From assembly GCA_963920525.1 (NCBI GenBank), contig OY986439.1, positions 27,910,819-27,974,818 on the forward strand: a stretch of 64,000 nt of DNA, written 5' to 3'. Within the stretch, counting starts at the first letter, position 1; each line of letters begins with the position of its first letter. This DNA is from Dichetophora obliterata (taxonomy: Eukaryota > Arthropoda > Insecta > Diptera > Sciomyzidae). A program made the position numbers and the translations under genes. This document shows positions 1 through 64,000 of the stretch, in pieces. Below the pieces are notes generated by a model. The model searched no databases. It saw only the letters and a list, made by a program, of their open reading frames with translations, and was not told where the DNA came from.

Positions 1-168
1 TATGAATATTTTAAATTAGTTTTAATTGATACAAACGCATTGTAAGGAATGCTTTGAGGTATTTTTGCACCTTTTGTCTTTCGTATTTTGCAATGTAACA
101 GTACAGCCAATATAATAAGTTCAATCATACTAGGCATTGAAAAAACATATATTAAGCGCTGCTATTAA

Positions 169-444
169 CCCTCTGCGACTGACGTGGTAGTATGACAAAC
201 ACCATAAAATGTGTATATTTTGCAAAAATTATTTATGCTATATCAATAAATGTTAGCTTCATACGTCTTTTTAATTTTATATATTAGTAAATTAAAAAAA
301 TTATATACACTCTTAACTTTAAAATATAATAGGTAAAATAAGGAATAATAAGCTAGTTTCGAAAATATAAGTTGTCAAAATGATGTCTGATGTACTACCA
401 CGTCAGTAGAATTGTGAAACTTAAGGCACGTCAGACGCAGAGGA
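169..444. mobile_element. piggyBac-like miniature element (276 bp)
   Basis: The left end reads TTAA then CCCTCTGCGACTGACGTG. The right end, reverse-complemented, reads TTAG then TCCTCTGCGTCTGACGTG. The inverted termini and the TTAA target (one copy decayed to CTAA on the plus strand) fit a non-autonomous piggyBac-type element. It has no coding capacity. The family assignment rests only on the ends and target. Confidence 0.6.
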
Positions 445-540
445 CTAAAAACACTTAATGTTTATACAAACAAATTACGCAATTTAGTACAGATTTATGT
501 TACTAAATTTTTTTGTTAATTTTGCACCCCTTCTGTCTGT

Positions 541-858
541 GCACCCGGTGTGGACCGCCCCCCCCACCCCACCCTTGCTACGCTACTGGGGTAACCCCAT
601 TCTCATTCTCCCACAACTGACTGCGAAACAGCTGATTGTGTAATTGCTGCTTTTCGATTGGTCTAAAGATAAAAAGGGGAAGCATGAAGCAAATTACATG
701 CGGTTCAGTGCTGAATTCTAATTGGTTGACAACAAAAAAAAGGGGAGAAGCATTGCAATAATTAAATTAAAATTAAATAAATAAATTTTTGTAAATATAT
801 AAATACTTTTAATTTTATTTTATAACGAGGGGGTACGAAGCACACCGGGTTCAGCTAG
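541..858. repeat. dispersed-repeat-like sequence ending in CAGCTAG
   Basis: A stretch richer in GC than its surroundings runs from a C-rich segment (C8 run near 550) to GGGTACGAAGCACACCGGG then TTCAGCTAGT at about 830-858. An end in CTAG is what Helitron 3' ends show, but I see no clean terminal hairpin and no matching 5' TC end. It is listed as a probable dispersed repeat of uncertain class. Confidence 0.35.
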
Positions 859-1254
859 TCATTTATATATTCGAAGGATTAATTTGTTATAAGGATTTAT
901 TAGATTCGAAGGCGTTAAAAAGACCGAGCTCAAACATAATCTACTTGGTGCTCCCTTGAAATTTAAAAAAAAATGTAATTACACTGTCCAACAAATGGGA
1001 CGATTTACAACATTTGCAATTGTAAATTAGAATAAATTAATTGAAGTTATAAAAAAAAACAATTGAAATTCAAAAACTTCAATTGAGTGACGATAAAAAA
1101 AAATTAACAAACTTTTATTCTTATAATTTTAATAAAAGCCTATAGCTAAAGTTTAAATAAAATCAAAAGGCATTACTTGCATAAGGTATGAAATGGCTGA
1201 TAAGAAAAGACAAAATTTGTTTTATTACAATCAGAGCTGGTATGTAATCAACTA

Positions 1255-1480
1255 CTTTCGTCATTACAAATTATAATCGTAACCTTAAAAAATAAAGATT
1301 ACGATAACTGTAATCATAACCTAAATAGTTTTAATTACAATTACAGTAATCGTAATTATTAAAAAATTACAATTACTGTAATCCTAAACAAAAAATTTCT
1401 TTATTACGATTACAGTAATTCTAAAACAGTAGAATTATAATTTCGATTACTGTAATCGTCGTATTCATTATTTTTGTAAT
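1255..1480. repeat. diverged ATTACAGTAATCGTA repeats
   Basis: At least six imperfect copies of the near-palindrome ATTACGATTACTGTAATCGTAAT in both orientations. Two more lie at 6605-6685, on the other side of the 1731-6044 nest, so the nest may sit inside an older element with such arms. The remaining sequence between 447 and 1730 shows nothing codable. Confidence 0.5.
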
Positions 1481-2304
1481 TGAATTACTGCATAAATCTT
1501 TCTTTTTCATGATGCAATTCACAAAGAAGATCTTTTCTAAAATCTTTATTAGTGGTGGGGCCCTGCTGGAATAATTCTCTTTGTAATTCGTTCTTTTTGA
1601 TGCTGTTCACGGCTGCACGCTCTTTCTGATTTTTCATTCGAAAAGTAAGTCTTATTTAAGGCATATATTGATTTTTAATATTTCAGAATTAATTGGTTTC
1701 TCTCTCGTATCAATTTATATATTTATTATTAGGTTTGTTTCCGTACTAACTTCAATTAAAGTTCGAGTGAAGTTCGACTAATAGAGAGTTACTTGATCAT
1801 CTGTCAAAATTAAAATATTTATCAAAAAGTACGAAAACGACTTCAAGTAAATTTCAAACACAACAGCTATTCTTACATTTTTGCAATAGAAAAGAATTTC
1901 TTTTGCATGAAATTATTAGTTTGTTCTTATAAACTACACTTTGTTCAAAATAAAGAAAACAAAAGCACTTGCATTTAATTACACTGTTCGACCAGGGTTT
2001 TTTTTTTCCTTATGCGGCATTATGTGTTTCTAAGGGGTTTTGACATGGAAAACTAAAATACGAAATCAGAATTTTCGTATCATCCATAGTTTTTTGGTTA
2101 TTTGAAAATAAGTGTTTTATTTCCCGTTAATATATTGAATGGGGGCGATTGCTGAAAAATTTAGTAGCAACAGGTGGCAACATCAGCTCTTGTGTGATAC
2201 TAAATCAATTTTATCACCATATTCTCTTTTAAATATCCTACGTAAATACCCCGCACCACACCTCTCACCAACATAAACTGCGAATGCATTCGACGAAGGC
2301 ATGC

Positions 2305-2420
2305 CTAACGGCTCCATTAGACTACTGACATTAAATGAATCAGCTGATTGATGGTGTTTAATCATTTTTGGTGATGTTTACACATTTGGAAAAGTTGTTA
2401 GTAGTCTAATGGAGCCTTTA
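2305..2420. repeat. short inverted repeat (hairpin) inside the TTA-flanked element
   Basis: GGCTCCATTAGACTAC at about 2308 is matched in reverse complement by GTAGTCTAATGGAGCC at about 2402, with about 80 bp between. It may be a tiny non-autonomous insertion or a subterminal hairpin of the host transposon. No target duplication could be settled. Confidence 0.55.
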
Positions 2421-2613
2421 GTCATTGTATATATATACCACGTTGTTCAGATAACCCCTATACCACTTTGTTCTGATAACTTCCAAGTGATTATAGCAAT
2501 ATAGAACTGATTCTTTGTTGGACTGAATAAAATATTTTTGTGTGTCATGTAAGTGCATATTCCTCTTTCCACAGCAACTCAAACATTAATGAAATCAAAC
2601 TTTTCTCTAGAAA

Positions 2614-4226
2614 ATGTCTCGTCACCGAGCTTGTCGGAATAATCCAGACAGTTTTTGCTACATCTGCGGAGAATTCACGTTTGCAAGACATAAAAAGAAA
2701 ATTTCTCCCGTTATAAAGAAGGCTTACAAAAATTACTTTGGAATGGAGCTTGGAGATCAGGACAAGGACTGGGCGCCACATATTTGTTGTGCTACTTGTT
2801 ACGTGAAATTAACAAACTGGTGGAATGGTAAATCTTCCATTTTGTTTGCAGCCCCAATGTCTTGGAGGGAGCAAAAAGACCACATAACAGATTGTTATTT
2901 CTGTCTCACTAATGTTACAGGTTTTACAAGCAGGAAATCAAAGAGACACATCGTTTATCCAAATTTGAAATGAAATATTGAAAATGATACATATAGTGAA
3001 GATGGAAGTGTTGGTCAGTAATTGCCATCCTCTTCACCTGAAAATGATCCCACGTATCAGAGTGCAAGTATACCAAACCGATTCTTTTTAACTCAGGCAT
3101 ATCTAAATGATTTAGTTCGCGACTTAGGCTTAAGTAAACAAAAGTCAGAACTGCTAGGATCTAGGTTACAGGAATGTAATCTGCTCCATGAAGATACAAA
3201 TGTTACTCTTTTCAGGCATAAAGAAAGTACTTTTCTTCCTTTTTTTACAAATGATAAAACTCTTACGTTCTGCAACGATGTGTGCGGCTTAATGAGAGCT
3301 CTAGATTTTGAATACGATCACCGTGAATGTAGACTTTTTATAGACGCCTCCAAAATTAGTTTAAAGGCAGTCCTACTCCACATTGGAAACGTAATGCCTC
3401 CCATCCCAATTGCCTATGCTAGTATAGCTAAAGAGTCATATGAAATTTTGGAGAATATGCTCGCATGTATCAAATACAATGACTATAAATGAAAGATTTG
3501 TGGTGATCTGAAAATCATTGCCATGATATAAGGAATGCAGCTGGGCTACACCAAATATGGGTGTTTTATATGTGAATGGGATAGTCGTGACAGAAGTTCC
3601 CATTATAAGAAAAAAGTTTGGCCTCAACGAAAATGGAAACTATGCGAAAAAAATTTACAGCGTACAAAACTTGTAGCTAGTGAAGATGTGCTCCTTCCAC
3701 CACTTCATATCAAATTAGGCCCCATGAAGCAATTTGTGAAGGCAATGGATAAAAGTGGAAGAGGATTTATGTACCTGTCAAGCAAATTCAATCGTCTTTC
3801 ACCAGCAAAAATTAAGGAAGGTGTGTTTGTTGGCCCCCAGATTAGGCAACTTCAAAAGGACCCACATTTCGAAGCAGGTCTGACGCCAGAAAAAAACAAG
3901 CATGGACGTGTTTTAAGAACGTCACAAGAAACTTTCTAGGAAAACGGATAGCTCCCAACTACAAAAAATTAGTTGATGATATGCTTGTTGCATACAAAAA
4001 CCTGGGATGCAACATGTCCCTGAAAGTGCATTTTTTGCACTCTCATTTGGATTTCTTCCATGAATGCTGCAGCGACGTTTCTGATGAATATGGTGAAAGG
4101 TACCACAAAGACATTCTAACTTTAGAAAAGCGATACGAAGGAAAATGGATGCCTACTATGCTCGGTGACTACTGCTGGAATATTGTACGAGAGTGCAAAG
4201 ATATTCCGCATAAAAGAAAGAAATAA
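2614..4226 (+). pseudogene. broken candidate transposase of unclassified Cys-rich family
   Basis: The reading starts at ATG 2614. It has an N-terminal cysteine-rich region (CYIC, CCATC, CYFC), then LFIDASK (about 3336-3356), CGDLK (about 3500), a CFICEWDSRD block (about 3565), LPPLHIKLG, FVGPQIRQL and finally GERYHKDI (about 4092-4115). The blocks match a protein family common in insect and cnidarian genomes and usually labelled uncharacterized. In-frame stops lie at 2971, 3019, 3490 and 3529, and a frameshift lies between about 3900 and 3980, so this copy is dead. The D, D and E of IDASK, GDLK and GER could form a DDE-type site; this is inference. The C-terminal end resembles the fragment at 55289-55597. 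Confidence 0.75.
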
Positions 4227-4248
4227 CATTATTAACTAATGGAAAATA

Positions 4249-5532
4249 TTGGGGGTTGGAATTAATTTTAAAGGTTTTTTTTCGGTTTTTGAGCATTTAT
4301 TTAGAAACAACGGTACAATGTATATTATTCAAAGTATTGTCCATCGTTAGTTACAACATTTTCCCATCTTTCTGGCAGCATATGGATTCCGCACCGGAAG
4401 AACGATTCGTCTTTTGAGGCAATCCACAAATCGACCCATTTTTTGGTATCCTCGTAAGAAGTGAAGCGCTGCTCAGCCAAGCCATGCGTCATCGATCTGA
4501 ATAGGTGGTAGTCGGAAGGGGCTATGTCTGGGCTATAAGGCGGGTGGGGTAGCACATCCCAATTCAGCGCCTCCAACGTTTCCTTGACGGTTCTTGCAAC
4601 ATGTGGCCGTGCGTTGTCATGTTGAAAAACCACTTTGTCGTGTCTTTTGGCATATTCCGGCCGTTTAACCTTTAATGCTCGGCTCAATTGCATCAATTGT
4701 TGTTGGTAGCGTTCCCCAGTGATGGTTTCGTTAGGTTTTAGCAGCTCATAGTACACGACACCCTTCTGATCCCACCAATTACACAGCATAAGCTTGGCGC
4801 CATGAATATTCGGCTTGACCCTCGATGTTGATGCATGGCCGGGTGGTCCCCACGATTTTTTTCGCTTAGGATTATCGTAATGGATCCACTTTTCATCGCC
4901 AGTGACAATACGATGCAAAAAACTCTTCCTTTTATGCCGTTGAAGCAGTTGTTCGCACATGCAAAATCGCCGTTCAACGTCTCTCGGCTTCAACTGGTAC
5001 GGCACCCAGTTTCCTTGCTTTTGAATCATTCCCATGGCCTTCAAGCGTTTGCCGACCGTTGATAAGTCGACTCCCAATGATTCTGACAATTCTTGAAGGG
5101 TTTGACACGGGTCTTCATCGAGCAAAGCCTCCAATTCCTCATCTTCAAACTTTTTCGGCTGGCCCGGACGCTCTTTGTCTTCCGTATCAAAATCACCACT
5201 TTTAAACCGACGGAACCAGTACTCACAAGTAGAAATCGATGGAGCATAGTCCCCGTAAGCCTCAGTAAGCGTGCGTTGTGCTTCAACTTTTTTCTTCAAA
5301 TGGAAGCACAAAAGTAAACCTTCCCGCAAATTGCGTTTTGTTGGAACGAAAGTCGACATGTTCACAGAGAAAAAAATATATGTTGTTTACACTTCAGCGG
5401 AATGGCACATACTAAAAAATGAAGCTTAGACAATGTGCTTTGAAATGAATATAGTCACAGGTGTGCCCGATGCGATCTATTGATAGTTACGCCATCTCTT
5501 AGAAAACCTTTAAAACTAATTCCAACCCCCAA
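4249..5532 (-). mobile_element. complete Mos1-like mariner element (1284 bp)
   Basis: Both ends read inward TTGGGGGTTGGAATTA and continue with TTTTAAAGG, giving 28-30 bp inverted repeats with one or two mismatches. TA dinucleotides flank it (4247-4248 and 5533-5534). The total length is within 2 bp of canonical mauritiana-subfamily mariners. It is inserted just downstream of the broken gene in the TTA-flanked element, so it is the youngest layer of this nest. Confidence 0.95.
4325..5365 (-). CDS. mariner transposase, mauritiana subfamily (346 aa), apparently intact
   Basis: A cut-and-paste transposase that would act in the nucleus on the element's own inverted repeats. The open frame is uninterrupted and begins MNMSTFVPTK, as Mos1-type proteins do. 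An N-terminal paired-like helix-turn-helix region covers roughly residues 1-115, followed by the WVPYQL linker (variant of WVPHEL) near 120. The catalytic triad is visible: D157 in TGDEKW, D250 in HDNARPH and D285 in APSDYHLF, with 34 residues between the last two (DD34D). The C-terminus LPERWENV...YFE is typical. Length and catalytic residues are those of an active enzyme. Activity itself cannot be judged from sequence. Confidence 0.95.
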   Translation of the reverse strand: MNMSTFVPTKRNLREGLLLCFHLKKKVEAQRTLTEAYGDYAPSISTCEYWFRRFKSGDFDTEDKERPGQPKKFEDEELEALLDEDPCQTLQELSESLGVDLSTVGKRLKAMGMIQKQGNWVPYQLKPRDVERRFCMCEQLLQRHKRKSFLHRIVTGDEKWIHYDNPKRKKSWGPPGHASTSRVKPNIHGAKLMLCNWWDQKGVVYYELLKPNETITGERYQQQLMQLSRALKVKRPEYAKRHDKVVFQHDNARPHVARTVKETLEALNWDVLPHPPYSPDIAPSDYHLFRSMTHGLAEQRFTSYEDTKKWVDLWIASKDESFFRCGIHMLPERWENVVTNDGQYFE

Positions 5533-6153
5533 TACATATTTCTTGTTCTTATTTTTCATGTATTAAGATCTACTAATATCGGGTATTATATTTAGAAAAA
5601 CTTCTGTGGAATTAAATAAAGTTTACATTACATTTATGCAGAATGTTTTTTAATGCAACATAAAGAAAGGTGAAAAAATTTAATTCCAAATTACTAAAAA
5701 ACTGTGCCTGATGAACAAAATCTAAAAACATATTTGAAATCATGATATTAATTACAATTCAGATACTCAGAAAAATGAAAAAATTTTTTTTTTGTAGAAC
5801 AGTGTTATTAAAATAGTTTTTATTTCACATAACAATAAAAAATATTGATTTAATATTTTGACGATCAGCTGTTCGTAGCTGGAAATTCGTGCTCGAAGAA
5901 ATTTTTCACGTAAAGTTCAAGTAATTGTAATAGAACAGAGAGTGACACTTAGCTTGTTCTTCTTCTCTCTTGAGCTTGAAAAATGTGTAAAGAAATGCTT
6001 TCAAGTAACTTCAAGTTACTTGAAGCGAGTACGGAAACAGACCTATTATTGAGTTCGTTTTGATTTATATCATTGAAAAAACTTATTGTTCAAAACAAAA
6101 TAGTTTCGGAATAAAATTGCAATATATTTGCTTTTTAGTAAGGAGAAAAATAA

Positions 6154-6497
6154 ATAAATAAATAAACTGGCCATTTCAGCCCTTGGAAGAACTTTGACCT
6201 AGCTTCTATTGATCAATTTTGTTGTGCGTGTTATTAAATGTTTTGATCACAAATGACCGAGAACTGGACCTACGTGTTTTATGCCGACTCCGAACGGCTT
6301 ATGTTCTCAAGAAGCTTTACATGGCAATTTTTTTACTCTCTGAGGTTTGCCATTGTCTGCAGAGAGGTGACGACCGATAAGAAAAATTAATTCATTTGAA
6401 AAAACTTTCTGTCTGAGCTGGAAATGAACCCGGGCTACCGAGGTTCTTTAGCTTAGGGGCCACGCACTCTACCCACTAGGCTACGACCGCCACTAAC
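6154..6497 (-). mobile_element. tRNA-derived SINE with 13-bp target duplication
   Basis: On the minus strand the element starts with a tRNA-like head: an A box in the stretch GTAGCCTAGTGGGTAGAG and a B box GGGTTCATTTCC. A unique body follows with a GCCGTTCGGAGTCGGC palindrome-like block, and the element ends in a (TTTA)n tail at the low-coordinate side. The perfect 13-bp repeat AGGAGAAAAATAA flanks it (6141-6153 and 6498-6510), proving retrotransposition. The head could be mistaken for a tRNA gene on the minus strand, but it lacks a proper acceptor stem and is fused to the SINE body. Confidence 0.88.
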
Positions 6498-6604
6498 AGG
6501 AGAAAAATAAGTCAACATTAAAATTACATGACTTTTGCAAAATCAATTTTTTTTTAAACAAGATTATTTGTGATATAACTTACATAGTGAGTAATTAAAT
6601 AACA

Positions 6605-6685
6605 AAAAACATGATTACGATTACTGTAATTTTAAGTGTCATTTTCATTGATTACGATTACTGTAATTGTAATCAATAGATTTTT
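6605..6685. repeat. ATTACGATTACTGTAAT repeats
   Basis: Two imperfect copies of the motif also seen at 1255-1480. The remainder between the SINE and 7017 is AT-rich with nothing recognisable. Confidence 0.4.
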
Positions 6686-7017
6686 CCATTTTTTAAAAGT
6701 TACAAGTATTTGTTTTAAGAGTGTTTTTTTGGCTCAGTGCCAATTTTTATATTTATTTTATTATTCTTGCTTTTGTTATGGACCTCTGAAATCAAGTCTT
6801 TGATACTTCTGCTTTCTACCTTTTTATGTTTTTATGATTTATTGTATTGTTTTTAAAAAAATATTTTTGTTTTCATTTGATTTCAAAGTTTTTATTTTCA
6901 TTTCTACTTTTAACGTTTTATTTATAAGTGGATTGTTTTTGAGCATTAAGCTTTAAAATTAACCGTATTTATATTTTTTTTAGAAATTAAAACAATAAAA
7001 ATACATTTTTTATTTGA

Positions 7018-7786
7018 CCCTCCCTGTGTCCACTATATTTTTGCTTACGTCATTCGTCCACTATGACGATTTCGTCCAAGTTATTTTTTCATCCTTTTAG
7101 AGAAATGATAGAATTCAGAAGTTTTTATTCAAAAATTTTTGTACAGTTTTGCGCAATTAATTTTGGAACAGTCAGAAATGAGAATTTTTTTACTTTTTAA
7201 TAAAAAATTAATATCTCTGGCCCTATCTACTATTCAGAAAAAAAAAATTTAGAGAATTTTACTTGATATATAGGCCTTTATAAAAAACCTGCCTCAATTT
7301 GGCTCCGTTCCAAAAACCATAACTATTTCGCCACCTGATATTTTTTGGGTTAAAATTTTTTTAAAAGTTAAAGTATTTATAGCAAAAACATTACCTTAAG
7401 AGTATCTAATGACTCTAAAAGGTTTTACGGATCATGTGCTAGCTATTTATGAAAAAATAAAACGATTTTGTTTAAAAATATTAAAACAGTCTGTAACAAT
7501 AAAATTACATATCACTGAAAATTTTTTTATCACAAAAACACACTTTATTTTTATTTACAAATTTTTTTTAAAAAAATGACTAAAAATATGAAAACATACT
7601 TAATTTTCAACAAAAATATCAAAAATTTTACTTACCTAAAATCACAAAAAAGTTAGGTATCGTAACCACTATGACGATTTCGTCCACTTGCCAACTTTAA
7701 CAGTACACGCTCAAAGTGCACGTCTGATATACTGTAACACCGCAAAAAGTTCGAGGTCGATTTCGTCATAGTGGACACAGAGAAGG
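7018..7786. mobile_element. piggyBac-like miniature element (769 bp)
   Basis: The left end reads TTGA then CCCTCCCTGTGTCCACTAT. The right end reverse-complemented reads TTAA then CCTTCTCTGTGTCCACTAT. The interior carries direct copies of CCACTATGACGATTTCGTCC near each end (about 7058 and 7668). No coding frame is present. The TTAA target and CC-starting termini suggest a piggyBac-type non-autonomous element. Confidence 0.6.
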
Positions 7787-7790
7787 TTAA

Positions 7791-8690
7791 AAATAAATTT
7801 TAAATAAAAAATAAATAAAATAACAGTAATTTTTTTCAGGTGGCGAAATAAATTTTTAAAATTTTAATTTAAAATATAATTTAAAAAAAATTTTCAAAAA
7901 AATTGCGTGACCATAATAGCCCACATAGATGACAACATACAAAAAAAATTTTATTTTATTTTATTTTTTTATTTTATTTAGAAAAAAAATGTTATTTTAT
8001 AGGTTGCCAGATGCATTTTTTTAGCAAATGACTCCCCCCCGAAAAAATCATGGATACGGCCCTGGTTGAAATACTTAAAAATAACTTTAAAGATTGGGTA
8101 TCATCATATTCAATCCTTCATACTGTTTTATTCATTTAATCCTTAATACTGTTTACCGTAAAAACAATAGATAAAACTTTACAAAAAAGTTTTCAAACAC
8201 ATGATGCAATCAACAAAAACCAGTAATCTTAACAGATATTTTATCAAATCAAAGCCAGTTGCAGGTAAAATGTTAAAATTTCAACATCGTTACCAATGAT
8301 TGATGACTGCTAAGAACAAAGATGAAGACACTGATAAATCCACTTTTTCTAAAGGTTAGAAAAATTTCAACAATACTCGTATAAAAAGCTTACATAACCT
8401 GATAGTAGTCTTTATTTTCATAAAATTAAATGGAAGGAAACGAGAAAAAAGAGCTAGCTTCGATAAGCTGAGGTTAGGGTCTAGACTTGGCTAAGACGAA
8501 ACGTAAAAACAGACACAAACAAAACAAAAAAGAAAAGAATACTCATAAAGTGAGTGATATGCAACACAACAACTTTCGCTTTCACCAAACTTAATAGGAT
8601 TGACTTTCCTCAAACTAGAAAGATCTAAGCTGTGGCATCAGTCATAAGTGAAGGTTGACTCTTAAATCAATTTGAAATAGTAAAAGTTGA
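7791..8690. other. AT-rich intergenic stretch, no gene seen
   Basis: Poly-A/T-rich sequence with a short CCCCCCCGAAAAAATCATGG segment and GGATACGGCCCTGG at about 8030-8065, which looks like one end of a hAT-type element whose partner I cannot find. No codable frame with recognisable content. Confidence 0.5.
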
Positions 8691-8698
8691 TGTCTAGC

Positions 8699-10595
8699 CA
8701 GTAGCGTAACTATATTTTTTGCGCCCGCCCGCAGGTTTCTAAAAGCGCCCTGGAATTTAATTTTAGCGTAAAACTATGTTATTACTAGGTTACTAGAAGC
8801 GTAGGAGAAAACAAGAGAGCTCTTGACAAAAAAAAAAAGAGAACCAAAGAGGCTTTTTTAATTCAATGATCATATGATGATCATCATTTATTACAACAGT
8901 TATATTTTAAAATCAGTTATATCTTATTTTATAAATAAAGTTATATATTATTTTAATAGAATTTGTTAAAAAAAGCAGTAACGTAAGAAATACTTTTTAT
9001 AATATCAAATGTAGTAACATTTGTAAGATGTTATCACAAAGTAGGTAAAAAAAGAAAACATCACATATTAATTATTTAAAAAAGTAAGCAAACTTAAAGT
9101 GTGTATTAATGGGATCAATAATTTTTTTATTGATGAAATAATAAGTTTAAGATGTTTAGTTTAAATATTTTGTATATGACGTTAACTGTTAACTACAGAG
9201 TTTGCTAACGTCACAAAATATGACCAACTGAGTGATTAAAACAACATCAGTTGCTGACTTGCTGAAAATATGAAAGCAAACGGGCTAATTGACTTCGGCC
9301 ATATTCGAATTTTGCCAAACAAAGACGACTTTTGCTCAAAATAGTCGGTTTTTTTGACGTCGATTATTGCATCCTGAGAAATCGTTTGTACGGGACTTCA
9401 GTTTTATTTCAGCACAAACGTCGCACAACGTCTCGTAGAGCTATGAAAATTGGCACGAATATCTTTCATGACAAAATTAAGAAATCTTAAAAAAGTTATA
9501 AAAATCTTACCTCTGCCACACCCACCTCCCATGTAAACGAAATCCATTTTTGCCTGAAACTTCAATCTTGTCTCAAACAACGAAGTTTGCTACACAAATT
9601 AATTTTTTGATTAATTATATTTTTGTATTTGTATTTATTAGGCAGGTATGTTAGCGTATAACAAAAGATTTCTTGTGCATGCCGCAAATTATAATATATG
9701 TATTACAACAAAACCCGTAAGAATTAAAATTAAAAATTAGAATTGAAAAAAAAGAAAAGGATAACAACAAGTAATAACATATTTATAAGTTAACAGAATT
9801 ATAAGTTATATAACAACAAAACACAAAAAACAAAAGAATTAAAATTAAAAAATTTACTCAGCCTTGGAAAATACCACCCCCACAAATTGACTACGTTTTT
9901 GTTTATATTTGTAAGCTTTTTTATTACAGCAAGGAAATATTAAAAATTGAGTTTTTTTTGTGCTTCAAAAAAAAAAATCAGCTGCCATACATCAAATATA
10001 TCTCAAATTTTAACTAAACAGGTCACCATAAAAATGTATATCTTCCTCATTAGCAAGTATTAGCAAGAATTTTTTTGGATTTGGTGTAACGCAGTTCTAA
10101 TGATGTTTTCGTGAAAAACTTATAATCAATCTTTCTCAAAATTATTTTTTAAGCACTTTTAAAAAATTGAATATTTAAAAATTTGTATCCCGCTTTTAGT
10201 GTTTACTTTTATGATAAGCTTAAAACCATATGTTAAAAATGTAAGCAAAAACAGTAATTTTGCCAGACATAAGAAATTTTTAACTTTAATTTGATATATA
10301 TAAAAAATATATAATTTGAATAACAAGAAAAATTGTATTTTTAAAAATGCAACTATGACGGCTTGTCATAACGAAACGATTGCTACTACTAAAAAAATTC
10401 ATTTTGATTTTTTCACCCAAGATATTTTCTATTGAAAGCTATAAAAATTTGGAAAATTTCAAACGTCGATATATTAGGTTTTTGGCCGCTTATGTTACAC
10501 TGTGCGTCGTTCTCCACTTTAGTTATTAATTTCATCAAGGTACTTGAGGGCGCCCCTAGCATAGTTGCGCCCGCCCGCAACTTTTTATGCCTTTG
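8699..10595. mobile_element. hAT-like element with perfect 8-bp target duplication (1.9 kb)
   Basis: TGTCTAGC occurs directly outside both ends (8691-8698 and 10596-10603). The ends start CAGTAGCGTAAC and, reverse-complemented, CAAAGGCATAA. Both carry GCGCCCGCCCGC close to the terminus. The interior is AT-rich and shows no transposase frame, so it is non-autonomous or degraded. An 8-bp duplication with CA-starting ends is the hAT signature. Confidence 0.75.
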
Positions 10596-10729
10596 TGTCT
10601 AGCAGTATTAAAAGATGGCTAAATAATTGCACAGCTTATATGACCCTTTTTTTTTAGTTGGTATTGAATTTGCTTTTAGTGAAATTTAGCATCAGATTTA
10701 TTTTGAAGAATCGTGTCGAAAATCAAAAT

Positions 10730-12405
10730 CAATATTAAGTCGAGTGGTCAAATTCGAATCCAAACTCAGGTCAAAACCTAAGTCAAAATGACATTCAAAA
10801 TTAAAGTAAAAACAAAAGTCAAACAATTAATATTTTTTAAGCCAAAAATAAAAAGCAAAACTTGCCCGATATTTTTTTGAGCACAAAATAACTGCTAAGT
10901 TTTGCTTTTTATTTTTTAAGGCAAAAATAAAAAACAAATGTTAAAAATAATAAACTTAAAAAATATATATCCAAAACTTACCAGTTATTTTCTGCTCAAA
11001 AAAATATCGGAGAAATTTTGATTTTTATTTTTGCTTTAAAAGAATAAAAAGCAGAAATAATTATTATTTTTTGCTCAAAATTTTAATAATCAAAATTTTT
11101 AAAATCACTAGGAAATCATGTTCAACAATATGAGAGGATTCTAATGGTACATTCAAAACGGCAGTACGACAATTTTTTCACAATGCTTTTTTTGTGTTTA
11201 AAAATCTACAGATAAATATTATTTGGTCTCTGCGAAATGCAAATTTAATAAATGCAAAATTTAAGTCAAATATAAGTTAAATTTTAAATCAAAGTTGAAG
11301 CCGAAATTTATGTTACAATGTACAATAAGTCAAAAAGCAGGTTAAAATTTAAGACAAATTTTAGTGAAAGTCTAATCTAAAATGCAAATCGAAATTTAAG
11401 TCAAAATTCAAATAAAACTTCAAGTCAAAATTCTAATCAAAATTCAAGATAAAATTCAAGTCAAAATCTAGTTCAAAATCAAAATAAAAATCTTAGTCAG
11501 AATGCAATTTAAGTCAAAATTTAAGCCAAAACTCAAGTGAAAATTCAAATTTCATTGAAGTAAGAACTTAAATAAAAATTTAAGACAAAAATAACAGTAA
11601 ATTTCTTACCAAGATTCAAGTCCGAATTCAAGACAATATTTAAGTAAGAATTTAAGTTATAATTCAAGTGAAAACAAAATGTCACAGTTCAACTAAAATT
11701 GAAGGTAAAATTGAAACTTAAAACAAAATACAGTTGGAAATTTATGTAAAATTTTAGTGAAAATTATATATATACTTAAAGTCGAATTTTAAGTCAAAAT
11801 TGAATTGCATATTTTAGACTAAATTCAAGTCAAAGTTTAAGTAAAAATTTAAATCGAATTCAAATAAAACTTAGAGTCGAAATTCAAATCAAAATTCAAA
11901 ACAATATTCCAGTCAAAATCAAGTTCAAAATCCAAGTCAAAATTTAATTTAAGTAAAAATGCAAGTCATATTCAAGTCAAAGCTCAAGACAACCTAAAAA
12001 TAATTTTTCTAACCAAAAATCAAGTCTATATTCAAGACAATGTTTGAGTAAAACTATAAGTCTGTATTCAAGTGAAAATTCAACTCAAAATTCAAGTCGA
12101 AATTCATTTTAAAATTTAAGTCAACAAGCAAGTCAAAGTTTATGTTAAATTAAAGTGAAAACTTAAAACAAGAATACAGGCAAATTCAAAACAAAACGCA
12201 ATGTAAAATTCAAGTTAAATTCTACTAAAAATTCAAGTCGAAATTCAAGTCAAAATTCAACCCCAAAATCTAACATAAATATCAATTTTAAATTTACGTC
12301 AAAATTCAATTTAAAAAATAATTGCAAATTCAAGCAAAAAAAGTTAAGCAAAGTCCAGTAAAGCGAAGTCATATGACGCAAAGTCAAGTCAAGCTAAGTC
12401 AAGTT
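10730..12405. repeat. degenerate short tandem repeat, consensus near AATTCAAGTCAAA
   Basis: Roughly 1.7 kb of strongly directional repeats of AAATTCAAGTCAAAATT-like units, period about 12-16 bp, heavily mutated. The same words (TCAAGTCAA) become perfect in the adjoining minisatellite at 12406-12642. No frame with protein features. Confidence 0.8.
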
Positions 12406-12642
12406 AAGTGAAGTCAAGTAATGTCAAGTCAAGTAATGTCAAGTCAAGTAATGTCAAGTCAAGTAATGTCAAGTCAAGTAATGTCAAGTCAAGTAATGTC
12501 AAGTCAAGTAATGTCAAGTCAAGTAATGTCAAGTCAAGTAATGTCAAGTCAAGTAATGTCAAGTCAAGTAATGTCAAGTCAAGTAATGTCAAGTCAAGTA
12601 ATGTCAAGTCAAGTAATGTCAAGTCAAGTCATGTCAACTTAA
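12406..12642. repeat. 15-bp minisatellite, about 15 near-identical copies
   Basis: The unit AATGTCAAGTCAAGT is repeated without error from about 12419 to 12628 and slightly altered at both edges. Because 15 is a multiple of three and the unit lacks stops in several frames, spurious open frames appear on both strands. They are not genes. Confidence 0.97.
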
Positions 12643-12660
12643 GGCAAGGCAATTAAAAAA

Positions 12661-15382
12661 GAAATAAGAAAAAATTAATGACGATTTGAAATTGATCAAC
12701 AGATGTCATTTAAGAAAAATTTAATAAAAATGTGCAATATACAATCAAATTTCAAAAAATAATATCAAACCCACAAATAAATTTTAAAAAACTTCAATAA
12801 AACCAAAAAACCGCATTTTACTTTATAATAATAAACTATATTAAATATGAAAATATTGCAAAAGAATAATACAACAATTAAAGTAGAACAATGTTCCCGA
12901 TTAAAGAACAAACAAATCAAAATTGTATTAATTTTGTGTGTCTTTCTTAACTCGTGGTTTTCTAGAGGTTAAGTTCACATTAAGTTTTTTTATTTGCTAT
13001 ATTTATTGTTATTGTTTTCATTTATACACAGATATAGATATATTTATTTGTTATGGAAATTTATTCTGTTTAATTTTTTTGCTGAACTATCAGTTTCTCG
13101 ACCTTTTTCGAACTTGTTTTGTCACACTTTTCGTCACATAGTCTGCCGGTTTATTGGCTCAGACCGTTTGTTTGGCTTGAACCACTTCAAGGTCGATGTT
13201 AAAACTCCACGTGACATTTAAGAAAATATTTCATAAACTAATATTTACAGTGAATAAATGATTTTTTTTTAATATGTAGATACTAAGAAATATGTTTTGT
13301 ACGCTTCAAATAGAATTTTGTTTCGGTTAATCTTCAAAATGCATGAGATTACTCGTATATTAAAACAAATGGTTTCCATTTGTTGGGGGATTCTAGATGA
13401 TGAATTCTTTTCGAGGTCTCTTGTCAAAATTCGTTGAACCTCGAAATGCAATGAAGTCTACAAAATGTTTGATCGTATTTATTAATATCATTTTATTTAC
13501 TTAACTGGATCTATCTGTGAGCTCAAGCGACAACATGTGTTGGGCACGAAGGTAACTCATGTCGATTATTGACATACTTTTTTCAGAATTTAAATTATTT
13601 GACAATTGCGTATTTGAAGTTCAACTTTAGCCTTGAAGTTGAGCTTGAAGTCTGATATGTTTTATATTTGTAATGAAATTTTTGGAAAGGAATTTGAGGA
13701 GTCCAGTGGCAGAACCGGGTAACTAACATTTTTTTATTAAATTTATTTTTATATATAAATAGAGTTTGGAGATGGTACTCTACCACTTTAAAAGATTCCT
13801 GACGCAAGGTATTTATTACAAGGAAAGTTGGCTATGCAAAAAACAGGTAAGTGTTTTTTATATCACTTTCTATTTCTCTTCATGTTAAAAAGCCTATAAT
13901 ATTAAATTGAAATTAATTTCAATGTACTTACCCGTTTCTTCCATACAAATTATGTTTTATATTTTAATTGTACTTACCTGTTTCTTCCATTTAATATATA
14001 TTAAAAAAGATTTCAATATACATACCTGATTTTTCCATATATTTTATTGAGATTCAAATAAAGTAATTGCATTTCCTTAAAATTACATGTTGTCTTAAGG
14101 AATTTAACTATGGCATTTATGTAAGAAAAATGAGAAATAAATGCTCTCTAAATTGTAATCATTCGTATTTACTCAAAGACATAGTTAAACAAGTTATTGG
14201 CCAAATACTACCAATAATATTTAAAGCTGTTTTTCTCGGAATTTACTTTTTGTTAGTTATACGGTTCTCGCATTGGGTCCTGATCTATAAAAGAAAGATT
14301 ATTATTTTGAAAATTAAATACTGAATTCTTAAGGACTCAACTATGTATATACAATTGTTTGTATAATGATTGCCAAGATTTGCGACATTAAGAATTGCTT
14401 CACTCTCAATCGATATCGACATTATAATTAAAATGAATTTCGTGTTGAAATCCCAAAATCATAAATTACGAACACTTTTAGTCTAGCGCTATTGTCGAAA
14501 CTATCACTTTCTGCATTTTTTAGATATCACAAATTTCCCTTTTCAACAAAAGAAAATAATTTATCTTTTATTGAGTGTCGTTGCCAATCGAACGTTTAAG
14601 TAGAATTTCATTAAAATATCAAAGTCAAAGGTTATAGAATTGATGAGTTGACATTCTTTCAATCAAATGTAAATCTTCTTGAATTGATCTTGAATTTGTA
14701 TTTTTTGCTTTTTTTATATCTGGCAACTGTTTGATTTTACCAACATTTGTGTCAATCAATTTGTGGTTTCGAAAAAGAGACCTACGCTCGCTGAAAATAG
14801 CTGGTCAATTTTTACAATAAATACAGTGTGTTCGACACTTGAACCATTTTCAAAATTAAAGACTTCGATAAACGACAAAAAAAAGTCATACATATATCGA
14901 CGTTTTAAGAGTTAACGTCTGGGAAAATTTATTAAATTTACTCTAAATTTAGCTATTTACTATCATAAGACGTAAGAAAACTACTTCAGATATGTCTTTG
15001 GCAGTTTTTTTGTTCCAAACCTATGAAGAAATTGTATGCAAAATATTTTTGTAAAATATTTTAACCGTATGGTGCCCTTTTTATGGGTATTTTTGAACAT
15101 TTTCTAAAAATGGTGTAAAAAAGTACCCTAAAACGTAGACGTAAAGGGTTCAAATTTGTACTTTTTGTACTTTTTTGTACTACATTTGTACTTTTATACA
15201 GCAAAAATTAGTTTGAAATTAATAAATGTAAAAAGTTAAATCGCCTGCAGAAATATTTACTATGAACCATTCGTTATTAAATTGAGTTAATTATTTTTTT
15301 TTCATAGGTATACGCTGTAGACTAATTTTGTTTCGAAATTCGACCAACTGTCTGTAAAGCTGTCAACAAAAATTAACACTAA
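12661..15382. other. AT-rich non-coding stretch with a small tandem repeat
   Basis: No gene recognised. At about 13925-14040 three diverged copies of a roughly 60-bp unit each contain, on the minus strand, ATGGAAGAAACAGGTAAGTA-like sequence; the third reads ATGGAAAAATCAGGTATGTA. GTAC-rich simple sequence lies at 15150-15200. The short open frames here look like chance frames. Confidence 0.5.
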
Positions 15383-15919
15383 CAGCCCTATTCTGGTTGT
15401 TAACTTAACAAGAAATAGTTAAGGAGCTCTTGTTAAGCTGCTTGTTATGTTATGTAAATGTTGGTATTCTTAAAAATCATTAACAACATAAAAGCTTAAA
15501 AAGCTTTTAAAGTTCACCATGCATGGTGAAAATCGATATGCCTGTTGAAAGAAGAGATGCGCTATATAAACAGATGCTTTGAGTGCAGCTTGTGACTTTG
15601 CAAGCGCTTGAAAAATTTGCCACGGCTACTGAAAGATTTCATTATCAACACTTAAAATAATTAAAAAATTCCTCCATTTTTCAGTTTAATGTATTTAAAC
15701 TCAATATTATATTTTAATTTGTATTTTTTTATAATTTTCACAACAATTTTCTATCTAAGCACATACATTTCATTCGTTGTTAAGACTCTTTCTGTTATTA
15801 ACAAAATTGTAAAGAAAAGAGCTTTTAAATTTGCAGCAGAATACGAAACCTTAACAAATTGTTAATATTAACTATTTTGTTAATGTGGTGAGCTTAGTTA
15901 AGCTGCCAGAATAGGGCTG
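15383..15919. mobile_element. TAA-flanked miniature element (537 bp)
   Basis: It begins CAGCCCTATTCTGG and ends, reverse-complemented, CAGCCCTATTCTGG, with TAA outside both ends (15380-15382 and 15920-15922). The interior is rich in TTAACAA words and has no coding. The 3-bp TWA duplication would fit a PIF/Harbinger-like or Chapaev3-like miniature. Related copies are at 16189-16326 and 37943-38212. Confidence 0.75.
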
Positions 15920-16188
15920 TAACTTAGCGTATGTTAAGGAACTGTAGCGTGGATTTGAGAAAACAGAACAATAATGATGCATAGCGTAGATTACAGAACT
16001 CGTTTGCCATTTTTGTAGCATAGAAATTTATGTACTTGAACGCAAACACAAACATAAACCCTATGCTATTATCACATAACACAAAGAACACAAACTGTGT
16101 TCTTCGTAGCTTCACTGGAAGAACCGTTTAGCAAAAATTTGTCCAACAGAATTTTTATCTTTCCCGAACTATCATCTAGAGAAGTTAA

Positions 16189-16326
16189 CAGATCTATTCT
16201 GGCAAAGTATCATTTGTTAGTTGAAGCAAAGCTTCAAATTTTGTTTTGAAATCACAAAATTACAGCAAACACATAGAAATAATAAAAATACTGGGTAACA
16301 ATTGATACTTTGCTAGAATAGACCTG
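16189..16326. mobile_element. TAA-flanked miniature element (138 bp)
   Basis: CAGATCTATTCTGGCAAAG at the left is matched by reverse-complemented CAGGTCTATTCTAGCAAAG at the right, with TAA outside both ends (16186-16188, 16327-16329). The inner TAAAAATACTGGGTAACAAT is shared with the element at 37943-38212, so the two are one family. Confidence 0.75.
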
Positions 16327-16383
16327 TAAATGTATGAGCTGGTTCTATTATTAATCCTACCAACATTACTTCCAAATATATAT

Positions 16384-18460
16384 TGGCGTTCATATAGTAT
16401 TGAGACAACTGATAAAATGGAATGTTGGGTCAAAAATTTTTTATTTCATTAAAGGTTTTTTATCCAGCAGGAAATGCAGGGTGACTGTGAACGGTTCTTT
16501 ATCTTCAGTGACATCACTTGACAATGGCACTCCCCAGGGTTCACCGCTGTCGGTGATACTATTCATAATAGCATTTGACGAAATAAGTCATATCATATCT
16601 AAATACTCTTGTGTTGACCATGTTCTACATGCCGATGATGTTCTTGTTTTTTCGAAAAATTCCAACAAAAATTTAGTTGAAGTTGTATTCACTGACATCC
16701 TTACTGATATAAAGGGCTGGTCACTGTTATCTGGGGCAACAGTATCAATTGAAAAAACTAACACAGTGTAGATTGCACTAACCTAAATTTAACATTTAAT
16801 AATGTAAATATAAATTGTAAAGATAACTTAAGAATTTTAGGGCTAATATTTGATAAGAAGTATACTTTTAAGCCTCATTGTAAATATGTTCGAGATAGCT
16901 TATTTTTAAAGTTAAATATAATTAAGTATCTTTCGTCTAAACACGGATTTGTTCATCCAACAACACTAATCAATGTCACCAGAGCGTTTGTACTATCAAA
17001 AATCGAGTACGGTATTCCTATTTATGGTCATTGCGCGAAAAGCAATATTGGGCTGTTGTTTGCACCCTATCACAAATCAGTTCGTAAAAGCCTCAGGGCA
17101 TTTCCAACTACACCAACAATAAATATTCTGACAGAAGCTGGCTTACCCTCAATACCGGATAGAACCAAGGACGTCACTTACCGTCTTTTTCCAAAACTTT
17201 TGAGTTCAAAAAATCCTGTTCTTGCAGAGGATGTTAAAAAGGCATTGAGTCGGAAAAGGGCTCCAAAGGGCTCGACAATAACAAGATGTCTAGAGTTTGG
17301 TAGAGTACATTCCCTTCCGCTAAAGCTCAAACGCCATAATCATGACTGTCACCCACCTTGGCTACTAAAAGACTCATCATTGGAAAACAAGCTCTAGGAT
17401 TATCTGAAGGACAGCACATCCAACGTAGTTTACCAAACACTATTTCTTAATGAAGCCGCTCAATATAAGGCCTCAGGATGGAAGTTTCTTTTCACTGATG
17501 GCTCAAAAACTATTAACAATACGTCTTTTGCAGTCGTTCATGAGAATGGTGCTCCTATCAGCTATGGCCTATTGCACAGTTTTTGCTCTGTGTTCACAGC
17601 TGAGGCTGTCGCTTTACTTCAAGCTTGTACTTTTGCGAAAAATAACAGAGGTAAATTTATGATCTGCACAGACAGCAAATCTTGCGTCATCGCAATTCGT
17701 GCACATACTAATTCAACTGACACTATAACCACCATCAGGATATCCCTCACAAGGCTCATACAAAAATAAAAATTTTGTGGATTCCAGGCCATTCTGGAAT
17801 ACGTGGTAATGAGTTTGCAGACACGACAGCAAAAAACATCAACATTACACCAGCACCAGTATTTGACACATTTAGCACTAAGGACATCAACAATTTTATT
17901 GTTAAGCAACGTTCTGCAGCAAATACCGAGATCTGGAATACCTATAATCATCATTATTCTGCTATAAACCCTGATCGTGATAAACCAGTTTACCCAAGCG
18001 GTTCACTAACCTTTGCTATAAAACCCTTCATACGTCTACGATTAGGACACATAAGGATAACACATGAGCACCTACCTAACGGTACAAGCCCTAACAACTG
18101 CCCATATTGTAATTTGCCAGCATCAATTAACCATCTGTTAAACATCTGCCCTAGACTAACAGAACAAAGGAATTTTTACTTCTTGGATACTCGGCCTTAC
18201 GACATTTTAAAACATCCAACATATAACAATATTATGAAAATGTATAATTTTTCAAAAGATTGTTACTTGCTTAATTTAATCTAAGTATTATTTATTACCT
18301 AGTTTATATACTCTTACATATTTCCTTTTCTCAATTCATGAAACTCGAACATTACTCCTATATTATAATCAGCCAGTCGAAAGCCTTAGCTGCTAGTACT
18401 GCTTAAGTCTGCATTTATATAGTTTTTAATTATTGTATAAATTCTAAAAAATAAAATAAA
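16384..18460 (+). pseudogene. 5'-truncated, broken I-clade LINE (reverse transcriptase + RNase H)
   Basis: It starts in mid reverse transcriptase. It shows GTPQGSPLSVILF (about 16517-16560) and the active-site block HADD in place of YADD (about 16627-16640), then the thumb/connection region. An RNase H domain follows with FTDGSK (about 17491), AEAVALLQ (about 17600), TDSKS (about 17670) and GNEFADTTAK (about 17805). It ends in a CPYC...H...C knuckle near 18100. Breaks: frameshift near 16389, stop plus frameshift near 16769, stop at 17395, and an A-run frameshift with TAA at about 17767. The 3' end is an A/TAAA-rich tail near 18460. RNase H with this layout points to the I group. Confidence 0.88.
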
Positions 18461-18499
18461 TAAAAATATCCACCCCCTTTCAGTCAGCCTTTGGGGACC

Positions 18500-19157
18500 C
18501 CTACAAAGAGTTCAATGAATAAAATTGCCGAAAAAAGTTCATAGTAATTTTTGCGGATAAATGATAAATGAGCATATGAAAAATAGTGAAAAATTTATAC
18601 AAAAAAAAAATAAAACAATAACTTTTTAAATATTTTTTGAGCAAACATTGAATATTTTAGAGGCTTTTTGAAAACAATATATAGTATAACATAAAATTGG
18701 TGAGGTAATGGTCAATATTTTCCCATTTTTCTATAGTGATTTACTTTAACTTTCAGTCAAAGAAAATTTAAGGGAAATCAATTCGAAAATACCTTCAAAA
18801 ATACCGGATATATTTTTGCTTGCAAAATCAAAGCATGAAATTTCAATAGCTTTTTTTCTCATTCTGAGGCAATGGATCTTGCCTTAAGAAAATGCGTTGT
18901 ACTTGGAAAATCTTTAGTTTTGAAGAAATCGAAATAGTTTTGATGTCAAAATAACGAAAAATTTTTGAACATACTGTAAAAAATATTACCGAAAATGCTT
19001 TCGTATGCTGTTATTTTTCTTAATCAACGACTTTATATAGAAAAATACGTTGTACTAAGAACATCTACAGTTTTCGAGATATCGCAACAATTTTGATGTC
19101 AAACCGACGGGAATTTTTCAAAATTTACTATTTATAAGAAATTTTACCATCAGAATA
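18500..19157. repeat. older dispersed repeat, left part (split by Tc1 insertion)
   Basis: The segment with CGTTGTACTAAGAA, TTTTCGAGATATCG and GGGAATTTTTCAAAATTTAC (about 19045-19130) recurs at 35150-35240. It continues after the Tc1 element at 20893, where TTGTAGGGTATTCGTAAGAG matches 35298-35320. The Tc1 element therefore landed inside a copy of this older family. No coding capacity. Confidence 0.6.
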
Positions 19158-19568
19158 TACAGTGGGGAGCAAAAATGAGTACATGTTTGAAACTCTTGCA
19201 TTCCAAAGCGCATAAAAATATCAATAATTAAGCAAATCGAAAATTTTTATTTATTTGTTGTTTAATTCTTAACACAATAGAATACAACACAAAACGAAAA
19301 TGAAGTAATTCAAAGAGAAAATAAAAATAAAACAAAAACAACTCGTATGTACTCAATTTTGCACTTTTTGCAAACGATAATACTAGAATATATTTTCAAT
19401 ATTTGGTCCATAATCCATTGTTTTTTATTACCAATTTCATACGATTTGGCATACTTTACACCAATTGTTGTATAATTTCGTTTGGAATTTTTTGCTACTC
19501 CCGCAGCAAATGGTTCAAGGTTCATTGGGGCAGTTTGGTACGGTGGGATGACTACATCTACAGACATA

Positions 19569-19711
19569 AGGTCCATGGACATTATGTCTACTTCGAAAAC
19601 GGACAAATTGTTTCATTTTTATACATTAATTTAAAGAATTTATTATTTTATGATAAGAAGATTTCCATAGACATTATGTCTGCTTTAAACGGAAATAATG
19701 TCCATTGACCT
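19569..19711. mobile_element. TA-flanked miniature element (143 bp) within the Tc1 copy
   Basis: It begins AGGTCCATGGACATTAT and ends, reverse-complemented, AGGTCAATGGACATTAT, with TA at both borders (19567-19568 and 19712-19713). It is too short to code and probably was moved by a Tc1/mariner-type enzyme. It separates the C-terminal part of the broken Tc1 transposase from the element's end. Confidence 0.7.
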
Positions 19712-19713
19712 TA

Positions 19714-20331
19714 CAATTTTCGACGTGTGTTTCGGGGCGCCATCCTGTTGAAATATTATTTCTTCTTCAGGATAGAAACTCATCTCAAAAAAATCAGGAA
19801 GATCGGTCTGCAAAACATTCAGGTAGTCCTCTTTTCTCATTATACCTTTGATTTTTTGGAGCGCTCCAACATGCCACCATGTGAAGCAACCCCACACCAT
19901 AACGTTTCCTCCTCCATGCTTCACTGTTTGCTTGACATGGTGTCTTTGAATGGCATCACCAGGTCGGCGCCAACAATACAGTTTTTCGTCAGACTGGAAG
20001 CGGTTAAATTTCATTCATCGGACCAGATGACACGTTTACAGTCGTCAGCAGCCCAATTTTTTGTTCCTTAGCAAACTTTAATCGCTCCTTACAATTTTTG
20101 CTGACAATGGAGTCTTGTTTTTTTTACATCTGAGACAGAACCAATGTTGTGCAGCGCACTTCTTGCTGTCCATATGCTAACATTCCTATTCTTTGCTACA
20201 GAAGTATCCTTTGGCGTAAATACTTGTTTCCTCTCATTTCTGCCATCATGTGACGTGCGCCCGCATCGTCTCGAACAGACTTGTTCCTTTTGGAGCAATA
20301 TTTCGCCTCTTCTGCACACCCTTATGACCAC
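19714..20331 (-). pseudogene. Tc1-family transposase remnant
   Basis: Minus-strand reading. The upstream part (about 20331-20089) resembles the second helix-turn-helix region (SIWTARSALHNIG). The downstream part (about 20014-19700) has HHVKQTVKHGGGNVMVWGCF, typical of Tc1 enzymes, and FQQDGAPKHTS with the second catalytic D. The frame is lost between the two parts, and the C-terminal DPNPIE-type block is absent because of the 19569-19711 insertion and decay. Non-functional. Confidence 0.85.
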
Positions 20332-20690
20332 CGATATGCTAATTCAAAGTAGATTGGCTATTGTCCTTGTCGAGAAGCCATTTTCCGTAAATGATACGAT
20401 ACTATTCTCAACATTCCGAGATAACTTCTACATTTTTTTAGTTAGGTTAAAAACTGTTATTGGATTGAAATTTGAAAAATTTAAAAAAAATTAATTCACT
20501 TCGGTCAAAGACTCCACAGTTTAAAAACACAAAAAATATGGGGTTCATGGAAAAACTCTACTCAGAGCATATTATTTATGAGAAGTGCAAAATTGAGTAC
20601 ATACGAGTTGTTTTTGTTTTATTTTTGTTTTTCTTTGAATTCATTCTTCTTCATTCTTCTATTTTGTTAAGAATTAAACAATAAATAGAT

Positions 20691-20788
20691 AGTGCCACAA
20701 AAAAAAAATAAAAAGGTACTCGCAATGGCCTTATAGGACCCGCGGAAGCGCCGGTAACGGTGCACGACCCTATTTACCTAATCAAACC
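20691..20788. mobile_element. 98-bp GC-rich insertion with perfect 9-bp duplication, class unknown
   Basis: TAAATAGAT occurs immediately before and after (20682-20690 and 20789-20797). The uninterrupted opposite arm of the Tc1 element confirms the empty site. The insert starts AGTGCCAC, has an A-rich run, then about 65 bp of unusually GC-rich sequence (GACCCGCGGAAGCGCCGG is part of it). No inverted ends are seen. It could be a fragment of a retroelement or a MULE-like miniature. Confidence 0.6.
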
Positions 20789-20892
20789 TAAATAGATGGA
20801 AAAAATTGTTCGATTTGCTTTGTTATTGCTCTTTCTATGCAGTTTGAATAGCAAAAAGCTCAAATATGTAATCATTCTTGCTCCCCACTGTA

Positions 20893-21450
20893 TATTCACA
20901 CATATTACATAAAAAATGCTTATTGTAGGGTATTCGTAAGAGAAAAATTTCTGATATATTTTTTGCACATCTTATCAATGTCTAAAATTCCCTTTTGCAT
21001 CATATTCCAAGTCAAAGATCGACAACATAAAATCCAATCATATTGTACAAGCCTCTTCAACCAGACCTTTCATCCGATATCTCTTCACCATTCTACCTCT
21101 TCCTAGTCCTGAGATCCGTTACTAAAATTAATATAAACTTTCGACGTTCATATTTTGGGTCAGAGGTCATAAATTTAAAATCAAACATGTTTCGATTGGT
21201 ACTGCACATCTATGGTACAGTACCTTTCGAAAGATATACTTTTCATTACCCTTATTCTAAAATAAATAGTACGGCAACATTCGATGTTTGCGTATTATCC
21301 CATTTCTTACGGAAGTTGCAAAAATGCATCTCTTAACTGTTTGATACCTAAGGCTAACCTGATGTAAAAATTTAATTAGCTAAACATTGATTCTGAAAGC
21401 CAATGAAAATATCTAGTCGACCTATTTTCGGAGTTCGCCGAAAAAAATGG
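20893..21450. repeat. older dispersed repeat, right part
   Basis: Continuation of the family described at 18500-19157. CATATTACATAAAAAATGC and the following GTAGGGTATTCGTAAGAG align with 35270-35320. No gene. Confidence 0.55.
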
Positions 21451-21570
21451 TTTGGATGGTGTTTTTGAAACTTGAAAATCAAATTTTGAAAATTTTAAAG
21501 AAGCATTTTTATTCTTCTGATAAGATTTGTATAAATAATTTTCTTAACTAAAAAAACGTTATAATCAGCA

Positions 21571-22375
21571 TAACAATTTGGGCGATTATTCGCACAGCCG
21601 TATTAGTCTATGCGAATATTCGCCCAAGTTGCAACCCCAATCCCAAAATGAACAATCACCCAAAAAATTTTGCCCTTGTACGGAATGTAGTTTTTAAAAT
21701 TCCGTACAAGGGCAAACCATTTTACGGCCATAATGTTCATCCCGAATAAGACAACCAAATGAACAATCGCGCAAAAAATATTTTTGGGCAATTATTCAGT
21801 CTTCCAAATTTGGGCGAACATTCATTATGAATATCGCCCAAGCTCAAAAGGAGCAATCGCCCAAAAATTTTAGCTTTTCTTTTTTGGGCGATTATTCATT
21901 TCACAATTTGGGCGATTGTAACTTGGGCGAATATTCCCACAGACTAATACGGCTGTCTGAATAATCGCCCAAGTTACAAACGCCCAAATTGTGAAATTAA
22001 TAATCGCCCAAAAATTTTGGGCGATTTATTATAATGTACAATCCATAGAAAAAACTCGTTTCATTTCTATGGTGCATTTCGACGATGAGGAAAATGTAGC
22101 GATTTCCGAAAAAGACTGTCTAGTCAGCTAAGTGGATGACTCTATACAGAAGTTGTTGTTGTTGTTGTTGCCTTCTTGAAAACTTACTTGATCTAAAGCT
22201 CACAATCTTAATTCATGTTATTAGATATTATAAGAATTATTGAATAATTCTTAATTATTCAATAGATCATAAAAACTAATTAAAATATTTTTATAATTTT
22301 AGCCGTTTTTTGGGGTGATTGTTCATTTTCGTTGTTTTGGGCGATTGTAACTTGGGCGATTATTCGCACAGCGAA
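21571..22375. repeat. fold-back cluster of TTGGGCGATTATTC words
   Basis: About fifteen copies of TTGGGCGA(T/A)T or its complement in both orientations. GCCGTATTAGTCTATGCGAATATTCGCCC at the left (about 21598-21626) is mirrored by GGGCGAATATTCCCACAGACTAATACGGC at about 21925-21953. The block ends TTGGGCGATTATTCGCACAGC at about 22351, matching its left border in direct orientation. Non-coding. It resembles a fold-back transposon with repeat-built arms. Confidence 0.75.
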
Positions 22376-23095
22376 TTTGACAACAACCCTAGTTTATTTT
22401 AAATTTTGTTTAAAAACCTTGATCCTTTGAAAGTATCACTTTAAATTTATTGTTTTGAAAAAACAAAAAAGAAAAATACTCAAACTTTCCACCAGAAATA
22501 CAAATGAGCTTTTTACAAAGCCCCTTGCTTGAGATGAATTTATTTCATTTGAATAACAATCGAATCTGATTAAATTGTATGGCTGTTCTAGTTAAGGCGA
22601 GAACGAATGTGAGTGGTTTATTTGTTCCACTATCAAAACAACGAAAAGAGGTTAGTTTTTTTTAAGTTAATTTAAAGTGATATACTAAACTATTTATAGC
22701 AATGATTTATTTCAGTTGGTGACACGAGTAGAATTAATTTAATGCAATAATCCAAAATAGAGACAATAAGAATGATGCAACGATAGCCAAAAAAATATAC
22801 TTCATCCAAGTGACTTTCATGTTCTGTATTTCCTAAGAATACCCGATGAGTATAAATGCGAGTATAAATATGCTGTATTGAGAAAATTCTTGCATAAAGT
22901 TTTTACAGCTGTTGCAACTATTTGCCATTTAGGAGTACAACTACTTTGATCTTTGAATACATGAAATGAAAATGTCAAGCAATAATACAATTTCAAAGAT
23001 AAAAAGTATAACGAAATATATATATATTACAAATATTATATTTGTATAATTATTTGTATAATTATAAGGCAAAACAAGCATACAACTTTATTATT
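22376..23095. other. region downstream of the DUF4806-like gene, nothing recognised
   Basis: AT-rich sequence without similarity I can name. It should contain the 3' untranslated region of the minus-strand gene ending at 23096. No clear AATAAA was identified with confidence. Confidence 0.4.
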
Positions 23096-26000
23096 TCAAT
23101 CATTTTTTTTTCTTCCTCTTCGATAACTTAGCACTTTTCGCCATCTATTGTGGGCTGAAATGAAAGTTTTTTCGCAAATTGATTCAAAATCGGGGGATCC
23201 TTGATTTTCTGCGATAAACAAAGCTGAAATGTAAGTTAAAACTTTGCTTATACATATATCTGAACTATGATCAGTTGAAGAAAACTTACACTGGAGTAGT
23301 TGCGAAAACTTGTAGTGTTTAACAGGAATTTTTTCATTATTCTTACAGCCCTTCCAAACATACTCAAAAGCAACTTTATCCGTTAATGCGCCTCTCCATA
23401 TTTGCTCAATGCTTTCGAAAAGATTGAGCTTACCTTTTAGTTTTGAGGAGAAATAGCTAGTCTGAAATGAGATAAATTGGTCTTTTAAATATTCAAACAA
23501 TATATAGTAATAGGTATAATAAAAAAATTATGGTAATATTGCATAAACGGATAAAATTATTTAGAGAAACATACCAACTCTAATAGTTTGCCATACACCA
23601 AATAATTTAAACACCAAATATTCTTGCACAAGAGGATGATAAGAAGCAATAATGCTGAATAAACAGTAATATTGCAGAATTCATTAGTAATTAAATCAAA
23701 ATTAAATTCATTAAAAATAATAAACAAAAACAAATCAATATAATAGTTCCATCGTTCAAACGGTTGAGTGTTATATGTTAGTTTAAATTAAATTTACTTT
23801 TTAGCAGTTAAATTCTTCTAAATGTTAATTATTATTGGTTTTTAATTGCGAAATGAAAAGAAACTAAAAAAATCTTTTTTATCAAATCCCTGAAGAAGCA
23901 GAAAATAAATCTGCGAAACGTCGCACAGTGGTCTAAAAAAGGTGACCAAAATAAGAAAAAATGGTTGTACAGCAACGAAATTTGGTGAACAGTTTTTTTG
24001 AAGAAAAACAAAATTATGCTCCAAAAATGGGCGGACATGGGATAACGAATACATCCACCTCTCATAGAAACCATAAACTAAAATCATTGTAGCTTAGATA
24101 ATTTAGGTCACACAAAAAAAAACTGTGTTTGAGTATGTCTTTTTAGCAGCAATGCTTTAAGAATAAGCATAATCGGATAAAAAACACACCCACCTCCCAT
24201 ATAACCTAATATAGTCAAAATCATTAAATATCAACAGTTTAATTATATTTTAGCTATTAAACATTAATTTAGTGCGTATATTTGCAATATTTGGACAAAA
24301 GTGTACACAAACACTTGGCATATATACCAACTGATACGCCCACCTATTAATATTTAAAATTTTTCAACCATTAATATTTTATCTAAAAAGTAGACATAAT
24401 CACAAAACTAAACGCCCACCTTCACACACGTCGGAGAAAAATAATAATATTATTAACACTAGATTTACGAGTGTTGATTATATAAATATTTTTACTGAAG
24501 TGAGCCATTTTAACTAATACCAAAAAATTTTAGCTTTTTGCAAAAAAAAACCGTTCGAACTAAATTGAAATAAAATATTTATTATTTAAAACTTTATTGA
24601 AAACATTTTTTACATATAAACTCTGTTTTTGAAATACATTTTCCGCAAACATTTTTACTGAATTTAGCACAAAAGCTCTTACATCTATTTCTCTTGCACA
24701 ATGCTTGAACATGACAATTCTTCCGTAAGTCGACAGCATGAATTTTCGAAATGGGAACGGAAGTGTTCTCGACAAGATTGATCATGAATGTTCAAGCATC
24801 AGCTTTCTTTAGAATTCTGAGAAGAACTTTCTTTATGTAAGCCATAAGTTTCATGTTCTTAAAGCAATTATATGTTAAATCATTTTATGAGCCCATTTGG
24901 CTTACAGCCGTAAAAATAGGTATACTACATTCGAATATGCGAAATGAGGGGGTCGTTGGAGGGGAGTAACCTATATTTACCTATATTTCATAACGTAACT
25001 AAAAACCAGCATATGTATTTGAAAAATAATATTTCAGTTTATTATATATAGCAATCAAATTTGAAATGAGTCAAATTGGCTCAATTCGTAAATCTAGTGT
25101 TAAAGGTGTTAATTCTTTCACATTATTTTTTAAAAAGCTAGACCAAAAAAGCCCAAAATTAAAATAAAATACAAAAACAAAACACATTTGAAAAACTTTA
25201 CTCTTCTTTCTTTGATTTTTCTGTCAAGTTCTTACCATAAGTGTTCAATTGGGTTAAGGTCTGGGAAATGCGGTGGATGATCAGAAACCTTAGGAGTCCG
25301 ATATAGCAGCCACTCCTTCACAATTTGGAGCGAATGCTTAGGGTCATTGACCTGTTGGAATATCTTATTCCGTGAAAAGCCCAATTTGTTTATGCTGAGG
25401 TCAATATTGTCTTGCAAAATCTTAAAATAGTCACCCTTTTTCATTCTAGATTTAATAAACATCCCCAAACTATAACAGAGACTCCACTCTGTTTAATAAT
25501 TTTAGTAACACAGTTATCATTGAAGGCTTCGCCATATTTTAAGAGTTTTTTTAACACCAAATATATCAAATTCAATCTCGAAATTTTGTGCCTTTTTTCT
25601 TTAAATCTATTATGATTTGATGAGTGTCCATTGAAGTTTGTTTTCTCATTGCAAATTGTCTATTCTTTTACTCTATTTTTTAAGCAAATGACTAATTTTA
25701 AATTGATAATTTATGGTCTTCAGACTAGTTTGGTACTTCCCCGCCACACAAACAAGAAATTAGTAAAGAGCTGCCACTAATTTTGGGTTTCAATAATTTG
25801 TCACATAGAAATGATGACAGTGGTTACTTTTTTCACGCGTTTTTATGTTTTCATTACGAACGTATTTTTAAAAGGGACCGCCAATAACGATTATCGCTAT
25901 CAATTAACCATTTCATAACAGGTATTTCTTGGTCATTATTTTTTTTCGATCAGAAATAAAAGTTTTTTCTTGGTCGTTAATTTTTTCAATCCGAAATAAA

Positions 26001-27321
26001 AGTTATTTTGGTCATTATTTTTTTCGATGAGAAATAAAACTTACTTCGTGGTCGTTATTTTTTCTATCAGAAATAAAAGTTATTTCTTGGTCATTATTTT
26101 TTCGATCAGAAATAACAGCTATTTCGTAGTCGTTATTTTTTCAATTAGAAATAAAAGTTATTTCGTAGTCTTTATTTTATCTATCAGAAAAAAAGTTGTT
26201 TTTTGATCGATTTTTTTCGAATAGAAGAAGAAAATTATTTTTTGACTGAAATAGTTTTCATTAGAAAAAATATGTCTAAATTTTATATTGTGAGAGTGCT
26301 AAGAACTAATCTTAATTTGAATATTAAAAAGTGGGAACAAAAATGATGAATGATACTTAAAGTTGGAAAATGGTGACAAAAGTTTAAAAATTTTAAGTAA
26401 ATATGAATTTTTTAAGTATAGTTATACTCGAATAATAAAATTTAATTTGTTTGTTTTTAGTTTTCTGTTTTTTCGGTCCTGAATTACAGTTAACATTTTT
26501 TCTAGTTCAATAATAAAAAAAAACTTATAAAAAGTTGTATGTACTTTTGTTAAGGAAAAAAATCTATAACATAACTTATAAATCGAAATGTTTCATATTA
26601 TATGTAGTTTGTATACAAAAAACTGAAATAGATTTTTCAACAAAATAATTATGAATATGCAACAGTATTCCAGATTTAATTAAAATAATTCTCAAAAAAA
26701 TCGATAAAAAAATAATTTTTCGTCGAAAAATATAACGACCAAGAAATAACTGTTATTTCTGATCGAAAAAATATCAAAAAATTATACAACTTTTTATACA
26801 TGATCTTTTGATCTAAAATTTAAAAAATAATTGTTATTTTCGGTAACTGATTTTTGCATTGTTTTTTTTTAGTAATTATTTTTTTATAGTTTTTTAGAAT
26901 TATAACTCTTTTTAGTGTTATAACCTAATTCTTTTAGTATTATAACTTTATTTAAAAGAGGTGCAAATTCTATTATCAACATTTTATTATTAGTTATTAA
27001 TAGTAACTTAGAAATGTTACGTTTAAAAAATATTGAGAGGTGTTGAATTTATTTTGACGTTCACAATATAACTCAAACTTCGAAATAATCGAATCTGAAA
27101 TATGCTTACCATTTGCTCTTGCATCTCAGGGTTTCTGCGCAAATTTTCATCGAACATAAAAAATTCTTTTGCAGTTTCGAAAGGTTTCTTGTAGAGTGTC
27201 AGCATTGATGGTGTTATTCTTGGCTGTGCTTTCTTCTCAATTTGCACACACTGAGACCTCAGATTGTTCAATTCATTTACTACTACATTCAGTTTTCTAT
27301 GAAGAGAGAAAACAGCCTGGA
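23096..27321 (-). CDS. DUF4806-like domain protein, last four exons (185 aa seen)
   Basis: Exons on the minus strand: 27321-27110, 23622-23575, 23461-23290 and 23223-23096. All have GT-AG borders and compatible phases. Introns are 3487, 113 and 66 bp. The protein shows ELNNLR (coiled-coil-like), then PFETAKEFFMFDENLRRNPEMQEQM, LTDKVAFEYVWKGCKN and ISAHNRWRK, and ends in a basic RRGRKKND tail. This order matches DUF4806: an acidic helix, an xYxWKGxK core and a final KKW...R helix. The function of the domain is unknown; it is often found in nuclear or transposon-associated proteins. 5' exons are not identified; a weak candidate lies at 28135-28205. The 48-bp exon is the least certain part. The big intron holds the elements at 23890-26860. 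Confidence 0.65.
23890..23922 (+). other. hammerhead-like / Penelope-type motif
   Basis: CTGAAGA is followed by a 5-bp stem GCAGA/TCTGC with a 7-nt loop, then GAAACGTC. This is the order of conserved parts in a hammerhead core (CUGANGA, stem II, GAAA), except for one extra A before the stem. Such CTGAAGA-hairpin-GAAACGTCG blocks are often attached to Penelope-like elements. No Penelope reverse transcriptase is visible nearby. A weaker relative is at about 28515-28555. Confidence 0.4.
24457..25099 (-). mobile_element. internally deleted piggyBac-like element (643 bp)
   Basis: TTAA flanks both ends (24453-24456 and 25100-25103). The termini read inward CACTAGATTTACGAGTG and CACTAGATTTACGAATTG. 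It lies in the large intron of the DUF4806-like gene. It retains the transposase C-terminal cysteine-rich domain but has lost the catalytic part. Confidence 0.88.
24594..24785 (-). pseudogene. piggyBac transposase C-terminal cysteine-rich domain remnant
   Basis: The minus-strand frame has the spacing of a piggyBac cross-brace zinc domain: C at ALCKRNRC, SFC, then VCGKC and a final ICKKCF. Residues upstream (HAVDLRKN) also fit the linker before this domain. In intact transposases this domain binds the inverted repeat. Here the DDD catalytic region is missing, so the fragment cannot transpose DNA, though the DNA-binding part may remain foldable. Confidence 0.75.
25210..25468 (-). pseudogene. 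Tc1-family transposase C-terminal fragment
   Basis: The minus-strand frame includes IFQQVNDPKHS and PDLNPIEHLW, the last two catalytic blocks of Tc1 enzymes. The usual QQDND aspartate is V here, so the site is dead; the E of PIEHLW remains. Flanking similarity extends to about 25210 and perhaps 25620, but no inverted ends were found. Confidence 0.85.
25913..26860. repeat. 39-bp tandem array with inverted partner (fold-back)
   Basis: About eight units of a roughly 39-bp motif run from 25925 to 26250, each containing TTGGTCATTATTTTT, CGATCAGAAATAAAAG or variants. The reverse complement (GACCAAGAAATAACTG, TTATTTCTGATCGAAAAAA) appears once at about 26735-26772. The block could form a large hairpin within the intron of the DUF4806-like gene. 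Non-coding. Confidence 0.8.
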
Positions 27322-28833
27322 CTGAAAAAGCAATAAATTTTACAATAACTTAATTTTATGCTATTTAATATTAAAATACACAAATTTTTTTCTGAACGTT
27401 TAAGGCTTTAACTTTTTAAGGAACTAATTTTTTTTTTGTAAATCATAATCTATAGTGTATATATAAAATGAAGTTGCATTGAGTCTGAAATCGTGAACCG
27501 ATTTTAGTTGTGGGATTTACCGGAATTTCCCATGAGATGTGACGTCACTACCCCGGTTTTAATGTATATACCGTCTTTGTTTGTATATTGGTTCATGAGT
27601 ATCAGGACATGGTAACGATAGGGTATCGGAATGAAAAAATCAATTGGTGGAAAACAACTAGTTTAAAAGTACTTGAAAAAAACTACTTTAAAATTTATTT
27701 AAATTACATGCAGCATGCCTCGGTTCAGACAAAATTTTTATTGATTAAACGCTTTGTTAATTTTATTTTGCATATGGGCATTTCTAAACTAGCGTTACGT
27801 ACGATTTGTACGAAAAAATATTAAAAAAAGGAAACAATCGCCCCTAAGGATTTCAAGATATAAGCAAATATGTGTGCTGGCATTGCGTTACAGAAAACGG
27901 AAGTGATTTTCGACTTGGACTATACAACTGAACTGAATAACTTTTTGTATACAACTGGAGGATTTGAAATAATATAAGGTTATTTTCTAAGTAAACAGTT
28001 TTAAAAGTCTTCCCTGGTTTTTTTTATTAGGTTTTTGATCTAGCGTTACATTACTTAAATTAAGTTCAATTGGGAAATTAAGTAATTAGGTAGTTAAGTA
28101 ATTATGTAATTTAGTAATTAAAAAACAAATTTAATATTTTGCTCTTTCCTTGCCTCAACAATTTTGTCATTATCTTTAGCCAGTGCCTTCCATTCTTACT
28201 AAAACAAAAAAGTTCATGAAACATTTACTAAACATTTACGAAAAAAAAAAACTAAATTTTTAAAACAGTGCGGACGATTTTATCATTATGATAAATGAGT
28301 AAAAATTAATAAAATTAAAATTTTACTCTAAGATAATATCATGGTTACACAAAAATAAAAATTTTTTGCAGATTAAAAATGTTAAACAGTTAAAATTATT
28401 AATTAGTTTGAAAATTTATTAAATGTTTTAAATTTCATTTCCAATTTTTATGGTAAAATAATTTGTGATTTTCATGTGATTCATTGTGATTAATGTTGTG
28501 TGTATTTGAAAAAAGTTTAGGCCTGGTGAAGGACCACAAAGTGAGCCGAAATATCGGAAATATAGGAATAAAAAAACAAAAAAGCTAAACATAAAAGTTT
28601 TTGTCTTTTTTTGCACGGCCAAAGCTTAATTTTTATCAACAACACATGAAGAAGCCCGAAAACAACAGCATAATATCGTAAAGTCATAAGTCTTAAATAA
28701 GTTTTAATTTTTTGGTCACGGTAGACTTTTCTGTGGAAATGCTCATATGTTCTTTTGTTATTTTCCTGTTTCTATTTTTTCATTGCTTTTTGTGTAGCAA
28801 CAAAAAAAAATAGTTATATATTATAATAACAAA
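27322..28833. other. region upstream of the visible DUF4806 exons
   Basis: On the minus strand, about 28205-28135 holds a short open stretch reading EWKALAKDNDKIVEARKEQ after a polypyrimidine/AG acceptor-like site. It may be an exon but lacks a clear donor. 27460-27800 contains a dispersed-repeat-like segment. 28500-28620 holds CCTGGTGAAGGACC...GCCGAAATATCGG, a degenerate Penelope-associated motif. No complete gene. Confidence 0.35.
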
Positions 28834-28842
28834 ATTGTACAT

Positions 28843-31800
28843 TAGACCGGATCGAAATTTAGATTTTGCCTTTCGGGATCTCAAAAGTTAGAGGAACTCA
28901 ATTAAATGATTTCTGCATACTTTTTTTCAAATTGAAGAAAATCCGCCGAAGCAATTTTTATTCTCCTGACAGTTCTTTTTGGTAAAAAACACATGTTTTT
29001 TGCTTCTAACTTTTTATTTTTCACAGAACGCATACCCACACCTGCTAAAATGTTAAATTTCTTACTCATACCAACATTTTGACATAAGAAAGTTTTTAAA
29101 ATTTTGTTTCATTATAACTCTTATTGACCACCAAAAATTTAATTTTTTGCTTTTTTTAAAACACACATTTTTCAAAAACCGCTGTAAAAGACACATTTTT
29201 CATTAGTTTTACGTGGAATTGTTATAGTTGGAAAGGTATTAAGTTCTTCTTTCTTTCTGTATATCGCTTTTATCAAAGCTGTGTTCTGTACAATCTCGTG
29301 AAACGTATACAATGTTGGAATCACGTCAAAATTTATAATAATTATATATTTAGTCCACTGGGTGATTTTTTTCATTTTGACATTAGAAGAACTTGGTTCA
29401 CGGTGTGCAGGAAGCAACTTTTATTCAACCTGAAATGTCGACGCAATCTGAGTATGTAAATGTTTGAAGAACCATCTATAGATGCAGAATTCATTGTTTT
29501 TAAAATCCTATGCGTTCGTTTAATTGGGTAAATCGATTTTTTATAGTAACAAATGTTGTTTTTTTTATAGTAAAAACAATGATTATTTTATATCAAAAAT
29601 AGATAGTAAAACAATTAAAAATTATGTCCTCAAAGTTTCAAACAAAAATATAAATTCTTTCTGAAGTTATATGAGGTCAAGAAATTGGTTTTCTTTTGTG
29701 GATAAAAAATTAAGTGGATACTTTGGAAAAGTTTCGTTTTTAGGTTTTTGAAAAATGATGGGAAGCGTTTCGCCAAAAGAATCTTTCCGTTTTCATGTAT
29801 AAACATCAACATAAATCAGTTTAATGGCATCGGGCAGGCTCCTAAGTCACCAAGAAACTAAAATACTGAATAAAAATCATCGAATCCAAATTTATTATTC
29901 ATCGCGAATATCGAGGTCAGAGTCGCAATTTCGACAGGTGTAGAGCCACGGTTGCCCATGTTTACGCATTTTAAGTGATATCGCATTTGAGCAATAAATT
30001 GAAAATTGCCAAAATACCAATAAAACCGAACACACACAAAAATACTAGATACGCATTAAAACGGAGTTTGTGAGGTGAAACGTTTCATTTTCAAAACACG
30101 ACAGACACACGACCACTCTATAGATATTTCAAAAACACTTCACATTTTTTAAGAACATTAAACCAACACAACTGATATATTTACCTTGAATTTGTAAATA
30201 TATCAATTGAGTAGTTGGCAAAAACATGATAAATTCACTCGATCGAAAAACTTTTGGAAATAATTTTTTACCACTGTTTTGGAAGAGCAACACAATGTAC
30301 GTCTGAACGCTTCTCTGTATCAGGAAAAACTGTGCGGCATGACGGTATGGAACTTGGTTATATGTAAGTGCGCTGTCAAAATTTCACAGGTGAAACGCTT
30401 CACCCACCGCACCCTAATTCAACAAAATTACTGTATTTATTTATATAATATATTATTTCATATTCATATACACAGAGTAAGCCGGAATGACTTGTAAGAG
30501 GGACTCTAAAAAACTATTTCGGCATCATTTTTTTGGATCGGAAAAATCCCCATGGAGCGGTTTTGGTTCTCCTGAACGAATTTTTTGGCCAAAAAATCAT
30601 GTTTCTTAATATAACTTTTTTTCCATTTAGAATGCATACCCAAGATTAACAAAATAATAAAGATTTTTCGTAGACATATTTTGAAAAATAAAAATTTGAA
30701 ATATTTCATTGTAAACTCTTTACAATGAATTACAAACTCAATTACAAACTCTTTTGAGATCCCAATAAATCGGTATTTTTTCATTTTCTAAAAGACAGTT
30801 TTTAAACTGCCTATAAAATATATATTTTTCATGGTATTCACATGAGTTTTAGCTTACAAGAAATCTATTGAAGCTCTTCTTTCAATTGATATATCGTATA
30901 GTGTATTGTTAAAAATTTTTTAAAGAAGCCCTGTCCTCCGCCAGCCATTACATTAATCATATAGTTTCCTATTAGCTTGTGAGCTTCTAAAATCGCTTCT
31001 AATAATTCAGATTCAGCAGCCCCTTCTACGGGTACATTTATTTAGATTTGTTTAAAACTATGCCAAACTGTAGTTTATCTGTTTTGTAAACATTTCTCAG
31101 AGTGTTCACTTTTTCAATAACATGTGAAGCGTAATGGATCGAATGGCATGTGGGATCGATTTCTACCATTTCTACTTCGAATAAAACAAGCAACATTTCT
31201 CGTTTGTTTGATGCTTGTGTCTGAATTTCTCATAAAATTATCTAAATAGTTTTCTTCAAAAATTATACTTGTTTGCTCTTTTGGATTTTTAATAACATTT
31301 TTTTACCGGCTGATATTAATAACTGATATTAATTTTTCATATCTTAAATTGCAAATGCTTTAAGTTATATCGTTTTTTAAACTTTGTAGACATATTGCTT
31401 AATTGTATTACTACCTATTTATGATATAAAAAAATCGATTTCTTTTACTATAAAAAATCGTTTTACTCCATTAAACGAACTCATAGGATTTTAAAAACAA
31501 TGGATTCTGCATCTTTAAATGGTTTTTCAAACATCTGCATACTCAGATTGCGTCGACATTTCAGGTTGAATAAAAATTGCTTCCTGCACACCGTGGGTTT
31601 TTGTTATTATATTGAGAATAATTTTGTAGTGCGCCTTGTTAATCAACCTTGTTAATCAACCTTGTAACCGACAAGAATAAAGATGACATTAAATCCGAAC
31701 GATAAAGCAGTGAACAAATGAAATAAATTGTTTGTATGAGTAAGAAATGTATCATTTTATCAGATTTCTCAAGTCGATTTCTAACGTTCTATCAGTTTTC

Positions 31801-32058
31801 GCACTCAGCTTTGATTAAAGCGATATACAGAAAAAAAGAAGAACTTAATACCTTTCCAAAAAATAACAATTCCACGTAAATCTAATGAATAATGTGTCTT
31901 TTACAGCGGTTTTAAAATATGTGTTTTTAAAAATAGCAAAAAATTTCATTTTTGGTGGTCAATAAGAGTTATAATGAAACATGATTTTAATGAGTTACTC
32001 TAACTTTAGAGACCCCGAACGGCTGAAATTTTTTCTCCATACAAGAACGATCTGGTCT
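28843..32058. mobile_element. MULE-like element with long terminal inverted repeats (3.2 kb)
   Basis: The ends read AGACCGGATCG and, reverse-complemented, AGACCAGATCG. Similarity continues in patches for several hundred bases (for example TGTCTTTTACAGCGGTTTT at 31898 against 29178, and TGAAATGTCGACGCAATCTG at 29431 against 31550). ATTGTACAT and ATTGTCCAT border it (28834-28842 and 32059-32067), a 9-bp duplication with one mismatch. Long arms plus 9 bp fit Mutator-like/fold-back elements. A further copy of the terminal type sits inside at about 30510-30785. No transposase seen. Confidence 0.65.
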
Positions 32059-32067
32059 ATTGTCCAT

Positions 32068-32554
32068 CCAAGAATTTGATTTCAAGCCAGCCAGTTCGGT
32101 GCCAGAAGTGCGAGTGTTCAATTAAATTAATGTAAAAGTTGTGTTATTTTGTTAATTAGGAAATTAAAGTTAAAGTTGTGAGTAGTAAAAAATTAAAATT
32201 AACAGTGATTAAAGCAAAAAAAAAATTAAATTTATTATTTGGGAAACAGAAAGATGAGAACTTTTTAATGTTGCAAAAAAAGTAACCTTAAAAGTGAAGT
32301 AGAAGTAGAAGAAAAAGAAAGTGAACGTGAAGAATTAAGTGCATGTGCATCGCGGTGATCAAAAGTTAAAAATATTCGCCAACAAACAAATAAAGAGTTG
32401 ACATGATGAGAAAATTATTTTATTTATTTATGAGAATTTTTTTTTTTTTTTCCTTTCACTATAAGCCTTTTGTTTTATGGAAGAAACAGACCCAGAAGAG
32501 GTTCTTCAAATTGGAAAACAATTTTGTTTGCATTTTTTTAAAAAAAATGTTATC
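32068..32554. other. unassigned AT-rich stretch
   Basis: It begins with a less AT-rich GCCAGCCAGTTCGGTGCCAG segment (about 32090) followed by A-rich sequence with AAGTAGAAGTAGAAG. This could be a 5' untranslated leader of a gene or a retroelement leader. No frame supports either. Confidence 0.3.
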
Positions 32555-32562
32555 ATCTATAT

Positions 32563-33474
32563 CAGAGCTGTAAAAGAATGCATTCAATTTGATTTTATTC
32601 ACAAAAAAGTGAAGCAGTGAATAACGATATAAGCATGAATTCAATGAATGCAAAATTTATTTATAAATAAAATTTTTAATTCACATTCATTTTTAAAAAA
32701 TTATTAATTATTCATATCAATTATTCATTTTCGTTTATAATTTTTTTTATTCATTTGATTACTATTCACAAAGAATGCAATTTTTGCAAACAAAGAATTT
32801 CAGAATTTTAAGTTATTCTTTTTTTATTCATTATTAATTTTTTATTCGTTATTCATTTCTTATTCATTATTCTTTTGTTATTCATTATTCATTTTTTAAT
32901 CATTATTAATTTTTTATTCATTATTAATTTTTTATTCTTTATTCAATTGTTATTCATTTTTTGATTTATGGCTTGGGACCAAAATGAATAAAAAATTAAT
33001 AAAGAATAAAAAATTAATAATGAATAAATAATGAATAAAAAATTAATAATGAATAAATAATGAACAAAAAATTAATAATGAATAAAAAATTAATAATGAA
33101 TAAAAAATGAATAATGAATAAAAAATTAATAAAGAATAAAAATAGTATAATGAATAACAAATGAATAAAGAACAAAAATGAACAATGAATAACAAAAGAA
33201 TAATGAATAAAAAATGAATAATGATTAAAAAAAGAAAAATTTAAAATTCGGAAATTCTTTGTGAATTGCGTTCTTTGTGAATAGCATTCAAATGAATAAA
33301 AAAAATTATTTATTATTCTGAATAACGAAAATGAATAATTAATAACTTTTTCAAAAATGAATGTGAATTAAAAATTTTATTTAGAAATCAATTTTGCATT
33401 CATTGAATGCATTTTTATGTAGTTATTCAGTTGTACTTAAAATTCTAAAAATGAATGGCGATTTTACGGCTCTG
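32563..33474. mobile_element. hAT-type fold-back element built of TTATTCATT repeats (912 bp)
   Basis: ATCTATAT flanks both ends perfectly (32555-32562 and 33475-33482). The termini are CAGAGCTGTAAAAG and CAGAGCCGTAAAATCG. The left arm is an array of TTATTCATTATTAATTTTT-like words and the right arm is its complement; they meet near 32975 at GGCTTGGGACC. The whole element could fold into one hairpin. No coding. Confidence 0.88.
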
Positions 33475-33482
33475 ATCTATAT

Positions 33483-34026
33483 GCATTAGAGTGGAACGAT
33501 TTGTTGACCTCCCGGCTTCATATATTTTTGGAAACTACTCGTCAAAACAAATTTTTCTACATCCTTAGTTTTTTCTGCGACATATTTTTTGACTTTGCCC
33601 GAGGGTTTTTGTTTTTCATTGCCAATAATTTTTTCACTGAAATTTTTTTTTAATCTGAAATCGAAAAATTTACTTCCAATTTTTTTGTTGCAAACCTCTT
33701 CATTAAGGCATCATTAACAACCTGTCATGAGTTCGCGCTTACAGATATTCGGGTTTAAAGTTCAGCGAAATCGGTCATTCGCCAATATCTCCGCTCCTTT
33801 ATGTCGGACATAAAATATGCTTACAACAAAATTGTAGATCAGATAATTATCTTCAAACCTAATTTTCCACAGCCCCTTTTACCACCCACAAATCAACAAA
33901 AATACTATGTTTTGAACGGTTTTGGTCGTATTAGACTAGAATTTGGTAATTTAGTTTATATGGTTACCCATATTTAAGGAAGAGATGGTGCAGAACAACG
34001 TTTGTCAGGGCATATAGTAGTTATAT
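33483..34026. other. short spacer between two hAT-type elements
   Basis: Moderately AT-rich, no recognised gene or repeat boundaries. It contains GCCAATATCTCCGCTCC and similar words sometimes seen in dispersed insect repeats, but nothing I can assign. Confidence 0.4.
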
Positions 34027-34545
34027 ATTTAAATCAGAGCTGTAAATTTCAAGTATCAGTACAAATACAATTCCAAATACCATGTATTTAAAATACAATA
34101 AATGTATTTCAAAACACGTATTTGTATTTGTACTTAAATTGCTAAAATACAAATACTTCAAATTACCAATTCTTTTATTAAATATTGTAAATACTTTCAA
34201 ATACTGTAAATACTTCAAGTACTGCAAATATTTCCAATTACTACTAATACTTGGAACAAGTGTTTTTAAAGTAGAAAAATTAATAAATAAAACAGAATAG
34301 TTAACTGAAAGAGAACAAAATCTTTATACCTTCCTCTTAAAGAAATTAAAAACCTTTTACAACCCAGACTCTAAAAAATTTAAAAAATTGAAAGTGCTGT
34401 TAAAAAAATGTCAATAGCGCTTTCATCATAAAAAGTTGCGAATTCAAACGTGCTTAACTTAACTGGTCAACACCTCTAGGTGACAGGCTTTGTCGGACAT
34501 TTCTTTCGAAAGTTACTTGTAATGAAGACAAACTCTGCATTTATA

Positions 34546-36152
34546 CAGGGTATTTCAGATCAACGTTTCAATGCAGAGCTGGTTGGTTCAATGCAGAGCT
34601 GAAAAATTGTATGGCAGGGGGTCCATCTCCCACTGTTTTGAACTATAAGCGGAAGTATAGCAAAAAATAGCAATCATAGGTGTAATCAGTTTTAATGTAA
34701 TAACTTAAAAAGTATTATAGATAGGAACCTATTTGAAACGCTTTTTCAAAGCTTTTTAATTAGGTTACCAGTAGACGTTAAAGTTTTTCGTTTTTTTTAA
34801 TCATATAATAGTTTATAGTAACTTCAATATGAAAAATATGTTTTTTGATTTCTTTTTTCACTTTCAGTATGTTTAAAAATAAGAAAAGATTTAATATTAT
34901 TTTTTTTTCTATGCAGTCATTTCATTATATTTCATTATGAGGCTTTACTGTAGATCAACGAATAAGAGCGAATTAGTAATATTAGAATTCGCCAGTGGTC
35001 GAAACTAGGCCTTTTCACTGTGACCTTCGACCTACACTGTGATATGAAATCGCTTTCGTTCTCAGATGAGCGTAGAAAAGGGTTAAAAAACGAATCTATT
35101 TCTATTTTCAGTTTGCCGCTCAGTGCTAACCAATGACTTTTTATACAAAAATACGTTGTACTGAGAAAAGCTAGTTTTCGAGATATCGTCATAATTTTGA
35201 TGTCAAAATAACGGGAATTTTTCAAAATTTACTGTTTGTATGAAATTTCACAATCTCAATTTATTATCGCACATGTTACATAAAAAAATGCTTTTTGTAG
35301 GGTATCCGTAAGAGATAGCGAGTAATTGTACATTTCAGCAATGTCTTAAATTTCCTCTTACACCGTGTTCTTCCATCTCTTATAGCTTATACGCTCAAAT
35401 TTCAGGTCAAAGGTCACAAAAAGTATTCGGTGCACTCCTTCTCTCTACTCTTATTCATTTGAAAGAAAAATTATCCCAATCGGTTAAGAAACACGGGAGA
35501 AAATGGTACCGAACTGTTTTTCCTACGCCTATTTATATATAGATTATGACAACATACACTCAAAAAGCACTTACTATTTACACGTGAATCTAATTTGATT
35601 TTTTCAAAAGTCAAAAATATTAAATATGGGAAAAATAAAGATATTTGCATTTCTTAATTATGGTTTTATGTCTATAAAACTATTTGTGAAGCGAAACTTT
35701 GCGGTTGCCGTGCTAAGTTGTAAGTGCTTTTGGAGAATATGTTTTCATAGGACAATTAACTCGCTCTTATTTCTTGCTCTACGGTAAAGCCTCATATTGA
35801 AATATTGTAGACAAGTGTTTGAAGAATAAGACTGCATCACAAAAAAAAAATAATAAAATCAGAATGTTTTTTTGTAAAACGAGCTTAAAGTAAAAAAAAT
35901 ATCCTATTTTTCATACTAATAACCTTACTAGAAAGCTTTAAAAACTCTTTTCAAATAGGTTCCTATCTAGAATACTTTTTAAGTTATTGCATTAAAACTG
36001 ATTACAGTTATGAATGCCATATTTTGCTTTACTTCCGCTTATAGTTCGAAACAGGGGGAGATGGACCTCGCCCTCACTGCGATACAATTTTTTTCTTGTC
36101 TTGGCCCAAGAAATCAACCAGCGCCGGGTTTACGTTTATCTGAGACACCCTG
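34546..36152. mobile_element. TA-flanked inverted-repeat element (1.6 kb)
   Basis: The ends read CAGGGTATTTCAGATCAACG and CAGGGTGTCTCAGATAAACG with TA outside. The arms stay similar for about 400 bp (for example ACTATAAGCGGAAGTA, AAATAGGTTCCTATCT). A second inverted pair, GAGGCTTTACTGTAGATCAACG at 34935 against 35770-35790, marks another layer. The middle (about 35140-35330) is a copy of the older repeat split by the Tc1 element at 19 kb. No coding. Confidence 0.75.
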
Positions 36153-36158
36153 TATATT

Positions 36159-37428
36159 AATTCGCCTCACGCTCTATAGAAAAAAAAAGTTCGGCACAAA
36201 TGCTAAAAATAATCCTTGGTTTATGTTATGATGATTCCCCAAATATTTAGACTCTAGCGATATCCATCCGTGAGCTGGAATGGTTTGAAATAACCTCTAA
36301 AAATCGATTTTTTTTGTAAAAATATTGTCTGGTGTAATAGCTGTAAGAAATTAACTGTCAGAAATTATAGGCCGGAAAATGCTTTTTCAATCTGTATCAA
36401 AAAATTATAAATGTTTGCCATCAGATTAAAGATAACGCTGTTTCTCATGCATATTTTTGATATTTTTTTATTTCCATACAAAAACTTTCAAAATTTATAT
36501 AATTTTATTTCTTTTATTTTTTTTTAATTTCTAACAATATTTTTTCAGTAGGTTTGTATTTAATAAGTAATATTTTAGTTTTAATATAAATCAATTTAAG
36601 CAACTCAAAACCTTTCCCACGATATCTTGGAAGGGAGGACCGCATTAAAAATAATTAAGTTTTTTAATTTTAGTGAAAATAAATTTTAAAAAATGCAGGA
36701 AAAACCAGGGCTGCGGAGTCGGACCAAAAAATGTCGACTCAAAATATCGAGACTCCGACTCCAAGTCCGACTCAAACCAAATAATTAAAAAAAATTTTAT
36801 TTTAATTTTTAATAACAATTTTGAATAATTTTTAATAACACTGACACGAGTAATGTTTTCCGTCGGGTGTAATTGTAAAATGGTCAAAAACTGCTTACTT
36901 TATCGACATTTTTTTTTCCATTTTCTTAACCGTTAATACAATGTTTAAATTCCGGTTTCAAGCTATCACTGACATGATTTCAGTCATGATAGCTTTAGTG
37001 TTTAATTTTTAATGCGCAGTCGATATTTTCACACGGTGAACCAAATTAAAAAATTACTGCTTTATACTGTTTTAAACCAAATTTACAAAATTATGCGAAA
37101 TATTATTTATTTTTCATGATTGTTTTGCCGGAGTCGGAGTCGATGCATTTTTCCCGAATCCGACTCCTTTGCACAAGAATTCCTACAGACTCCGACTCCG
37201 CAGCACTGCGAAAAACAGCATTATCCTTAATCCGAATGCAAAAATTTGAATTTTTTGATGCATATTGGAAGAGCTTTTTCCGGGCTGTAATTTCTGACAG
37301 TTTATTTTTTACAACTATCATACAAAAAAACTGAATTTTAAAGTCGAAATATTTGGGGAATCATCATACATAAACCAAGGATTATCTTGAGCAACTGTGC
37401 CGAACCACTTTTTTTCGTGAGGCGCCTT
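36159..37428. mobile_element. inverted-repeat element with CGCCTCACG ends
   Basis: CGCCTCACG, AGTTCGGCACA, AATCCTTGGTTTATGT and ATGATGATTCCCCAAATATTT occur in this order from 36163 and, in reverse complement, from about 37425 inward. The arms are about 100 bp. The exact borders are blurred because the 34546-36152 element abuts or interrupts its left end. A hAT miniature sits inside. Confidence 0.65.
36706..37208. mobile_element. hAT-type miniature with GGAGTCGGA-repeat arms (503 bp)
   Basis: GGAAAAAC before and CGAAAAAC after (36698-36705, 37209-37216) form an 8-bp duplication with one mismatch. The termini are CAGGGCTGCGGAGTCGG and CAGTGCTGCGGAGTCGG. Inside, GACTCCGACTC words repeat in both arms. 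Non-coding. The start CAG..GCTG resembles the neighbouring elements at 32563 and 34035. Confidence 0.88.
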
Positions 37429-37942
37429 ACTGTATATAAATGTAATGTAATATACATATCTTTAATTTCACATATTATATGCACTAATCCTCTTTACATA
37501 GTTGCTTCTAACTCTTTTTTATGAATAGTGCAAAAAGCTTACTGTTTCATTTCCTTGTACTTTGTAATAAACATCAGAAAATATAACATTTTTCAGCTGT
37601 AACTGTTTTTGATTTAACTCATGTTTTGGTAAAAACTCTTATGAAATTATTTAAAGTATTTACAGTATTTTAAGTATTTACAGAATTGGAAAGTATTTAT
37701 AGTATTTGAAAGTAATTACAATATTTGAAGTATTTACAGAATTTGAAAGTGTTTAAAAGTATTTACAGTATTTGAGAAAAGAATTGGTAATTGAAAGTAT
37801 TTGTATTTGAGCAATTTAAGTACATTTTTTTTAAATAACTTGTATTTGTAATTCACAGGTATTTATATATTGAAAATACTTAATACTTTACAGCTTTGAT
37901 TTAAATAAATCAATATGAGTTTTAAAAAGACTGTCACTTTTA

Positions 37943-38212
37943 CAGCCCTACTTTGGCAAATTAACAATTGTTATTCAGTATTTTTAATATTTTTATGTGT
38001 TTGTTGCAATTTTTTAATTTAAAAACAAAATTTGAAGCTCAAAAATAATAAATTTTGATAGAAATTGTCACCTGCTTTTCAGCTAGTGACAATTTCATTA
38101 AAAAATTTTATTTTTTGAGCTTAATTTTTTTTTTAAATCAAAAAATTACAAAAAACACATGGAAATATTAAAAATACTGGGTAACAATAGTTATTTTGCC
38201 AGAATAAGGCTG
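37943..38212. mobile_element. TTA-flanked miniature element (270 bp)
   Basis: CAGCCCTACTTTGGCAAA at the left and, reverse-complemented, CAGCCTTATTCTGGCAAAA at the right, with TTA on both sides (37940-37942, 38213-38215). It shares TAAAAATACTGGGTAACAAT with the copy at 16189-16326. A self-complementary AATTTTTGATAGAAATTGTCACC region lies in the middle. Confidence 0.75.
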
Positions 38213-38249
38213 TTAAAATAGTCAAGAAATATGATAAATAAACCAATTT

Positions 38250-38480
38250 TAAATTATTTGAAATACTTTTTTACTAGTTTACTTTAAACTACTTTTAAAG
38301 TAGTTGAAAACAAAGTACTTTAAAATAAGTTGAAAACACATGCACATTACGACAATCGACTTACTCCAATGACTCCCCATGCTAATGACGTCAGTTAATG
38401 ACAAGAGAAAAAGTAAGAATTTCAACTAGTTGTACTTGAAAAAAGTAGTTTTAAACTACTTTTAAATTAGTTTATTTTCT
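38250..38480. repeat. palindromic TAAACTACTTTTAAAGTAG repeats
   Basis: Several copies of ACTTTAAACTACTTTTAAAGTAGTT in both orientations at 38275-38310 and 38430-38470. It is probably another fold-back miniature, but borders and target duplication could not be fixed. Confidence 0.5.
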
Positions 38481-39035
38481 TGCAGGGTATGGCATTTTAG
38501 TGAACATACCTGTCTTTGTTCGTATATGACATATGTGGGTATTTGTATATAGCACGTATAGACTCCAAAACCGCTGAACCGATCTTTATGAATGATCTAT
38601 TTGCAGGGAAACTAAAACATCGAGTGTTCCTTCGGAAGTTGGTGTCGACAATATAAGAGGCGTGGCACCTCCCATGCAACCCAAATTTGCGATATCGAGT
38701 AACTTTGGAGTTATAGGTCGCACGTCCTCGGAATTCAGTATTCAACCTCAATTTACGCATTCTGTGAAACTGACATTTTATGGTCATTGGACAAGGGGAC
38801 GTGGCATCAACGAGCCGGATTTTAGCAAGTTCTAAATAGAACTCCATATAAAACGATACGGAATGAAAATTCCCACCTTGTTTCTATTGCTTTTTTTGCT
38901 AGTGTACTGGCGCAATTGTGACTTTTTTAAATACGCTCTGAGATATTTAATTTCTTGGTCAGCTTTCTATCAAGCATGAGCCCAAGGTACTTCGCATTAA
39001 ATTTAGTCATTAAAGTTCAGAAAAAAATCGTGTAT
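38481..39035. other. dispersed-repeat-like spacer downstream of the domesticated gene
   Basis: 38500-38850 has a minus-strand open frame without domain features. Its text (CCGCTGAACCGATCTTTATGAA and GGCGTGGCACCTCCCATG, for example) is of the kind found in non-coding dispersed insect repeats. 38960-39035 would be the 3' untranslated region of the gene ending at 39036. No obvious polyadenylation hexamer. Confidence 0.4.
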
Positions 39036-41312
39036 TTAGGTAATAAATGGGTTTAGCAAATTTGCATTCAGTACTTTTTTACCTCCATTTAGTTTTTCTG
39101 GAATACTTTTCAGTGTTTTACTGAGGTCATCAATTTTGGCAATAAAGCTTTTCTCTTTTAGCATATTTCGTAAATTTTTCAATTCTGGGGTATTTTGTGA
39201 ATACTGATCATTTCGCCGTGGCACAGAATTATCAATATCGCAGCTTTTTTGCTTTCTCTTTTTGCTAAAATTTCGCTTAGTTCGCCGTGGCACAGAATAA
39301 TCAATATCTAAGAGTTCCAAATTGCTCTCTGATAACGCTGGTGAGCTGATATCACTTGCACATGCAGACAAATCGAACTCTGGTGTATTTGGTGTTTCGC
39401 AGTCGCTTATGCTGGGCAAACGCGAACCTAATGTAGACGTTGGTGAGTGTAACTCGCTGTTGAAATTATTTTCCTGCAGCGGATTACACGCCACTGTTAC
39501 ACTTTCAAACGTTAAAGCTTCTTCTTTGTCTTCTTCATCTACTTCAGAGCCTAAGTTATTAGATTTTAAAAGGAATGGATTTTTTTCAAGATCTGTTACA
39601 GTTTCATCTAGATCGCTGTCGTTATCGCTGTCAAGCCAGTTTAAATGGTTTGTGCCAGCACTTAAAGCTTGAAATGCTGGCAACAGCGATGGATTCGTTT
39701 TCAGGTGTGTTTCAATTTCCTCACTGGTAATTTTACGGAATCCAACTGCAGGTATTTGTCGTCCGACGGCAGCAATGCGTTCTATAGCAGCAGTTATTAA
39801 GTTTTGATCGAAAGGTTTCTCAACAATCTGGAGAAGAAAAATGTTTACACAGATCTATTGCACACAAATTGAATAAAATATATTACATACTTTCTTCCAC
39901 ATTGTTTCCCAACCAGAATTCCAGCATTCAGCTGTAATCTCCTCTATCGAATGTTGTATCATTTTAAACGAGTCCACCATCGCAAAATGTTCCCATAAAT
40001 CGTTGAAACTTCGACCGTAATCCACCATAGAGTTGGCCATCATGGCCGAGAGCAGACGGCTTAGATAGTTGCAAGCGAAAGTGGGCATCACCGTCATGCT
40101 TAACGGCTGCAACAAACTGGCGGTTTTGTCTGGAAAGTATAGAAACTTTACCAAGTCGTCTTCGGCGGAAACTGGCAAATCGCTCTGACCATCTAATAAT
40201 GCAGGATCTATAAGCAACAAAGCTTTGGCTGGCAAATCTTTGACTTGCAGGAAATCACGTACTTCCGGTATAAAGCAGGTTTGCAGCCAATCAAAGAAGT
40301 AATCCGACCGAATGCGATCTTTTTTAGCATATGGTATAGTTTTACCTATATATAACGAAAGCAACGAATCATCTTGCATTTGAGGCGAATATGTGTGATG
40401 CAAATACATTGGTTTGACTAAAAAGTCACCACTGGCGTTGCCACAAAAGAGCAGACTAAGTCGATCCTGACCTTTTTCATAGCGATCGGTTTTATACAGT
40501 TTAGTACACTTCGGCATTAGTTTCCAGTTGAGAAACATTTCGGCTGCATTGAAGACCTGTTGCGGCAAGTAGTTGCCTTCAGTGATTAACTTATGAAAGT
40601 CAGATATAAATTCTCTTGCCATTCGTTTGCTCTTAAGAGTCGGTTGGATGTCGCGTAATGTATTGGCAGTGGTTCCTTTAGTGGCGGTGACATCGTTTGT
40701 TTTCACAGCAAGCACACTTTGTTTATTTTGCTTTGTTTTAATACCATTGCCGATATTAGCTGCTCCAATCGGGCTCTTCGTCAGAGTGGCTGGTTTTAAA
40801 TTCGTGTTATTCGCAGGATTATTTATGGGCTCCAAAGTCGCAAAGTCTAAATGTTCTCGCCAAGGCATGTAGCGTTTACAGAATTGTTGAAACCATTTTT
40901 CATCAGCATCAAAACTACAGTGTATCGCCTTGTCCCCATCGAGAACTCTACCCATTTTAAGGAGCTGCTGCTCGGTTTCAGTTTCCAATAGTTGCGTATG
41001 GATCGTGCATGCCAATTGGCATATTTCGTCAGTTTTCATGATCCTTCCAACGTTTTGTTGTTTCTCGACCTCTGAAAAAACTTCTTGTTCCATGCGATGC
41101 AGTATCTGACCATGCAGTGTAGTCTGTAATGGCTGCTCAGAGCAATTCAGCAGCAAGACTCCTTTAGCAGTGGGTTGTTGGAGCGTAACGGCGATAGCTT
41201 GTTTTTCCGTTGTATTCAGCCACTCCGAGACGCTAAACTTTTCCTGCTGTGTTAGTAGCTTGTTTTTCTTTATTTGTATTTCTGGCGGATTTATTGGACG
41301 TTTACGCGACAT
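39036..41312 (-). CDS. domesticated pogo/CENP-B-like (Tigger-type) protein, 737 aa, two exons
   Basis: Exon 1 is 41312-39891 (474 codons), exon 2 is 39827-39036, and the 63-bp intron has GTATGT and TTCTTCTCCAG borders. Residues 72-150 resemble the CENP-B/Tc5 DNA-binding domain (FDADEKWFQQFCKRY). Residues 225-475 follow the DDE_1 fold: QVFNAAEMFLNW where transposases have NxDE, GNASGDFLVKPM, LLLIDPALL (D369) and SLLQPLSMTV where LQPMD is usual. A257 and S405 thus replace two catalytic aspartates. The C-terminus is acidic (DSDNDSDLDE), then basic (RRTKRNFSKKRKQK), a likely nuclear signal. No inverted repeats flank it. It is likely a nuclear DNA-binding protein; the target is unknown. The start is the first ATG after an upstream GC-richer region. 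Confidence 0.88.
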
Positions 41313-41578
41313 TTTGCTGGTGGTAAATTAATTAAAATTTTGTTTATAATTTTTAACTCGTTTTCCAGAATTTGCACAAAACTTGAAAAGCAACTCGACT
41401 CGCTTCGATTGTTACTCGTTACTTTACAGTGACACTTACAGCAGCTGTTTCAGGGCTGCAGTAAAAAAATTTCAGATGGATTTATTTCCTTGTGTAAGGA
41501 AATAGTAACATAGAGCTCTATTATGTAGTTTGTTAACAAGGGTATTCAATTCTTATGTCAAGTCCTTCTTAAATGCTT
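41313..41578. other. upstream region of the domesticated gene
   Basis: It should contain the promoter and 5' leader of the minus-strand gene. The segment 41395-41460 is less AT-rich than the surroundings. I see no certain TATA box or initiator. A CAGGGCTGCAGT word at 41451 looks like a hAT end but has no partner. Confidence 0.35.
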
Positions 41579-42007
41579 AAAGGCTGGATTACCCAAGCGT
41601 AAGGTAACGTAGCGCGACGTTACCAATTGTCAAGTTAAATCTGTTTAATGATAAATGTGTACAAGTGGTTACCGAAATCGTAACGTGGCGTGAAGCAGCG
41701 TAGAAGTCTGTAGAAAATAGATTTATACGCAACGTTACGATTTTTGACAGTTCGACAGCTGTGTTACAAGCGAAAAAATTTGTTCAACTTCACATTATTG
41801 TAAATTTTAATACTGTATAAGAAAGAATGCAATCTTTTATTGACGAGGAGAAGTAAATAAGCCTACTAGAATAAAATGAGTGCCCTGCACTACGCCGTCT
41901 GCACTACGTTGGATTGCGATTTCGGTAATCGCTTATCCTCGAGGCAACGTCACATTACGCTACATCCCGCTGCGCCACCTCACGTTACGCTTGGTTAATC
42001 AAGCCTT
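41579..42007. mobile_element. inverted-repeat miniature with GTAACG-rich arms (about 430 bp)
   Basis: AAGGCTGGATTACCCAAGCG at the left pairs with reverse-complemented AAGGCTTGATTAACCAAGCG at the right. The inner arms repeat GTAACGT and GCGNNGCG words, making the ends much richer in GC than the middle. It lies 270 bp upstream of the domesticated gene start. The target duplication is unclear. Confidence 0.65.
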
Positions 42008-42552
42008 CAGAATGTTATGTCAAAACAAAGGTGACAAACCTGCACTGCCAGCACAGCTGGACAGCTCCAATAATTTCACATGCAAAATGAAAAACAATTT
42101 TGTTTTCACTAAATTAAATTCATGTGTTATTAAATCCTGTTGTTATGTTAAACATCGTAAGTGCTGATCTACACAAGCTTCACCCAAACGACTCAACTTG
42201 ACGTCTACAGAAGGGATAAGGAATTGGGAACGGCGTTGTTATATTGACGTTAAATACGTCATTTTGACGTATTTTAAGGCTCAAATGATGACTGACGTAC
42301 TGACCCCTTGTATTAAATAGTTTTAAAGGTAGAATGTGAACTTGTCTTTAAAATCGAATTCAGAGATCATAGAATGAGCTTCGCGATCTAAAAATAACTT
42401 CACTGCTTTAATGTCATATGAGAAATGGTCGATGAGAAATAAATTCGTGCGATCTCAAAATAGGAGTTTATTCAAAACGAGTGTCAAATCACTTAAGACT
42501 AAAACAGTGGGTTAGTCACATCTTAATCACCCAAGACTACTGAAGATGGAAG
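42008..42552. other. unassigned spacer
   Basis: It contains clustered GACGT words (TTGACGTTAAATACGTCATTTTGACGTA, about 42243-42270) but no gene or clear repeat border. Confidence 0.35.
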
Positions 42553-43470
42553 CAGGCCTGTAGCCAGGGGGCTAATGCCCTCTACTACATCCGTTTCCCC
42601 CATGGCGAAATCAGACAATGAAAAACTTTTAATATATATTTAATATGCATTTTGTTGATATATTTGTTTATTACTTTTGAATTAGTTTAGTTAAAAATTA
42701 CAAAAAATATACACATTCACCTTATTCATGACTTGAATATGTATGTGAAATTTCTTTAACAAAACATTTCAGACAAATTGTTACAATGTTTCAAATTTCT
42801 ACTGGGTAGCCAACATTTGCTATAAAAAAATAGAATTTGAATTTTAATAATTTTTTAACCCGCATCAATAGGAATTTTCTAAAAATGAAAAACACGTTCT
42901 GCACCAAAAAGAATGTTTAATTCATAGAAATGTTTAAATTTTTAAATTGTTTATGCATGTTGAATGTTAATTAATTTAAAAAAAAAAAAATCAAATCTTA
43001 ATTCTAGCAAAAATTTAAAAACTCAAAACATTTAAATCAAAACATGCATGTTTGTTCTTAATATATAAATTTGATGAAAAAATTAGCATAAATTTGATGC
43101 AAACGACGGATGCGGGTTAATTCAATTTTTTTATTCGTTTAACTTAAAAAATGTCTTATGCATATGTTTGCTCATTTCGCTACTCTTTCTTATATATTTA
43201 GCCACTTTAAATAAGTAAATCTTGTATTTTTACCTTAATTTTATTACAAAGTCCGGAATTAATTTTTACATTATTTTTTATGTATTAATATCATGTATAA
43301 AAAGATCTACATATCCATGTTTATATTATAAAATTAACAGTTTTTTTAATAAATATGTATAATATTCATTTCACACGTTAAAAATAGTTTTTTTATTAAA
43401 ATGAAAAAACAAAAAATTTCCCCAAAGATTCATGCCTGCCCCTCTGTCTTCTTGGTCTGGCTACAGGCTT
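42553..43470. mobile_element. hAT-like element candidate with GCCTGTAGCCAG ends
   Basis: CAGGCCTGTAGCCAGGGGG at the left and, reverse-complemented, CAAGCCTGTAGCCAGACC at the right (ending at about 43470). The interior is AT-rich and non-coding. No convincing 8-bp duplication is seen, so the class is tentative. Confidence 0.5.
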
Positions 43471-43688
43471 GGGCCGTATTCAGCAAAGTCAACTGTTGGT
43501 GACTGGATGTAATGTTAAAATTCGCTGAAACACTGAAAAAATGCTGCAAATTTGAGTGAAAAACCTTTACAATTAAATTTTTACATACTTAAATAATTAT
43601 AACAATTAAATTAAATAATTGCCAACTTTTTTAAGGTATCTTTACAATAACAGTTGACAACAGTTAACTTTTCTGAATCCAGCTAATT
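43471..43688. mobile_element. miniature inverted-repeat element (about 215 bp)
   Basis: GTATTCAGCAAAGTCAACTG at the left is matched in reverse complement by CAGTTAACTTTTCTGAATCC at about 43660-43680. It directly abuts the hAT-like candidate to the left. Non-coding; target site unclear. Confidence 0.5.
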
Positions 43689-46480
43689 TTCGCTTTCTCA
43701 TCGGTTTAAAATTTTCTATAAGCTGTCAACTTTGTTTTGACAGTTTCGGCAGTTTGTCTCTCCGAAATGTTTCTACATTCTCTAATTTTACTATGAGCGG
43801 AGTCAACTGTTTTGATCTGTAATGGTAGCGATACCTTAGTCAACGATGTTTTTCTCTAAATGAGTTTGTACTCAAAAAAAAAATAATTATTTTTACTTTT
43901 GCTTTGCAAAATCTGGAAAATAGTCTGGATTAGTTTGAAGCGAATGGAACGCAGCTATTTATACTTATATTTTTGAAGTTTATGTCTACCACTTCTTTTT
44001 ACTACAAATAGAACTGTTTTCTGTATGGGGGTATGGTATGATGTTATGGGAAGATGAGTTTGGTATGATGGTAAAGAATTATAGGACTATTTCGTACTAC
44101 CTTTTCTTCTACTATTTCTTTCACTATTTTGTGCTACCTTTTGCCACTACTATTTTCTTCTATCTAGCTATTGTCCTTTTAGTATTACTATTTCTACTAC
44201 TATATTTTGGTACTATTTCTTTTATAATTGTGTTCTTCTGTTTTAACTTATATATATACTTCAATTTTCAATTTTTAGTGCTACTATTTTGTTCTTTCTA
44301 CATTTATTTCGAATGTTGAAATAAAAATAACCCGTTTTTTATAAATTATTTGGTTAATATTAATAAATATTTCTTAATTTTATAAATAGAAATTTTATAG
44401 AAATATAAAGGCATCGTCTATTTTGTTTAAAAAACTATATAATTCATTTAAATAAAAGTTTTATTAAACGTATTTAACAAAACAATAAGACAAAAATAAT
44501 AGTATTAATATTAAAGGTCTACCGAAACTTAAAGATTAACTGTTACTTAAAATTCTTCTAAGCCTCCATGATAAAGAAAAACATGTTTAATTTTATATTG
44601 TGAGAGTACTGAGAGCAGTTAAGATAAGAAAACTGTTATGGCCGTTTCGTTTCTCGAAAAAAACAACATTTTTTTCTGCCTTTTTTGGAAATTCTGACCT
44701 CTTGAAAAAAATAGTGACCTCTAAAATTGAATTGTGTTCTTTTCACGAAAATGTTGACCTCAAAAGTAAACAAAAAATTCAGAACTCTCAAAGATGGCAG
44801 AAAAAATGCAACATTTTCTCCAGAAACGAAACCGCCTTTAGTTTAATTTTTCTATGTTTTTCTACTCATTAAAGTCGTACGACTGTCATGTGTGTAGCCA
44901 CGGAAATGCCCATATGAAAAAAGCTAACACATTTTTAGTTTTTCTTTTAATTGTTTTCTTGCTTACATTTACGTGTTTTTATTAGACAAGTCCATTCATC
45001 GAAAATGATAGAAAAACGACCATTGTTTGCTTTTATTTCTTTAAAAAGTTTGATGAACAAAGATCATTCCTTAAATAATCGTTTATTTTATAAATATTTT
45101 TATGCGCTAAAATTAACAGCAAAAATTTTAAAAAAATTAAAAATTGTATGTATATGAAAATGTTGAATAACCCGACCAGGAAAACCCGGTTTTTCGAATA
45201 ATCCGAAAGTGTTAATTAAAAAAAACTAAAACCGCAAAAACCGAAACATCAATGAAAATCCGGTTTCTCGAATAATCCGAAACCGGAATGACAACACTAA
45301 ATACGATGGTATGAGATGATGGGTTTGGTATGATGGTAAAGTATAAGTATATGTTTATATCTATTACTATTTCTAAATATTTCTATTTAGTGTTTCTGCT
45401 ACTATTTTATAGTACGTTTTTCTTTTATTATTTATTTAATTTTTTCTACTACTATTTCGAATACTATTTTTTACTTCTAGCCATTCTACTATTTTCGAAC
45501 TGTATCTTTACTATGTTCTGCTACTATTTTCTACTACGTATGGAATGACGGTGTGATACGTCATGAAGGTATGATGGTATGAGATGTTGGGCTTACTATA
45601 TATGAAATACAAGGAGTTGGAAAAGATTTGTATGAGGACTTAGACTGGAGTTAAAACATAGATTAGGACAAGGACACGATGAACAGGTATTAGGCCATTA
45701 ACTATTGAAAGGACTAGGTCAACTAGAATTTAAGGAGTTCTTCAAGGATTATAAAAGGCACTGTCACGACAAGGATATATTGTAGATACGTTGTCACGTC
45801 GTGGTATTAACGTGTGTTTCAAGGACATAGTCAACTTCGTTTTTATCTTATATGGTTTTTTTATTTAACATTAAGAAAACAAATTCTGTTTTGTTTGCTT
45901 TTTTTAGTCTCATGTTTCTTAAAAATATTGCAAAGTCGCTTAAAAGAAGTCTTATTAGTGAAACATTTATTTTGCGATACTTTTGCTTAATTTACATTTA
46001 CATTACACGAAAACATAGAAAATGTAATGAAATTGCTTTTTTTGTCTTGTAATTAATAAGATGTTCAGTTTAAAACCATATAATTTGGAGAATTCGCCGT
46101 ACATAACGTACATAACATAAAAAATGTATTAATAAGAAGAAAAGTTAAACATGTCATACAACTGTTTTTAATTTCAAGGATATCTGTTATTTATCTGATC
46201 TGTTAGAAACATTGTTTGAGCAAATTTTTTCTTAAAGCCTCCAAAATCAACTCAGTAGTGAAGAGTTTTGTGATACTGCAAAATGGTTTAGATTAAATTA
46301 GATAAAAGTTAATTTTTTACATTTTATATATGATAAACAACTATTAAATGGCAAGGTTATATTTAGATAAGGATAGACTACTAAAGGGATAACTTGCCAT
46401 ATTCAAAAAAATTAGATGGGAGAACATGTTGGTAGCTTACATCATTTGATTTATATGTTTCTTTATTTTGTGTAATTATT
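43689..46480. other. repeat-rich stretch without genes
   Basis: TACTATTTTCTACTA-type simple repeats occur at about 44090-44300 and 45360-45545, each introduced by GAGTTTGGTATGATGGTAAAG or GGGTTTGGTATGATGGTAAAG, so the two blocks are diverged direct copies. An inverted pair, GGCCGTTTCGTTTCTCGA (44640) against TCCAGAAACGAAACCGCC (44818), marks a small fold-back. CCGGTTTTTCGAATAATCCGAAA recurs at 45188 and 45260. Open frames here reflect the simple repeats. Confidence 0.55.
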
Positions 46481-46675
46481 GTAAAACATCACGAACTTCT
46501 ACAAATAATACGATCTCGTCTGCGCTAAGTTTTATCATTTTTAAACCAGCTGGAAATGTTTTGCCTAGGAAGGGTGTTTACAAGAGTTGTTTTCCTTGAA
46601 GATGAGGTAATACGCACATTTTCGCACCCTATGCAAAATGTGCACAAAATATTTTGAAATCCAGACAAAGAAGTA

Positions 46676-47044
46676 TTGTCGCAACGTGTGTTAACGGTCG
46701 ATATTTGTATACATTTCAGTGCTATCAGTGAAAGCATTATCAACAGATTGCCAAACAAATATTTAAAGGACTTAAGGAAAAACAAAGGGAGGAAAACGAA
46801 ATATCAAATAGAAATTGCGGAATTTATGATGAGTAGGCGTCGAGTGCTCAAAACAACTTTAGAGGATAAAAATGATTTTTTTTTCTCAATTTGTCTCAAT
46901 GAACATACAATTTGCATTGTTTTGGAGGAGAAGGAGGGTGAGGGATGGGGTAATTTGCCCGCAATAGCTGGAAAATATATAGAGAAATATGTTCATATTG
47001 TCTTCTACATAGTAAGAATTGTGAAAACAAAAGAAAACATATAA
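46676..47044 (+). other. open frame of uncertain status
   Basis: A TTTGTATACATTTCAG acceptor-like site at about 46705-46720 precedes a stretch reading SESIINRLPNKYLKDLRKNK and KYQIEIAEFMMSRRR. The amphipathic, charged composition is more protein-like than the neighbouring frames, but I recognise no family. It could be an isolated exon, a decayed gene or chance. Confidence 0.25.
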
Positions 47045-47449
47045 GTTTTCTAAAAACTTTACACATTTTTGTGTATTTTGAGTAAAATAACTTGGATTGT
47101 GTCTTTTGGCAGGTAAAAATATTTTAAGTCAAGGTCATTTTTAAACTATACTTTAGAACTCACTGATAATTTCGCTTAAAGCGTGATATGAAGAGCTGGA
47201 TTGCCATAGTTAATATTCGAGTAAAATTTCCCTTCGTCTTAATAGGTCGCAGTTATTTTTCAAATAAACATATAATAATATGCCATTATGGTATTAACAA
47301 TGTGTGCTTTCATGCCATAGTATGTTATTGTCCTCAGATTATACACTAGTTTAAACATGTTGTTGTTTCCTTCGATATAAAAAAGTAGTAAAACATTACA
47401 ACCCTGAAAGAAATGTTTATTGTAGTGTCGTAATTAATAAGCCACTGTT

Positions 47450-47665
47450 GCCAGAAAAGCACGGTAAATATTACTTATGGTATTTTTCAACGATTGTGGG
47501 ATGTGTTAATTCCCATGGTGTTTTGTGAGAAAAATCTCTCGCGTGGGAAAAAATACCTTAAAATACCACAAAATACTTCAAATTATCACAAAATACCGCA
47601 ATACCATTAAATTCCTCAAAACCCTACAAGATACCATAAAATACCACAACGGCATTTTTCTCACT
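47450..47665. repeat. TACCACAAAATACC repeat block with fold-back borders
   Basis: Imperfect repeats of AAATACCACAAAATAC run from about 47550 to 47640. They are bordered by GTGAGAAAAAT...CGTGGG on one side and ATTTTTCTCACTCGTGG on the other, which pair with each other. The same motif in the opposite orientation fills 56215-56350. Confidence 0.65.
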
Positions 47666-48539
47666 CGTGGTAGAAATACGATTTAAGATAACGATGCATT
47701 AATTGAATTGTTTAAATAACTGAATGCACTTCTTTAGTGAATGCATTCTTTAGCGCAATGTATAAAAATTGTATTAATTAATCTCTGAAAATAACAATTT
47801 AAAATAATTTTTAAGAAAAATAACTAAATTTAATATGCTGTTGCGTGTCAGTTTTTTTTTAATAAATATATAAATTAGTAATTATAAGGTAAATAAATTA
47901 GTTACCTGGTTAAGAGGAGAAGCACCCTGAATGCGGCCGTGTACTGCCATGAGTCGTAGTGAACGTCGCAACAGTCAATCTGAAAATAAAACAAACAAAA
48001 AAACAAGAAATTAAGATTTTGACACCTAATCATGCGAGCACTGTGATTAATAGGCTTATTACGGTTCACAGCAATAAACTGCTGTGTCTTCTTACGGGTA
48101 GACACAACAGTTTCGAGCTATTATGGTTCACAACAATACGTTGTTGTCACGTTTGATTGTGGAACGCATGTAGAATTTGTTGCTTGATTGGTTCAGGGTT
48201 GGTTCGAAGAAAATTAAAAACGTACTCTTTAAAAAGTATTTTTTAAATAGCAAAAAGTATTTTTTAAATAGCAAGAAGTATTTTTTAAATAGCAATACTA
48301 TCTTGATAAGAATTTTTTTGCGATATGAAAAGGAAATATTGTGAGCCCATATTTAAACCCGTTAATTTCAACTGGCGTTAAAAAATAGGATTAAATCTAG
48401 TATAATGAAATAGCTGGATTTTAAAATGTTTTTAAGTACAAGGAAGCATTTTTTTACACAGATTATAATGGTGTTGAAAAAAAAATCCCGCTTTCCCCTC
48501 CTTTTGGCCGGGAACACGGACTCTTTTTATTGTAGCAAC

Positions 48540-49690
48540 CAGAGAACTGCACAAGCCTACTTGAAGTCTATTTCAAGTACTTGCTTGAAATACAAGTTCA
48601 AGCTGGCTTGAGCTTGATAATTTTGAATTTTGAACGGCACGAAGTTTCAAGTAAAGGACATATGAAAAGATATATTATTAGTTGGCAACCCTATTATTTA
48701 AAAATTTTATAATTTTGAAATTCTAACAACGGATTCGGGCTCAGCAACCCATTTTGTTTGCCAGCCCTGAATTCATAAAAATGCAAAAAATAAAGGTGGC
48801 AGCCCTATCCACCATCTTGAATTCTAAAATTCTGACTTCAGATTCGATATCAGTGACCCCCTAACACTGATAAATAATGTTTAAAACTCTTAAAAATACA
48901 TATTATTAGGTGGAAATCCTATTATTTAAAATTTTATAATTTTGAAATTTTGACAACGAATTCGTATTCAGTGACCCATTTTTGGTGTAAATTTTTTTTG
49001 CCAGCCCCGAAATCATAAAAATACAAAAAATTAAGGTGGCAACCCTTTCCACCATCTTGAATTTGAACATTCTGACTTTAGATTCGAAATCAGCAACCCC
49101 TTAACACTGATAAATGATGTTTAAAACTCTTAAAAATACATTTTATTAGGTGGCAATACTGTGGTAAAAATTTATGTGTCAACCCTAACATCCATCTTAA
49201 ATTTTAAAATTTTGACATTATATTCGAAATCAAATCCGTTGCCAGAATATCAAAATTACAAGAATTCGCAAAAATAAAAATAAATCTAGGTGGCAACTCT
49301 ATCCGTCGTCTTAAATTTTAAAGTTTGACATCATCTTCGAAATAAGTTACCCCTAAAAATTCCAACCACGGAGTCCACAGAATCCTTTAAAGTCCTATTA
49401 CGCTTAAGCTCTCTCTAAACAAGCTCATTGAATTTTTTGGATACTTGCTTTAATTGGATACTTGCCTTCAATTTTAAGCTTTTCAAGCTTTTTGCCGAAG
49501 GCATCAAGCTTTCCTATGCCGTTCGCTTGTTAGCTTGTTAGCATACTTACAAGTCGCAATCTGTCTTGGGCTTATTTATATTCAATTACAAGCTATACTT
49601 GATTCAAAGTTATCAAGCTCAAGCTGGCTTGAACTTGTATTTCAAGCAAGTACTTGAAATAGACTTCAAGTAGGTTTGTGCAGTTCTCTG
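48540..49690. mobile_element. inverted-repeat element with CTTGAA-rich arms and internal tandem repeats
   Basis: It begins CAGAGAACTGCACAAGCC and ends, reverse-complemented, CAGAGAACTGCACAAACC. The arms match nearly base for base for about 80 bp and consist of CTTGAAATACAAGTTCAAG-type words. The neighbouring 8-mers GTAGCAAC and ATGCCAAT agree at four positions only, so a hAT duplication is possible but not shown. The core holds a roughly 240-bp tandem repeat (48680-49330). Confidence 0.7.
48680..49335. repeat. tandem repeat, period about 240 bp, 2.7 copies
   Basis: Blocks AGGTGGCAACCCT, TCCACCATCTTGAAT, TTCTGACTT, AGATTCGA, CTGATAAATAATGTTTAAAACTC and CTTAAAAATACAT recur in the same order from about 48690, 48930 and 49150. 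Copies are diverged, the last one strongly. Satellite-like filler inside a transposon. Confidence 0.75.
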
Positions 49691-50295
49691 ATGCCAATAG
49701 CATAACTATAATTTAAGAATTATGGCAAATTTAAAATACATCTTGTCTTTAGTTTAAAACCCCTCTCCTGGCATTTCTTAACTAATAAAATAAAATAGCA
49801 CTTCTTTCTATCATAAATATTCCAAAATAATAAAAAGGTAGCATCGCAGAAATTTTCGTACTCTCAAAATAAAAACGTAATCTAATTAGTACGTTTCGAT
49901 GGAACTGTGAACTGGTCACTGTCAAAATAAAAATTAAACAAAAAAAAATTTCGAATTCAATTGCTAAATTCAATATAATTCTGTTCACGAGACGTATTAT
50001 CAATTTTCTGTGAAATTTTCATAATTAAAAAAGAAAAACGCAATTTTAAATAAAATTTTCATTTTTAATCTAGTTCGTTTTTCAACACAACACCAAATAA
50101 GCTGTCTTTAAAATTTGGCTAATAACAAGACAATAAAGCACAACTGCTGTGTTGCGTAGTAAGTGTATTGAAGACACAGCATTGTTGACAGACAACAGTG
50201 GAATGTATTCAGTTGCTTTGTTGTCTACCGTAATAGAAATTTAGACATTGAAGACAGCAATTACTGTTGTGTTGTGAACCGTAATAGGGCTATAA

Positions 50296-52839
50296 ATAAT
50301 CATTCATTCAGAGTTAGCAAACAGTAAAATAAATCCGCACGCCAAAACTTGGTTAGTGAAAACGCGAAAAAGATTTGTTCCAAGGACGCTCAACCATCAA
50401 TTGTGATTTTTGAATATGTGCGTCCAAAAATAAGCATCGTAGAGTTTTTTTTGTTTAAAAAAAAAAACGCGTCCTAACTGGCCGTTCAAAGTGCTCGACC
50501 AGAAGTTACGGTTCGAACGTGCAGACCCAGCGATGAACCTAAATTGCAGCTTTCAAATCCACCGTAAAAGAATAAATTCCTTGCTTCATTAAAATTACTA
50601 AATTTCAAAAAATCAATGGTTGTATTAAAAATCCGCCGGAAATCGGTTAAGATCCGCAGTAAAATCACTCTTTGAAAAAAATAAAGAAAAATTTGCTTAA
50701 AAATCAATATTTCATATCAGCATAAAAATTTGCAGTATAATCAATATTAAACGTTTTTATAAAAAATCAATATTAAAATCAGCATTGAAATCTAAATTTA
50801 AATCTGCAATAAATATCATTTGTAATAATGGCCTTAAAAGTCAAAAGTAAAAATTTGCGAAAACAAGATATCCGCTTCAAAATCGGCAAAAATAATTCGC
50901 GGCAGTAAGAGGTAGAGAAATTAGTTTTTTTTATTCGAAAATTTACCTCGATATTTATTCCAATGTTGAATAGTGAGTTTTAAGCAAATCAAATTAAGTT
51001 AAGAAAATCAAAATTTATGTTTGGGCCAATAATTCGTGGTAAAATTAATCATGTTTATGTTGTAAGGCTAAAGTGTGTTTTCTATGTGCGAAAAGAAAAA
51101 TAAATACGCAGCGTGTTAAAGAACGTCAATCCATAGCCGATTAAAGCCAAAATTCTTTGAACCCATTCTAAGCGAGCTCCTTTAGGTTGGAAACAAATTT
51201 GAATTTTTAATTTAAATTATTTAAAAAAAATAAAAAAAAATAACAACAAGAAAATCAAGCTTTAGTTTTTTTTGGTGCAGTAACACACATATATTTTGCC
51301 CCCGAATTTGTTTAAATAGTTTTTTTTGTTTCATATTCAACATTTTCTTATTTAAATATATATTATATTATTTATTAAACAATGTCATCTAAATATAATA
51401 ATCAATTTATTACAAGAAAAAGGGTAATTTGTGAAAATTCATAAATTGATTTATATTAAACATTTGTATATTTATATATATGTATATTATTTTTTTTGTG
51501 AGTGTCTCACTTAACTACCATTAGTTTTTTTACACTGTTAAAATTATAGAATATAGAAAAAAAATTTTTAATAGTTATATGGAACATTTAATTCAGTCAT
51601 TAATTATAATTTACTAATTTTAACTATTATAATTATAATTATTTAATAATTATTAAACCTTTTTTTTTGCTGGTGTTAAATGGTGCATGATACAAAAATT
51701 TTATTTAATTTTCTTTTGTTAATTACATACTTCCATAATTACTTAGTACTTAAATAAATAATGTAGTGCTTAAATTCTAGAATATGAAAATTTTCAACAA
51801 TAAACAGTGGTGATCATCTGAAAAGAAAAGGAAGAAATCAATATTAAAATTTGTAAATGTTCAAATATAGTGAAAATTGGTTGTTACAAAAAAAAATTAG
51901 ATTCCTAAGGCTTTAGTATCACACGTATGGTTGTAATAACGTATAAGAATAGCTTTGCGTCTGAAAATAGAAGGAAAAAAAAAAAATCTATGTTTGATTA
52001 AATTATAGAATTAATAAAATGTGAATAATGTTTAAATTCAAACTAATGGTTTGCTAATTTAATTCGTGGTGGGGAAATAAGTACAGGGGCGGGCACGAAT
52101 GGTGATAAAAATGCGTTAGGGCGAAAAGTTTTTTTTTTGTGTTTTGTTAATTTGTAGGGTTATCTGAAACCATACCACAAGATAACGATGGATGGGAGGG
52201 TACGCAGGAGGGCCAACATCTCCTCAATTTCTTTGGACTTGTGCGTTGGTGGAATCATAGAGATAGACATGGGTAGGGTGAAGTTTTGGTTCCGATTGTT
52301 TAATGAATTTAGTTTGGATTTAATGTATTTTTTTTTGCTTTTGTTGAATATTTTGATTAACTAATTTCGAAGTTATTAATTAGTTTACACTATTTTGGTT
52401 ATTTCAAATTGCATTTTTGTTTTCAAACTACCGGCTTGCACCGGAAGTTATTGTTGCGTTCTCGACCTGGCCTGAAGGGTTAAGAACAGCGCCCATAAAG
52501 ACCATAAAGACGTGGGCTAGTCGGTGTCACTCAGGCCAGGTATGATACAAAGGAACACCTAACAATGCTTATTATGTTTTTAATAAATAAAGAGCTGGAA
52601 AATTTAAAAAATAAATGTTTATTGTTGACTACAAGTACAAAAGCCTGTCCTACGACAGATCCTCCGCACACTTTCTTTTTGGAGCCATTTGCCGAAAGCA
52701 CTTTTTTCTCTTTTTACAGCTTGATTTTTTGATCACTTGATTTTTGCAAAAAACAATCTTTTATGTATTAAACTGTGCATACTTTCAGGCCAACAGTTTG
52801 AGAGATATTGGACACGGAGCAGCGTGCTTGCCTTTTATA
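50296..52839. other. long non-coding stretch, largely without recognised repeats
   Basis: 50300-50530 is less AT-rich and could be a promoter or 5' leader (ATTCAGAGTTAGCAAACAG near 50308), but no coding exon follows that I can support. 51200-52000 is extremely AT-rich. 52100-52270 contains GGGCGGGCACGAATGG and GGATGGGAGGGTACGCAGG. An 11-bp perfect inverted repeat, ACCTGGCCTGA/TCAGGCCAGGT, lies at 52465-52541. This is one of the longest stretches free of obvious transposons. Confidence 0.45.
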
Positions 52840-52956
52840 CAGGGTCCGCCATCTAACGTTTTTTTTTCAACTAGTGCTTATTTCGTGAATGGTAACACTT
52901 AGCTCATGTCTGATTTGACAGATAGATAATTAGTTTTATCCTTTCGCTAAACGAAT

Positions 52957-53891
52957 ATGGTTGTGTATACGCTTGAACAACGCTGGGAAATATTGCGACA
53001 TTACTTTGAAAATCATGGTAATGTTGCAGAATGTGTGCGAAGATTGCGTAGTTGGATTTTGGAAGAAGAGAAGCACCGTCAGCTCCGTATGTTCGTTATC
53101 TTGTGAAAAAAGTGAAAGAAACTGGCATCCTCATCGATAAACCAAAGCGTGAAAAGCCAAAAGCAGTGCGTACACCCGAGAATATTGCTGCTGTGGCAGA
53201 AAGTGTGCGTGAAGCGCCATCAATATCAATTCACCGTCGTTCTCAACAATTAAACATTTCGGAGACATCATTGAGACGAATTTTGCATAAAGACCTTGGT
53301 ATGACGCCATACAAAGTCCCATTGGTTCAGGATTTGAAGACTATCGCATTTGGGGCACAGAAAATCCGCACGTATACATTGAAAAGCCGCTGCACCCAAA
53401 ACGAGACTGTTTGGTGCGGATTTTGGTCCAGGGGCATAATTGGGCCATTTTTCTTCGAAAATGAGCAAGGAGTGGCCGTTACAGTCAATGGCGATCGTTA
53501 TCGGGCCATGTTGAACGAATTTTTGTTCACAAAATTGAAGAGGAGGATATTGGCAACATTTGGTTTCAACAAGACGGCGCTACGTGCCACACAGCCGAAG
53601 CTACACTCGATGTTTTGCGCCCTGTTTTTGAAGATCGCATTATCAGTCGCAGAGCTGATGTCGTTTGGCCACCTCGGAGCTGCGATTTGACACCGTTGGA
53701 CTATTATTTGTGGGGTGCCCTCAAAGATAAGTGTTACGCCGACAAACCAGAGACAATTGACGCTTTAAAGGAAAATATTCGTGAAGCCATTGGTGAAATA
53801 CAGCTGCACACAATCGATAATGTGCTTAAAAATTGAACCAATCGTGTAGGCTACTGCATGTCCACCCGAGGCAGCCATTTGAATGAAATTA
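52957..53891 (+). pseudogene. DD41D mariner-like transposase, broken and internally deleted
   Basis: It starts MVVYTLEQRWEIL at 52957. A frameshift near 53050 precedes the helix-turn-helix stretch RRSQQLNISETSLRRILH. After LVQDLK the first catalytic region is deleted, and the frame shifts again around 53345 and 53540. The last blocks are FQQDGATCH and WPPRSCDLTPLDYYLWG (about 53570-53715), with 41 residues between the two aspartates, the rosa-group spacing. A stop replaces W in the usual KNWTDR block at about 53834. Non-functional. Confidence 0.85.
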
Positions 53892-54669
53892 CACAGTGAT
53901 ACAAAAGTGAAAAAAAGAAATATGCAGGGGTTCTCATGCAGCAATTCTGTTTTGCTGGAGTCCATAGAGTACGAAAAAACTTATACTTTTTCTCAGTCAC
54001 TTCGTTAAGTAAGTTTTTTTATAACAAATGTAGTGATATAACGATATTCCCAAAATTACAAGTTCAAAAAATCATAAGTTTACTCTGCATTAACCGATTT
54101 TCAAAATTTTGCTTTTATTTTACAGATCTGATTTGTACGTTTTAATAAAAAAAACATTTTGGCAATCAGTTCAAAAATGGCTCAGTTACGGTCGATAAAG
54201 TAAAAAAAAAAAAAAAAAAAATTAAAAAATGTTCATTTTCATCTCGCTCTAAATTGACCGTTAGGCAGAAAATTCTGCTTTTTTAAATTTTATTGACAAT
54301 CATATTAAAGTTGGTTTCTAAAACAGGTAAGGTCATAAAAATCGGTTACAAAATGAATCAGTTACGCCAAGTTTTGTGGTAACATGTTTTTTTCTTTTTT
54401 TGTGTTTTCTTAGAAATGTAAATATTTTTCAGGTAATAAAACAAGAAAACGCCTAATATGCAAAATCATAGTTGGATGATTGTTACACTGTTTATCTCAG
54501 CCAACGCTTGTTTACATTTCGCACTAATTGGAGTCATTATCCACATGTTTACATGCGTTTCTCCCCTTTCACGTCTTTTGTGTGGGTGACATTTTGCATC
54601 ACAACAAACACGATTTTTGTTTTTTCCTTTCCTACTCACAACCGCACTAGTGCTGAATTATTGAAAGTA

Positions 54670-55291
54670 CAGGGTCCGCAATATAACGTTATTTTTTTCA
54701 ACTAGTGCTTATTTCGTGAATGGTAACACTTAGCTCATGTCTGATTTCACAGATAATTAGTTTTATCCTTCCGCTGAACGAATATGGTTGTGTGTACGCT
54801 TGACCAACGGTGGGAAACATTGCAACATTACTTTGATGCAGAAGATGCCGATTTTGCCAAAAAAATCATCAGAAATCATCAACAGGACGGCGCTACGTGC
54901 CACACAGCCGAAGCTACACTCGATGTTTTGCGCCATGTTTTTGAAGATCGCATTATCAGCCGCAGAGCTGATGTCGTTTGGCCACCTCGGAGCTGCAATT
55001 TGACACCGTTGGACTCTTATTTGTGGGTTGCCCTCAAAGATAAGTGTTACGCCGACAAGCTAGAGACAATTGACGCTTTAAAGGACAATATTCGTGAAGC
55101 CATTGGTGAAATACAGCTGCACACAATCGATAATGTGCTTAAAAATTGGACCGATCGTATAGGCTACTGCATGGCCAGCCGAGGCAGCCATTTGAATGAA
55201 ATTATTTTCCATTATTAACCGGAAGGATTGTAGTTTCAAATAAAAAAAGATATTTGAAAAAATATCTAGTAGTTTTCTTTTATAGAATTTT
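54670..55291 (+). mobile_element. DD41D element fragment, internally deleted, 3' end lost
   Basis: It starts CAGGGTCCGCAATATAACG after TA and follows the outer DD41D copy. From about 54835 it joins the first catalytic region directly to the second (internal deletion). It then runs to about 55291, just before the expected 3' inverted repeat. It lies directly against the remaining coding of the TTA-flanked element, so its insertion or a later deletion removed the upstream part of that gene. Confidence 0.8.
54784..55218 (+). pseudogene. truncated DD41D transposase frame (144 codons, open)
   Basis: The frame is open from ATG 54784: MVVCTLDQRWETLQHYF, then ADFAKKII, then HQQDGATCHTAEATLDV and WPPRSCNLTPLDSYLW, ending SRGSHLNEIIFHY. 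The final catalytic D of TPLD is present, but the first aspartate (SDEAHF-type block) is deleted. It still encodes the C-terminal half and could make a fragment, but not an active enzyme. Confidence 0.8.
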
Positions 55292-55597
55292 CATAGAAAC
55301 ACAAGAAGTGTAAATTATGAGGAAATAGTACACGAAAATCTGTCTGCCTACCATGCAATGGGCTGCAAAATGTCTATCAAATTGCACCATCTCCATGCTC
55401 ATTTGAATATGTTCCCATCAAACTTAGGGCAGATGAGTGATGAACAAGGTGAACGATTTCACCAGGACATTTCAAGAATTGAACAGCGGTATGTTGGAAA
55501 AAGTAAAGTCAGTATGCTGTCTAACTACTGCTGGTATATAAAGCGAGAAACTAGCAGCGATCTTTATAAAAAACAAATGAAACGCAAGCATTTCTAA
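55289..55597 (+). pseudogene. C-terminal fragment of the Cys-rich candidate transposase family
   Basis: The reading frame from about 55289 shows NYEEIVHENLSAYHAMGCKM, LHHLHAHLNMFPSN, SDEQGERFHQDI (about 55436-55471) and LSNYCWYIKRE, ending at TAA 55595-55597. It aligns block by block with 3960-4226 of the other copy (YKNLGCNMSLKVHFLHSHLD, SDEYGERYHKDI, LGDYCWNI). Only the final ~100 residues remain. The stop codon lies at the inner edge of the right inverted-repeat arm, which suggests a compact element design. Confidence 0.8.
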
Positions 55598-56159
55598 GAA
55601 AACACAAAAAAAAGCAAAAAACATGTTATCAGAAAACTTGGCGTAACTGATTAATTTTGTAACCGATTTTTATGATCTTACCTGTTTTAGAAACCAACTT
55701 TAATATGATTGTCAATAAAATTTAATAAAGCAGAATTTTCTGCCTAACGGTCAATTTAGAGCGAGATGAAAATTAACATTTTTTAATTTTTTTTTTTTTT
55801 TTACTTTATCGACCGTAACTGAGCCATTTTTGAACTGATTGCCAAAATGTTTTTTTTTATTAAAAGGTACAAATCAGATCTGTAAAATAAAAGCAAAATT
55901 TTGAAAATCGGTTAATGCAGAGTAAACTTATGATTTTTTGAACTTGTAATTTTGGGAATATCGTACTCTATGGACTCCAGCAAAACAGAATTGCTGCATG
56001 AGAACCCCTGCATATTTTGTGTGTAGCACTGTGTTATTTTTCATTATTAACCGGAAGGATTGTTCTTTCAAACAAAAAAATAAATTTAAGAAAATATTCA
56101 GTAGTTTTTTTTATAGATTTTAAAAAAAAAGTTATTTGGCGGACCCTGTATATAAATAT

Positions 56160-56446
56160 GGTAAAATCTTGGCAATGATGTTACGATAATGCCAAAATCA
56201 AATTACTTTTATGGTATTTACTGCATTTTGGTAGTTTGTGGTATTTTGAGGTATTTTTTGGTAATTTGAGGTATTGTGTGGTATATGAGGTTTTGTGGTA
56301 TTTTGTCGCAAATTTTGAGGAATTTTGTGGTAATTTGAGGTATTTTAGGAGTGTGGTAATTTGTTAGAATTAAGTGCGAGATAAAGAGAAATTTGGTGGT
56401 AATTTCATTTGACGACACTGCAATCAGCTGTTGTTTTAGTTACATT
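56160..56446. repeat. GGTATTTTGAGGTAATTTG repeat block
   Basis: Imperfect repeats of TTTGAGGTATTTTGTGGTA fill 56215-56350. This is the complement of the motif at 47550-47640. No coding. Confidence 0.6.
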
Positions 56447-56737
56447 AGGGGTATTCATGATTCAGTGCACTTGCCTGTGCAGTTGAGGACTTGAGGGCTT
56501 GTGCAGTTGTGCAGTTAGGTTTTCGTGAACACACCACCATCACTATTTCAAAGCTGTCAACATTTTTCAATGCACACAAGTGCACAACTGCTCAAGTCCT
56601 CAAGTCCTCAAGTTGAAGGTAATAGTAGAAAAGCACTTGTGCAGATTTTTGAAGTACATACAATTTGTTTTTGTAAAGTGCACAATTCCTCAAGTCCTCA
56701 ACTGCACAGGCAAGTGCACTGAATCGTGAATACCCCT
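56447..56737. mobile_element. miniature inverted-repeat element (291 bp)
   Basis: AGGGGTATTCATGATTCAG at the left and, reverse-complemented, AGGGGTATTCACGATTCAG at the right; arms agree for about 50 bp. ATT lies outside both ends. The arms repeat GTGCAGTTGAGGACTTGAGG words. Non-coding. Confidence 0.8.
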
Positions 56738-59700
56738 ATTAATTCATCTTGGCCCATATGAATAAAAAGAAGCATCTTCAGTAATTTGTAGTGGCTACCA
56801 AGAAGTAAAGTGCAACAAAAAAGGACAGAGACGAGCAAATTATTTCGTACATTTTGTTTTATTTACAAAAATTCTAAATACATTTTAAATAAATAAAATT
56901 TAATCAAAAAAACCATCAAAATGTGGATTTTCTGTGTATTTTAAGAGTTCAAAAACTTTGTTTTTCCCTTAATAAGTGAATTCTTCAGGGTTATAGAAAA
57001 AGAAAATTGCTCTAAAAAGTTGTTTATCTAAATTTCGTAACCATTTTTTTGTTGTTTTTTGCTCATAAGCAATAGCGAGCGTTTTGCTATGTTTTTCCGA
57101 ATGTACGTCGTAAGCAGCATACATACTCCTATCGCCGCTGACTATGTAAGGTAGATGTCATCAGTGTTTTTAATTGTATACAAGCTTTGGAAGACCACGC
57201 GGCTCTATTTTATTTAAGAAATAATTGGTTTCGTCATATACATGAGAAGAGTTTTTTTAAAGCTTTAAACACTTTCGCACCTTATTTAAAAACGAAGCTA
57301 TTGATGTAATCGTATATAAAATATTATTGCATTAACGAGACGTTAAAAATAATCTGCATAACGCCAGCATTTAGCTTATTGAAATTTAACTTTCTTATGC
57401 TATTACCAATTAGTTTTTTTTTCTTTTGAAACGATTTCAATTGCAGCTAAAAATAAGCCAGCTTAAATAAACAAAGTCTTACAAAACAAATTTATTTCAC
57501 AATCACACAAAAGTCATTGAATATTATTACCATAACTCACACCTGAATACGAAATACACACGTGCTCGTAGTAAAAAACATAAAATTATTGGAATAGAAA
57601 TCATTCCTTCAAATTTATACCCAGCCAGAGACATCATGTAACACATAACAAGAATAACAACAACAACAACACCAACAACAACAACAACATTCAATGGTAT
57701 ATTCCAACTTACGATTGAATTCTCGCTTAGGTCGTTGCAGTTACTATTTTGTTAGATCGACTCCATCGAGAATACGTTTTGACGTTATGTTGCGTTACGT
57801 GTTTGGAAATCATCATCAACATCATTAACCACCACCACCACCACCGCCAGCTAAACCACCAACTACATCACTACGTGAACCCTACCAAAAACCATAGCGA
57901 AAAGTCAACTTTTCAACATAAACTGCCACCAAACTCAATGTGTAAAAATAACCCAACAACTGGTGGTTGGCATCGTCGGCGTCATAAATTTCATATCTGA
58001 TTTCCGTTACTTACAGGATAATCCGTTGGTAGCATCCAAAAATGTGCATGAATCGTGTGCCGCACGATTTCTTAGCTTTTTGCACCTTTTTCGCCTTTCG
58101 AGGAATTTGTGACCTCCTTCTTTCTCCGCCACCTTCCTCAGCAGCCATCATAAGCTATTAGAATTCATTCGAATTTTCATTTTCATTTGAATTTTTCCTC
58201 TAGAGTCTTGTGTGTCTGTCCGTTCCCACCGTCTGCTATCCAATCAGCTTTTGGGGCCAATTGCTGCTGCTTCTGCTGTGCGGCTCCTGATGAAGTCATA
58301 ATAATTTTCATAAGCATCGTCATCGTTGGGGTGCCATGATTACAGGATTATATCTTGAAATCCAGTATTCATGGTAGTAAAGGTGAAAATACAACAACCA
58401 CAAGTGATATGAAATAAATAAAAATTGTTATACGTTTCTTTGCGCCGTTGAACTTTAACTTCCGTTTTCGTTTTAAATAATTTTTCCTATGATTGCGCCG
58501 ATAAACGATTTGTGGATTTTTTTCCGTCACGTTTTCTTTGGACTCCCTTTTTTTATTACAGTTGACTGGTGAATTGAGATGCAAGAATTCATATAAAAAA
58601 TTGTATACTCTAATTGAAATTGATTGGAAATCATTTTATTGACAAAATTGAAGCAAAAAATAAATTAAGGGAGCAATAAATACTTAAAGAAGAAAATTAT
58701 TTTAAATGATGTTCTATGTTAAAAACAACTTTGATATGATTTTAATTACGCAAAATATGTGTATTGACTTAATACATTTTTGTATGTCTGACTCTCGACA
58801 TGGGTATCGAAAGCTTAATGGTTGGAGGATGTCCTACTACGATTATTTTTGAAACCACTTTAGAACACTTTTCAATCTCAGCTATGATTCAAACAACTTT
58901 TCCATGGTAAAACAGCTCCCTTTTCACAGTAAAGCGTTAATTTAAAACTATTGGACATAATTTTAACAAATATTTTTATTTTTATCTACCTTTAGTTCAT
59001 AAATCTTTTAAACGAAAACCAGATCAAGATTACGGAAAAAATTCGTCATAAGTTTGAATAAGTTGTTTCAAATATTATTGTATGTAAGACATTTAAATTT
59101 CCAGAATGCAAACTTTATATATGACAGTATTCTACTAGGTAAAAAAAAACTTAACTTCGAAACACATTAAATTTTTCAGTAAGGATTTGCCCTATTTTCT
59201 TGGAAATGCCCATTTAACTGGTTTTTTTACGCGCCTAAAGAGGTTTTCGCTTCGAAGATCCCAGCTAAATCAGTTGAGTCATTCATAAACAGTGTTACCG
59301 TCGACAATTTCTAAAAGATGGCAAAAAAGGGGGTTTCAAAAATAAAAGGGGCAATATGAATAAAACAGCAAAATGTTTTAAGCGTATATTAAGTTAAAAA
59401 AAATATATATATACAAAAATTTTAAAATTAATTGTTAGTAAATAAAAAATTTATTCACATAAAAATATTAAATTTATATTTATAATAATATGTATATTTT
59501 ATTAAATACACTTAAGTCTGGATATAACGAACCCTTGAAATAGTGAATAGCTCCCAAAAAATATAAAAATATAAAAAAATAATAGTTTTAAGACTTAAGA
59601 AAAAACATAAATTAAAAAAAAATCACTTTCAAAAATGCGAACAATCTGGATGCAATGAATAGGCCTTGCAAAAATTAATTCAGTATATCTAGATTCTACT

Positions 59701-59944
59701 GTATGTATAATAAAATCTACAAAATCCAAATTTGTGAAAGTTTAACTAACACTCCTCGATTTCATATAATAAAAGAAGTAAAGTTACATGAAAAACATTT
59801 CTAATATACAGGGTGTCGAAGAACTAGCGCATAATATCGTGGGGAGATTGTCAGTCATGAGGATAGAACAAATTGTTTGATTTGAAGTGGAACACATGGG
59901 TGTCATTTCGTTTTACTCCATTAAACATATGATTTTATTTTAAG
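56738..59944. other. mostly unique non-coding sequence with simple repeats
   Basis: It contains a CAACAACAACAACAC run at 57655-57690, ACC/CAT-rich sequence at 57800-57850 and a less AT-rich, possibly regulatory or intronic stretch at 58020-58340 (GCTGCTGCTTCTGCTGTGCGG). 59810-59830 has TACAGGGTGTCGAAGAAC, which looks like one Tc1/mariner-type end with no partner. The histidine-rich open frame at 57749 comes from the triplet repeats. No gene that I can support. Confidence 0.45.
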
Positions 59945-59984
59945 TAAATGTGTTTACCAACCATACAATTTGTATTCCTCTCAT

Positions 59985-61151
59985 CACAAGCAAAATTATG
60001 CAATAATTATGCAAGCCATGGTGGTGGTGATGCTATGTTTATAAGGGAGGGTATTAAATGCCAGCTTGTTTGTAGATCAAGTCCTTCTGACAAAGTGGAG
60101 TTTCTTTTTCTTGAAGTAGCATACGCATCGAGTAAGCTTCTTGTAGGTTCAGCATATAGACCCAACCGCGCTATAGACACCGACGTTTTTATTGATAGGG
60201 TCGAGGCTTTGTCACTTTCATACTCTGACATAATCATCTGTGGCGATTTTAATAGTAACATTTTGGGAAGAATCTCATCTTGTCGATGATATGAAATCTA
60301 TTGGACTTTCTCTATCAAATACGACCACACCAATACACTTTTCGAACACTAAAAATACTTTGCTAGACCTCTTTTTCGTGAATGAAACCAGTAAAATCTT
60401 GCTTTACGATCAGTAATCTGCACCTATGTTTTCTAAACATGATCTTATATTTCTAGCGTACGACTTTAAATTGATTCCTAAAGAGGAAAAGTTAACGTTT
60501 CGTGACTTTAAAAATGTTGATCGTATATCGTTGTTTGCTGAAGTCGAAAGCATAAATTGGTCCACTTTATTTTCTGTCCCACAGGTAAATGACCAAGCTG
60601 TGTTTTTTGAAAATAATATAAAAGATCTTTTTAACAAATATGTTCCCAATAAAACTAAAATTTTTAAACACAACCAGCCACCTTGGTTTTCAAGTAGGAT
60701 AAAAATGCTAATAAGAATGCGCAATGAGGCTTTTAATAGGTGGAAGAGGTTCAAGATGCCTGAGCTACAAGATTACTTTAAGCAATCAAGAAGAGATGTC
60801 GTTCGAGAGGTGTCAGCTGCTGAGCTGGCACACTTCGAACATAAGTTTGCATTTGCCCTGAATGGTAAGCAGAAATGGAATCTTCTGCGAAAAATTGGAA
60901 TAGGCAAAAGTGTGACCTGTGATAATCATCATACTGATGTTAATGAGCTAAACAAAAACTTTACTAGCTTACCTATGCCTACTTCTCGACCAGATTTTTA
61001 TGAAGACATAAGCCCACCGCATTTACTTTCGAGTTTTAGTTTTTCCTGCGTGGACCAAAACGAAGTTGTTCAGAGTATGCTAGCAGTAAAATCAAATGCT
61101 ATGGGCACGGATAAAATGCATCCAATTTTTATCAGGATGCTTCTCCCACAG
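59985..61151 (+). pseudogene. CR1-group LINE fragment: endonuclease and linker, broken
   Basis: An apurinic-type endonuclease is recognisable by SHGGGDAMFIREG, LLVGSAYRPNR and IIICGDFNSNIL (about 60230-60262), then LLDLFFVNE and SKHDLIFLA. Defects: frameshift at about 60265 (after SNILG) and an in-frame TAA at about 60414. The frame then stays open to 61151 through PPWFSSRIK, KQKWNLLRKIGIG and SNAMGTDKMHPIFIRMLLPQ, just before the reverse transcriptase. There a second LINE is inserted in opposite orientation. The 5' end is truncated or decayed near 59985. Confidence 0.8.
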
Positions 61152-61542
61152 TTTATTTATTTATTTATTTAATTTAATTATCATGTTCACATATAAGACA
61201 AAGTCTTTTAAATGCAGTAAGAAATCAAAGAATAACAACAAGTTATAACCAACAAATAAATAAAAACAAAAAAATTTTAATTTACTTATTTTAAATTAAA
61301 AAAAAAGAAAAAAATTGTAAACACGACTAAATTTAACTTTAAATTTTAAATTTAAGTTATAATCAACAAACAAATGCATTTGACTCAAGAAATTAAATTT
61401 AGTTATAAGCTTCAATTTTAACAATAAATTATAATTGAATTGAATTTAGACTTATGTATAAATTACCTTTAAGGAACTTTATCAAAAAATTAAGAAGATA
61501 ACATTAATAGAATAGAAAATAGAAGATAGAAGAAAGATAGTA

Positions 61543-63498
61543 TCAAGAAAAGTGTTGGAATATTGCATGCTTAAAGTTGTGCTTATTTCGGATACTTTTG
61601 ATTCTTGAAGGTAGCGAATTCCACATTCTGATAGCGTTCACAAAAAAGAGTCTGTTAGAATTCAAAAAATTGTATACAGGGATTACAAGGTTCATATTTC
61701 TGGTCGATCTACAAAACTGTAACTTATTAAATAAGTAATTAGGAGTTTGTGTATAAATCAAGTTATGCAAAAAAATACAGTTTCTAGCATCCAAATAATT
61801 GAAAATATTGCAACCAAGTACTCGATTGCTCAAATGACTTATACGGTCAAACTTTTTAAGACCATAAACGTATCTGACAGCATTATTAAACACAAGTTGT
61901 AACTTAAGCTTTGACCTCGAATCAAACTTACTGTATACAACTTCTGAGTAGGAAATTATTGGCATTATGAGTTGAACCACTAGCTTTCTTCTAGTCTCAA
62001 CAGGCACAAATGATGCAGTTCTTCTCAGGTTCCGTAGGATATAGTAAACTTTACAAACAACAGAGTTTATATGATCTTCACAGAAAAGTGAGGAGTTAAT
62101 ATAGTAACCGAGATTTTTAACTTTACCTATAAATTTCAAGTCGACTCCATTCAGAAAAATGGCTGGTATATCAGAAAAAGAGTATCTAGACTTAAAAATC
62201 GGCATAACAAATGATTTAAGAGGGTTAAGATTAAGCTTATTAGCTTTAGCCCAATCTACTATTTTACTCATGTCTTCATTTACCTCAATACATAAATCAT
62301 CAACAAGATCAATTGGTTTGGACAAGTACAGCTGAAGATCATCAGCATATGCATGCATGGTTACATGACGGCATTTGCTGAAAATATCATTAAGAAACAT
62401 TGCAAATAAAAGCGGACCAAGTACCGAGCCTTGAGGAACTCCACAGGATAAATTGTTAAAAGCAGACAGACTATTTCCCACCCTTACTCTTTGAGACCTT
62501 CCAACTAAGTAATTATATAACAGACGGACCGCAGTAATAGAAAACCCAAAATTAAGTTCTAGTTTTTGACATAGTAATAAATGGTCAACAGAGTCAAATG
62601 CTTTTGAAAAGTCCAACATGCAAAGCAAGCTTATATGCCCCATATCATATGATAATCTTATGTCATCTAGGATCTTCACAATAGCTGTAGAGCAGCTGTG
62701 GCCAGGTCGAAAACCAGATTGAAGTGGTGACATAAGGTTAAATTTTCTAATGTGTTCGGAGATTTGTACAGCCATGAGAGACTCACATACTTTTGATAAA
62801 GCTGGTAAAAGACTTACCGGACGAAAATCACACGGTTCACAGGCATTGGGTTTTTTAGCTATAGGAATGATTGTAGCAGCTTTCCACGCATCAGGGAAGC
62901 AAGAACTTGTGAAACAGTGATTCATTATGTGTGTCAAAGGGCTTATGATGAAAGGTAAAATTATTTTTATAAATTTAATAGCTATTCCATCTTCACCCAC
63001 TGCATTTGATTTAATATTATTAACGCAACGAGCAACATCACACTCATTTACAGCAACAAACTGAAAATTACATGGCCTTTCGGTAGTAAAAACTATCGTA
63101 TTATCGACAGATGTGTTATAAGTAGATGTTGAGGTAGCGATAAAATAATCATTAAGAATAATAGGATCAATTAGAAAATCATCGGATTTCACATTACATA
63201 CTCCAGCCTGTCTTAAATTGTTCCAAAGATTTTTGGAAGGTTGTGCTAAACTTAGCTTCGACATGAAAAAAGTGCGTTTAGATAATTTAACAATGCAGTT
63301 AGCTTCATTTCTAGCTCTTTTGTGCTGTTCCCAATTAGATGTTGTCGGGTTTCTCTTCCAACGATTATAAGTTTTATTACGTTTTTTCAGGGCCAATTTA
63401 ACATTATTTGTAAACCAGGGACAACTTCTGTTAGAGACACGACGTGTAGTCAATGGAACATACAACTCAAATAATTCACAAATTATATTACTTAAAAA
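61543..63498 (-). CDS. LINE ORF2 reverse transcriptase region
   Basis: Uninterrupted reverse transcriptase. Counted in the frame that opens upstream at 63585: PWFTNN linker near residue 56, FRPVSLLPALSK at 254, LCMLDFSKAFDSVDH at 321, CGVPQGSVLGPLLF at 381 and the active site YADD at 413-416. Then come the thumb region and a C-terminal stretch with IRMWNSLPSRI typical of CR1/jockey-group ORF2. Catalytic aspartates in LDFSKAFD and YADD are present. It ends at 61543 with FQHFS. It would continue directly from the endonuclease frame but for one indel at the A7 run, 63494-63500. Confidence 0.9.
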   Translation of the reverse strand, partial: FLSNIICELFELYVPLTTRRVSNRSCPWFTNNVKLALKKRNKTYNRWKRNPTTSNWEQHKRARNEANCIVKLSKRTFFMSKLSLAQPSKNLWNNLRQAGVCNVKSDDFLIDPIILNDYFIATSTSTYNTSVDNTIVFTTERPCNFQFVAVNECDVARCVNNIKSNAVGEDGIAIKFIKIILPFIISPLTHIMNHCFTSSCFPDAWKAATIIPIAKKPNACEPCDFRPVSLLPALSKVCESLMAVQISEHIRKFNLMSPLQSGFRPGHSCSTAIVKILDDIRLSYDMGHISLLCMLDFSKAFDSVDHLLLCQKLELNFGFSITAVRLLYNYLVGRSQRVRVGNSLSAFNNLSCGVPQGSVLGPLLFAMFLNDIFSKCRHVTMHAYADDLQLYLSKPIDLVDDLCIEVNEDMSKIVDWAKANKLNLNPLKSFVMPIFKSRYSFSDIPAIFLNGVDLKFIGKVKNLGYYINSSLFCEDHINSVVCKVYYILRNLRRTASFVPVETRRKLVVQLIMPIISYSEVVYSKFDSRSKLKLQLVFNNAVRYVYGLKKFDRISHLSNRVLGCNIFNYLDARNCIFLHNLIYTQTPNYLFNKLQFCRSTRNMNLVIPVYNFLNSNRLFFVNAIRMWNSLPSRIKSIRNKHNFKHAIFQHFS

Positions 63499-64000
63499 AA
63501 TACAACTTCTCATTAACAGTACTAAGAAACCAACATTCGGACCAATTAATGATAGACAGGTCATTATACAACGAAACATAATCAATAGCTTTATAATTAC
63601 GAAATGAAACAGTTTTAACAGTTAAAATCGGTGTCAAAGTTATATTCAAAGAACAAAAAAGAAGATCATGGTCAGATATAAACGATAATTGGTCGAAAAG
63701 CAAAACAGTAGAAACATCTGAAACAATAAAAAGATCTAATAAACTTGGAGTAGCATTAATTGCATAGCGCGTAAGTAAACTGGTATTTACTATTTGGAGA
63801 CCAACTTCAGTCAGACGATCAATAAAATTACCAACAAGACTATCCTTAAATAAAACATTTATATTTAAATCACCACAAAAAACGAAGTGATCATAGTCAA
63901 TTGCACAATTCAACAATATAGTAAACAATTGCTCCAAACAACAATTACGATTCGGATTATACACACACGACAAGAAAACTTTTGTACAACTGTCATAGAT
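63488..64000 (-). CDS. LINE ORF2 endonuclease region (partial, 5' end off window)
   Basis: Frame open to the window edge. Visible motifs: VFLSCVYNPNR, VFCGDLNINVL (the GDFN-type metal site with L for F), PSLLDLFIVSD and ISDHDLLFCSL (SDH catalytic block). The order is that of the apurinic-like endonuclease of non-LTR retrotransposons. The frame stops right after the T7 tract (minus strand), one base out of phase with the reverse transcriptase. A single-base length change there would account for the whole break. Confidence 0.88.
   Translation of the reverse strand: MYDSCTKVFLSCVYNPNRNCCLEQLFTILLNCAIDYDHFVFCGDLNINVLFKDSLVGNFIDRLTEVGLQIVNTSLLTRYAINATPSLLDLFIVSDVSTVLLFDQLSFISDHDLLFCSLNITLTPILTVKTVSFRNYKAIDYVSLYNDLSIINWSECWFLSTVNEKLYFFK

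Follow-up and report, generated by a model that had tools for sequence, protein, structure and literature searches.

Chapaev3-type DNA transposons in the genome of Dichetophora obliterata, with a transposase family predicted to adopt a RAG1/Transib-like fold

Within a 64,000-nucleotide stretch of the Dichetophora obliterata genome (hereafter the window), we identified two elements, E1 and E2, that we assign with high confidence to the Chapaev3-type DNA transposons, their family protein being a DDE transposase; the assignment compares the family with published descriptions of Chapaev3 rather than with Chapaev3 sequences. The sequence evidence for it comprises the element ends, the duplication of 3 bp, an empty target site, copies nearly identical to one another that retain open genes, and conserved motifs. 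The transposon family is real and well supported, and a structural link to RAG1 and Transib, suggested by a predicted model, is worth testing. Portions of the published account (PMC4079192) characterize Chapaev3 by CAC/GTG ends, a TWA duplication lying between A and T, and the protein motifs C(2)C, LH and H(4)H. CAC...GTG termini bound E1, E2, all 19 boundary-mapped copies (E1 included) and 7/7 further E2-family copies; the 3-bp duplication between A and T is usually, not strictly, TWA (24 of 27); and both the motif triple and a conserved DDE core are present. These agreements bear out the likeness to Chapaev3/CMC proposed in a preliminary description of this DNA, which had also called the gene family unclassified; that holds for Pfam and NCBIfam only, Chapaev3 being a transposon group already described.

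E1 contains a broken gene set between inverted termini with TTA directly outside, as first described:

1982 to 5804, forward strand: E1, assigned to Chapaev3; 3823 bp counting its nested mariner, about 2.54 kb when that is subtracted
1979 to 1981, no strand: left target-site copy TTA, preceded by A
1982 to 1992, forward strand: left terminal inverted repeat CACTGTTCGAC, preceded by A-TTA
2614 to 4226, forward strand: broken transposase gene, an N-terminal Cys-rich domain followed by an RNase H-type core
4249 to 5532, reverse strand: nested mariner in the 3' part of E1, 1284 bp, with inverted ends
5794 to 5804, reverse strand: right terminal inverted repeat CACTGTTCTAC (forward reading GTAGAACAGTG), followed by TTA-T
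5805 to 5807, no strand: right target-site copy TTA, with T next
979 to 992 (also delimited as 979 to 996), forward strand: possible third left end, A-TTA plus CACTGTCCAAC, about 1 kb before E1; uncertain, partner not found

The gene has four in-frame stops (at 2971, 3019, 3490 and 3529) and one change of frame near 3920, and E1 represents a dead member of its subfamily, where three further copies (L002, L004 and L005) have ends and a similarity boundary identical to its own. Inside this dead element lies a mariner with matching ends, TA copies on either side (4247-4248 and 5533-5534) and an ORF running for about 344 aa from its ATG (stop to stop, 4325-5386) that matches Pfam Transposase_1 (E 4.1e-26); its insertion is possibly recent. 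An inverted repeat (TATTAGGTTTGTTTCCGTACT...) flanks E1 at 1727-1759 and 6016-6048, and another inverted-repeat element seems to enclose it. Elsewhere in the window, inspection by eye found ORFs resembling pieces of non-LTR reverse transcriptase and RNase H (61543-63621, 60417-61172 and 16762-18284) and two adjoining ORFs of 490 and 272 aa resembling a pogo/Tigger-type transposase (39036-41327).

The second locus, where a gene fragment at 55289-55597 had likewise been placed between termini with TTA outside, proved to be a foldback element of the same group:

53892 to 56033, forward strand: E2, non-autonomous foldback element of the same group as E1, 2142 bp
53889 to 53891, no strand: left target-site copy TTA
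53892 to 54418, reverse strand: left arm, an inverted copy of the right end
54668 to 55290, forward strand: mariner piece, also the source of the empty target site
55286 to 55597, forward strand: C-terminal transposase fragment, with H(4)H and SDEQGE
55589 to 56033, forward strand: right arm
56034 to 56036, no strand: right target-site copy TTA

On the left, A-TTA is followed by CACAGTGATAC (53892-53902), and on the right GTAGCACTGTG (56023-56033) is followed by TTA-T. The long inverted arms represent the 3' end in duplicate, the left one extending to the 3'-most codons and stop of the transposase gene, of which E2 retains only the C-terminal part; a tblastn search of the window with six intact relatives (E up to 1e-3) returned two places, 2614-4223 and 55253-55588. 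The mariner-like copy that hosts E2 has a relative inside E2 itself in which a single TTA stands uninterrupted, and this empty site indicates that the flanking TTA is a 3-bp duplication created when E2 inserted, not a coincidence. Chance is a poor explanation for the two loci, as the preliminary description had argued: neither was bracketed by such ends within 3 kb when the window was resampled 400 times under a Markov-1 model, and TTA with CACWGTNNNAC averaged 0.015 occurrences per resampled window for the left type and 0.0275 for the right.

E2 is a member of a recently spread non-autonomous foldback family. Forty scored places, E2 included, match its left arm at 98-100% (of 249 candidates), and a further seven copies, followed out to both termini, measure 1987-2210 bp. 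Their alignment with E2 takes in the mariner piece and some or all of the transposase fragment; since the alignments run through it, the mariner piece belongs to the mobile unit. All seven have identical 3-bp flanks (six TWA, one ATA), bordered in every case by A and T; counting E2, CAC/GTG ends occur in 8/8 family copies and TWA in seven. Five of the 40 arm matches cluster within about 21 kb (genome G000, contig C7, 6604004-6625091). The C-terminal fragment persists in the family (55286-55597 in E2; L040 and L049-L054) though it lacks the coding capacity for a full enzyme.

Across the whole genome (1.31 Gb, 76 contigs), a query of 156 aa taken from the E1 gene gave 150 scored matches, 150/150 of which passed (of 3077 first-look candidates in this one genome), and we examined 36 gene-bearing loci, including E1 itself (L001). 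A search of these loci for CAC-ended pairs with a duplication succeeded in 26/36, but TTT and AAA pairs did so in 27 and 25, so this is not a clean test; with the duplication requirement dropped, only 9/30 first-listed top pairs had one, since the elements contain other inverted repeats. We therefore relied on similarity boundaries, using the 19 copies, E1 included, of the five subfamilies that had at least two copies each and accessible ends on both sides. Copy-to-copy similarity in this genome ends at CAC and GTG: over 31 pairs, mean identity in the 15 bases inside the two ends was 98.9% and 99.6%, and identity in the 30 bases outside was 28% and 33%. All 19 gene-bearing copies have identical 3-bp flanks (TAA/TTA in 17, CTA and GAA in one each) preceded by A and followed by T, and none has 4-bp identity (0/19). 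Their end positions came from a step that requires matching flanks; the loci left out within these subfamilies, however, had one end missing in the stretch (L010, L003, L006 and L007) or were E1 again (L001), so no both-ended copy was lost through unequal flanks.

Pooled with the E2 family, the both-ended copies number 27; in every one the 3-bp flanks agree and are bounded by A and T, as TTA/TAA in 24 and as CTA, GAA and ATA in one each. The duplication first proposed therefore stands, with its empty site, though its triplet is not always TTA/TAA; and the gene's association with CAC ends extends to 19/19 gene-bearing and 8/8 E2-family copies, the genome-wide check originally suggested yielding CAC/GTG ends throughout and TWA in 17/19 of the former. 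Pair search recovered ends in eight further loci (L014, L020, L021, L022, L023, L024, L027 and L036), with L023 and L024 forming a single duplicated segment, and found no pair in ten (L001, L003, L006, L007, L008, L010, L019, L025, L026 and L035), where L001 is E1 cut short by its flank. The other nine have one recognisable end each, with TTA/TAA as the triplet in 8/9 and TTC in L008; of their seven right ends, four have T as the following base and three have C (L006, L007 and L035), making the A...T rule a strong preference, not an absolute one.

The end pattern CAC[AT]GTNNNAC, correct for E1 and E2, proved too narrow for other subfamilies, which start with CACTGGGTAAC, CACTGGTCAAC, CACAAGTTTAC, CACAGGCCGAC, CACTACTCAAC or CACTACGTAAC, roughly CAC-N6-AC. 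Locus L014 is a 4198-bp element with a 570-aa frame and ends CACAGGCCGACA matching at 12/12 positions. Six copies (L009, L011-L013, L015 and L016) keep a 557-aa frame, intact ends and differing 3-bp duplications; their frames are near-identical (2-7 of 557 residues differ), indicating that this subfamily moved recently.

The family proteins combine a Cys-rich N-terminal domain with a strongly conserved core. Across 120 family sequences, C333/C336 (C(2)C), L380 H381 (LH), D260 and D314 are invariant (120/120), H489/H494 (H(4)H) is kept in 119/120, and E508 and E511 in 118/120 and 119/120; the motif triple was located in L009, L014, L017 and L018. Both aspartates of the proposed DDE triad are conserved, but its third residue may be either glutamate of SDExGE: E508 could align with RAG1 N-E962-S-G, and one A2 row lacks E508 and keeps E511. 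Structure prediction, suggested earlier as a check for an RNase H fold, gave a model with the RNase H strand order and a predicted resemblance to RAG1/Transib transposases over residues 175-552. As anticipated, the only names among the 120 homologues listed, of 1896 in total, are 'uncharacterized protein' and 'hypothetical protein'. No Pfam or NCBIfam model matched the family, searches of viral_contigs and genome_contigs returned no relatives, and the viral structure library yielded no match with an E of 0.001 or less.

The predicted fold of the N-terminal domain resembles the ZAD (zf-AD) of insect C2H2 zinc-finger proteins, with Pfam scores under the curated cut-off where shown. Rescanning whole family proteins for zf-AD gave 0/10 matches, and an N-terminus profile was negative against solved ZADs and against the PDB. 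Chapaev3 proteins have been described, in the sections available of PMC4411706, as bearing an N-terminal 'Chapa' zinc domain; the words Chapaev and ZAD both turn up in PMC7397244, and among the matches listed for ZAD and transposases no title, displayed abstract or consulted passage states a Chapaev-ZAD link. That Chapaev3 transposases join a RAG1-fold core, its C(2)C/H(4)H zinc site included, to a ZAD-like N-terminal domain is a doubtful proposition, and the likeness may be a chance similarity between small zinc folds.

Three other identities merit consideration. A new CAC-ended superfamily, near Chapaev3 and Transib without being Chapaev3 itself, would suit proteins that match no Pfam or NCBIfam model, have no Chapaev name among the 120 homologues listed (of 1896) and have been set beside Chapaev3 by description, not by reference sequence; yet the testable published diagnostics of Chapaev3, among them the A-TWA-T site and the motif triple, are found here, and protein and element have lengths like Garfield's, so that we give this reading little credence. 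CACTA (En/Spm) elements have CACTA termini, and CAC ends with a 3-bp duplication occur there too; like Chapaev3, they belong to the CMC grouping, and some subfamilies here do start with CACTA (L018, L020-L024 and L027). Most mapped ends, however, read CACTG, CACAG or CACAA, the site preference is A-TWA-T, and none of 24 members matches Transposase_21 (PF02992) even with E allowed to reach 10, making a CACTA identity highly improbable. Names no more informative than 'uncharacterized' or 'hypothetical' among the 120 listed might also befit a family of host genes that happens to lie between fortuitous CAC ends, but that notion is scarcely credible given similarity boundaries that coincide with ends and 3-bp duplications in 19/19 both-ended copies from five subfamilies, DDE residues that are invariant or nearly so, and 150/150 scored candidates (of 3077) matching in a single genome.

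For the Chapaev3-type elements preferred here, we infer a pathway, catalysis and zinc roles included, in which the RAG1/Transib-like core of the ~550-aa protein would bind both CAC ends and excise the element, perhaps by a RAG-like nick-hairpin cutting route, while the N-terminal zinc domain would probably serve in DNA binding or subunit pairing. The core would then insert the element into mostly A-TWA-T sites, a 3-bp stagger at the target giving the 3-bp duplication; E2 would be a foldback derivative, its family mobilised in trans by a transposase of this kind. Since the genome has near-identical copies whose genes are open and whose ends are intact, transposition by the group appears amenable to direct testing, and a large family whose listed members are only 'uncharacterized' or 'hypothetical' can now be named as transposases.

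Comparison with known systems places the predicted fold close to the HzTransib transposase (6pqx) and the mouse RAG1 core (9jpu, 5zdz), RAG1 being the enzyme behind antibody-gene rearrangement in vertebrates, with an RNase H-type DDE core also common to P element and hAT (Hermes) transposases; the first Foldseek match of the predicted structure was P element. Because no sequence homology between the family and the RAG1/Transib clan was detected, we do not claim common descent from sequence. Transib makes a 5-bp target duplication, unlike the 3 bp found here (4-bp identity, 0/19). In mouse RAG1 the catalytic residues are D600, D708 and E962 and the zinc residues C727/C730 and H937/H942 (PMC4914335, in part); the 19 residues from second D to C(2)C equal the spacing in our family, and H(4)H is common to both. 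CAC ends are likewise shared with these systems, the E2 end being the RSS heptamer CACAGTG (as given in part of PMC2666730). The RAG1-like predicted fold lends structural support to a 2015 proposal, set out in the sections available of PMC4411706, grouping Chapaev3 with Transib and RAG1, and it bears on the filing of Chapaev3 under CMC alone. From the Chapaev3 transposons described in the consulted parts of PMC4079192 (Garfield, Merrow and Conan), the elements here differ in also having CTA, GAA and ATA duplications, in a foldback derivative carrying a captured mariner piece, and in a single open frame, as against the two exons of Garfield and Merrow, other Chapaev3 mostly appearing to be one-exon (PMC4079192). 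They share with those transposons the ends, the A-TWA-T site, the motif triple, non-autonomous derivatives and a transposase of about 556 aa: Garfield has 556 aa in 2,289 bp (PMC4079192), and the open-frame subfamily here 557 aa in 2.55-2.57 kb.
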